Assembly (NCBI GenBank): GCA_016926595.1 | Contig: JAFGOG010000210.1 | Location: forward strand, 1-42,052 | Source: Anaerolineae bacterium | GTDB lineage: Bacteria; Chloroflexota; Anaerolineae; JAAYZQ01 | DNA length: 42,052 bases | Direction of reading: 5' to 3' | Part shown: one piece after another, positions 1 through 42,052 of the stretch | Layout: each line of letters starts with the position of its first letter | How positions within the stretch are numbered: the first letter of the stretch is position 1 | Program-made: the position numbers and the translations under genes | Notes under the pieces: model-generated | The model's input: the letters and a program-made list of their open reading frames with translations, nothing else | What the model was told of the DNA's origin: nothing | Database searches by the model: none

Positions 1-120
1 GATCACTCCTTACCACACTGACAATAATCTACCTCCTAGGTTCAAGAATCTTGCAAGGTTTGGATTCTACAAGGATTCAGTCTCCGTAAGGTGCCAAAAA
101 AAGAGGACGTAGCCGCTGGC

Positions 121-561
121 CTATTCACCCTCCCGGCAATCGGGGCAGACGCCGTAGAAATCGAGCCGGTGGCCGATGATCTGATAGCCCGACTGCTGGG
201 CCACCTGCTGCACCAGGTCCTGGGCTATGCTCACCTCGGGGTCCATGATCTTCCGGCAGCGGACACAGATGAGGTGTGGGTGGGGATAGGGTTTGTTACC
301 GTCGTAGCGGTTGTCGCCGTCGCTAAAGCCCAGCTCCAGCACCTCGCCCAGGTCCTTGAGCAGGTTCAGCGTCTTGTAGATGGTCGCCGGGCTGGTGGTT
401 GGGAATTGGGCCTGGAGCTGGTCGTGCAGGTGGGAGGCGCTGGGATGCCCGTCGCTGGCGGCCAGGAGGCGCAGCAGGGCGATGCGCTGCGGTGTCAACC
501 GGTACCCCCGCTCCCGGAGCCGGCCTACTAATGCCTCGAACCTGGCTTGTGGATCGACCAT
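121..561 (-). CDS. Fur/PerR-family metal- or peroxide-responsive repressor
   Basis: A 146-residue protein of normal Fur-family length. The N-terminal winged helix (about residues 1-85) carries the TPQR and ATIYKTLNLL segments of the DNA-binding domain. The C-terminal dimerisation domain has the metal motif HPHLICVRC followed by KIMD, and ends in a single CPDC pair, so one structural zinc site of the two-CxxC type is present. The Asp in KIMD and the His in GHPSA match the PerR-type regulatory site, where classical Fur usually has Glu, so PerR is slightly favoured over Fur. It stands alone and is read leftward. Its leader has a GAGAGGG ribosome site before the ATG and a palindrome just downstream of its own promoter, which suggests autorepression. 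The family assignment is secure; the sensed signal is inferred. Confidence 0.93.
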   Translation of the reverse strand: MVDPQARFEALVGRLRERGYRLTPQRIALLRLLAASDGHPSASHLHDQLQAQFPTTSPATIYKTLNLLKDLGEVLELGFSDGDNRYDGNKPYPHPHLICVRCRKIMDPEVSIAQDLVQQVAQQSGYQIIGHRLDFYGVCPDCREGE

Positions 562-591
562 AGTCTAGCTGCCCTCTCTCTCCAAAATAAG

Positions 592-604
592 GAGAATCAT
601 TCTC
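592..604. promoter_or_regulatory. Fur/PerR-type operator palindrome
   Basis: GAGAATCATTCTC is a perfect 6-1-6 inverted repeat. It shares the AAT-N-ATT core of Fur and PerR boxes. It lies between the -10 box (620-625) and the start codon (561) of the Fur/PerR gene, roughly at +9 to +21 of the predicted transcript, a position suited to autorepression. Confidence 0.72.
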
Positions 605-619
605 TTCAAAGACTGGGAA

Positions 620-648
620 ATTATAACTGGATCCAGTTCTGCTGTCAA
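620..648 (-). promoter_or_regulatory. Consensus sigma-70 promoter of the Fur/PerR gene
   Basis: On the minus strand, TTGACA (648-643) and TATAAT (625-620) are separated by exactly 17 bases. Both boxes match the consensus perfectly. The predicted start near 613 gives a leader of about 50 bases that contains the palindrome at 592-604. Confidence 0.85.
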
Positions 649-717
649 CTCCTGGTTAGTGTCTTGTCAAGTGGTGTAGAAAGGCAGGCATCAGGGCGAT
701 TTGCCTCGGCGGTCTCG

Positions 718-1006
718 CTACCCCTGATCGATGTGGTCGCGCACTTTTACGTAGTTGAGCACTTGAGTTTTCACGTGGGTGTACTACCACGTCTCAACCT
801 TCGAGCAGGTCGGTGACCTCCAGAAGCGAAAGAGGGTTGCCTTCGATGCTGGTAGAGTGGTGAGCGCTGCGGATCAGTGCCTCATGGCGCAGCTGGGCTT
901 CCCATCGGGCCGCAATCGGCGAACGTAACACGACAGCGCGAGCAGCCTCGATGCGGCAACCATCGCCATGAGGTCATCGGAACGCTGAAACTGAGGGTTG
1001 TTCATA
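718..1006 (-). pseudogene. Decayed N-terminal remnant of a Fic-family protein
   Basis: Three minus-strand frames give consecutive pieces of a Fic-protein N-terminal region. A start-like ATG at 1006 opens MNNPQFQRSDDLMAM. Another frame (949-794) reads LIRSAHHSTSIEGNPLSLLE, whose SIEGNPL motif is typical of the segment before the Fic domain. A third frame (780-718) reads VLNYVKVRDHIDQG and then stops, matching the conserved LNY segment that follows. The frame changes and stops mean it cannot make a functional protein. The catalytic HxFx(D/E)GN motif is absent. I see no other gene in 650-717 or 1007-1250. Confidence 0.6.
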
Positions 1007-1250
1007 GCTTTCTCTGTCCCCGAGCAAGCCAGGTCCAGGAATGGAGACTGGTAAGGCCAGACGGCCGGTGACTTGCAGTATACCAGAGTGCCTGCGTTCT
1101 CAAGTGAACCGGCCCTTGGGCCTGGGATTCCACGTGCATCCGCACTAGGGGTGCTGTCCGCTGGAGAGAGGGCTGGGCGGGTTTGGAAAGCTGATGCAAA
1201 AAGCGCGGCGCACGCCAGATCAGCTCAACCGGCCTGTTAGAAATGCCAGG

Positions 1251-1322
1251 TACCCCCGGGGCGACTCGAACGCCCGCACACGGCTCCGGAGGCCGCTGCT
1301 CTATCCACTGAGCTACGGGGGC
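1251..1322 (-). tRNA. tRNA-Arg (anticodon CCG)
   Basis: A complete cloverleaf on the minus strand. The acceptor GCCCCCG pairs with CGGGGGT (G1-U72 wobble). The D-arm is GCTC/GAGC. The anticodon stem GCGGC/GCCGT encloses loop CTCCGGA with anticodon CCG. The T-arm GGGCG/CGCCC encloses TTCGAGT. The discriminator is A, and the 3' CCA is not encoded (ACCT follows). Confidence 0.95.
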
Positions 1323-1379
1323 TCACTGAGCGGAGTTTAGCACAGTCTGCCCGATTTGGCAAACAGGCGAATCAACAAA

Positions 1380-2288
1380 TCAACCCGAGACTGCGCTATC
1401 AACTGTTTGCCGGTTGGCCCTCGTCGCCAGCAGGATCACGCCTCCCACCACTAGCGCCGCCCCCACCGGCTGCCAGCCCCGCAGTCGCTCGCCAAAGACG
1501 ACATAGCCGATCAGCGCGGCAAAGACCACCTCTGAGGCGGCCAGGATGCTGGCCACACTGACCGGCAGGTGGGTCAGGCCGGTCAGGTAAGCCGCAAAAG
1601 GTGCGATCGTCGCTACGTACACCAGGCCGGCAAACCACAGCCACGTCTCAGGTGGCGCCTTCCACGGCTGCTCGATGCCGAATTGGAGCGGCAGCAGGAT
1701 GAGCGTGCCAAAGGCAAAGCCGTAGGTCAGGATCGTCCACGGAGAATAGTGGCCGGTCAGGCGGCGGCTGAACAGGCTAAAGCTGCCGTAGGTCAGCGCT
1801 GCGCCCAGCCCCAGGATCAGCCCGCCGGCCGTCAGATCGGTCCCAGCCAGCTTTTCCAGCCCCGCCGCCAGGACGCAGCCGGCCAGGGTCATGGCAATCG
1901 CCGCGATCTTGGACCAGGTCAGCGGCTCGCGCCATATCAGCCAGGCCATGACCGTGACAAACACCGGCGCGGAGTAGAGGATGACGGTGGCGGCTGCATA
2001 GCCGATGTGCAGGATCGTCAAGTTCCACAGTACGTGAAAGGCGCCGACCCCGGCGATGCCCAGCCCGGCCAGCCATGGCAGGTCGCGCCGCCTGACCCGC
2101 AGCCATTCCCGCCGGAAGAGAGCCAGGCCCAGGATCAGGCTGGCAGCCGTGGTCAGGTCGCGCCAGAAGGCCAGCGACAGCGCCGACAGGCCGCCGCTGG
2201 CCACTGTCCAGCGGATGAACAAACCCGATGTGGACCAGGCGGCCGCCGCGCTGAGGACCAGCAGGTAGCCGCGCCCATTGCTGCCCAC
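1380..2288 (-). CDS. EamA/DMT-family drug/metabolite transporter
   Basis: About 302 residues of almost continuous hydrophobic helices, consistent with the ten-TM EamA (DMT) fold built from two repeats. Hallmarks include AAAWSTSGLFIRW in the first helix, YSAPVFVTVMAWLIWREPLTW ending repeat 1, and SEVVFAALIGYVVFGERLR ending repeat 2. The open frame extends much further upstream, but that part is an antisense shadow of malQ. I chose GTG at 2288, just after the malQ stop; TTG at 2294, which overlaps the malQ stop, is equally possible. No clear ribosome site is seen, so it may rely on translational coupling to malQ. The substrate cannot be predicted. It is the last gene of the pyrimidine/malQ run, and tRNA-Arg lies downstream. 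Confidence 0.85.
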   Translation of the reverse strand: MGSNGRGYLLVLSAAAAWSTSGLFIRWTVASGGLSALSLAFWRDLTTAASLILGLALFRREWLRVRRRDLPWLAGLGIAGVGAFHVLWNLTILHIGYAAATVILYSAPVFVTVMAWLIWREPLTWSKIAAIAMTLAGCVLAAGLEKLAGTDLTAGGLILGLGAALTYGSFSLFSRRLTGHYSPWTILTYGFAFGTLILLPLQFGIEQPWKAPPETWLWFAGLVYVATIAPFAAYLTGLTHLPVSVASILAASEVVFAALIGYVVFGERLRGWQPVGAALVVGGVILLATRANRQTVDSAVSG

Positions 2289-2290
2289 GG

Positions 2291-3805
2291 TCAAGGCCGG
2301 CGGCCGTAGATCGCCGTCATCTCCAGCAGCCGGTCGGCCACCGCCTCGGTCAAGGCGCCCGGCGACAATCGCCAGCACCAGTTGGGCGCGCCCACCGTGC
2401 TCGGCGTGTTCATCCGCGCCTCGTGCCCCAGGCTCAGCAGGTCCTGGACGGTGGTGATCGCCGTGTTGGCTACCGACGCCCACCCCAGCCGGATCAGGTC
2501 CCAGGCAATGTCCGATCCCGTCCGGCCCAGGTACTTGCGCGCATAGTCGCGCTCCGCTTCGGTCGAGGTCGTTTCGTACCAGCCGGATGTGGTGTCGTTG
2601 TCGTGCGTCCCGGTGTAGGCCACTACGTCGGGGGTGTCATAGTTGTGGGGCAGGAAGGGATCGACCGGACCGGCGCCAAAAGCGAACTGGAGCACCTTCA
2701 TGCCGGGGTAGCCAAACTCCTGCTGCAGGGCATCCAGCCCCGCCCGCGATTCGTCGTCGAAATCGCCCAGGTCTTCGGCGATGATCGCCACCTCGCCCAG
2801 CGCGGCGGTGACGGCGTAAAAGATCTTGGCGCCGGGGCCATACAGCCACCGCCCTTTGATCGCCGTCTCCTCCCCGGCCGGAACCTCCCAGTAGTTGTAA
2901 AACCCCCGGAAATGATCGATCCGCGCCACGTCGGCCTGGGTAAAGGCCATCCGGAAGCGCTCGATCCACCACTGGTAACCGTCCCTGGCCATCATCTCCC
3001 AACGGTACAGCGGGTGCCCCCACAGTTGGCCTGTCTCGCTGAAATAGTCGGGCGGCACGCCTGACTGGACCGTCGGCTCGAGGTTTTCGTCAAAGTGGAA
3101 CAGCTCCTGGTTAGCCCACACGTCGGTGCTGTCCAGCGCCACAAAGATCGGGATGTCGCCGATGATCCGGATCCCTTTCTCGTTGGCGTAGTGCTTGACC
3201 GCAAGCCACTGCTCGAAAAACTGCCACTGCCGATACTTCTGGCTCTCGATCTGGTCGGCCAGGGACCGCCGGGCGGCGGCCAATGCCTGGCCCTCCCGGG
3301 TCTTGAGCTCTGGCGCCCACTCGTTCCAAGGGCGAAGGTTGTGGGCTTCTTTCAGGGCCATGAACAGGGCGAAACTATCGAGCCAGGCGGCCTGCTCCTC
3401 GCAAAAGCGGCGGAACGCCGACCGCTGGTCGCGCGGCGCCTGGGCTCGGAAATTGGCAAAGGCGCGGTTCAGCAGCCGTGTTTTGTAGGGGATGACCGCG
3501 CCAAAGTCGACGCGGTCCTGGGGCAAGTCGGGCGCGTCGGCCAGGTCCTCGGCAGGCAGGTGGCCGGCCTCGGCCAGCTTGGCCGGGCTGATCAGCAGCG
3601 GGTTGCCGGCAAAGGCCGACAGGCCCTGGTACGGCGAGTCGCCATAGCCGGTTGGGCTTAGGGGCAGCACCTGCCAGTACGACTGGCTAGCGGCCGCCAG
3701 GAAATCTACGAACCGGCAGGCCTCGTCGCCCAGGTCGCCGATGCCATACCGGCCGGGAAGCGACGTGGGGTGCAGCAGGATGCCGCTGCGGCGTGGAAAC
3801 TTCAT
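2291..3805 (-). CDS. malQ: 4-alpha-glucanotransferase (amylomaltase, GH77)
   Basis: A 504-residue protein of usual length for bacterial amylomaltase, which transfers alpha-1,4-glucan segments between maltodextrins in the cytoplasm. The N-terminus RRSGILLHPTSLPG leads into GDLGDEA and LPLSPTGYGDSPYQ, all typical of GH77. The catalytic nucleophile Asp lies in ARIDHFRGF, the acid/base Glu in IIAEDLG, and the transition-state Asp in YTGTHDND. The ATG at 3805 is preceded by AGGGAGG and overlaps the pyrK stop as ATGA. It is therefore translationally coupled to the pyrimidine genes, which is an unusual partnership. The function is confident; why it is co-transcribed with pyr genes is not evident. 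Confidence 0.96.
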   Translation of the reverse strand: MKFPRRSGILLHPTSLPGRYGIGDLGDEACRFVDFLAAASQSYWQVLPLSPTGYGDSPYQGLSAFAGNPLLISPAKLAEAGHLPAEDLADAPDLPQDRVDFGAVIPYKTRLLNRAFANFRAQAPRDQRSAFRRFCEEQAAWLDSFALFMALKEAHNLRPWNEWAPELKTREGQALAAARRSLADQIESQKYRQWQFFEQWLAVKHYANEKGIRIIGDIPIFVALDSTDVWANQELFHFDENLEPTVQSGVPPDYFSETGQLWGHPLYRWEMMARDGYQWWIERFRMAFTQADVARIDHFRGFYNYWEVPAGEETAIKGRWLYGPGAKIFYAVTAALGEVAIIAEDLGDFDDESRAGLDALQQEFGYPGMKVLQFAFGAGPVDPFLPHNYDTPDVVAYTGTHDNDTTSGWYETTSTEAERDYARKYLGRTGSDIAWDLIRLGWASVANTAITTVQDLLSLGHEARMNTPSTVGAPNWCWRLSPGALTEAVADRLLEMTAIYGRRP

Positions 3806-4587
3806 GATAAAACCTCCCTACCTGTCCTATCTTGAACGGCCGGTATGCTCCTGACCGGCCCATCGCTGCACACCAACCACCCCTCCCGGGCGCACGAACC
3901 GCACACCCCAAACCCGCAGCGCATGTACCGCTCGTAACTCAACTGCGCCGGCATCCGGTGCGCCTGGGCCAGCCTCTCGACCGCTGCCAGCATCGGCTCC
4001 GGACCGCAGGCGTACAGCGCCTTGAAACTGCGCCCCCCCCGGGCGGTGATCAGCCGCTCTGCCGCTTTGGTGGCCAGCCCCTGCTCGCCCAGCGAACCAT
4101 CGTCGGTGGTGACGTGCACCTCCGCCCCCAGCGCCGCCAGCCGCCGGTGAAAGATCAGATCCGCCGCCGTGCGCGCTCCGACGGCCGCGCTCACCTCCCA
4201 TCCGCTCGCCAAGGCCCGCTCCGCCAGGAAATGGAGGGGCGCAACCCCATAGCCGCCGGCCACGAGCAGGATCGACCCCTGCCGGCGGCCTGCTGTTTGT
4301 GGCGGCAGGGCAAACCCACGGCCCAGTGGCCCCCGCAGCCACAGCGAGTCGCCCGCCCTCAAACTGTAGATCTGTGTTGTAAAAGGGCCCACCCGGGCGA
4401 TGGTCAGCGTCACCGGATCGGCCCGCACCAGGCTGAACGGCTTTTCGTCGATGCCCGGCAGCCAGACCATCACGAACTGGCCCGGATCGGCCTCCAGGCT
4501 CCGATCGAGCGCCAGCGTCCGCACTGTAGCGCTCTCGTCGGCGATTTCGATGATGTGGGCAGCCGCCGGCAGGCTCGTCTGGATCAT
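3802..4587 (-). CDS. pyrK: Dihydroorotate dehydrogenase electron-transfer subunit
   Basis: A 261-residue flavo-iron-sulfur protein that passes electrons from PyrD to NAD in class 1B dihydroorotate dehydrogenase. The N-terminal FAD barrel has GQFVMVW and EKPFSLV. The NAD-binding part has LLVAGGYGVAPL and YACGPEPML. The C-terminus has the 2Fe-2S cysteine set in CGFGVCGSCAREGWLVC (C-x4-C-x2-C-x7-8-C). The start is ATG at 4587, sharing ATGA with the pyrD stop; an upstream extension of the frame is only a shadow of pyrD. Overlap with pyrD (4 bases) and malQ (4 bases) supports a tightly coupled operon. Pairing with a class 1B PyrD is as expected for the family. Confidence 0.94.
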   Translation of the reverse strand: MIQTSLPAAAHIIEIADESATVRTLALDRSLEADPGQFVMVWLPGIDEKPFSLVRADPVTLTIARVGPFTTQIYSLRAGDSLWLRGPLGRGFALPPQTAGRRQGSILLVAGGYGVAPLHFLAERALASGWEVSAAVGARTAADLIFHRRLAALGAEVHVTTDDGSLGEQGLATKAAERLITARGGRSFKALYACGPEPMLAAVERLAQAHRMPAQLSYERYMRCGFGVCGSCAREGWLVCSDGPVRSIPAVQDRTGREVLS

Positions 4588-5522
4588 CGGTGCGCCGCTC
4601 CGCGCATCTCGTCGACGTTTTTGTAGCCTAGCTCGGCCATCCATTCTACCATTTCTGCGCCGATCCGGCCAAATATCTCCGGCCCTTGACCATAGACCGC
4701 CGAGCCGACCCCCACCGCCGTCGCTCCGGCCATGATCATCTCTACCGCGTCGCGCCCGCTGCTTACCCCGCCGATGCCGACGATCGGTACCCGCACCGCC
4801 TGGTAGATGTCGTACACGCAGCGCACCGCCAGCGGCCGGATCGCCGGTCCCGACAGGCCGCCGCTGCGGTTGGCCAGGATCGGCCGCCGGGCGTGCAAGT
4901 CGATGATCATGCCGGTCAGGGTGTTGATCGCGCTGATCCCATCCGCCCCGGCCGCCTCGACGGCCCGGGCGATGGCCGCGATGTCGGCCACGTTGGGCGA
5001 CAGCTTGACCAGCACCGGCGCCCTGCCGGCCACCGCACCCTTTACCGCCGCCGTGACCTCCGCGGCGGCGGCTGCGTCGGCGGCGAATGGCGCGCCAAGC
5101 TCGTCGTGGACGTTGGGGCAGGAGATGTTGACCTCGATCAGGTCCGGCCCGGCCTCGACGAGGCGGGCTGCTGCCTGGGCAAACCCCTCCACGGTCTCGG
5201 CAAAGACGCTCCCGATCAGCGCCACCCCCAGCGGCCGGAGCAGCTCCTTCGCCCGCGCCAGCTCCTTCGCCTCGGCGTCGACGCCCGGATTGGCCAGCCC
5301 CACGGCATTGATCAGCCCGTGCTGCCAGGCCAGCACCGTCGGATTGCGGTGCCCGGCCCGCGGCAGTGGGCTGCACGACTTGGCTGTGACCGCCCCGGCG
5401 CCCGCCCGCGCCACGCGCGCCAGTAGCTCCGCCTCCGTGCCCAGGATGCCACTGGCCAAGATCAGCGGGTTCGGCAGGGAGACCCCGCACAGACTGACCC
5501 TTGCGTCTGGACCACCGTCCAT
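4584..5522 (-). CDS. pyrD: Dihydroorotate dehydrogenase, class 1B catalytic subunit
   Basis: A 312-residue FMN-binding TIM barrel that oxidises dihydroorotate to orotate in pyrimidine synthesis. It starts VSLCGVSLPNPLILASG and has TAKSCSPLPRAGHRNPTV. The catalytic Cys lies in EVNISCPN. VLVKLSPN and the phosphate-binding end GIGGVSSGRDAVEMI plus VGVGSAVY follow. Class 1B is indicated by the Cys (class 2 uses Ser) and by the adjacent pyrK. The chosen start is ATG at 5522, eight bases after the pyrB stop; the longer frame overlaps pyrB and is not used. The sequence is Ala-rich but all key motifs are intact. Confidence 0.95.
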   Translation of the reverse strand: MDGGPDARVSLCGVSLPNPLILASGILGTEAELLARVARAGAGAVTAKSCSPLPRAGHRNPTVLAWQHGLINAVGLANPGVDAEAKELARAKELLRPLGVALIGSVFAETVEGFAQAAARLVEAGPDLIEVNISCPNVHDELGAPFAADAAAAAEVTAAVKGAVAGRAPVLVKLSPNVADIAAIARAVEAAGADGISAINTLTGMIIDLHARRPILANRSGGLSGPAIRPLAVRCVYDIYQAVRVPIVGIGGVSSGRDAVEMIMAGATAVGVGSAVYGQGPEIFGRIGAEMVEWMAELGYKNVDEMRGAAHR

Positions 5523-5530
5523 TTGCTGAC

Positions 5531-6514
5531 TTAGGCTTTTCCCAGCACCGCCGCCAGCAGCGCCATGCGGATGTACATCCCGTTTTCCATCTGCCGGAAA
5601 TAGGCCGCCCGTGGATCGTCGTCGACGATATAGCTGATCTCGTTCACGCGGGGCAGGGGATGCATGACCACCATCTGCTCTTTGGCCTTGTCCATCAGCT
5701 CCGGGGTGATGATATAGCAGTCCTTCACCTCGTCGTATTGGGCCTGGTCGGCAAACCGCTCCCGCTGCACGCGGGTGACGTACAGCACATCCACGTCGGC
5801 GATGACGTCGTTCACGTCGTAGGTTTCGCGCACCGGCAGGTTGTGGTCCTTGACCTCGTTCATCACGTCCAGCGGCAGGCGCAGGATCTCGGGCGAGATG
5901 AAGGTCATCCGCACGTCGTACAGGCACAGCAGCCGCGCCAGCGAGTGCACCGTCCGCCCGTAGCGCAGGTCGCCGACCATTGCCACGTGCAGCCCGTCGA
6001 GCCTGCCCAGGTCGGTCCGGATCGTGTACAGGTCCAGCAGCGCCTGGGTCGGGTGCTCGCCCACCCCATCGCCAGCGTTGATGATCGGCTTGCGGGCGTA
6101 CTTGGCCGCCACCTCCGACGCCCCTATCTCTGGATGGCGCAGCACGATCACGTCGGCGTACGATTCCAGGGTGCGGATCGTGTCGGGCAGGCTCTCGCCC
6201 TTGGTCACCGACGAGTAACGCACCTCGTTGATCGGGATGACGCTGCCGCCCATCCGCGACATGGCGGCGATGAACGATGAGCTGGTGCGCGTGCTCGGCT
6301 CGTAGAAAACGCAGGCCAGCACGTGTCCCTTGAGCAGATCGGTCGACCCCACCCGTTTCACTACCGCCCGCATCTCGTCGGCCACGCCAAAGATATAGTC
6401 CAGGTTGTCGCGTGTGAACTGGCGGACAGAGATTATGTCCTGTCCATAGAATCCGCTGGTCAGGTTGGGCGCCAGCCCTACCCTTTTGATCCCGTTGCTC
6501 GCTTTTGTTGTCAT
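5531..6514 (-). CDS. pyrB: Aspartate carbamoyltransferase catalytic chain (CAD-like)
   Basis: A 327-residue enzyme that makes carbamoyl-aspartate. The carbamoyl-phosphate site [12 protein letters not shown], the middle [20 protein letters not shown] and [13 protein letters not shown], and the aspartate-site [10 protein letters not shown] are all present. The C-terminal end DPRAAYFRQ followed by [16 protein letters not shown] is, from memory, nearly the same as the C-terminus of animal CAD and differs clearly from E. coli PyrB. ATG at 6514 follows AAGAGG by a few bases; the longer frame is a shadow over pyrC. No regulatory chain pyrI is nearby. It lies 17 bases after pyrC in the same order as the CAD domains. 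Confidence 0.95.
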
Positions 6515-6531
6515 TTTCCTCTTACTCCATC

Positions 6532-7593
6532 TCAGATCGGACTGACGATCCGGCCAAAGCCGGGCTCGGCCCGAATGTGACCCTCTTCCACGACCGTCTG
6601 GCCCCGCAGCACAACCCGCCGCACCCGCCCCTGCGCCGCCCAACCCTCGAACGGCGTCCAACCGCACCGGGTGTGCATCTCCCGGTCGCTCAGCGTGTAG
6701 CGAGCGTCCGGGTCTACCTCCACCCACGTCTCGGCCTGCGCTGGCAGCCCAAAGATGCGCCGCGGCGCTTGGTGTGTCAGTTCCACCAACCGCTCCAGCG
6801 TGAGCCGGCCCTCGGCGGCGGCGGTCAGCAGCAGCGGCAGCATCGTCTCCAGCCCCGGGACGCCCGGCGGCGGCGTGTCGCCCTCCTTTTCGGCCTGGGT
6901 GTGCGGCGCGTGATCGGTGGCGATACAGTCCACCACGTCCAGGTTGGCCCACAGCGCCGCCCGGTCCGCCTCGGTAGCCAGCGGCGGTCTCATCGCCCCG
7001 TATGGTCCCAGCCGCCGGGCGTCGGCGTCGGTCAGGAACAGGTGGTGGGGCGTCACCTCGCAGGTCAGCGCCGCCCCTGACCCTTTCGCCGCCCGCACCA
7101 GCGCGATCTCGTCGGCCAGGCTGACGTGACACAGGTGCAGCCGCCGGCCAAAGCTGCGCGCCAGCCCGATGGCGATCGCCGCCGACAAACCCTCGGCGTG
7201 CACGGCGATCGGCCGGTTGGCCGGCCAAGTGCGAAAGTGGGCCAGCAGCGCGGCCAGGTCGCGCATCCGCAGCGGGCCGTAGGTCTGATCCAGGTACACC
7301 TTCAACCCCACCGCCTGCCGGGCCAGCCCGGCAGCCTCCTGGGCATTCGTCTCTGTCGCCCCGACGTAGAACCCCACGTCGCACAGCGCCTTCTGGCCGG
7401 CCAACTGCTGCTTGAGCGCCAGGGCTGCGCCGTCCACGATCGGCGGGTAGGTATTGGGCATGTCCAGGAGCATAGTAACGCCGCCATTAAGAGCGGCGGC
7501 GCTGCCACTGGCCATATCCTCTTTTTGCTCTCCGCCCGGTTCGCGGAGATGGACGTGCACGTCGATCAGCCCCGGAAGCCGTAAGGTGCCCAT
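6532..7593 (-). CDS. pyrC: Dihydroorotase (CAD-like, no N-terminal beta domain)
   Basis: A 353-residue amidohydrolase that cyclises carbamoyl-aspartate. It begins almost directly with the metal motif, [18 protein letters not shown], so the usual ~45-residue N-terminal beta-sandwich part is missing, as in the CAD dihydroorotase domain. [17 protein letters not shown], the carboxylated Lys in VGLKVYL, the His ligands in VHAEG and LCHVS, and the catalytic Asp in ATDHAPH are all present. [15 protein letters not shown] and WTPFEG also match CAD. It is therefore predicted active. ATG at 7593 is preceded by GTGAGG. A promoter and a terminator hairpin lie in the 110-base leader, suggesting attenuation. 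Confidence 0.95.
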
Positions 7594-7605
7594 GCTGCCT
7601 CACAC

Positions 7606-7647
7606 AAAAAAAGGGCACTCGGCGGTGAATCTACTCCGCCGGTGCCC
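7606..7647 (-). terminator. Intrinsic terminator in the pyrC leader (candidate attenuator)
   Basis: On the minus strand GGGCAC-CGGCGG pairs with CCGCCG-(A)-GTGCCC, 12 pairs with one bulged A and a 10-base loop, followed by seven Ts. The T-run ends only 12 bases before the pyrC ATG. Because a promoter (7711-7739) lies between pyrFE and this hairpin, it is better explained as an attenuator of pyrCBDK than as a simple terminator of pyrFE, although it can serve as both. Upstream in the leader are two mutually exclusive short hairpins: GTGTGGG/CCC-A-ACAC and TGCGT/ACGCA. Confidence 0.8.
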
Positions 7648-7710
7648 GCTTTATGTCTACAATTGCGTGTTGGGTACGCAGTCCCACACCCACCTTCCTC
7701 AAGTCGGCGC

Positions 7711-7739
7711 ATTCTAGCACACAATGCCGCTGCTGGCAA
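7711..7739 (-). promoter_or_regulatory. Promoter between pyrFE and pyrC
   Basis: Minus-strand TTGCCA (7739-7734), 17-base spacer, TAGAAT (7716-7711). The predicted start near 7704 gives a leader of about 110 bases carrying the hairpin at 7613-7647. The -10 region (GCTAGAATG) is the same as in the dtd-pyrFE promoter at 9677-9705. Confidence 0.75.
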
Positions 7740-7756
7740 ATCCGGACTCGTGCCTT

Positions 7757-9154
7757 TCAGGAATTCAGATAGGCGTGTACGGCCTTTTGCTGCTCCGTGC
7801 TGATCCGCCCCGCCTCGGCCAACAGGGCCAGCATCTCGCCCAGCCGCAGTACGGCGTGCAGCCGGTAGCCGGCCGCAGCCAGTTCCTCTGGTCCTCCCTG
7901 CTCCCGGTCGATCAGCACCACCACGTCCTGCACCCGCAGCCCCGCCGCTTCCAGCGGTTCAATCGCCGCCAGCTTGCTGCCGCCTGTCGTGATCAGGTCG
8001 TCCAGCAGGATGGCCCGCTCGCCGGGCTGGAACTCACCCTCGATCGCCCGGCCCGTGCCGTGCGCCTTGGCCTCTTTGCGCGGGTAGATCAGCGGCAGCC
8101 CCATCTCCAGCGCCACCGCCGTCCCGATCGGCAGCGCCGCGTACGGGATCGCCGCTAATCGGACGCTGGCTCCCTGATCCTCGCCATCCAACACCGCCTG
8201 TATCAGTTTGGCATAGCCGTGGGCCACCAGCCGCAGCACGCCGGGGTGGGAGGCGAGCAGCCGCAGGTCGATGTAGATCGGTGACTTTTGCCCTGACGCC
8301 AGCGTAAACTCGCCGAACTTGACCGCGCCGATGTCGGCCAGGGCCAGCGTCAGTTGCGATTGCATCGTGTGGCGGGCAGCAGGCCCCTTGGCCCGCGCCG
8401 CGTTGATCTGCTGGCGCAGGTCGAGCGCCGCCTGGCGCGGATCGCCGGCATAGATGATCCCCCGCGAGGCATTGACGATCACTCCCAATCCGTCGTCGCG
8501 CAGCCCGGCGGCCAGCGCCGCCTCCAAATCGCCCCCCTGCGCGCCGACGCCCGGAAGCAGGATCCATGCCTGGGGCGCCAGCGCCCGGACGCGGGCCAGC
8601 GCCTCGGGATAGGTGGCCCCCACCACCAGGCTGGCGCCCCATCCCGCCGCCTTTTCGGCCACCAGCTCATAGAGCGGGCGGGCAGGGCAGGGCAGCGTCT
8701 GCAGGTCGGCGGCGCCGGGGTTGGAGGTGTGGCATAGGATAAACACGCCACGGTCGGCGTAGGCCGTGAACGGCGCGACCGAATCGCCGCCCAGGTAAGG
8801 GTTGACCGTCAGGGCGTCGGCGCCCCACGTCTCGAAGGCGGCCCGGGCATAGGCCGCCGCCGTCGAGCCGATGTCGCCCCGCTTGGCGTCCAGGATGACC
8901 GGCGCGCGGGCCGTATTGTGGATGTAGGCTATGGTGCGGCGCAGCGCATCCAGGCCATCCGGTCCCGCTTGTTCGTAGAAGGCGCTGTTCGGCTTGTAGC
9001 AGCATGTCAGGTCGCGGGTCGCGTCTACGATCCGCCGGTTGAAATCGAACTGGTCGGCGGCCCCTGCCAACTGCTCCGGCTGGCTATCCAGCCCCACGCA
9101 CAACAGGCTGTCGTTCCGCCGCGCCGCTTCTGCCAGCCACTGATAAAAGTGCAC
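7757..9154 (-). CDS. Fused OMP decarboxylase / orotate phosphoribosyltransferase (PyrF-PyrE)
   Basis: A 465-residue bifunctional protein. Residues ~1-270 are a PyrF of the long subfamily: SLLCVGLDS, CYKPNSAFYE, ILDAKRGDIGSTAAAYA (catalytic Asp-Lys-Asp) and LLPGVGAQGGD. Residues ~285-465 are PyrE: GAVKFGEFTLASGQKSPIYID, the PRPP loop in ILLDDLITTGGSKLA, and VVVLIDREQGG. It would convert orotate to UMP in two steps. The order is F-E, the reverse of human UMP synthase (E-F). GTG at 9154 is chosen because GGGAGG precedes it. The gene lies 20 bases after dtd in the same direction and upstream of the pyrC promoter. Confidence 0.94.
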   Translation of the reverse strand: MHFYQWLAEAARRNDSLLCVGLDSQPEQLAGAADQFDFNRRIVDATRDLTCCYKPNSAFYEQAGPDGLDALRRTIAYIHNTARAPVILDAKRGDIGSTAAAYARAAFETWGADALTVNPYLGGDSVAPFTAYADRGVFILCHTSNPGAADLQTLPCPARPLYELVAEKAAGWGASLVVGATYPEALARVRALAPQAWILLPGVGAQGGDLEAALAAGLRDDGLGVIVNASRGIIYAGDPRQAALDLRQQINAARAKGPAARHTMQSQLTLALADIGAVKFGEFTLASGQKSPIYIDLRLLASHPGVLRLVAHGYAKLIQAVLDGEDQGASVRLAAIPYAALPIGTAVALEMGLPLIYPRKEAKAHGTGRAIEGEFQPGERAILLDDLITTGGSKLAAIEPLEAAGLRVQDVVVLIDREQGGPEELAAAGYRLHAVLRLGEMLALLAEAGRISTEQQKAVHAYLNS

Positions 9155-9174
9155 CGTCTTTCCTCCCGAATGCC

Positions 9175-9630
9175 TCAGTGTCCCAGTTCCTGGCTGTCCA
9201 GGATGATCGTAAACGGGCCGTCGTTGTGGATCTCCACCATCATCACCGCCCCGAACTCGCCCGTTTCCACCCGGCGGATGCCGGCCTGTCTGAGCCGCTC
9301 GGCGAAATAGTCCACCAGCGGTGCGGCCACGTCGGGCAGGGCCGCGTAGGTAAAGCCCGGCCGCCGTCCTCGACGGCAGTCGGCATACAGCGTGAACTGC
9401 GACACCAACAGCACCTCTCCGCCCACGTCCAAGGCCGACAGGTTGGTCTTGCCCTCGGCGTCGGCAAAGATGCGCAGGTTGGCGATCTTGTCCGCCATCC
9501 GGTCGGCTTCCTGCCGGCCGTCGCCGTGCCCCACGCCCAGCAGGATCACCAGGCCTGGGCCGATCTCTCCCACCGTCTGTCCATCCACCGACACCCGGCC
9601 CTTCTGTACTCGTTGGATCACTGCTCGCAC
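9175..9630 (-). CDS. dtd: D-aminoacyl-tRNA deacylase
   Basis: A 151-residue protein of standard length that hydrolyses D-amino acids from mischarged tRNAs. It begins [16 protein letters not shown]. The catalytic motif SQFTLYAD and the cross-subunit Gly-cisPro motif in [12 protein letters not shown] are both present. The usual NDGPVT is NDGPFT here, a mild change. The start is GTG at 9630, with GGGAGGGAGC just upstream; the frame extends further but lacks a ribosome site. It is the first gene from the promoter at 9677-9705 and reads into pyrFE. The combination with pyrimidine genes looks like co-transcription rather than a functional link. Confidence 0.94.
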
Positions 9631-9676
9631 AAGCTCCCTCCCTGTCAGTATGAGCGAAACGAAGAAACCTGCGGCC

Positions 9677-9705
9677 ATTCTAGCCGGGCTTGGGTCAAAA
9701 GTCAA
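9677..9705 (-). promoter_or_regulatory. Promoter of dtd-pyrFE
   Basis: Minus-strand TTGACT (9705-9700), 17-base spacer, TAGAAT (9682-9677). The leader of about 40 bases ends in the GGGAGGGAG ribosome site of dtd. Confidence 0.8.
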
Positions 9706-9752
9706 GCCAGGCGCCCCGAAAACCCTCGCCGAAACTTGCACATCGTAGTGTT

Positions 9753-9782
9753 TTGAGGTTTTTGACCTTGTTGTGCTATGAT
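9753..9782 (+). promoter_or_regulatory. Candidate promoter of lipM
   Basis: TTGAGG (9753-9758), 18-base spacer, TATGAT (9777-9782), about 37 bases before the lipM start. It is divergent from the dtd promoter. The -35 box is only a fair match. Confidence 0.5.
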
Positions 9783-9818
9783 GGATGCCAAGAGCATAGG
9801 ACCTGGACAGGCTGACAG

Positions 9819-10649
9819 ATGAAATCGGACTATCCCCACGCCACCTGGCGACTCATTTTCCACGGCGAGGCGCCGGGCGCGCTGAACATGGCCATCGACG
9901 AGGCGATGCTGATCGCCCTGGCTGAAGGCGTCTCCCCGCCGACGCTCCGCTTCTATGGCTGGGCGCCTCCCTGCCTGAGCCTGGGCCGCAACCAACCCGT
10001 GACCGACGCCGATCTGCCGGTGTGCCGGGCTGCCGGCATCGATCTGGTCCGCCGGCCAACCGGCGGGCGAGCCATCCTCCACACCGACGAGCTGACCTAT
10101 TCGGTAACCCTGACGGCCAGCGATCCCCGCGCCGCTGGTAGCGTGGTCGAGGGTTATCGCCGGTTGAGTGAGGGGTTGCTTGCCGGGCTGCGCCGCCTGG
10201 GGGTCGAGGCGATTCAGGCGCGCGGCCAGCGCAAACCAGCCTCCGGCCTGACGGCGATCTGTTTCGACACCCCTTCCGATTACGAGATCACTGCCGGCGG
10301 GCGCAAGCTGGTCGGCAGCGCCCAGTGGCGATCGCGCGGCAGGGTCTTGCAGCACGGTACATTGCCGTTGCACGGCGATATAACCCGTGTTGTCTCCTAC
10401 CTGTCCATGCCCGATGGCGAGCGTGAAACACAGCGCCGCGCCCTTGGGGCCAGCGCGCTGACTCTCGAGGAAGCGTTGGGACACACCCTCCCCTTTGCTC
10501 AGGTAGCTCAGGCCCTGGCTGATGGTTTCGCTCAAGCCCTTAATGTGACCCTGATACCGGGCGATCTGGCCGACTATGAGCGCACCCTGACCGATGACCT
10601 GCGCTGGCGGTACGCTGCCCTAAACCGGCCTGCCCAACCAGAAAGCTGA
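9819..10649 (+). CDS. lipM: Octanoyltransferase LipM / lipoate-ligase family
   Basis: A 276-residue member of the lipoate-protein ligase A fold. LipM moves octanoate from acyl carrier protein to the glycine-cleavage H protein in lipoate synthesis. Seen motifs: [30 protein letters not shown] with ELTYSV, and [12 protein letters not shown], whose Cys aligns with the acyl-thioester Cys of Lip[13 protein letters not shown] contains the conserved Lys, and LQHGTLPL follows. The Cys favours LipM over an ATP-dependent LplA ligase. The gene has its own candidate promoter and ends before an independent promoter for the next gene. No lipA is in the window. Confidence 0.85.
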
Positions 10650-10657
10650 GCTGGCCG

Positions 10658-10686
10658 TTGCACGATCGGCGAGATTATGCTATAAT
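10658..10686 (+). promoter_or_regulatory. Strong promoter of the DUF503 gene
   Basis: TTGCAC (10658-10663), 17-base spacer, perfect TATAAT (10681-10686). The ATG at 10702 lies only 15 bases after the -10 box, so the predicted leader is about 9 bases and has no Shine-Dalgarno sequence. Confidence 0.85.
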
Positions 10687-10701
10687 TGCTACCAGAAAAC
10701 T

Positions 10702-10992
10702 ATGACTACGCACATTGGCGTCTGTGTCATCGAGTTGCGCCTCCCGGACAACGCATCGCTCAAGGGCAAGCGCAGCGTCATCAAATCGATCATCAGCCGG
10801 GTCAGGCACGAGTTTAACGTCTCTATCGCCGAGGTAGATGCCCAGAACGCCTGGCAGCGAGCAGTGCTGGGCGTCGCCTGCGTCTCGGCCAGCGCCAAAT
10901 ATGCCCACGGCCAGTTGGAACGGGTGGTGCAGTGGATCGAGTCGAACCGTTTCGACGTAGAGCTGCTGGATTATCAGATAGACTTTTTGTAA
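10702..10992 (+). CDS. DUF503 family protein (YlxP-like)
   Basis: A 96-residue protein of full family length. It begins HIGVCVIELRLPDNASLKGK, with the conserved LP..SLKxKR segment and KSIISRVRHEFNVSIAEVD. It ends with the usual hydrophobic/acidic stretch. YlxP proteins are small and often sit near ribosome-maturation genes; their biochemical role is not settled, so none is assigned. Here the gene stands alone between lipM and tRNA-Glu with its own strong promoter and a near-leaderless start. A hairpin terminator follows 14 bases after the stop. Confidence 0.88.
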   Translation: MTTHIGVCVIELRLPDNASLKGKRSVIKSIISRVRHEFNVSIAEVDAQNAWQRAVLGVACVSASAKYAHGQLERVVQWIESNRFDVELLDYQIDFL

Positions 10993-11005
10993 GGCTGAAA
11001 GAAAA

Positions 11006-11037
11006 GAAACCCGGTTTCCCACGAGAGACCGGGTTTC
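11006..11037. terminator. Bidirectional hairpin terminator (GAAACCCGGT family)
   Basis: GAAACCCGGT pairs with ACCGGGTTTC over 10 perfect pairs, extendable to 13 with one G-U. It lies between the convergent DUF503 gene and tRNA-Glu. On the minus strand it is followed by a T-rich tail (TTTCTTTTCTTTC), so it probably ends the tRNA transcript best. Its stem resembles the hairpins at 20254 and 20522. Confidence 0.8.
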
Positions 11038-11050
11038 GCGCTCCTGGAGG

Positions 11051-11123
11051 TAGCGGATACGGGATTCGAACCCGTGTCTCTGCCTTGAGAGGGCAGTATC
11101 CTGGGCCCCTAGACGAATCCGCC
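11051..11123 (-). tRNA. tRNA-Glu (anticodon CTC)
   Basis: A complete cloverleaf on the minus strand. The acceptor GGCGGAT pairs with ATCCGCT. The D-region is of the Glu type (GTCTAGG...CCAGGATA). The anticodon stem CTGCC/GGCAG encloses loop CTCTCAA with anticodon CTC. The T-arm ACGGG/CCCGT encloses TTCGAAT. The discriminator is A, and the CCA end is not encoded. Confidence 0.95.
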
Positions 11124-11207
11124 CTGCCCCAAAAGAACGGCGCTATTGTACCAACAGGGAGGAGAAATGTCAAATCGCTGGCTGTTCGTGCCGCCCGCGA
11201 CCCGGCG

Positions 11208-12248
11208 CTATATCAGGCGGGCTTGCAATCGAAGCGCAGCGTTGTATAGCCAATAGCGCACCGGCGCATAGACCAGATCCCAGGCGCCGACCGTCCGCAC
11301 CAACCGCCCGCCAAATCCCCGTTTGAAGCGATACACCCCCCACAGTCCGTCGCCGCGCTGCGCGAACTCGGCTTCCAGCCTCGACTCGTCCTCGTCTGGC
11401 ACACCCCACAGGTCATAGGCGCGGCAGCCGCGCTCCCTGGCCCACATCATCGCCTCCCACTGTAACAGATAGCTGGCCATGAGCTCCCGTCCCTCGTCGG
11501 CCGAAGCCCCGTACATGTAGCAGGCCGTGTCGCCCAAGGCCACGGCCACCAGGCCAGCTAACAGCCGACCCCCATGCTCAGCCAGCAGCAGGCGTCCCCG
11601 TCCGGTCGGCACGAACAGACGGTGTGCGGTCTCGTAATAGGCCCGGCTGTGGATGGCAAAGCCGTCGCGCCGGGACGTCTCTTCCATCAGCCGGTAAAAA
11701 GCAGGCAGATCGCCTTCGTCGCCAGGTCGGACGGTTACCCCCTTACGCCCGGCTAGGCGGATGTTGTAGCGGGTCTTTTGTTTCATCCGGGCCAGGATCA
11801 CCTCCGGCTCGGCGTCTAGGTCCACCACGATCGTCCGCTGTGGCTGGATCGGCTGCGGGCTGAGGCGGAAACCGGCAGCTCGTATGCGCTCAGCCAGGCT
11901 CAGACAGTCCTCCAGGTCCGGCTCGATCTTGAGGCAGATGGCCCGCTGCCGCTGGGTCCAGGGACGGATCGCCGCTGCGAACTCGCGAATGGCCCGGCCG
12001 TCGTCCCAATCCAGTAGTGGCCCTTTGGGCACGTAGGCGATGCTGCCCACGCCGCCCGGCAGGTGCCGGTAGAGTATCTGGGCGATGGCCTGGCCTGCGC
12101 CCAACCGCTCGACGCGCCAGCCAAACCGACCTTTCAGCTCGCCCCATGTCCAGCTTTGTAGAATATGCCCATCCGGCGCGGCAGTAACCTGGTCATCCCA
12201 GGCTCTTTCATCTTCTGCCAGATCGTAGGTTTGTACAGCAAGCGTCAT
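11208..12248 (-). CDS. FemAB/FemX-like peptidyltransferase
   Basis: A 346-residue protein with two GNAT-like halves as in FemAB/FemX enzymes. Those enzymes add amino acids from aminoacyl-tRNA to the lipid II stem peptide. It has ILQSWTWGELKGRFGW near the N-terminus, GSIAYVPKGPLLDW, the core motif MKQKTRYNIRLAGRKGVTVR, YMYGASADEGRELMASYLLQ, and the C-terminal CRAYDLWGVPDED followed by FKRGFGG. These place it confidently in the family; the amino acid used and whether the target is peptidoglycan are not shown by sequence. The gene stands alone with its own promoter, and the ATG lies directly after the -10 region, suggesting a leaderless mRNA. Confidence 0.88.
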   Translation of the reverse strand: MTLAVQTYDLAEDERAWDDQVTAAPDGHILQSWTWGELKGRFGWRVERLGAGQAIAQILYRHLPGGVGSIAYVPKGPLLDWDDGRAIREFAAAIRPWTQRQRAICLKIEPDLEDCLSLAERIRAAGFRLSPQPIQPQRTIVVDLDAEPEVILARMKQKTRYNIRLAGRKGVTVRPGDEGDLPAFYRLMEETSRRDGFAIHSRAYYETAHRLFVPTGRGRLLLAEHGGRLLAGLVAVALGDTACYMYGASADEGRELMASYLLQWEAMMWARERGCRAYDLWGVPDEDESRLEAEFAQRGDGLWGVYRFKRGFGGRLVRTVGAWDLVYAPVRYWLYNAALRLQARLI

Positions 12249-12255
12249 GGCCTGG

Positions 12256-12284
12256 ATTATATCATGGCTGCCGCTATCAGGGAA
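12256..12284 (-). promoter_or_regulatory. Promoter giving a leaderless femX-like mRNA
   Basis: Minus-strand extended -10 TGATATAAT (TATAAT at 12261-12256) with a weak -35 TTCCCT (12284-12279) at 17 bases. Only 7 bases separate TATAAT from the ATG at 12248, so transcription should begin at or next to the start codon. Confidence 0.7.
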
Positions 12285-12316
12285 ATCCGCAGATTCTATA
12301 TTCGCCGCCCTGCGAC

Positions 12317-12345
12317 TTGCCTTTTGTATCGACCTGTGGCATAAT
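12317..12345 (+). promoter_or_regulatory. Promoter of the nuo operon
   Basis: TTGCCT (12317-12322), 17-base spacer, CATAAT (12340-12345), about 36 bases before the nuoA GTG. It is divergent from the femX-like promoter. Confidence 0.72.
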
Positions 12346-12381
12346 AGCGACCGCTTGAACCCCTGACAAAGGAGGTAGCAC

Positions 12382-12744
12382 GTGCTATCGGATTATAGTT
12401 TCATTGGGGTGTTTCTTGTTGTGGCCATCCTGTTTGGTCTTGTGGCGCTGGGATTGGCCTGGCTGCTCAGCCCTAGAAAGCCAAACCCCGTCAAAACTAG
12501 CACCTATGAATGCGGCCTTGAAACGATCGGTGACACCTGGGTCCAGTTTCGCGCCCAATACTACATCTATGCGCTGGTCTTTGTCGTTTTCGACATCGAG
12601 GCCGTTTTTCTTTTCCCCTGGGCGGTCGCCTATGGTGCTAAGGGTGTTGGCCTGTGGGCACTGGGCGAGGCGTTCCTGTTCCTGGCCATCCTGACCGTGG
12701 GCCTGGTCTACGCCTGGCGCAAGGGCGCGTTGCGCTGGATGTAG
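12382..12744 (+). CDS. nuoA: NADH-quinone oxidoreductase subunit A
   Basis: A 120-residue membrane subunit of complex I with three predicted helices. The conserved loop [14 protein letters not shown] and the motif [14 protein letters not shown] are intact. The start is GTG at 12382, six bases after a strong GGAGG. In most bacteria nuoA is followed by B, C, D (and E, F, G); here the next gene is nuoH. This gene heads a seven-gene operon of membrane-arm subunits. The identity is secure. Confidence 0.95.
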
Positions 12745-12795
12745 CGGCATAGTCAGACAAGCCGTAGTGAGGAAAAGCAGCGAGAGGAGAAGCTT

Positions 12796-14064
12796 ATGGA
12801 TTATGTGCTGAATCTGTGGGTGAACCTGGCCACGGATCTGTATCAGGTGTTTGGCGGCTGGGGTTTGCCAGGATGGGCTGCCAAGCTGATCATCGACTTT
12901 ATCATCATCCTGATCCTGGTCATTTTGGGAGTGATGGCGGTTATTGTCCTTACGCCGATGGAGCGCAAGGTGATCGCCCGGATGCAGGATCGTCCCGGTC
13001 CAAACCGGGCCTGGCCTTATGGCCTCAGCCAGGCTTTTGCCGACGCCATCAAGATGCTGACTAAGGAGATGATCCTGCCCCGTCACGCCGACCGTTTGAT
13101 CTATACAGCGGCCCCGATCTTGATCGTCATCCCGGCGTTGATGATCTATGCCGTGCTGCCGTTCGGCCCCCAGGCGGCTGATGCCGAGCTGCAATTGGGC
13201 GTGACGAACCTGAACGTAGGTGTCCTCTATTTCGTGGCCCTCGGTTCGATCTCGTCGATTGCCGTCTTGATGGCTGGCTGGGGCTCGAACAACAAGTTTG
13301 CGCTGTTGGGCGCCTTTCGCGTGGTCAACCAGTTGCTGGCTTATGAAGTGCCGATGATCCTGTCACTCCTGGCGGTTGTGGTATTGACTGGCACGATGGC
13401 TACGCAGCGGATCGTCGAGGCCCAGTCGATCCCATACCTGATTGTCATGCCGATCGCCGCCTTGACATTCCTGGCCAGCGCTATGGCTGAGCTGAACCGT
13501 TCCCCCTTTGACCTGCTGGAGGCCGAGTCGGAACTGGTCGCCGGGTACCAGGTGGAATACGGTGGCATGAAGTTTGCCATGTTCTACATCGCCGAATATG
13601 TGAATATTCTGTCCACTTCGATCCTGTTTTCGGCTCTGTTCTTGGGCGGCTACAAGTTCTTTGGCCTGGAAGAGGTGGCTCCTGTGCTGACGCCGTTTAT
13701 CGTGTTGGGCAAAGCGGTATTGGTCTTTTTCTTTATGCTTTGGACCCGGGGTACCTTCCCTCGCATCCGGCTTGACCAGCTCGTCGGCTTTGCCTGGAAA
13801 TTCCTGGTCCCCCTCAATCTGGTCAGCCTGATGCTGGTGGCGCTGGTGGCCAAGCTATCGGTCAGCACCTGGGCCCAGGCCGGCCTGCTTTTGCTCGGCA
13901 ACCTCATCATAGTGGCTGTGACCTTTCTCATCCTGGGCCTCGTAGAGCGTCGAGCCAAGTCCGCCAGGCCTGCCGTTCAACGAGATCCTCTTCAGAGAAT
14001 GCCTGTCCTGACCGGAGGGTCAGGGAGCGAAGCGAAAAACCTAACCTCTGCGGCAGAAAGGTAA
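12796..14064 (+). CDS. nuoH: NADH-quinone oxidoreductase subunit H
   Basis: A 422-residue membrane protein that forms part of the quinone chamber. It has the family signature ERKVIARMQDRPGPNRA, then GLSQAFADAIKMLTKE, GWGSNNKFALLGAFR and AELNRSPFDLLEAESELVAG with its conserved acidic residues. It is longer than the common ~330 residues. The last ~40 residues after LGLVERRAK are hydrophilic, low in conservation, and overlap an inverted repeat at 14007-14024. An AGAGGAGAAGC ribosome site precedes the ATG. nuoI normally follows H, but here nuoJ follows directly. Confidence 0.95.
   Translation: MDYVLNLWVNLATDLYQVFGGWGLPGWAAKLIIDFIIILILVILGVMAVIVLTPMERKVIARMQDRPGPNRAWPYGLSQAFADAIKMLTKEMILPRHADRLIYTAAPILIVIPALMIYAVLPFGPQAADAELQLGVTNLNVGVLYFVALGSISSIAVLMAGWGSNNKFALLGAFRVVNQLLAYEVPMILSLLAVVVLTGTMATQRIVEAQSIPYLIVMPIAALTFLASAMAELNRSPFDLLEAESELVAGYQVEYGGMKFAMFYIAEYVNILSTSILFSALFLGGYKFFGLEEVAPVLTPFIVLGKAVLVFFFMLWTRGTFPRIRLDQLVGFAWKFLVPLNLVSLMLVALVAKLSVSTWAQAGLLLLGNLIIVAVTFLILGLVERRAKSARPAVQRDPLQRMPVLTGGSGSEAKNLTSAAER
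14007..14024. repeat. Short perfect inverted repeat in the 3' end of nuoH
   Basis: CCTGACC, loop GGAG, GGTCAGG: seven perfect pairs with a four-base loop inside the coding region of the NuoH C-terminal tail. It may be part of a small insertion that lengthened the tail, or an mRNA structure between nuoH and nuoJ. Confidence 0.5.
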
Positions 14065-14071
14065 AGAGCCT

Positions 14072-14569
14072 ATGACCATCCAGCATGTCGTCTTTATCAT
14101 CCTGAGCGCAATCGCCCTGATCGGCGCCCTGGGCGTCGTCCTGGACCGCCGCCTGTTCCGCAGCGCCCTGTTCCTGGTGCTCTCTTTCGTGGGCGTGGCG
14201 GGCTTTTACATCCTGCTCGAGGTCGAGCTATTGGCGATGATCCAACTGCTGATCTACGTAGGGGCCATCGCCATTCTGATCATCTTTGCCATCATGCTAT
14301 CCCGGCAGGCGATGATCGCCGACGACAAGGTTCTGAATGAGCAGTGGGCTGCGGGTTGGCTGGCGGCGGTGGCTTTGTTTGCCGCCCTGGTCTATGTCCT
14401 GGTACAGGTCAACTGGCCGGTCGTCGAAGCGGCAGCACCAGCTAACGGCATCCAGCGCTTGGGTGAGACATTGATGAATCCCGACGGCTTTGTCTTGCCC
14501 TTTGAGATTGCGTCGGTGTTGCTGCTCGTGGCGCTGGTCGGCGCCGTAATCATCGCCCGCGAAAAGTAA
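14072..14569 (+). CDS. nuoJ: NADH-quinone oxidoreductase subunit J
   Basis: A 165-residue subunit with five predicted membrane helices. The conserved third-helix segment [21 protein letters not shown] and the following LIIFAIML are typical of NuoJ, where the pi-bulge helix governs coupling. It begins 7 bases after nuoH. The position immediately after H shows that nuoI, which usually lies between them, is absent from this operon. Confidence 0.94.
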
Positions 14570-14582
14570 GGAGGGAACGCCT

Positions 14583-14900
14583 ATGCAAGTCCCATTGTCG
14601 TGGTATCTGATCGTCGCTGCTGCACTGTTCTGCATCGGCCTGTACGGCGTGCTCTCCCGGCGCAACGCCATCGGCATCCTGATGGGTATGGAGCTGATGC
14701 TCAACGCTGTGAACGTCAACCTCATCGCCTTTTGGCGGTACATCGAGGCGGTGCGGGCCACGATGGCCGGTCAGGTGTTTGCTATCATCGTCATCACCGT
14801 GGCCGCTGCCGAAGCTGCCGTTGGCCTGGCGTTGATCATCGCCATCTACCGCAACCGCCGCACGGTCGACGTCACCGAAGCGGACCAACTGAAGCTGTAG
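14583..14900 (+). CDS. nuoK: NADH-quinone oxidoreductase subunit K
   Basis: A 105-residue, three-helix antiporter-like (MnhC-type) subunit of usual length. It has [20 protein letters not shown], then [20 protein letters not shown] containing the conserved membrane Glu, and [21 protein letters not shown] with the second Glu. The ATG at 14583 follows AAGGAGGGAACGCCT. It lies 13 bases after nuoJ and 15 before nuoL. Confidence 0.95.
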
Positions 14901-14915
14901 AGGAATGAGGAATCG

Positions 14916-17084
14916 ATGACTGCCAATCTCTTTTTCAACCTAACATGGCTGATTCCGCTCTTTCCCCTGGCGGCCTTTGCCATCATCGTGCTGTGGACCA
15001 ACCGCAACCGGCTGCTCAGCACCTGGGTGGCCTGGATCGGCATCGGGCTGGCGTGGATCTTGGGCTGGATCATCCTCTGGCTGGCGGGGTACTATGCCCA
15101 ATATCTGACTCCACCGGTCGACAATTACCCGGTGCCGCTGTTCAAGATCCCCACCGGCTCCACAGCCCTTCAAGTCGGCTTGCAGGTGGACACCCTGACC
15201 GGGTTGATGCTGTTCATGGTGCCCTTTGTGTGCCTGATGATCTTTATCTACTCCAAGGGTTACATGAATTATGGCACCAAGACCGTCGATTCGCGCTACT
15301 CCCGCTTTTTCGCCTACATCTCACTTTTCGCCTGTGGCATGCTGGGGCTGGTCGTGGCCGACAACCTGGTCGCGCTGCTCATCTTCTGGGAGGTGATGGG
15401 CCTCTGTTCCTATCTGCTCATCGGCTTCTGGTTCGACAAGAGCTACGCCGACCCCAACCGCATCACGCCCAAGCAGGCCGGCCTGAAGGCATTCCTGGTC
15501 ACTCGCATCGGCGACATCCTCATGCTGGCGGGCATGCTGCTGCTCTATGTCCAGACCGGCACGCTGACCTTCAAGGAGATTTTCAGCCCTGAGGTGTTGC
15601 ACAAGCTAGGCCACACTTACGCCTTTGGCCAGGTGCCGTGGGCCACGGTGATCGCCATCCTGATCTTTGGTGGGGCGGTGGGCAAGAGCGCCCAGTTCCC
15701 ACTCCACATCTGGCTGCCCGACGCCATGGAGGGCCCGACCCCGGTCAGCGCCCTCATCCACGCCGCGACTATGGTCTCGGCCGGCGTCTACCTGGTGGCC
15801 CGCACCTTTCCCCTGTTTGTGGCCGTCGAAGGGGGCGCCCAGCTCGCGGTGGTGGCCTTTATCGGCGCTTTCACCGCTCTCTTTTCTGGCACTATAGCGA
15901 TCGCCCAGAACGATATCAAACGGGTGCTGGCTTATTCCACAATCAGCCAGCTCGGTTTCATGTTTGCCGCGTTGGGAATCGGGGCCTATGTAGCAGCCGT
16001 GTTCCACCTCATCACCCACTCCTTCTTCAAGGCGCTCCTCTTTTTGGCTTCTGGTTCGGTCATTCACGGCGTGGAGCATGGGCACCATCACGCCAAGCAC
16101 GAGGGTCACGGCCACGAGTCCCCTGAAGGGGATCTACGTGGTGGCGAATTCGACGCCAACGACATGATGAACATGGGCGGCTTGCTGCGGCGAATGCCCG
16201 CCACCGGTTGGGCGTTCATCGCCGGCGCGCTGGCCCTGACCGGCATCTTTCCCTGGGCTGGCTTCTGGAGCAAGGACGAGATCCTGGCCGATGCCTGGAA
16301 TGCCTTTATGCACGGCGCAGAGTTTGGCGTGGCAAAATTCTGGCCCATCTTTGTCTGGGTGATGCTCATCCTGGCAGCTTTCCTGACTGCCTTCTATACC
16401 GCACGGCTGGTGTTCCTGACCTTCACCGGCCGGCCTCGCACCGAGGCGGCTCAGCATGCCCCGGAGAGCGTGCCCAGCATGACCTGGCCACTCATCATCT
16501 TGGCCATTTTCTCCACCTTCATGGGCCTGCTTGGTATGCCGTGGGCCAGCCAGGTTTACAACCTGCTCGGCAAGCACGGCATAATCCTGGGCGAGCATAT
16601 CCCGCATGGCGAGTTCAACGCGTTGATCGCCGGCATCTCGCTGTTGGTGGCGGGCCTGGGCTGGCTCTTTGGCTGGCTGCTCTACGGCCGCAAGCCATTG
16701 GCCGAGGCGGTGGATCCGCTGGAAAAGCCGTTGGGCCCGGTCCACACCCTGCTCAAGAACCGGTACTACATCGACCAGCTCTATCAGAAGGTCATCATCC
16801 GCCCGGTCATTGGTCTGGCCAGCGCTGCCTATGCCTTTGACGACCGGATCGTCATCGATCCCATAGTCGATGGGGTAGGCCGCTTTGGCCGCTGGCTGTC
16901 AGAGTGGTTGAAAAAGGCCGTGGACAACCCGATCGTGGACGGCGCGGTCAACGGCGTGGGACGGGTCACGGGCGCCTTTGGTGGATTCATGCGTGAAACC
17001 CAGACCGGCCAGATACAGAATTACTTACTGGTGGCAGTCGTGACAGTCCTGCTGCTGCTGGTTCTGTTTTTCGTGCGCGCCTAG
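14916..17084 (+). CDS. nuoL: NADH-quinone oxidoreductase subunit L
   Basis: A 722-residue antiporter-like proton-channel subunit with the long lateral C-terminal helix expected of NuoL. The conserved Glu lies in LLIFWEVMGLCSYLLIGFW. GGAVGKSAQFPLHIWLPDAM has the channel Lys and GPTPVSALIHAATMVSAGVY follows. At about residues 385-405 there is a His-rich loop (GVEHGHHHAKHEGHGHE) longer than in E. coli. The C-terminal part FDDRIVIDPIVDGVGRFGR ends in a final helix. An AGAGGAATGAGG ribosome site precedes the ATG. Confidence 0.96.
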   Translation: MTANLFFNLTWLIPLFPLAAFAIIVLWTNRNRLLSTWVAWIGIGLAWILGWIILWLAGYYAQYLTPPVDNYPVPLFKIPTGSTALQVGLQVDTLTGLMLFMVPFVCLMIFIYSKGYMNYGTKTVDSRYSRFFAYISLFACGMLGLVVADNLVALLIFWEVMGLCSYLLIGFWFDKSYADPNRITPKQAGLKAFLVTRIGDILMLAGMLLLYVQTGTLTFKEIFSPEVLHKLGHTYAFGQVPWATVIAILIFGGAVGKSAQFPLHIWLPDAMEGPTPVSALIHAATMVSAGVYLVARTFPLFVAVEGGAQLAVVAFIGAFTALFSGTIAIAQNDIKRVLAYSTISQLGFMFAALGIGAYVAAVFHLITHSFFKALLFLASGSVIHGVEHGHHHAKHEGHGHESPEGDLRGGEFDANDMMNMGGLLRRMPATGWAFIAGALALTGIFPWAGFWSKDEILADAWNAFMHGAEFGVAKFWPIFVWVMLILAAFLTAFYTARLVFLTFTGRPRTEAAQHAPESVPSMTWPLIILAIFSTFMGLLGMPWASQVYNLLGKHGIILGEHIPHGEFNALIAGISLLVAGLGWLFGWLLYGRKPLAEAVDPLEKPLGPVHTLLKNRYYIDQLYQKVIIRPVIGLASAAYAFDDRIVIDPIVDGVGRFGRWLSEWLKKAVDNPIVDGAVNGVGRVTGAFGGFMRETQTGQIQNYLLVAVVTVLLLLVLFFVRA

Positions 17085-17142
17085 CTGCGCCTATAACGAA
17101 CTTGAGCAACGAACGGCATTCTGTACATCGAGGAGGATATAG

Positions 17143-18693
17143 ATGGCGAATTACCTGCTGACCTTCATCACCTTTGTGCCGCTGATTGGGGTGTTGTTGA
17201 TCCTGCTTATCCCCAAGGAAGAGGAGCGGACCATCAAGCAAATGTCCGTCGGCATCAGCTTTATTCCGTTGCTACTGGCGATCTTGCTGTGGTTTACCTA
17301 CAACCAACAGACCGGCGGCATGCAGTTTGAGACGAACGAGCCGTGGATCCCGACCATCGGAGTCAACTATCACGTCGGCGCGGATGGACTGAGCATCCCG
17401 CTCGTATTCCTGACGACACTGCTGACCACCCTGGGCCTGATCTACTCGTCCTTCACCATCACCCGGCGGGTCAAAGAGTTTTTCCTGCTCTTCCTACTGC
17501 TGGAGATGGGCATGCTGGGCGTTTTCATATCGCTCGACCTGGTCCTATTCTATGTCTTTTGGGAGATTGGGCTGGTGCCCATGTACTTGCTGATCGGCAT
17601 CTGGGGGCAACCCCAGGACCGGCCCCAATACGCAGCCATCAAGTTCTTTCTCTACACCCTGGTCGGCAGCGTGGCTATGCTCCTGGCCATCCTGGGCCTG
17701 TACTTTAACCATGGCACCTTTGACATTGTCAGGCTGTCCGCCGAGCTGACACCGGACAATCCGGTTTTTCATGGCAACGGCTACGCGGCGGTGGCCGCCT
17801 TCTGGGCTTTTTTCGTGGCCTTTGCCATCAAAGTGCCCGTCTGGCCCTTCCATACCTGGTTGCCCGATGCCCATACGGCTGCTCCTACCGCCGGCAGCGT
17901 CATCCTGGCCGGTATCCTCCTGAAGCTGGGTGGCTATGGCATGCTGCGCATCCTGCTGCCCATCTTCCCCCAGCAGTTTCGATACTTTACCTGGGACGTG
18001 CCGATCATCACCATCCTGGCCCTGCTCAGCATCATCTATGGAGCGCTGGTGTGCATGGCCCAGTGGGACCTCAAGCGGCTGATCGCCTACTCGTCGGTGA
18101 GCCACATGGGCTACTTTATGTTGGGCGTGTCAGCGGCAGCGGCTGCCTGGGGTAACAGTCGGCTCAGCGAAGCGGCGGCGATGGCCACCAACGGCGCTTC
18201 ACTGCAGATGTTCGCCCACGGCATCATCACCGGCGGTCTCTTTTTCCTGGTCGGGGTCATCTACGAGCGGTCACACACTCGCGATCTGAAGAGTTTCGGC
18301 GGGCTGGGCAAGATGACGCCCTACTACTATGGCATCTTTATGGTGACGGCGCTGGCCAGCCTTGGCCTGCCCGGCCTGGCCGGTTTCTGGGCCGAGTTCT
18401 TTGTCTTCCGCGGCGCTTTTGAAATCATGCCCGTGTTTGCAGCCATCGGCATCATCGGCGTCGTCCTGACGGCGGCCTATATCCTGTGGAAGATCGTCCA
18501 GTATGTGTTCCTTGGCGAGTTCAAGCAGGAAAAGTGGGACGAGGTAACCCACGGCGCCAAGCTGACCGACTTGCTGGCTTTTGAAAAGGTGACGATGTGG
18601 CCGCTCGTCCTGTTCATGATCGGCTTTGGCGTGTTTCCCACACCCATCATCAACTTTTTCAACAGCTTTGCCCAGAAGCTCTTTGGGGGATAG
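17143..18693 (+). CDS. nuoM: NADH-quinone oxidoreductase subunit M
   Basis: A 516-residue antiporter-like subunit of normal length with about 14 helices. It has VGADGLSIPLVFLTTLLT, the conserved Glu in LFYVFWEIGLVPMYLLIG, the Lys in AFAIKVPVWPFHTWLPDAHT, and DLKRLIAYSSVSHMGY. The ATG at 17143 follows GAGGAGG. The 58-base gap after nuoL is the longest within the nuoJ-to-nuoN run; no terminator is visible there. Confidence 0.96.
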   Translation: MANYLLTFITFVPLIGVLLILLIPKEEERTIKQMSVGISFIPLLLAILLWFTYNQQTGGMQFETNEPWIPTIGVNYHVGADGLSIPLVFLTTLLTTLGLIYSSFTITRRVKEFFLLFLLLEMGMLGVFISLDLVLFYVFWEIGLVPMYLLIGIWGQPQDRPQYAAIKFFLYTLVGSVAMLLAILGLYFNHGTFDIVRLSAELTPDNPVFHGNGYAAVAAFWAFFVAFAIKVPVWPFHTWLPDAHTAAPTAGSVILAGILLKLGGYGMLRILLPIFPQQFRYFTWDVPIITILALLSIIYGALVCMAQWDLKRLIAYSSVSHMGYFMLGVSAAAAAWGNSRLSEAAAMATNGASLQMFAHGIITGGLFFLVGVIYERSHTRDLKSFGGLGKMTPYYYGIFMVTALASLGLPGLAGFWAEFFVFRGAFEIMPVFAAIGIIGVVLTAAYILWKIVQYVFLGEFKQEKWDEVTHGAKLTDLLAFEKVTMWPLVLFMIGFGVFPTPIINFFNSFAQKLFGG

Positions 18694-18723
18694 CCTTGTG
18701 TCCATGTGCCGAGGAGGTGGGTT

Positions 18724-20211
18724 TTGATTTCAGGTAACACGTTACGACTGCTCTCACCCGAATTGTTGTTGCTGTTTACCGGCCTGGTCGTTCTGTGCGC
18801 GGATTTCATCTGGAGGGATCAGGTCCGGAAAACTCTGTGGATCCCAGCCCTGGCGGTTGTAGGATTGGCGGCGGCGCTGGCGGCGGCGATCCTGTTGTGG
18901 AAAACGGATCAGACTACCGTTCTGGCTGTGATGGCGGTGGATCACTTTGCCCTGCTGTTCAAGATCATCGCCACTCTTACCGTAGGACTGGTCGTGGTAG
19001 CCTCGGTGCCCTATCTTCAGGCGCGCACCCCCTACCGGGGCGAGTTCTATGCGCTGCTCGTCTTTGCCGCGCTGGCTATCTGCCTGGCGTCGTCGGCCAT
19101 CAACCTGATCTCAGTCTATCTGGCCATGGAGTTTCTGAGTATTACCTCCTACGTGTTGGCCGGCTACCTGCGGGGCGACAAGAAATCGAACGAGGCCGGC
19201 CTCAAGTACTTTTTGTACGGTGCGGTCACTTCGGCAGCCATGCTGTACGGCATGTCGCTCCTGTATGGCGCGACGGGCACCACCGACCTGGCTGGGATTG
19301 CCCAGACCTTCACCGCCAGTGCTCCGGACATGCAATGGCTGGCGGTCGCGGCTATCATCCTATTGCTGGCCGGCTTTAGCTTCAAGATGGTGCTGGCCCC
19401 CTTCCACCAGTGGGCGCCTGACACCTACGAGGGTGCGCCTACGCCGGTGACCGCTTTCCTGTCGGTTGGCTCCAAAGCAGCCGGGTTTGCCATTCTGATG
19501 CGCGTGTTCCTGACGGCGCTGTACGACTTTCAAGGCGGGATCGGTTGGAGCGCTTTGATGTCGCTGTCGATCATCTCCATGCTCCTGGGCAACCTGATCG
19601 CGCTGCGCCAGACCGATATCAAGCGCATGTTGGCCTACTCCAGCATCGCCCAGGCCGGCTATATCATCATCGGCGTGATCGCTATGGCGACCGATGCGAC
19701 CAATTCCTTCCAAGGCATCAATGGAACCCTGTTTTACCTATTGGGTTACCTCTTTAGTAACTTGGCTGCCTTTATCGCCGTCATAGCCTTTGAAAATGCT
19801 ACCGACTCCACCGCCATCGCCGATTACAAGGGGCTGGTCCGGCGCTCACCTGTGCTGGCTGGCGTGCTGCTCATCGCCATGTTATCGCTGGCCGGCATAC
19901 CAGGAACAGCCGGTTTCTTGGGCAAGTTCCTCGTCTTTGGCGCGGCCATCCAGGTGGGCGAGTGGCGAACTCTGATCCTGGCTATCGTCGGCATTATCGC
20001 CAGCGTAATCGGCGCTTTCTACTACCTGAACGTTGTGCGCCAGATCTTTTTCGAACCGGCCGATGAAGGGGCTGCCCCTATCGCCGTGCCAGCCGGGCTC
20101 AAGGTTGGGTTGGCCCTGGCGGCAGTGGGCATACTGCTGATCGGTGTCTATCCACAGCCGTTCATCAACCTGGCAACCCAGTCAATGCAGATGCTGGCAG
20201 CAGCGTTCTAG
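18724..20211 (+). CDS. nuoN: NADH-quinone oxidoreductase subunit N
   Basis: About 495 residues with 13-14 helices. The Glu in SVYLAMEFLSITSYVLAGYL, KSNEAGLKYFLYGAV, the Lys in FSFKMVLAPFHQWAPDTYEG, and DIKRMLAYSSIAQAGY all match NuoN. The start is TTG at 18724, because AGGAGG at 18712-18717 sits six bases before it; the GTG at 18706 would place that ribosome site inside the gene. It is the last nuo gene; a perfect 15-pair hairpin follows 42 bases after the stop. Confidence 0.95.
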   Translation: MISGNTLRLLSPELLLLFTGLVVLCADFIWRDQVRKTLWIPALAVVGLAAALAAAILLWKTDQTTVLAVMAVDHFALLFKIIATLTVGLVVVASVPYLQARTPYRGEFYALLVFAALAICLASSAINLISVYLAMEFLSITSYVLAGYLRGDKKSNEAGLKYFLYGAVTSAAMLYGMSLLYGATGTTDLAGIAQTFTASAPDMQWLAVAAIILLLAGFSFKMVLAPFHQWAPDTYEGAPTPVTAFLSVGSKAAGFAILMRVFLTALYDFQGGIGWSALMSLSIISMLLGNLIALRQTDIKRMLAYSSIAQAGYIIIGVIAMATDATNSFQGINGTLFYLLGYLFSNLAAFIAVIAFENATDSTAIADYKGLVRRSPVLAGVLLIAMLSLAGIPGTAGFLGKFLVFGAAIQVGEWRTLILAIVGIIASVIGAFYYLNVVRQIFFEPADEGAAPIAVPAGLKVGLALAAVGILLIGVYPQPFINLATQSMQMLAAAF

Positions 20212-20253
20212 CCTGCAACCTGTCCGTCTGACAAACGTATAGGCACCAGAGAA

Positions 20254-20288
20254 CAGAACCCCGGTTTCTCAAAGAAACCGGGGTTCTG
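20254..20288. repeat. Perfect 15-pair hairpin (GAACCCCGGTT family)
   Basis: CAGAACCCCGGTTTC, loop TCAAA, GAAACCGGGGTTCTG. It lies between nuoN and a small ORF. No T-run follows on either strand, so it may act as a weak or factor-assisted terminator, an RNA-processing or stabilising structure, or a dispersed repeat. The stem is nearly the same as those at 20522-20554 and 11006-11037. Confidence 0.75.
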
Positions 20289-20314
20289 ATAAAAGAGGAT
20301 TGAAGGGAGGTTGT

Positions 20315-20518
20315 ATGGACGATAGACCCGGATGCCTGGGCGGGCTGTTACGGCTTACCATCATAACAGCAGCTTACAACTGGCTGCAAAGGAACTTGGG
20401 CTTTGGCCGTGGAGCGTCGTGCAGCGGCTGCGGCTGCGGCGTCATCCTGCTGCTCATCTTTATTGTGCTGGTGTGCGGTACCTGCACCGGCACCAATTGG
20501 TTCGATTTCTCGTTCTAA
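20315..20518 (+). CDS. Small Cys-rich single-pass membrane protein
   Basis: A 67-residue protein I do not recognise. It starts MDDRPGCLGGLLRL at an ATG four bases after GGGAGG. A TTG at 20300 would extend it upstream over that ribosome site and is not preferred. A CSGCGCG cluster leads into one strong membrane helix (VILLLIFIVLVCG) and then CTGTNWFDFSF. The Cys and Gly content could mean metal or disulfide chemistry, but no family motif is seen. It is enclosed by two hairpins of the same sequence family, so it may be an independent short transcript. Confidence 0.6.
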   Translation: MDDRPGCLGGLLRLTIITAAYNWLQRNLGFGRGASCSGCGCGVILLLIFIVLVCGTCTGTNWFDFSF

Positions 20519-20521
20519 GCG

Positions 20522-20558
20522 AGAACCCCGGTTCCCTCAGGGAACCGGGGTTCTTTTT
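20522..20558 (+). terminator. Strong intrinsic terminator
   Basis: AGAACCCCGGTTCC pairs with GGAACCGGGGTTCT, 14 perfect pairs (15 counting C20536-G20540) with a three-base loop, followed by TTTTT. It ends the small Cys-rich gene. It lies four bases after its stop and just before the convergent metallopeptidase stop. Confidence 0.88.
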
Positions 20559-20561
20559 CTC

Positions 20562-21254
20562 TCAATCTCGCCGCCGGAATCCGCTCAGGATGAAAAAGTA
20601 GTAGAGCAGCGTCGACAGGGCCTGGGCCAGAGCCGCCACATAGGTCAAGGCTGCCGCATTCAACACCGCTTTTGTCTGCTGCAATTCCTGCCCATTGGCC
20701 AGCTGATAGTTCTCCAGCAATTGCTGAGCCCGCCTGCTGGCATTGAGCTCGACCGGCAGGGTCACCAGGGCAAAGATGGCAGTGCCGGCAAAGAGAAACA
20801 GGCCGATCCATGCCACTGTGGTTGACTCGGTGTAGGGCGCCAGCAGAAGGCCGACAAAAAAGATAATCGGCCCCAGCCAGGAACCGATATTAACGATCGG
20901 CACCAGCCCGGCCCGAAGCCGCAGCGGACTGTAGTTGGTTGCATCCTGGACGGCATGACCTATCTCGTGGGCGACGATGCCCAGCGCTGCCACGGATGGG
21001 CTGTTTGCCACCCCGCTGGACAGACGCAGAACGTCCTTGCCCGGATCATAGTGGTCGGTGAGCGTGCCTGGCGTTCCTTCCAACCTGATGTGATCCAGCC
21101 CGGTGCTGCGCAGCAGGATGCGGGCGGCTTCCTGCCCTGTAATTCTCCGTGCGTTTGGCACCTGGCTGTAACGGCTATAAGTCGACTGGACTTTCCACTG
21201 AGCATATAATGCCAGCAGCAGGGCCGGTAGGGCAAAAATAAAGTAGGTCAGCAT
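20562..21254 (-). CDS. YugP-like membrane zinc metallopeptidase
   Basis: A 230-residue membrane protein of the neutral zinc metallopeptidase family (PF04298, YugP type). It has an N-terminal helix, then YSQVPNARRITGQEAARILL, LTDHYDPGKDVLRLS, and the zinc motif GIVAHEIGHAVQDA. Two to three more membrane helices follow, with VTLPVELNASRRAQQLL containing the third-ligand region. Family length is normal (~225). The ATG overlaps the stop of the upstream Cys-rich gene by seven bases, which indicates translational coupling. Substrate unknown. Confidence 0.88.
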   Translation of the reverse strand: MLTYFIFALPALLLALYAQWKVQSTYSRYSQVPNARRITGQEAARILLRSTGLDHIRLEGTPGTLTDHYDPGKDVLRLSSGVANSPSVAALGIVAHEIGHAVQDATNYSPLRLRAGLVPIVNIGSWLGPIIFFVGLLLAPYTESTTVAWIGLFLFAGTAIFALVTLPVELNASRRAQQLLENYQLANGQELQQTKAVLNAAALTYVAALAQALSTLLYYFFILSGFRRRD

Positions 21255-21460
21255 TTTGTCTTTACCTTTATTACCGCTTTGAATTCGAGGGTCCTTTTGA
21301 GCACCATTGCCTTCATAACACCCAACTGCGGAAGATTGTCATAATCGCATTCGCATGGCCCGCCTTGGGCGCAGCCAGGGCAACAATAGACTTTGTCATC
21401 CACGATGGTGGGTTGCCACCGGATGGTGATCCCACAATTGGCGCAAACCGGGCTTGACAT
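21248..21460 (-). CDS. Small Cys-rich zinc-ribbon or metallothionein-like protein
   Basis: A 70-residue protein with eight cysteines. C6-x2-C9 is followed by C26-C27-x2-C30 and C36-x-C38 in the segment VYCCPGCAQGGPCECDYDN. This resembles bacterial metallothionein or treble-clef ends, so metal binding is likely. The last ~25 residues are basic. The ATG at 21460 follows GGGAG at a longish spacing and lies 24 bases after an extended -10. Its stop overlaps the start of the metallopeptidase gene, suggesting that the two act together or share expression. No specific function is assigned. Confidence 0.7.
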   Translation of the reverse strand: MSSPVCANCGITIRWQPTIVDDKVYCCPGCAQGGPCECDYDNLPQLGVMKAMVLKRTLEFKAVIKVKTKC

Positions 21461-21483
21461 GGTACTAGCAAACTCCCTGCCTC

Positions 21484-21492
21484 ATTATATCA
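21484..21492 (-). promoter_or_regulatory. Extended -10 promoter for the Cys-rich/metallopeptidase pair
   Basis: Minus-strand TGATATAAT is a TGnTATAAT extended -10. No good -35 is seen at normal spacing. The leader to the ATG at 21460 would be about 17 bases. Confidence 0.5.
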
Positions 21493-21618
21493 CACATGTA
21501 GCCATTTTAGCCAGTCAATGTTAGACGAATGCTAGAACGCTATTAGAATTGCGTTAGACAAGTCGGGGGTGACAAGTTGATCTACGCGGCCGGCGGACTC
21601 CCAAAAAGATAGAGATAT

Positions 21619-21647
21619 TTGCCAGCTTTAGGTTTCTAGGGTACAAT
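21619..21647 (+). promoter_or_regulatory. Promoter upstream of the small membrane genes and gyrB
   Basis: TTGCCA (21619-21624), 17-base spacer, TACAAT (21642-21647), 40 bases before the GTG at 21688. It is divergent from the Cys-rich gene and probably drives the run through gyrB and the deoxynucleoside kinase. Confidence 0.72.
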
Positions 21648-21687
21648 TTCTACCTGATCAAAGGAGTATTATCGAGGAGGTGGCATC

Positions 21688-21927
21688 GTGAGCTTCCTAA
21701 AGCAGTCGGCTTTTTCCCTGGGCCTGATCGCTGGCCTAGCGACCATCGGGGCTGCCGGAGCGGTCCTGCTCACCTATCTGTTCACTGGCAAGTTGCCTGC
21801 CGTCAAGATGGCAGGTGGCGACAAACCCAGGGTGCAGCTTTTCACCCCTGACGAGCTCGTGACCCTGATGCGTCAGCAGATGGGCGGCACCCAAGCTGGC
21901 GAGCCATCGACAGATATAGGAGAGTGA
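21688..21927 (+). CDS. Small membrane protein of unknown function
   Basis: A 79-residue protein. The start is GTG at 21688, six bases after GAGGAGG. The N-terminus SFLKQSAFSLGLIAGLATIG leads into one long hydrophobic helix ending near LLTYLFTG. A soluble tail follows with FTPDELVTLMRQQMGG. I do not recognise a family. It overlaps a possible GTG of the next small membrane gene by four bases. The two appear to be a co-expressed pair placed directly before gyrB. Confidence 0.7.
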   Translation: MSFLKQSAFSLGLIAGLATIGAAGAVLLTYLFTGKLPAVKMAGGDKPRVQLFTPDELVTLMRQQMGGTQAGEPSTDIGE

Positions 21928-21932
21928 CAGCA

Positions 21933-22262
21933 ATGGACAAGCCCAACCGCAGGTCAGGTGGAGTGCTGAGCAGTCTCCTGGCCTTTCCTTTCAAGTTGAT
22001 CGCCGGCTACCTCGTCGGCCTGCTTACGCCCGTTGCGGCCCTGGCCGCCATCGTCGGCGGCATCTACCTCGTGACCCACAAGGTGCCCTTCCTGAACCAT
22101 ACGTCGCCTGACGACGAGGGTGGGCAGCAGCTATCGTTCAAGCTTATGCCACCCGATCAGGCTCACGCAGCATTTGTCCGGCAAAAGGAACGGATTAGTG
22201 CAGAGCTGAATGCAATGAGCGCCGAGATCAAGGCCCTCGCTGAGCAGGCCAAGGAAGATTAG
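21933..22262 (+). CDS. Small membrane protein with a C-terminal coiled coil
   Basis: A 109-residue protein. ATG at 21933 is chosen because GGAG at 21919-21922 is about ten bases upstream; GTG at 21924 overlaps the previous stop but lies too close to that site. KLIAGYLVGLLTPVAALAAI forms a membrane segment. The C-terminus, from HAAFVRQKERISAELNAMSA to AEQAKED, is charged and heptad-like, a likely short coiled coil. No family is recognised. It lies 9 bases before gyrB and is presumably co-transcribed with it. Confidence 0.7.
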   Translation: MDKPNRRSGGVLSSLLAFPFKLIAGYLVGLLTPVAALAAIVGGIYLVTHKVPFLNHTSPDDEGGQQLSFKLMPPDQAHAAFVRQKERISAELNAMSAEIKALAEQAKED

Positions 22263-24221
<1,959 letters not shown>

Positions 24222-24233
24222 GATGTGTGCAGA

Positions 24234-24890
24234 ATGGTGAAACGCCTGGTTCTTGTCGCCGGGAACATCGGCACCGGCAAGACATCCCTCACCGAGCGGT
24301 TGGGCGCCCGCTTGGGTTGGCGTACTAGCTTCGAGTCGGTGGCTGATAACCCTTACCTTGCCGATTTCTACGCTGACATGCGGCAGTGGTCTTTTCACTT
24401 GCAGGTCTTTTTCCTGGGCCATCGCGCCCAGCAGCACCTGGCCCTGTGCAATTGCTCCGATTCGGCCATCGCCGATCGCAGTATCTACGAGGATGCATAT
24501 ATCTTTGCCCGAGCCCTGCACCACATGGGGAATTTGAGCGAGCGCGACTATGAATCCTACCGCCGCGTCTTTGACCAGGTTGTAGCTGGCCTGCCCCGCC
24601 CCGACCTGCTGCTCTACCTTCAGGCGCCCGTTTCTGTGCTCATGAAGCGGATCGGCCGCCGGGGACGGGCCATCGAGACGGGCATCACCGCCGACTATTT
24701 GGTGCTGCTTGAAACGTTCTATGAGGAATGGCTCCAGACTTTTGATCTATGCCCTGTGCTCGCCCTTCGCAGCGATGACCTGGACTTTGTCCACAAGCCC
24801 AAGCACCTGGACATTGTGGTGCAACGCATCCAGGACAAGCTGACCGGAAAAGAGGAGTTGGTTTTTCCCGCAATCCCCGGGATGATTTAG
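24234..24890 (+). CDS. Deoxynucleoside kinase (dGK/dAK family)
   Basis: About 218 residues. The P-loop is AGNIGTGKTSL. FESVADNPYLADFYADMRQW has the substrate-site residues, the DRS motif occurs in IADRSIYEDAYIF, and RIGRRGRAIETGI forms the LID. This is the deoxyadenosine/deoxyguanosine kinase family of nucleotide salvage. Base preference cannot be read from sequence. The start is ATG at 24234; GTG at 24225 and GTG at 24237 are alternatives, and the ribosome site is weak. It lies 12 bases after gyrB and is probably the last gene of that transcript, convergent with meaB. Confidence 0.87.
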   Translation: MVKRLVLVAGNIGTGKTSLTERLGARLGWRTSFESVADNPYLADFYADMRQWSFHLQVFFLGHRAQQHLALCNCSDSAIADRSIYEDAYIFARALHHMGNLSERDYESYRRVFDQVVAGLPRPDLLLYLQAPVSVLMKRIGRRGRAIETGITADYLVLLETFYEEWLQTFDLCPVLALRSDDLDFVHKPKHLDIVVQRIQDKLTGKEELVFPAIPGMI

Positions 24891-25007
24891 GGTTGGTTTC
24901 TGGCGTGAGGTGGCTGGCCGGGCTCTGACTGTAAGAAATCCGGCGCTACATGCCCTGCGGCGCTCAGCCGGGCATGAAAACTACTCCCACTATCTCTTGC
25001 AGGGCGG

Positions 25008-26054
25008 CTACCCTTTGTAAGATTTGTTCGGCCGGTTGAGCAAAAGCTGGCTGGCGGTGTACGGATCCAGCTCTCGCCGCGCGATCTGGTCGATGAGCGC
25101 TGCCAGTTGTGCGCCATCGGTGTGAGCCAACACCCGACGCAGCGCTTCCTGTTGGATGATCGTTTCCAACTCGGCCGCGGCCCGCTCCCGCTCGCGCCAT
25201 ATCAGGTTACCGGTTTTTTCCAGGTAGGCGCGATGGGCGAGAATGGCCTCAACCAGTCTGTCGGTCCCTTCGCCGCGCGTCGCAACTGTTTTGTGGATCG
25301 GTGGGCGCCACGCCGATGCGTCGGCGGTTTTGCCGGCCCTCCCTTCGGTCGTAGCCATCCCCAGCAACCGGCCGTGGTGCATGACGGCGTGCGGGCCAGG
25401 CGAATTCAGGTCCAACATCATCTGCAGCACCTGGACTGCGTGGTCGGCGCCCTCATGGTCGGCCTTGTTCACCGCAAAGACGTCGGCGATCTCCAAGATA
25501 CCGGCCTTGATCGCCTGGATGTCGTCCCCCAGCCCCGGCACCTCAACCACGACTGTCGTATGGGCAGTCTTGGCAATGTCCACTTCGGCCTGGCCAGCGC
25601 CGACCGTCTCGACAAAGATCAGGTCGTACCCCCCAGCGTCCAGCACCCGAACCGTATCGGCTGTGGCCCAGGCCAGCCCGCCAAGGCTCCCTCGGCTGGC
25701 CATGCTGCGGATAAAAATCCCAGGATCGCCGGCCAGATCGCGCATCCGAATGCGGTCGCCCAGGATCGCCCCGCCGGAGAAGGGGCTGGTCGGGTCTATG
25801 GCGATGATGCCCACCGTCCGCGGCGGATGGCCGGCGCTGCCCCGCCGGAAGCTCAGCGCCAGGTCGTTGACCAGTGTGCTCTTGCCGCTGCCGGGCGGCC
25901 CGGTGACACCGACCACATGCGCCCGGCCGGTTTTGGGGTGGATCGCAGCCAGGATCGCCTGGGCTTCACTGCCGTCGTTCTCGACCAGGGTGATGGCCCG
26001 GGCGATGGCCCGCCGCTGGCCGGCTAGGATGCCGGCTACCAGCTCGTCTGTCAC
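25008..26054 (-). CDS. meaB: MeaB/ArgK-type G-protein chaperone of B12-dependent mutases
   Basis: A 348-residue G3E GTPase that protects and reloads adenosylcobalamin-dependent acyl-CoA mutases. The P-loop is [19 protein letters not shown]. The switch/Mg region is [20 protein letters not shown], typical of Mea[15 protein letters not shown] and the base-recognition motif NKADHEGAD follow. The C-terminal dimerisation segment ends in a basic tail. The GTG at 26054 overlaps the stop of the B12-binding subunit gene (GTGA). It is the last gene of the mutase operon, as expected for its role. Confidence 0.95.
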
Positions 26055-26446
26055 GACACCTGCTCGCGGATAAAGTCAACGATCTCATCGGTCGGTGTGC
26101 CGGGACCGAACACGCCCTTGACGCCCATCTCGTTCAGGGCCGGCACGTCTTCGTCGGGGATGATCCCACCGGCCACGACCAGCACGTCGTCCGGGCCGTT
26201 CTCCTTCAGCAGGCCCACGATCCGTGGAAAGAGGGCCATGTGCGCCCCTGACAGGATCGACAGCCCCACCACGTCCACGTCTTCTTGTAGCGCCGCTTCG
26301 GCGATCATCTCCGGCGTCTGGCGAATGCCGGTATAGATGACTTCCATGCCGGCGTCGCGCAGCGCCCGGGCGATCACCTTCGCCCCCCGGTCGTGACCGT
26401 CCAGGCCGGGCTTGGCGATCAACACGCGGATTTTCTTATCTGCCAT
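26051..26446 (-). CDS. B12-binding small subunit of an acyl-CoA mutase
   Basis: A 131-residue stand-alone cobalamin-binding domain, the C-terminal half of methylmalonyl-CoA mutase as a separate chain. It has [20 protein letters not shown], with the DxHxxG base-off His ligand. [17 protein letters not shown] (SxL motif) and [13 protein letters not shown] with [12 protein letters not shown] (GG motif) follow. It lies between a mutase large subunit and meaB. It is the only B12 domain in the window although two large subunits are present, so it may serve one or both. Confidence 0.94.
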
Positions 26447-26486
26447 CCAATCTCCTCCAATTGCTCCAGATCACGAGAGTCGCGCA

Positions 26487-28172
26487 TCAGATAATCACCG
26501 GTTCGCGATACTCCCCGAACACCTGCCGGAATATACCCATGATCTCGCCCAGCGTGGCATAGGCGCGCACGCAGTCGAGGATATACGGCATCGTGTTCTC
26601 GGTGCCGCATGCTGCCTGGCGCAGCGCCTCCAGCGTCGAGCCCAGTCGCTCGTTGTCTCGCTCGCGGCGGACCTGCTCCAGCCGTGCTACCTGGTGCGTA
26701 TAACCCTGTGGATCCATTTCCAGTAATGGGATGTGGATCGGTCCCTCTTCCACGTAATCGTTGACCCCGACCACCGTCCGCTGCCGGGCATCGATCTCGA
26801 TCTGGTAGCGGTACGCCGACTCGGCGATCTCGCGCTGCATGAACCCCTTCTCGATAGCCGGGATGACGCCACCCAACGCCTCGATCTTGTGAAAGTAATC
26901 GTACGCTTCCTGCTCCATGCGGTTGGTCAGCGTCTCGACGAAATAGGAACCGGCTAATGGATCCACCGTGTTGGTCACGCCGCTCTCGTGGGCGATGAGC
27001 TGTTGGGTACGCAGCGCGATCTTGACCGCGTATTCGCTGGGCAGAGCCAGCGCCTCGTCCATGCTGTTGGTGTGGAGCGACTGTGTGCCGCCCAGCACCG
27101 CGGCCAGCGCCTGCCAGGTGGTGCGCACGATGTTGTTCTCTGGCTGTTGTGCAGTCAGGCTACAGCCAGCCGTCTGGGTGTGGAACCGCAGCAGCCAGCT
27201 CCGCAGGCTCTTGGCGCCAAAGGTGTCACGCATCTCCCGCGCCCAGATGCGCCGCGCTGCCCGGAATTTGCAAATCTCTTCGAAAAAGTCGTTGTGCGAG
27301 TTGAAAAAGTAGGACAACCGTGGGGCAAAGGCGTCAATCTCCAGCCCACGGGCCAACCCCCAGCGCACGTATTCCAGACCGTCGGCCAGGGTGAAGGCCA
27401 GTTCCTGGACCGCCGTTGCCCCTGCCTCGCGAATGTGATAGCCGCTGATGCTGATCGTATTCCAGCGGGGCAGGTATTGGCTGCCAAACTCAAAGGTGTC
27501 GATCACCAGGCGCATCGACGGCTTTGGGGGGAAGACAAACTCCTTCTGGGCGATATACTCCTTCAAAATGTCATTCTGAATGGTGCCGCCCAGCACTTCC
27601 ATCGGGATGCCCCGCTTTTCGGCCATGACGATGTACATGGCCCACACGATCGCTGCCGGGCTGTTGATCGTCATCGATGTGGTGATCTGGTCTACGGGGA
27701 TGCCGTCGAATAGCACCTCCATGTCGGCCAACGACGACACGGCCACACCACACTTGCCAAACTCGCCCATGGCTTCAGACGCATCCGAGTCGTAGCCATA
27801 AAGTGTGGGCATGTCGAATGCCACCGATAAGCCAGTCTCACCGTGCTCCAGCAAGTATTTGTAGCGGGCGTTGGTCTCTTCCGCCGTGCCAAACCCGGCG
27901 AACATGCGCATCGTCCACAGTCGGCCGCGGTGCATGGTGGGGTGGATGCCGCGGGTGAAAGGGTACTCACCCGGAAATCCTAGGTCGCGCACATAGTCCA
28001 GGCTGGCCACATTGAGCGGGGTGTACAACCGCTCCACCGGGGCGCTGGAGGTCGTCACAAACCTGTCCGAAGGGATCCGTTCCGGGTGCTCGACCAGTGT
28101 CTTTTTGAGTGTGGTCTCTTCCCAGTGTTCCTTTTGCTCCTGCAATGCCTTTAACCTGCCCTGGTCAAACAT
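26487..28172 (-). CDS. B12-dependent acyl-CoA mutase large subunit, isobutyryl-CoA-mutase type
   Basis: About 561 residues, the TIM-barrel substrate domain only. The family core includes [47 protein letters not shown] and [16 protein letters not shown]. Two specificity positions differ from methylmalonyl-CoA mutase. The Tyr of RQYAGF is Phe here (RMFAGF, residue 91), and the Arg 118 residues later is Gln (KEYIAQKE, residue 209). Phe/Gln is the pair described for isobutyryl-CoA mutase. It may therefore interconvert isobutyryl- and n-butyryl-CoA, though annotation pipelines would call it methylmalonyl-CoA mutase. ATG at 28172 is preceded by GGAGG at five bases; an ATG at 28193 overlaps the mce stop and is possible. 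Confidence 0.85.
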
Positions 28173-28189
28173 GGTTGCCTCCAAGCCGA

Positions 28190-28594
28190 TCATATTGGCT
28201 GGTCGCGATGCTCGACCAGCTCCAGCAGCACACCGTGCATGCCCTTGGGATGCACAAAAGCTACTCGCCCGTGGGCTCCCTGCCGTGGAATTCTGTCGAT
28301 CAGTAGCACGCCATGGGCCTTGAGACGCTCCAATGCTGCTTCGATATCGTCCACTGCCAGGCAGATGTGGTGGATGCCCTCACCCCGGCTCTCCAGGAAC
28401 TTGGCGATACCGGTGTCGTCGGCTGTGGGCTGCACCAACTCGAGGTTTGTCTCGCCCACCGGCAAAAAGGCCACCTCGACCTTTTGATCCTGCACCTCGA
28501 CGATCTCTTCTAGCTGCAACCCCAAGGCCTCCTGGTAGACCTTGAGCGCCTCCTGAATATCACGCACGGCGATACCAATGTGGTCCAGCTTCAC
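28190..28594 (-). CDS. mce: Methylmalonyl-CoA epimerase
   Basis: A 134-residue vicinal-oxygen-chelate protein of normal length that interconverts (S)- and (R)-methylmalonyl-CoA. It has two glyoxalase-like beta-alpha-beta-beta-beta modules. The metal ligands lie in [12 protein letters not shown] (His), NLELVQP (Glu/Gln region), [12 protein letters not shown] (His) and GVLLELVEH (Glu). It lies between the regulator and the second mutase large subunit; its stop overlaps a possible upstream ATG of the mutase. The context agrees with the propionyl-CoA/succinyl-CoA route. Confidence 0.94.
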
Positions 28595-28659
28595 TTTCGC
28601 TCCCCCTCAAGTCCTGCCGCAGCGGGCAGACCATCACCCTGCGCGGCTGGATAAGCGGC

Positions 28660-29091
28660 TTAATAGGTTTGATCCCATTCTCCACTTGACTGGATCCGTT
28701 TCATCTCTGGCGGCAAGGGCGATGCAGCCGGCGTTTCCATCCAGGCAAACGGCTGCTTGATCAAAGAGGGCTCTGGCCGATGCTTGGGCTCGGCCTTTGG
28801 CGCCCTTCCTCCGGCCTCGCCTCCTACCGTTTTCTGGAACAACGCCGTCAGCTCGGCCAGCAAAGGGAAACGAGGGTTTAGGTAGTAAAACACCCGGTTG
28901 CCTTCTTCGGCGCGAATGAGCAGGTCGATCCCTGCCAGCCGATCCATCTCACGCTGCACAGCCCGAAGCGGTTGACCGGCCTCCCGCCCAATCTCCCGCT
29001 GGTAGAAATACCGGTCTGGATTTAGTAGGAACAGACGCAGGATCTCAATCCGAGCTGTAGAAGAAAACAGAGCCTCTAGTATAGACGACAT
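28660..29091 (-). CDS. Winged-helix transcriptional regulator in the mutase operon
   Basis: A 143-residue protein. Residues ~1-90 form an ArsR-like winged helix: ALFSSTARIEILRLFLLNPD, then FYQREIGREAGQPLRAVQRE as recognition helix, and LLIRAEEGNRVFYYLNP as wing. The last ~50 residues are Pro-rich and probably disordered, with no Cys or other metal motif, so it is not a metal-sensing ArsR. It sits between the two mutase genes, suggesting control of this operon. An 8-bp palindrome TGTATACA lies directly before its ATG. The ligand is unknown. Confidence 0.75.
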   Translation of the reverse strand: MSSILEALFSSTARIEILRLFLLNPDRYFYQREIGREAGQPLRAVQREMDRLAGIDLLIRAEEGNRVFYYLNPRFPLLAELTALFQKTVGGEAGGRAPKAEPKHRPEPSLIKQPFAWMETPAASPLPPEMKRIQSSGEWDQTY

Positions 29092-29109
29092 ATTGTATAC
29101 ACCCCCCTA

Positions 29110-30774
29110 TTAGAACAGCGTGAATGCTTTGTATTCGCCAAAGACGCCGCGCAGAACGTCACAGATCTCGCCCAGGGTAGCGTACTTTTCCACTGCGTCC
29201 AGAATGAGCGGCATCAGAGTGTCGTCAGATTGAGCGCCAGCTACGAGGCGTACCAGCGCTGCTGACACTGTTTCGCTGTCTCTCCACCCCCGTAGGGCTT
29301 CGAGGCGTGCTGCCTGGCGTTCGCCCACGGCCGGATCGACGCGCAAAAGGCGAAGACCTGTCCCTTCGCCAGCCTGAAAGCGATTCACTCCGACTACAAC
29401 CTTGCCAGAGTAATCCACCGCGCGCTGCCAGTGATAGGCGCTTTCCTGGATTTCCCGCTGTATATATCCTTGCTCGATGGCTCGCAGGGCGCCACCCAGG
29501 GCGTCTATTTTTGAAATGTAGTCGATTGCCCGTTGCTCGATCTCGCCGGTCCACCTTTCGATGAGATAACTCCCCGCCAGGGGATCGATCGTGTCGGCCA
29601 CACCGCTTTCGTAGGCGATGATCTGCTGTGTACGCAGGGCGATCTGGACCGCTTCCTCAGTGGGCAGGCCCAGCGCTTCGTCGCGTGAGTTGGTGTGCAG
29701 TGATTGGGTTCCGCCCAGCACGGCGGCCAGGGCCTGCAAAGTGACCCGGACAATGTTGTTGTCCGGCTGCTGTGCGGTGAGCATCGAACCAGCCGTCTGG
29801 GTGTGGAAGCGCAGCATACACGAGCGCGAATCGCGGGCGCCGAACCTTTCGCGCATGATCCGCGCCCACAACCGGCGGGCAGCGCGGAACTTGGCCACCT
29901 CTTCCAAGAGGTTGTTGTGGGCGTTGAAGAAGAAGGACAAGCGAGGGGCAAAGTCGTCTACCGCCAGCCCGGCGTCGAGCGCCGCCTGGACATAGGTGAT
30001 GGCGTTAGCCAGAGTAAATGCAACTTCCTGGACTGCGGTGCAGCCTGCCTCGCGGATGTGGTAGCCGGAGATACTGATAGTGTTCCATTGGGGAATGTGA
30101 TCGCGGCAATAGCGGAACAGGTCGGTGACCAATCGCATCGACGGACCGGGTGGGTAGATATAGGTGCCGCGGGCAATGTACTCCTTCAGGATGTCGTTCT
30201 GGACTGTGCCCTGCAACTTGGTCGTATCTATGCCCTGCTTCCTGGCAACGGCAATGTACATGGCCAGCAAGACCGCGGCCGGGGCGTTGATGGTCATCGA
30301 AGTCGACACGCGATCCAACGGGATGCCGTCGAACAGCCGCTCCATGTCCTCCAGCGAGGAGATGGCCACGCCGACCTTACCTACCTCGCCAGCAGCCATT
30401 GGGTGGTCCGAATCGTAGCCGATCTGGGTGGGCAGGTCAAAGGCGACGGACAGGCCCGTCTGGCCCTGATCTAGTAGGTACTTGTAGCGAGTGTTCGTCT
30501 CTCGGGCGCTGCCAAAGCCGGCGTACTGGCGCATTGTCCAGAAGCGGCTGCGGTACATTGTGGGCTGAACGCCCCGGGTAAAGGGGTACTGGCTGGGAAA
30601 GCCCAGTTGGTGCGGATAGTCGATCTCTGCGTCGGCGGGCGTGTAAAACCGCTCGACCGGGATATCTGATTCCGTCTGAAATTGGGGCTGTCGCTCGGGA
30701 AAGCGGGACAACGCACTGGCCAGGAGTGTGGCTTCCCACTCCTCTTTGAGTTGGCTAACCTTCTCCTCGGACAT
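29110..30774 (-). CDS. Methylmalonyl-CoA mutase large subunit
   Basis: About 554 residues, the substrate-binding barrel of adenosylcobalamin-dependent methylmalonyl-CoA mutase. It has [40 protein letters not shown] and [16 protein letters not shown]. The specificity residues are the methylmalonyl type: Tyr in RQYAGF (residue 84) and Arg in KEYIARGTY (residue 202), spaced 118 as in the Propionibacterium enzyme. The B12 domain is absent and must come from a separate chain such as the 26051-26446 product. ATG at 30774 follows GGAG by six bases; the frame extends 12 codons further upstream without a ribosome site. Confidence 0.93.
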
Positions 30775-30808
30775 TTCTAACTCCAAACCGACTTTGCTGC
30801 AGACCTGC

Positions 30809-30828
30809 ACCGATGCTCAGGCATCGGT
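30809..30828. repeat. Hairpin between the biotin carrier and mutase genes
   Basis: ACCGATGC, loop TCAG, GCATCGGT: eight perfect pairs with a four-base loop, overlapping the TAA of the biotin carrier gene. No T-run follows. It may adjust the stability of the upstream and downstream parts of the operon mRNA. Confidence 0.5.
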
Positions 30829-31310
30829 TATTCTATTTCCGCCAATACGGCTCCTCGCTCGACGTCCTGGCCTGGTTGGACATGAAGGATCTTGACGACG
30901 CCGGCCCGTGGCGCTTTGAGCTCATTCTCCATCTTCATCGCTTCCAGGATGCAAACGACATCTCCTGCGGCCACGGTACTCCCTTCTTTTACCAATGCCC
31001 GGATGATCTTGCCGGGCATGATGGCTGTCACTGCCCCCTCGCCTGCTGCTGTGGCGCCCCGGGGTGCCTTGCGGCCTGCGTCACCCTTTGAAGGGGCTTC
31101 GGCCAGACCCTCCACAATCAGGTTGTAAGTGATACCTCCGACTACTGCCTGCCCGCTTTCCGTTTTGACGTCGTACGGGGTCCCATCCACCAGAACCTTT
31201 TCCCCATCCAGACCGACGACGAACGGCTGACCGTTAACCAGGATGGTGTTGCCCTCTGTGACGATCTTGTATGCCACCCCGTCCAGCGTCAGCGTGAACT
31301 CGCGCTTCAT
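30828..31310 (-). CDS. Biotin carboxyl carrier protein (1.3S / BCCP type)
   Basis: A 160-residue protein. The N-terminal ~70 residues form a repetitive beta region (LTLDGVAYKIVTEGN, VNGQPFVVGLDG, VDGTPYDVKT), as often seen before acyl-CoA carboxylase carrier domains. A Gly/Ala/Lys linker follows. The C-terminal biotinyl domain begins IMPGKIIRALVKEG and has the biotinylation motif EAMKMEN with Lys126. ATG at 31310 follows GGGAGGGG and shares ATGA with the preceding carboxyltransferase stop. It would carry the carboxyl group between the two carboxyltransferases encoded upstream. Confidence 0.93.
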   Translation of the reverse strand: MKREFTLTLDGVAYKIVTEGNTILVNGQPFVVGLDGEKVLVDGTPYDVKTESGQAVVGGITYNLIVEGLAEAPSKGDAGRKAPRGATAAGEGAVTAIMPGKIIRALVKEGSTVAAGDVVCILEAMKMENELKAPRAGVVKILHVQPGQDVERGAVLAEIE

Positions 31311-32860
31311 CGCGCCCCTCCCGCCCCGTCGATCAACCCGCCCCAACGGCCGGCCTGTGGTCGCCAGGCTGCCTTCCACGGCGACGGGGCCAGCCCCGGC
31401 TTTTGTGCAGTCGCTGCGCGTTCGCGGGCGGTTGCTGCGGCGCATTGCTGGGCTTCTGCAATCAGCCGGACGGCGATAGCCGCGACCAACGCCTCCTTGG
31501 CCGCGCCGCCCTTAGCCCGCCGCTCCAGGAAGGGCCGGGCCACCTGAGGAAAAAGGGCATAACTGAGCACGTCCTCTTCGCTCCGGGCCAGCTCTTGGAT
31601 CTCTTGCCGCGCCTGCTCCAAGCCGGGCGGCAGGAGGTCGGCCGGGCGGCAATCAATCGGCTGCTCGTCGCCAATCACCTTTTTCTGTACCTGTGGATCG
31701 ATTGGCGCTGGCGGTCGCCCGTAATAGCCTCGCACATAGTTCTTGACCTCGGCGGGGATAACCTTGTAGCGCTCGCCCAGCACCACATTGAGCGTCGCCT
31801 GAGTGCCGACGATCTGGCTGCTGGGGGTGACTAGCGGCGGATACCCTAGCTCTTGTCGAACGCGCGGCACTTCGGCCAGCACCTCGGCGTAGCGGTCCTC
31901 GGCCCCTTGCTCGCGCAGTTGAGACACCAGGTTGGAGAGCATGCCGCCTGGGATCTGGAACTGCAGGACGTTGACATCCACCCCGGTCATACCGCTCTCA
32001 AAGGCGGCGTACTTGGTGCGGACGGTGGCAAAATAACTGCTGATCTCGGCCAAGAGGTTAAGATCAAGCCCTGTGTCGCGGGGCGACTCTTGCAAAATAC
32101 GAACCAGCGTCTCGGTTGGCGGCTGCGAGGTGACCATCGCCAGCGACGAGATGGCTGTATCTACGATGTCTACCCCGGCCTCAATGGCTTTTAGCACAGT
32201 GGCCATGGCCATCCCACTGGTGTAATGGGTGTGGAGCTGGATGGGCACCTGGCACTCGGCTTTCAGGCGGCTCACCAGTTCGTAGGCGACGTAAGGCGAC
32301 AGCAGGCCGGCCATATCCTTGATGCAGATGGTATCGGTTCCCATCTCCTCCAAGACGCGGGCCATCTGGATAAAGGCATTCACGCTGTGTACCGGGCTGA
32401 TGGTGTACGAGATGGCAGCCTGGACGTGGGCCCCTTCCCGCCTGACCACTTCCATGGCCCGGCGCATGTTGCGCACGTCGTTGAGAGCATCAAAGATGCG
32501 AAAGACGTCAATGCCATTTTCGTGCGCCTTGACGACAAAGCGTTCCAGCACATCGTCGGGGTAATGCTTGTAGCCGACGATGTTCTGGCCGCGCAGCAGC
32601 ATCTGGAATGGGGTGTGGGGCATTTTGGCCTTGAGCCTGCGGATCCGCTCCCACGGATCTTCGTTGAGAAAGCGCATGGCCGAGTCAAAGGTGGCGCCGC
32701 CCCACATCTCGACCGACCAGTAGCCCACTTGATCCAGCTTTTCGGCGATGGGCATAGCCGGCGTCCCGATCATGTCGTCGGTGCGCATCCGCGTGGCCAA
32801 CAGGCTTTGGTGTGCGTCGCGCAAGATTGTGTCACAAATGCGTACAGGTTTCTGCTCCAT
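31307..32860 (-). CDS. Pyruvate/oxaloacetate carboxyltransferase (5S / OadA-alpha type)
   Basis: A 517-residue protein of the pyruvate-carboxylase carboxyltransferase-domain family. It has VRICDTILRDAHQSLLATR with the metal Asp, VEMWGGATFD, PWERIRRLK, ICIKDMAGLLSPY with the catalytic Lys, and the metal His in LHTHYTSGMA. The conserved second domain has PGGMLSNLV and PPLVTPSSQIVGTQA. No biotin carboxylase part and no fused biotinyl domain are present. This matches the 5S subunit of transcarboxylase or an oxaloacetate decarboxylase alpha subunit without its biotin tail. No membrane beta subunit is nearby, which argues against a sodium-pump decarboxylase. The C-terminal ~50 residues are Ala-rich and unconserved. 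Confidence 0.9.
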   Translation of the reverse strand: MEQKPVRICDTILRDAHQSLLATRMRTDDMIGTPAMPIAEKLDQVGYWSVEMWGGATFDSAMRFLNEDPWERIRRLKAKMPHTPFQMLLRGQNIVGYKHYPDDVLERFVVKAHENGIDVFRIFDALNDVRNMRRAMEVVRREGAHVQAAISYTISPVHSVNAFIQMARVLEEMGTDTICIKDMAGLLSPYVAYELVSRLKAECQVPIQLHTHYTSGMAMATVLKAIEAGVDIVDTAISSLAMVTSQPPTETLVRILQESPRDTGLDLNLLAEISSYFATVRTKYAAFESGMTGVDVNVLQFQIPGGMLSNLVSQLREQGAEDRYAEVLAEVPRVRQELGYPPLVTPSSQIVGTQATLNVVLGERYKVIPAEVKNYVRGYYGRPPAPIDPQVQKKVIGDEQPIDCRPADLLPPGLEQARQEIQELARSEEDVLSYALFPQVARPFLERRAKGGAAKEALVAAIAVRLIAEAQQCAAATARERAATAQKPGLAPSPWKAAWRPQAGRWGGLIDGAGGAR

Positions 32861-32901
32861 TTTACGTATCTTTCAGGGATCCTCTGTAGATGATCCGGCC
32901 T

Positions 32902-33222
32902 CTACTCAGCGAAAAGGTGAGCGGCCTTGAATATCAGGACCAGAGCTTCCTTGTCGGCGCGTGAGCGGTGGCGCTCGCCAGCACGCAATACCAGGCTTTC
33001 TCCCATGCGCAACAGGACACTTGGGCCGTCGTAATAGTCGATAAAGATCTCGCCTTTGAGGACATAATACATCTCGTCTTTGGTGTGCTGGTGAAACCTG
33101 TAGCTGCCCAGGAAGCGGCTCAGGTAGGCGCAGTAGTCATCTACTTGACCCAGGATTGTATGGGTGAAGGGCTGGGTCAGCTTCATGGCTGCTTCATCAA
33201 CACCCATTTTTCGCTCAGGCAT
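32902..33222 (-). CDS. Cupin-domain protein
   Basis: A 106-residue single-cupin protein. The two cupin motifs are seen as FHQHTKDEMYYVLKGEIFIDY (with the HxH...E metal ligands) and VLRAGERHRSRADKEALVL (third His). It is therefore likely a small metal-binding cupin of unknown substrate. ATG at 33222 follows GGGGAG; the longer frame upstream lacks a ribosome site. It sits within the carboxylase/mutase operon between the TPR protein and the 5S-type carboxyltransferase and could be an accessory or sensor. Confidence 0.82.
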   Translation of the reverse strand: MPERKMGVDEAAMKLTQPFTHTILGQVDDYCAYLSRFLGSYRFHQHTKDEMYYVLKGEIFIDYYDGPSVLLRMGESLVLRAGERHRSRADKEALVLIFKAAHLFAE

Positions 33223-33295
33223 TTGTATCTCCCCTTGTGGCCGGCCTCTTGTTCCCTGCGGGCGCCTTGCCGCCCGTCGACTCGATCCCAGCCAT

Positions 33296-34315
33296 CTACC
33301 CTGGCAGGTTGGATTGGGCTTTGCCCGGATTCGCTTCACTCGCCGCAGAGTTGGCCCACGGCCTGGTCACGTCACGCCAGGCGTCGGCTGCCTGCTCGGC
33401 GTGGTCTGCAGCTTTTGGCCAGTTGCCCATCATCCGGTACGTGTCGCACAACGCCCAATGAGCTTCAGCGATGAGGGATGGACTGCCGACGGTGCTGCGC
33501 AACGCCAGAGATTGTTGGTACGCGTCAAGCGCCTTTTCCAATCGGCCCTGGCCCTTCTCCCACTGCCCGCGCATGAACATGACGTAGGACAGGCCGATCT
33601 GATCCCCAGTCTTGCGGGCAACGATCTCGCTGTCACTCAGGTACTTTTCTGCCTGACGCCAGTGACCCTGCGTCACGAGCACTGCTGCAATCTGGTACAG
33701 GCTACGTCCTTCATGGAGCTGCAGGCCGGCCTCGCGGCGAATAGCCAGGCTGGCCTGATGGGCATCGAGCGCCTTGGCCATGTCTCCCATGCGCATATAG
33801 GTCACGCCAAGATTGTTGAGCGCCCAAGCTTCCTGCTCTTTCTGCCCAGTGCCTTGGCACAGGTGCAGGGCGTGCTCAAAGGCCCCCAATGCCTCCTGAT
33901 ATCGACTCCGGCGCAGGTGATTCCAGCCCATCAGGTTATAGATCGCCGGCCGGGTACTCTCGTCATCCAAGACCGAGGACAGGACTAATGCTTCCTGTTC
34001 CAGGCTGCTCTGCTCTTGCCATTGGCCGCCATAGTGGAGTGACTCACCCAGCCAGCGCAACACTCGGGCGCGCAAATCGACCGGCAGGTCCTGATCCAAC
34101 AGCTTTCGAAAGCTGCTCTCGGCCGCGCGCCACCTCTGCCGTGCCCAGTGCAACCGTGACTGGTAGTATTCCAACCACATGCGCGCCGGATCACTCGGCA
34201 CGACAGGTTTGGGGGCTTGGTCTCGAAGCGCGTCGTTGATCGTCGCTTCCAGTTCGTCGAGCTTATGGGCTGCCAGCAGGGCCTCGGCTTTGTCACTAAA
34301 GTCCAGCGTGTTCAT
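33296..34315 (-). CDS. Tetratricopeptide-repeat protein
   Basis: A 339-residue soluble protein made mostly of TPR helices. Clear repeats include AIYNLMGWNHLRRSRYQEAL, WALNNLGVTYMRMGDMAKAL, AAVLVTQGHWRQAEKYL, MFMRGQWEKGQGRLEKALDA and ALCDTYRMMGNWPKA. No signal peptide, enzyme domain or DNA-binding domain is seen, so it is presumably a protein-interaction scaffold. It starts 12 bases after the PccB-type gene stop and is within the operon. Any role in assembling the carboxyltransferase complex is only a guess. Confidence 0.82.
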   Translation of the reverse strand: MNTLDFSDKAEALLAAHKLDELEATINDALRDQAPKPVVPSDPARMWLEYYQSRLHWARQRWRAAESSFRKLLDQDLPVDLRARVLRWLGESLHYGGQWQEQSSLEQEALVLSSVLDDESTRPAIYNLMGWNHLRRSRYQEALGAFEHALHLCQGTGQKEQEAWALNNLGVTYMRMGDMAKALDAHQASLAIRREAGLQLHEGRSLYQIAAVLVTQGHWRQAEKYLSDSEIVARKTGDQIGLSYVMFMRGQWEKGQGRLEKALDAYQQSLALRSTVGSPSLIAEAHWALCDTYRMMGNWPKAADHAEQAADAWRDVTRPWANSAASEANPGKAQSNLPG

Positions 34316-34327
34316 CGTGCCCTCCCT

Positions 34328-35878
34328 CTACAACGGGATGTTCCCATGCTTCTTCGGCGGGTTCGAATCACGCTTGTTGCGCAGCATCTGCAACGCCTCG
34401 ATCAGCCGCGGCCGCGTTTCCTTGGGCTCGATCACGTCGTCGATATAGCCCCGCGCCGCCGCCACGTATGGGTTGGCGAACGTCTCGCGGTATTCATGTA
34501 CCAGCCGCGCACGCTCGGCATCTGGGTCGCTTGCCTGGGCTATCTGCTTTCGGAAAATGATGTTCACCGCGCCATCCGGCCCCATAACCGCGATCTCTGC
34601 CGAAGGCCAGGCGTAGTTGATGTCTCCGCGGATGTGCTTCGAGCTCATCACGTCATACGCCCCGCCATATGCTTTGCGGGTGATGATCGTTACCTTGGGC
34701 ACCGTCGCTTCGCAGTAGGCGTACAGCAGCTTGGCCCCGTTGCGGATGATGCCGCCGTGCTCTTGCGCTATCCCCGGCAGAAAGCCCGGCACATCCTCGA
34801 AGGTGATGATCGGGATGTTAAAACAGTCGCAAAAGCGCACAAACCGCGCCGCCTTGGTGCTCGAGTCGATGTCCAGCACCCCAGCTAGCACCATCGGCTG
34901 TTGAGCGACGATGCCCGCAGAAAAGCCTCCCAACCGGGCAAAACCGACGATGATATTCTGCGCCCAGTGCTCCTGTACCTCAAAGAAATCGCCATCGTCC
35001 ACCACCCGGCGGATCACTTCCTTAATGTCGTATGGCTTGTTGGGGTTGTCCGGGATGAGGCTGTTCAGCGCCTCATCCATCCGGTCAGGCGGGTCTTCAG
35101 TGGCCTCAAAAGGCGGGTCTTCCGTATTGTTCTGCGGGATGTAACTAATCAGCTTGCGGACTTGGTAAATACAGTCCTCCTCGTCTTCGGCAGCAAAGTG
35201 GGCCACGCCGCTCTTGGCATTGTGGACCATCGCCCCGCCCAGGTCTTCGGAGGTGACCTCCTCACGGGTAACGGCCTTGATCACATCCGGGCCGGTAATG
35301 TGCATGAAACTGGTCTTTTTGACCATCAGGATGAAATCGGTCATGGCTGGTGAGTAAACCGCCCCACCCGCGCACGGCCCCATAATGGCGCTGATCTGCG
35401 GCACTACGCCAGAGGCCAGCACATTGCGCAAAAAGACGTAAGCATAAGCAGCCAGGCTGACCACACCTTCCTGGATGCGTGCTCCGCCGGAGTCGTTGAG
35501 GCCGATAACCGGCGCGCCGTTCTTCATCGCCAGGTCCATCACCTTGCACACCTTCTCGGCGTGAACCTCGCCCAGCGACCCACCAAAGACGGTAAAGTCC
35601 TGGCTAAAGACGTAAACCAGCCGGCCGTCAACCTGCCCCCAGCCGGTGACAACGCTGTCGGCTAGGTACCTTTGCTCTTCGATGCCAAAGCCAACGGTGC
35701 GGTGAGTGACAAATGGATCGAGCTCGCGAAATGTGCCGGGGTCGAGCAGTTTGTCGATCCGTTCGCGGGCAGTGAGCTTGCCTTGGGCGTGCTGGCGGGC
35801 GATCCTTTCCCGGCCTCCGCCCTGCTCCGCTTGGGCGCGTATGTCGTAAAGCTTCTGGATCTTGCGGTCCACGGCCAT
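34328..35878 (-). CDS. Acyl-CoA carboxyltransferase beta subunit (PccB / transcarboxylase 12S)
   Basis: A 516-residue protein of normal length for PccB/12S. It starts [16 protein letters not shown]. The N-domain CoA site has [39 protein letters not shown] and [30 protein letters not shown] and the C-domain [11 protein letters not shown] and [16 protein letters not shown] are intact. A conserved Asp in DIDSS matches the propionyl-CoA-type substrate pocket. ATG at 35878 is preceded by GAGGAGAGGG; upstream codons lie in the leader. It is the first gene of an 11-gene run. Confidence 0.93.
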
Positions 35879-35911
35879 TGTCCCTCTCCTCATCGGTGAA
35901 ATGACGGCTAC

Positions 35912-35940
35912 AGTATAGCACAAGGCCCCCAGCTTGACAA
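35912..35940 (-). promoter_or_regulatory. Promoter of the carboxyltransferase/mutase operon
   Basis: Minus-strand TTGTCA (35940-35935), 17-base spacer, TATACT (35917-35912). The start near 35905 gives a ~27-base leader with the AGGAGAGGG ribosome site. Confidence 0.82.
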
Positions 35941-35962
35941 CTGATCGTTGCGGGCAAGCGGC

Positions 35963-35991
35963 TTGACAGAATGCAGTCTTGTCAGTATGAT
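35963..35991 (+). promoter_or_regulatory. Promoter of the DUF4416 gene
   Basis: Perfect TTGACA (35963-35968), 17-base spacer, TATGAT (35986-35991), 20 bases before the ATG. It is back to back with the promoter at 35912-35940. Confidence 0.82.
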
Positions 35992-36010
35992 GGGTTGGGA
36001 GAGGTTGAAT

Positions 36011-36535
36011 ATGGGTACTGCTCGCGAACCAGCACCGGTCAAGCTGATCGCCAGCCTTCTAACTGGCGATCCCACTCTTCTGCCCAGAGTCAGAGCAACT
36101 CTGGTTTGTGCCTTTGGCCCGACGGATCTGGAAAGTGAGATCCTGGCCTTCGATCACACCGACTATTACGCCGCCGAATTCGGATCAGACCTACGGCGGC
36201 AGTTCGTGACCTTTGAGCGCCTCATCGCCCCGGAGGATTTGGCCGCCGTCAAGCGCCAAACCAACGAGCTGGAGCAGTCATTCGCTCAACAGGGACGGCG
36301 GCTGGTGAATATCGACCCAGGTTATGTCTCGTTGTCCAAGCTGGTCTTGGCGACCACCAAGGACCACGCTCACCGCCTTTACTTGGGTCAGGGTGTCTAC
36401 GGCGAGGTCACTCTGACCTATCAGCAGGGCCGCTTTCACCCCTGGCCTTGGACCTACTCCGATTATGCCAGTGACCGTTACTGTGCTCTTTTTGTGGAAA
36501 TCCGCAGGCGTTACAAAGCACAGCTTAGAGGGTAG
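36011..36535 (+). CDS. DUF4416 family protein
   Basis: A 174-residue protein of full family length. It begins [20 protein letters not shown] and has [20 protein letters not shown]. It also has [40 protein letters not shown] and [13 protein letters not shown] with WPWTYSDY. The family is widespread in anaerobes, and no biochemical role is established, so none is given. ATG at 36011 follows GGGAGAGG; the frame upstream lies in the promoter. The gene is monocistronic, and the next gene is convergent 7 bases after its stop. Confidence 0.85.
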
Positions 36536-36542
36536 AGCAGGA

Positions 36543-37763
36543 CTATTCGACGAGAAGCTGAACCTCTGACACCAGGCTGTCGTAATTCCAGCCTGAAGCA
36601 TAGATTTTCAGGCCGGTGACATGCGCCGGCTTGTTGTCGCCTAACAGGATTAACAGGTTACCCGACTCGTAAGGGAACCACACATCCTGGGGGATTTGTT
36701 TTCCGCTCGGCCGCCCCCATGGATCGGGGCCAATGGCATAGCCGGCCTGGTTTTGATAGTAGAAACCATGCGTCCAGAACTTGTCATTGCCCCATCTATC
36801 TTTATAATCTAGTCGGACGATGATTGGGAACTCGGAGCTCTGCAGACCTCCGCCCGACAGACTTTGAAAACTTAGCTTGACATCGAGTACCACCTCGAGC
36901 CGCGCGAAATCGCGCACGTCGTAATCGAGTAGTTGCTGGATAAAGGCCTCGGTGTGGTTGCCGTTGTCCGGTTCGCGCCGTACAAGGCGGACAGCTTTCC
37001 GACCTCCCTCTTCAACCTGTTCAATAGCCGGCGGTTTTACAGACGTGGTCAATACTACGGTGTCGCTCACCCAGGCAGTTTCGAGCGGCTCTTGAAAGTT
37101 GCCATTCACCAGCAAGTTCTGCACGGCCGGCATGGGTGTGGACGGAACGCCATCCAATCCGACCTGGCTGCGTGTCCCCTGAACCAGGATAATCTGGGGC
37201 GAGCCATTCCCCACCACTGCTTGTCCTCGCACGACCGTCACCTGTGTTCCCTCGTTGGTCACCCCGATCCGGTAGCTGCCCTCTTGCAGGGAGATGTCTG
37301 TATGGGGCGTTAGTACCTGAAAGTCGATGGCCCGTTCGGCCGGTGAGCGCGGCGCAACGCCCGCCCGCACCAGGCCTCCCGTGAGGTTCAGGTGGATCGC
37401 ATCAGGGCGGTCGCTTACCCCAAAGCGGGGGGTTTGCATCCTTTCCAAGATCAAGTCTGTGTTGCTGTACACGATGAGAAGGCTGCGCTCAAAGAGGTCC
37501 AGTGTGGCGCTGGATGTGGCGTCGGTGATCACCTGGTCACCTTGCGCCAAGGTGGTAGCCTGCGTGACCCCAATCGGCTCGCTCCCCTTGGCTTTCTGAA
37601 CGAGGATGGTACCGCCGATCACCTGTAGCTGGGCTTCTTGGCTTTCGCTGGCGTTGATCAGATAGGATCGAAGCCCCAACGGCGTACCGATTGCCAGGAC
37701 CCAACACGCGGCAAAGGCGATCCATAGAACTATCCAGGCGATCCGTTCCGGGTTCTTGCGCAT
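36543..37763 (-). CDS. FecR-domain membrane-anchored protein
   Basis: A 406-residue protein. Residues ~8-32 (IAWIVLWIAFAACWVLAIG) form a membrane anchor. Residues ~45-200 form a FecR-like domain: IGGTILVQKA, TLAQGDQVITDATSSATLDL, GVTNEGTQVTVVRGQAVVGN. Residues ~215-406 form a jelly-roll-like region (NLLVNGNFQEPLETAWVSD, FYYQNQAGYAIGPDPWGRPS) resembling a carbohydrate-binding module. It probably faces outside. It starts directly after the acylphosphatase stop (TAG then ATG) and is convergent with DUF4416. Unlike iron-regulatory FecR, no sigma factor or TonB gene is near. Confidence 0.75.
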   Translation of the reverse strand: MRKNPERIAWIVLWIAFAACWVLAIGTPLGLRSYLINASESQEAQLQVIGGTILVQKAKGSEPIGVTQATTLAQGDQVITDATSSATLDLFERSLLIVYSNTDLILERMQTPRFGVSDRPDAIHLNLTGGLVRAGVAPRSPAERAIDFQVLTPHTDISLQEGSYRIGVTNEGTQVTVVRGQAVVGNGSPQIILVQGTRSQVGLDGVPSTPMPAVQNLLVNGNFQEPLETAWVSDTVVLTTSVKPPAIEQVEEGGRKAVRLVRREPDNGNHTEAFIQQLLDYDVRDFARLEVVLDVKLSFQSLSGGGLQSSEFPIIVRLDYKDRWGNDKFWTHGFYYQNQAGYAIGPDPWGRPSGKQIPQDVWFPYESGNLLILLGDNKPAHVTGLKIYASGWNYDSLVSEVQLLVE

Positions 37764-38045
37764 CTAGTAGCGCACCTCGAAACGCTCGAATTCGTCGGTT
37801 GGCGTCAGCCATTGGACATCTACGCCCGTGACAAATGCAACTCGCGGCCCAACCCGGAGGAAGGCCAGCAGCTCATCAACGGCTGCCCGCTGTCCCTCGG
37901 CCACAACCTCGACGCTCTCGTCCCAGCGGTTACGAGCATATCCGGTTACACCAAGCTCACGCGCGCGCTGCACAGTATAGTAACGAAAGCTGACGCCTTG
38001 CACCCGCCCATGGACGATGGCGTGCAGGCGGACTTCTACAGGCAT
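37764..38045 (-). CDS. acyP: Acylphosphatase
   Basis: A 93-residue protein of standard length that hydrolyses acyl phosphates. It has LHAIVHGRVQGVSFRYYTVQ, with the phosphate-binding loop Arg (R in GVSFR), and GYARNRWDESVEVVAEG with the catalytic Asn. ATG at 38045 is chosen; the ORF reads further upstream through its own promoter and a terminator, which is not coding. It is co-transcribed with the FecR-domain gene. The physiological substrate is unknown, as usual for the family. Confidence 0.92.
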   Translation of the reverse strand: MPVEVRLHAIVHGRVQGVSFRYYTVQRARELGVTGYARNRWDESVEVVAEGQRAAVDELLAFLRVGPRVAFVTGVDVQWLTPTDEFERFEVRY

Positions 38046-38069
38046 CTCGTTCTCTCTGTCATAAGCCTG

Positions 38070-38097
38070 ATTATAGCACGAGTAGAGCGAGATGCAA
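38070..38097 (-). promoter_or_regulatory. Promoter of acyP-FecR genes
   Basis: Minus-strand TTGCAT (38097-38092), 16-base spacer, perfect TATAAT (38075-38070). The -35 box overlaps the T-run of the terminator of the upstream PA14 gene. Confidence 0.78.
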
Positions 38098-38140
38098 AAA
38101 AGACGCAGGCCAGCCCCTCGCTCCCAGCCGGCCTGCCTCT
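38096..38140 (-). terminator. Terminator of the PA14-domain gene
   Basis: On the minus strand GCAGGCCGGC pairs with GCTGGCCTGC (10 pairs, one G-U). After one mismatch, AGA pairs with TCT, and six Ts follow. It begins 25 bases after the PA14 gene stop. Confidence 0.82.
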
Positions 38141-38164
38141 GCCCCTCACTGAGAACCTGGACGT

Positions 38165-39682
38165 CTACCGGCCTAGTAGTTCCACCCATACGTGGATGCG
38201 GGCTTGTAGGGTCGCTTCAAAATACTCGACTTTGATGGTATGCAGTCCCTCGTCGAGATAAATGTCCGCAGTCTTGTCGTCGACAGGGCCATCCTCCCAG
38301 GCGCGGATCAGTCGCCGTTCGTCCACCCACACGCGGGCGCCATCGTCCACCGTCAGGTGGAAACGATAATTGCCGGACTGGAACCACCTGCTTTGCGTCC
38401 ATCGCGCCGAAAAGTTGTCCGCTGGAACGGATGGACCGGGTGAGCCAGGTCCCCAATCCAGGTTCAGTTCCGATCCTATGTATTCCTGGACAAGCACCGG
38501 ATTTCCGTCTAGCTTCCGATTGTCAAAGTACTCGCCATACCACATACTGGGTGGCGCCGGCGTACTGGTCGTCGGCGTCGGGGTTGGCTCTACAACCTGC
38601 GACCAATCAAACTTGATCAGGGCTCCGCCGAGATTTTCATAGTATTCAATCCGCAGAGTGTGTGTACCTTGCGTCAGGTATAGATCGGCCACATAGGACG
38701 CTTGTCCGTCGTGCCACTCGTCGATCAAGAGAGTGTTGTCAACCCACAGGCGGGCGCCGTCGTCGACAGTGAGCGTGAAATGGAAGATCCCGTCCCGGAA
38801 CTGCCGGGCGCGCGTCCATCGTGCCGAGAACCCATTCATAGGGATGGCCGGCGCCGGCGAGCCCTCACCCCAGCTAAAGTCGACATACCCGTCATTGCGG
38901 ATGAGCACCGGATCACCCTGTAGCTCGCGGTTGGCGAAATATTCACCGCGCCAATCGGTGATCACAAGGGCAGTAGGCGTAAGAGTCGGAGTTGGGGTGT
39001 CGGTGGGCGGTATCGGCGTGGAAGTATCGGTGGGCAGCAACGGTGTGGGCGTACTGGTCGGCAGGGCAGTTAGCACCGGCACCGTATTGGTGGGAGTGGG
39101 CGCCACCAATGTGAACCGGGTAATGGCTTCCATATTCGAGCGGGTGCCTCGCCCAATTACATCGGCCCACGGTTGTCCCATCCAGCGGGCTTCGTTGGGG
39201 AAGGTAAAGGCAGTACGGATGTTGCCTGCCTCGTCGGCTACTGCCGCTGCATATGAGAATCCCCGGCCTGCCCCTTCTTGTGGCGAACGGAGAAAGACAA
39301 AGACCGGCTCTCCCGGCCACCAACCCTGACCAGTGACGGTGACCAAGGCGTTGATGTAGCCTTCCGTCGGATTGGCCGTGATCTGAGCCTGGCCCGGTAC
39401 ACCCGGCGAAGTTGTCTGGCCCGGGCCGACTAATGTGGCTAAAGGAGTCGCAGAACTGATGACAGGAGGAATGGCAGGTGCATTGCGCCTCAACAGGAAA
39501 ACAAGTAGAATTGCTAAGACGCACACAACCGCCGTGGCGAGTAGCGTCAAGGCTGCCACCGTATATCCAGAGATACCCCGAGAGGCGGGCTCCCCCTCTG
39601 GGTAATAGGCAGGCAGGGTCCAGGTGTCCTGTTCGTGCGACGACAATTGATCTGGCTGAGTCTGAGTCCTACGGACAGTCAC
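38165..39682 (-). CDS. Membrane-anchored protein with two PA14 domains
   Basis: About 505 residues. A short cytoplasmic N-terminus is followed by one membrane helix (VAALTLLATAVVCVLAILLV, ~40-60). An Ig-like region then contains GYINALVTVTGQGWWPGEPV, followed by a Thr/Pro-rich linker (TPTPLLPTDTSTPIPPTDTP). Two PA14-like repeats follow: WRGEYFANRELQGDPVLI...FSARWTRARQF...LTVDDGARLWVD and WYGEYFDNRKLDGNPVLV...FSARWTQSRWF...LTVDDGARVWVD. A second TPTPTT linker separates them. It is an extracellular, probably sugar-binding surface protein. GTG at 39682 is five bases after AGGGAGG; the frame begins slightly upstream without support. Confidence 0.84.
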   Translation of the reverse strand: MTVRRTQTQPDQLSSHEQDTWTLPAYYPEGEPASRGISGYTVAALTLLATAVVCVLAILLVFLLRRNAPAIPPVISSATPLATLVGPGQTTSPGVPGQAQITANPTEGYINALVTVTGQGWWPGEPVFVFLRSPQEGAGRGFSYAAAVADEAGNIRTAFTFPNEARWMGQPWADVIGRGTRSNMEAITRFTLVAPTPTNTVPVLTALPTSTPTPLLPTDTSTPIPPTDTPTPTLTPTALVITDWRGEYFANRELQGDPVLIRNDGYVDFSWGEGSPAPAIPMNGFSARWTRARQFRDGIFHFTLTVDDGARLWVDNTLLIDEWHDGQASYVADLYLTQGTHTLRIEYYENLGGALIKFDWSQVVEPTPTPTTSTPAPPSMWYGEYFDNRKLDGNPVLVQEYIGSELNLDWGPGSPGPSVPADNFSARWTQSRWFQSGNYRFHLTVDDGARVWVDERRLIRAWEDGPVDDKTADIYLDEGLHTIKVEYFEATLQARIHVWVELLGR

Positions 39683-41330
39683 AACAACCTCCCTTACCAA
39701 GTCCGTCCCCTATACTATAACGTCCGGGACCCGTCTCCAGTTCCGCTCCACCTGACCGCGAATAAGCAGTTAGCCATTTCCTCGTCACGGGCTGATTTTC
39801 GCCCAAAAAGGTTCCCATAACCCTTGACGGCTTGCGAAACTCCTTGTCGCCAGCGGCGCACCGAACACGGACAACCTGATACCCATCTTCGACGGTGAGC
39901 GTTGCTGCCAACTTCAGGTCCGCCAGCAGGCCACGCTTTTCCTCAAAGCTCGCTGCGGCCAGGTCAACCCCCTGTGCGACTTTGGCGGCGAACCGTTGCA
40001 GGCCAACGATCTGCTCGTTTGTTATGCTCGCCGTCTGCATTTGGGCCACAAGGCCGGCCCGCTGGTGCTCCAAGGCCGCAATCGTCGTGTCCAGTTGGGT
40101 TTTCTTGGCGGTCAGCACGCCCTTTGAGAAATCACCCCCGACATATAGATCAAGCAGGCGCCCTAACTGGCGGCGATTCTCGGCCAGCAGGTCGTCAACG
40201 ATCTTCATCCTTTCCAGGATCGGAGCATTGGCTCGCTGACACTCGGCGGCATACTGTCTCAATCCCTTTTCCAGCGACGCAGGGTTGGTCAGTGTTTCTT
40301 TGACCCATGCCCACACTTCGCTGTCAACCTGGTCAGTCGCAAACGAGGGCAACCGGCACCGCTTGCCGTGCTCGTCGTTGCTGCCACAACAGTTATAGTA
40401 CCGATATACCTTCCCGTCTACGGTTTTGCCACTACCCGCGACCGCCTTGTTGCACAGGCCACAGCGTACACGGCCAGCCAGCAGGTATTCATATTTGCGC
40501 GGAACCTTCCGGCGGGTCTTGTCCATCTTGCCTGCCTTTGCCTCTTCCCAAATATCGGAGGCCACGATTGCCGGCACCTGCACAGTGACACCTGCATAGC
40601 GCCAAGTCCCGGTGTAGGTTTCGTTTTGCATGATACTGGTGACGGCCCCCGCCCACCATCCTCCCAACCGTTCCCTGCTACATTTCCAATGCGTATCGGC
40701 CCACGTTGGCACCCCCATTTCGTTCAATCGGCGTGCTATGGCCCGGTAAGACATTGGCCCGCTCTCACCATCGCCATAAATATACCATATGAACATCAGG
40801 CGGACAATTTGCGCTTCCGGCTCGTACACGACAAGCACAGTCCGCCCGTTGACATCCTTTTCCAGCCGATAGCCATACGGCGGCCCGCCGTTCCCCATTA
40901 CCTGTCCATCCTTTGCCTTCAGCAATCGCGCCCGCGTTGTGCGCTCGGCTGTCTTCGCCCGCTCGTATTCAGCCACAACTGCTTTGACGTGCTTCATAAA
41001 GTCGCCTTCGGGCGTATCTGGATACTCCCCCAAGACATACTCGATACCCACCCCGGCCCGTCTCAACTCTTCCTCCACAATCAACTGCTTGGCGAGGTTG
41101 CGGCTCAGTCGGTCTAGCTCGCGAGGTATCAGAACGTCGAAAGCGCCAGCCGCTGCCATTTCCCTGATACGGGTTAGCCCTTCCAGCTCAAAGGATGCGC
41201 CGCTCGCGCCTTTGTCGTCTTCTTGAACCTCTGCCACGATCTGATACCCTCTGCTCAGAGCGTATTCCCGCGCCATTTCTAGTTGGCCGGCGAGGTGCTG
41301 GCCACCCGCTATCCGATCCGTACTCGCCAC
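39669..41330 (-). CDS. Large serine recombinase, truncated at the catalytic N-terminus
   Basis: About 553 residues from GTG 41330, where the recognisable sequence starts. The resolvase domain lacks its first strand. It begins ASTDRIAGG then LAGQLEMAREYALSRGYQI, and has the active-site helix motif ELDRLSRN. The nucleophile Ser (in STDR) is present, but the catalytic Arg normally two residues before it is replaced (VVAS). A recombinase domain follows (GNGGPPYGYRLEKD, MSYRAIARRLNEMGVPTW, IMQNETYTGTWRYAG). Then come a zinc ribbon (RVRCGLCNKAVAG...YNCCGSND...RCRLPSF) and a coiled-coil tail. There is no ribosome site. The C-terminal ~15 residues run into the PA14 gene leader. It is probably an inactive remnant or half of a chimeric junction. 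Confidence 0.8.
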   Translation of the reverse strand: MASTDRIAGGQHLAGQLEMAREYALSRGYQIVAEVQEDDKGASGASFELEGLTRIREMAAAGAFDVLIPRELDRLSRNLAKQLIVEEELRRAGVGIEYVLGEYPDTPEGDFMKHVKAVVAEYERAKTAERTTRARLLKAKDGQVMGNGGPPYGYRLEKDVNGRTVLVVYEPEAQIVRLMFIWYIYGDGESGPMSYRAIARRLNEMGVPTWADTHWKCSRERLGGWWAGAVTSIMQNETYTGTWRYAGVTVQVPAIVASDIWEEAKAGKMDKTRRKVPRKYEYLLAGRVRCGLCNKAVAGSGKTVDGKVYRYYNCCGSNDEHGKRCRLPSFATDQVDSEVWAWVKETLTNPASLEKGLRQYAAECQRANAPILERMKIVDDLLAENRRQLGRLLDLYVGGDFSKGVLTAKKTQLDTTIAALEHQRAGLVAQMQTASITNEQIVGLQRFAAKVAQGVDLAAASFEEKRGLLADLKLAATLTVEDGYQVVRVRCAAGDKEFRKPSRVMGTFLGENQPVTRKWLTAYSRSGGAELETGPGRYSIGDGLGKGGCCDCP

Positions 41331-42052
41331 GACGTGCAGATCTGGCGCAACCTCGACTGGGAGGGCGCTTTCCGGTTGACTGCCTTGAGCGGGCGGATCG
41401 ACCCGGTGGCCATGCGCAGTTTCTTCAAGTACACCCGGCAGCACGGGGGCGTGGTGTTCATGAGCCACGCTACGGCAGCCAAGGTCGGCGGCGACTTTGA
41501 CGGCGACAACTTTCAGATTATGCCGGTCTCGCGGCAGCACAAGCCGCTGGCCGAGATCCGCAACCCCAACCGCGACTGGTCTGACCTGACGCCGCTGGTC
41601 GAGCAGGTGCGCCGCGAGGGTTGGGGCCAGGAGGTAACCACGCCCAAGGTCAAGCGCCGCTTGGCGACCCACGTCGCCCCGGAACGATCGGAAGATGTGA
41701 CCGGCAGGAACCGTCCCTGGCTGGCATCGGCCGCCATCCACCAAGGTGGCCACCGCCAGGCGTTTCTGGCAGATGCTGACCGGCACCTGGATGCGCAAGC
41801 CCTGGACGCTGAGGCCCGGCAGACGACTGTCCAAACCCTCGCCGACGCTGCCCAACACCCCGACCAGAGCCTGGACGCCGCCGTCGAGATTGCCCAGGCC
41901 CACGGTTTTGACGCCCATGCGTGGCTTACTGGGCGAGAGCCAGACCTGTTCGCTCTCGCGAGAGCCTACAACCGCGAGCAGCTGGCCCGCCAGGCGCTGA
42001 AGAACATGGACTCGGACCTGGGCCAGATCGTCTACACCATCTCCCGGGTCAA
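41283..42052 (+). CDS. Fragment of an RNA-polymerase-like (DFDGD, double-psi barrel) protein
   Basis: An uninterrupted plus-strand frame from just after a stop at 41280-41282 to the window edge, about 256 codons, without a plausible start. Codon third positions are strongly GC-rich, as expected of coding DNA. It reads LATRYPIRTRHDVQIW, GGVVFMSHATAAKVGGDFDG and DNFQIMPVS (DFDGD at 41493-41507). Near the edge it reads NMDSDLGQIVYTISRV. DFDGD plus a preceding RxP and a later DxLGQI resemble the catalytic barrel of RNA polymerase beta-prime and of YonO/QDE-1-type single-chain polymerases. The first ~48 bases overlap the recombinase frame, so the true gene part may begin near 41331. Its 5' part is missing. 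Family assignment is tentative. Confidence 0.55.
   Translation, partial: MAGEVLATRYPIRTRHDVQIWRNLDWEGAFRLTALSGRIDPVAMRSFFKYTRQHGGVVFMSHATAAKVGGDFDGDNFQIMPVSRQHKPLAEIRNPNRDWSDLTPLVEQVRREGWGQEVTTPKVKRRLATHVAPERSEDVTGRNRPWLASAAIHQGGHRQAFLADADRHLDAQALDAEARQTTVQTLADAAQHPDQSLDAAVEIAQAHGFDAHAWLTGREPDLFALARAYNREQLARQALKNMDSDLGQIVYTISRV

Follow-up and report, generated by a model that had tools for sequence, protein, structure and literature searches.

A contig-end fragment of a putative element-borne, two-barrel single-chain RNA polymerase in an Anaerolineae bacterium

The stretch of 42,052 nucleotides from an Anaerolineae bacterium that was analysed here (the window) ends in the C-terminal catalytic part of a single-chain RNA polymerase of the two-barrel type (41289–42052, plus strand, open at the contig end). 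An origin in Chloroflexota also agrees with the relatives of the window. The family of this protein, its fold, conserved residues, distribution and gene neighbours are established in this work. From the fold and the residues, two-barrel polymerase chemistry, i.e., RNA synthesis, is a fair inference. In the complete enzyme, the lysines of a first barrel would be followed by the DFDGD motif of a second barrel, the three aspartates of which would hold the catalytic magnesium, and then by a bridge helix with an invariant glycine and a trigger-loop lysine. DNA is the most likely template for the RNA made by the enzyme, with YonO and the enzymes of phage P23-45 as precedents (PMC5467207; PMC10770324). 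The catalytic half seen in the window comes from a gene that probably belonged to a conjugative or plasmid-like element, and the best explanation, held with somewhat better than even confidence, is that the enzyme would transcribe the genes of its own element independently of the host RNA polymerase. Transcription of element genes appears to be the likeliest use, with priming as the main rival.

A GC3-rich, open plus-strand frame with the motifs GGDFDGDNF and MDSDLGQIVY had been reported in a preliminary description of this DNA, and this observation holds. The frame (41283–42050) spans 256 codons and is still open where the contig ends; GC3 is 0.83 for 41289–42050, compared to 0.65 for the neighbouring recombinase gene and 0.64–0.79 for seven other genes in the window. 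The DFDGD within the first motif (41493–41507, plus strand) is assigned to the catalytic metal-binding loop of the second double-psi barrel. LGQIVY within the second motif (42018–42035, plus strand) corresponds by motif and spacing to the bridge-helix segment with the invariant glycine, which accounts for the 'DxLGxI segment' that had been expected after the barrel. Inserted into the stretch from barrel to bridge helix (plus strand, approximately 41523–42002) are about 120 residues that are mostly helical. Of the polymerase, the window encodes just the second barrel and some of the downstream region, and the trigger-loop lysine falls past the contig end.

When GTDB genomes were scanned by pattern with the fragment (P0001), one relative emerged, at locus L003 in a Chloroflexi MAG. 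This gene is complete (999 aa), and its product is 68% identical to the fragment over residues 3–256. In the alignment, the fragment corresponds to residues 435–686 of the L003 protein and to residues 444–697 of another relative, P0058. Although the frame is indeed open from 41283, where the preliminary description had placed its start, searching the window with the L003 protein by tblastn shows that polymerase homology begins at 41289, and the first 434 residues of this protein are absent from the window. Of the 60 bases that follow this position, 54 are identical to the polymerase DNA, while identity before it does not exceed the random level. The fragment is thus cut at both ends. Over 252 codons, dN between the fragment and the L003 copy is 0.25 and dS is 1.09, while the differences at codon positions 1, 2 and 3 number 66, 47 and 115, respectively, as is expected for a protein under selection. 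Together with the alignment of a family of 46 proteins to the fragment, this pattern led to the rejection of a chance motif. As it stands, the window copy cannot work, since its first barrel is missing and it abuts a truncated recombinase gene.

The family was collected by a search with the L003 protein, in which 46 of the 7,995 candidates scored reached E ≤ 0.001. Most of these proteins are about 1000 aa long, and five are named Anaerolineae by their source. P0058 (1005 aa) aligns to the fragment at 89% and 42 others of the 46 at 63–87%, with P0073 (42%), P0077 (31%) and P0076 (30%) being the lowest. P0058 is listed as encoded by the window, though the window covers a quarter of it; perhaps the fragment lies within its cluster. 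A profile search gave 58 proteins at E ≤ 0.001 among 7,992 scored, of which 14 carry a precomputed match to the RdRP family PF05183. In a tree of 125 rows, the fragment stands beside P0058 (support 88), inside a clade of 43 rows (support 100). This tree was a quick one with long-branch warnings and is used for these two placements only; rows shorter than 550 aa, except the fragment, were excluded from it, as were P0073, P0075 and P0008.

The counts of carrier genomes in the phylum and the class are lower bounds, as only about two candidates were scored per genome. In the phylum, at least one of 400 genomes carries the gene, this one being the centre itself. In the class, the number is at least three of 396 in the single-protein search and at least four of 396 in the profile search, in which the gene of genome G435 is in pieces and the match in G692 is weak. 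In the order, one of two genomes is positive. Such rarity in Anaerolineae-class genomes is in line with accessory DNA. The pieces in G435 (contig C507, 4528–5412; contig C92, 1620–1973), one of which has two internal stop codons, form a decaying copy. The phages collection gave no match to the fragment (E up to 1) or to P0077 (E up to 0.1). P0010 matches 76 phage records (best E about 2e-4), with a coverage of 13–22% of its length among the 20 matches listed. Viral contigs gave a single match for P0077 and none for the fragment or P0058.

With regard to known domain families, the sole Pfam match of the fragment is to PF05183, with 11.6 bits (E 0.11) against a curated cut-off of 23.8, and no polymerase PHROG was matched, nor was phrog_34895. 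The case for a polymerase therefore rests on the full-length relatives. No unrelated family in Pfam or PHROG reached its curated cut-off for the fragment, so that the preliminary assignment is not contradicted from this side. The PF05183 cut-off is exceeded by P0077 (37.2 bits) and P0076 (25.6 bits), both outside the window's clade. Within this clade, P0055 (13.2 bits) and P0037 (10.4 bits) stay below it, and there is no match for P0033, P0040 and P0061 up to E 1, nor for the L003 protein up to E 0.1. P0004 (23.7 bits) and P0028 (17.5 bits) are below the cut-off as well. By contrast to the fragment, all six full-length members tried match phrog_34895, a PHROG for which no function is given (P0058, 9.6e-24; P0077, 1.9e-40; P0002, 3.7e-49; also P0010, P0016 and P0020).

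The residues expected of a catalytic centre are conserved. The second-barrel DFDGD is present in all 45 Anaerolineae-type rows, the fragment included, and D512, D514, D516, G688 and K727 of P0058 are invariant in 39 of 39 rows. The first barrel of intact relatives contains two invariant lysines, Lys245 and Lys273 in P0058. By motif and spacing, G688 and K727 would correspond to G886 and K923 of RDR2 (numbering from PMC8713982). The distance from the aspartate triad to the glycine is 172 residues in P0058, compared to 55 in P0077 and 51 in P0002, values taken from single rows, as the regular expression used hits a wrong glycine in many cases and finds no glycine in the fragment. In line with these spacings, compact relatives lack the insertion of about 120 residues before the bridge helix.

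Structure models of P0058 and P0077 have two double-psi barrels in one chain and can be superposed in their catalytic region on RDR2, QDE-1, gp62 and gp64; only the second of the two barrels is encoded in the window. The N domain of VCP/p97 contains a double-psi barrel. VIA-align placed VCP/p97 N domains on residues 303–383 of the P0077 model, which include its DFDGD (371–375), in agreement with the barrel that had been proposed around this motif. The housekeeping RpoC also has a second barrel with a DxDGD loop, and a distant relative, P0026, weakly matches Rpb1 domain 2 (12.5 bits against a cut-off of 25.3). However, the structural match to RpoC/Rpb1 is limited to the region from the barrel to the bridge helix and trigger loop. 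Moreover, Rpb1/RpoC Pfam domains are absent from the fragment up to E 10 and from P0033, P0037, P0040, P0055 and P0061 up to E 1. The probability that the fragment derives from the housekeeping enzyme is consequently taken to be negligible, and RpoC was rejected. The initial proposal of a single-chain polymerase from a mobile element or phage is supported instead, as the relatives are single chains of about 720–1300 aa, two of which were modelled with two barrels, lie among plasmid and conjugation genes, and match the group of YonO and actinophage proteins at the catalytic barrel.

This last match was obtained with hhalign, in which the family profile A3 aligns to a profile of YonO and four actinophage proteins with 96% (E 4.3e-9) over 82 columns of the second barrel; against YonO alone, the values are 4% and E 0.01. 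Up to E 1, Pfam gives no match for YonO itself, whereas the score of one actinophage polymerase to PF05183 is 14.0 bits. A profile search of PDB sequences gave weak matches only (P23-45 gp96, 0.049; QDE-1, 0.42). Compared to the phage and plasmid single-subunit polymerases with two barrels, i.e., YonO of SPbeta, gp64 and gp96 of P23-45 and gp66 of the crAss phage phi14:2, the present proteins occur in other hosts, the Anaerolineae clade differs by the insertion described above, and their activity is predicted only. YonO-like proteins have been described in firmicutes, cyanobacteria and two CFB genomes (PMC5467207), and likely mobile elements in Firmicutes and Cyanobacteria (PMC7598289). Among the papers listed, no title or abstract opening describes Chloroflexota members or their conjugative context.

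RDR2 and QDE-1, cellular gene-silencing enzymes of plants and fungi in PF05183, share with the family the order of barrels and helices, DxDGD, the bridge-helix glycine and the trigger-loop lysine at a similar spacing, and are the best Foldseek matches of its models; P0077 and P0076 also pass the PF05183 cut-off. In contrast, identity in the structural alignments is 12–16%, and the fragment and the clade members tried stay below this cut-off. Foldseek places RDR2, an RNA-copying enzyme, at the top for both models, so that the fold does not reveal the template. A bacterial enzyme copying RNA as RDR2 does, for regulation or defence, would fit this ranking and the 14 PF05183 matches among the 58 proteins. 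It is nevertheless considered very unlikely: phage gp64 ties with RDR2 for P0077 in VIA, and the neighbourhoods read contain no RNA interference gene, nor a Dicer- or Argonaute-like one, by name, with one cas6 and one CD-NTase/SAVED locus being present.

Against 72,556 plasmid records, tblastn with the fragment gave six weak matches (E 0.09–0.6), five of them to Pseudanabaena plasmids with 30% identity over residues 3–93; pairwise, the fragment matches the protein of one of these plasmids with E 2e-7. P0058 matches 48 of the records at E ≤ 0.1, typed as 16 conjugative, 11 mobilizable and 21 non-mobilizable plasmids, and the 40 listed are all from cyanobacteria and annotated 'hypothetical protein' at the match. 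In the Chloroflexi MAG, the L003 gene (G001:C3, 258448–261447) is located at one end of a GC3-rich block that encodes HU (263842–264126), a TraG/VirD4-type coupling protein (264123–266069; PF02534, 9.4e-36), a HerA/AAA-like ATPase (269526–271589, below cut-off only), SSB (281823–282527) and a winged-helix/DnaA_N protein (283070–283975). The coupling protein provides a conjugation gene in the carrier of this copy. Pieces of an SNF2-type helicase are found at 225496–229738, and an RNase H-like stretch (277869–278567) has no Pfam match. Among the ORF families shared between the loci compared, only the polymerase, SSB, an RNase H-like stretch and an ATPase connect G001 with other loci.

Comparable neighbours recur elsewhere. 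On the IMG/VR contig of locus L014, the ORF directly upstream of the polymerase scores 24.1 bits to the RNase H-like family PF13456 (cut-off 21.6), and the one directly downstream is SSB. A portal-like protein on it (5.4e-6) supports a phage nature of this contig, of which the other nine proteins tried had no structural-protein match. Downstream of the polymerase gene, Pseudanabaena plasmids encode an Eco57I-type methylase and an SNF2-type helicase, and Phormidium and Anabaena plasmids encode HU. The SSB, RNase H-like and HU neighbours would fit DNA replication equally well as transcription, and the analysis identified neither a promoter nor a sigma-like partner nor a target gene of the polymerase. 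The enzyme might thus mainly make RNA primers on single-stranded DNA of the element, after conjugative transfer or during replication, as is suggested by the surroundings at L014, by SSB, HU and the winged-helix/DnaA_N protein in the G001 element, by the dnaN, dnaX and holA genes near the polymerase gene on the conjugative Gloeocapsa plasmid pGLO7428.02 (L031), and by QDE-1 structures that, according to their titles, were solved with DNA templates. This role is regarded as rather unlikely, as a CyRepA1 replication protein is encoded on Planktothrix agardhii p2 itself and a VapE protein on the Phormidium plasmid, and the proven phage relatives transcribe genes.

Some of these plasmids carry other genes worth recording. 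An elongation factor Tu gene is present on P. agardhii p2 (L053, 25436–26620), and a CD-NTase/SAVED defence locus with an E2/ThiF-type cluster lies just upstream of the polymerase on Oscillatoria pOSC7112.01 (L035, 2184–7768). The plasmid of Phormidium yuhuli has a lone cas6 (L052, 30565–31626), about 27 kb away from the polymerase.

Altogether, one family of complete-looking two-barrel polymerases unites 'hypothetical proteins' of cyanobacterial plasmids, phrog_34895 and a Chloroflexota clade. If transcription or priming is confirmed, conjugative elements could make their own transcripts or primers independently of the host. The compact members, with about 720 residues (P0077, 719 aa), should suit expression, and the bacterial members above the cellular RdRP cut-off make both the origin of RNA interference polymerases and template choice testable. 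The eukaryotic enzyme has been derived from phage enzymes (PMC5303251; PMC7281927). A more speculative and quite improbable extension is that the plasmid and conjugative family is the nearest bacterial kin of these polymerases, that the RDR/QDE-1 ancestor arose from an element of this kind and not from a YonO-kind phage, and that, following transfer, the enzyme works on the element's single-stranded nucleic acid.

To the left of the fragment, the window contains a large serine recombinase gene (minus strand, 39669 to about 41296), identified by Pfam (Resolvase, 1.5e-22; Recombinase, 4.2e-10; Zn_ribbon_recom, 4e-9) and by its relatives, which occur in 89 of 249 genomes of the class. The five best relatives (44–47% identity) start with KR(A/T)VLYARVS(G/S)DDR......RNL(A/S)GQ, of which the window retains at most LAGQLEM onwards; about the first 22 codons, including the catalytic serine of YARVS, are missing. 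The recombinase noted beside the polymerase is therefore real and itself 5′-truncated, and the adjacency is a break in both genes. They are cut at one point, 763 bp before the contig end, and at the junction (41286–41296) codon reasoning leaves at most about 11 bp assignable to either gene.

A cut of two genes at the same point implies either that DNA between divergent genes of one element was deleted or that the sequence is chimeric. The join at 41289 is given an even chance of being a chimera from assembly or amplification, and not the DNA of one cell; this concerns the junction only. The coincidence of the cuts near the contig end, the small amount of shared sequence and the step in GC3 from 0.65 to 0.83 across the join are consistent with it. 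A real deletion between a divergent recombinase and polymerase would, however, look identical, and P0075 is another fused polymerase copy with an N-terminal deletion. Integration at an att site in the polymerase gene is unsupported, as both genes are cut and none of the seven short direct-repeat families in 39400–42052 provides a repeat at 41289.

A true recombinase N-terminus within the overlap was also considered, as the minus frame reads VASTDRIAGGQHLAGQ, which resembles the serine motif. In the five best relatives, the serine is one place farther from the leucine than in VASTDRIAGGQHLAGQ, but a distant relative (L023, 35%) shares the spacing of the window, so that spacing does not settle the question. 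The resemblance was taken as chance, since the DNA there resembles the polymerase, YAR is lacking and, judged by eye, the minus strand of L003 has no serine motif.

Several minor observations concern the surroundings of the junction. An imperfect inverted pair of 14 nt (39530–39543 and 41321–41334) flanks the recombinase gene, at about chance level by our own estimate. P0066 has eight extra in-frame residues near position 443 (GEVL-RSTASLAV-ATRYPIR), a few codons from the window cut, and its end looks frameshifted. In P0075, a winged-helix/DnaA_N protein is fused to the polymerase catalytic half about 20 codons upstream of the position of the window junction; its domains resemble the G001:C3 protein at 283070–283975, and its cluster counts seven sequences. 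P0066 and P0075 are two cases, too few to infer a hotspot. Lastly, the chromosomal part of the window contains two neighbouring genes for the large chain of methylmalonyl-CoA mutase (26487–28193 and 29110–30810).
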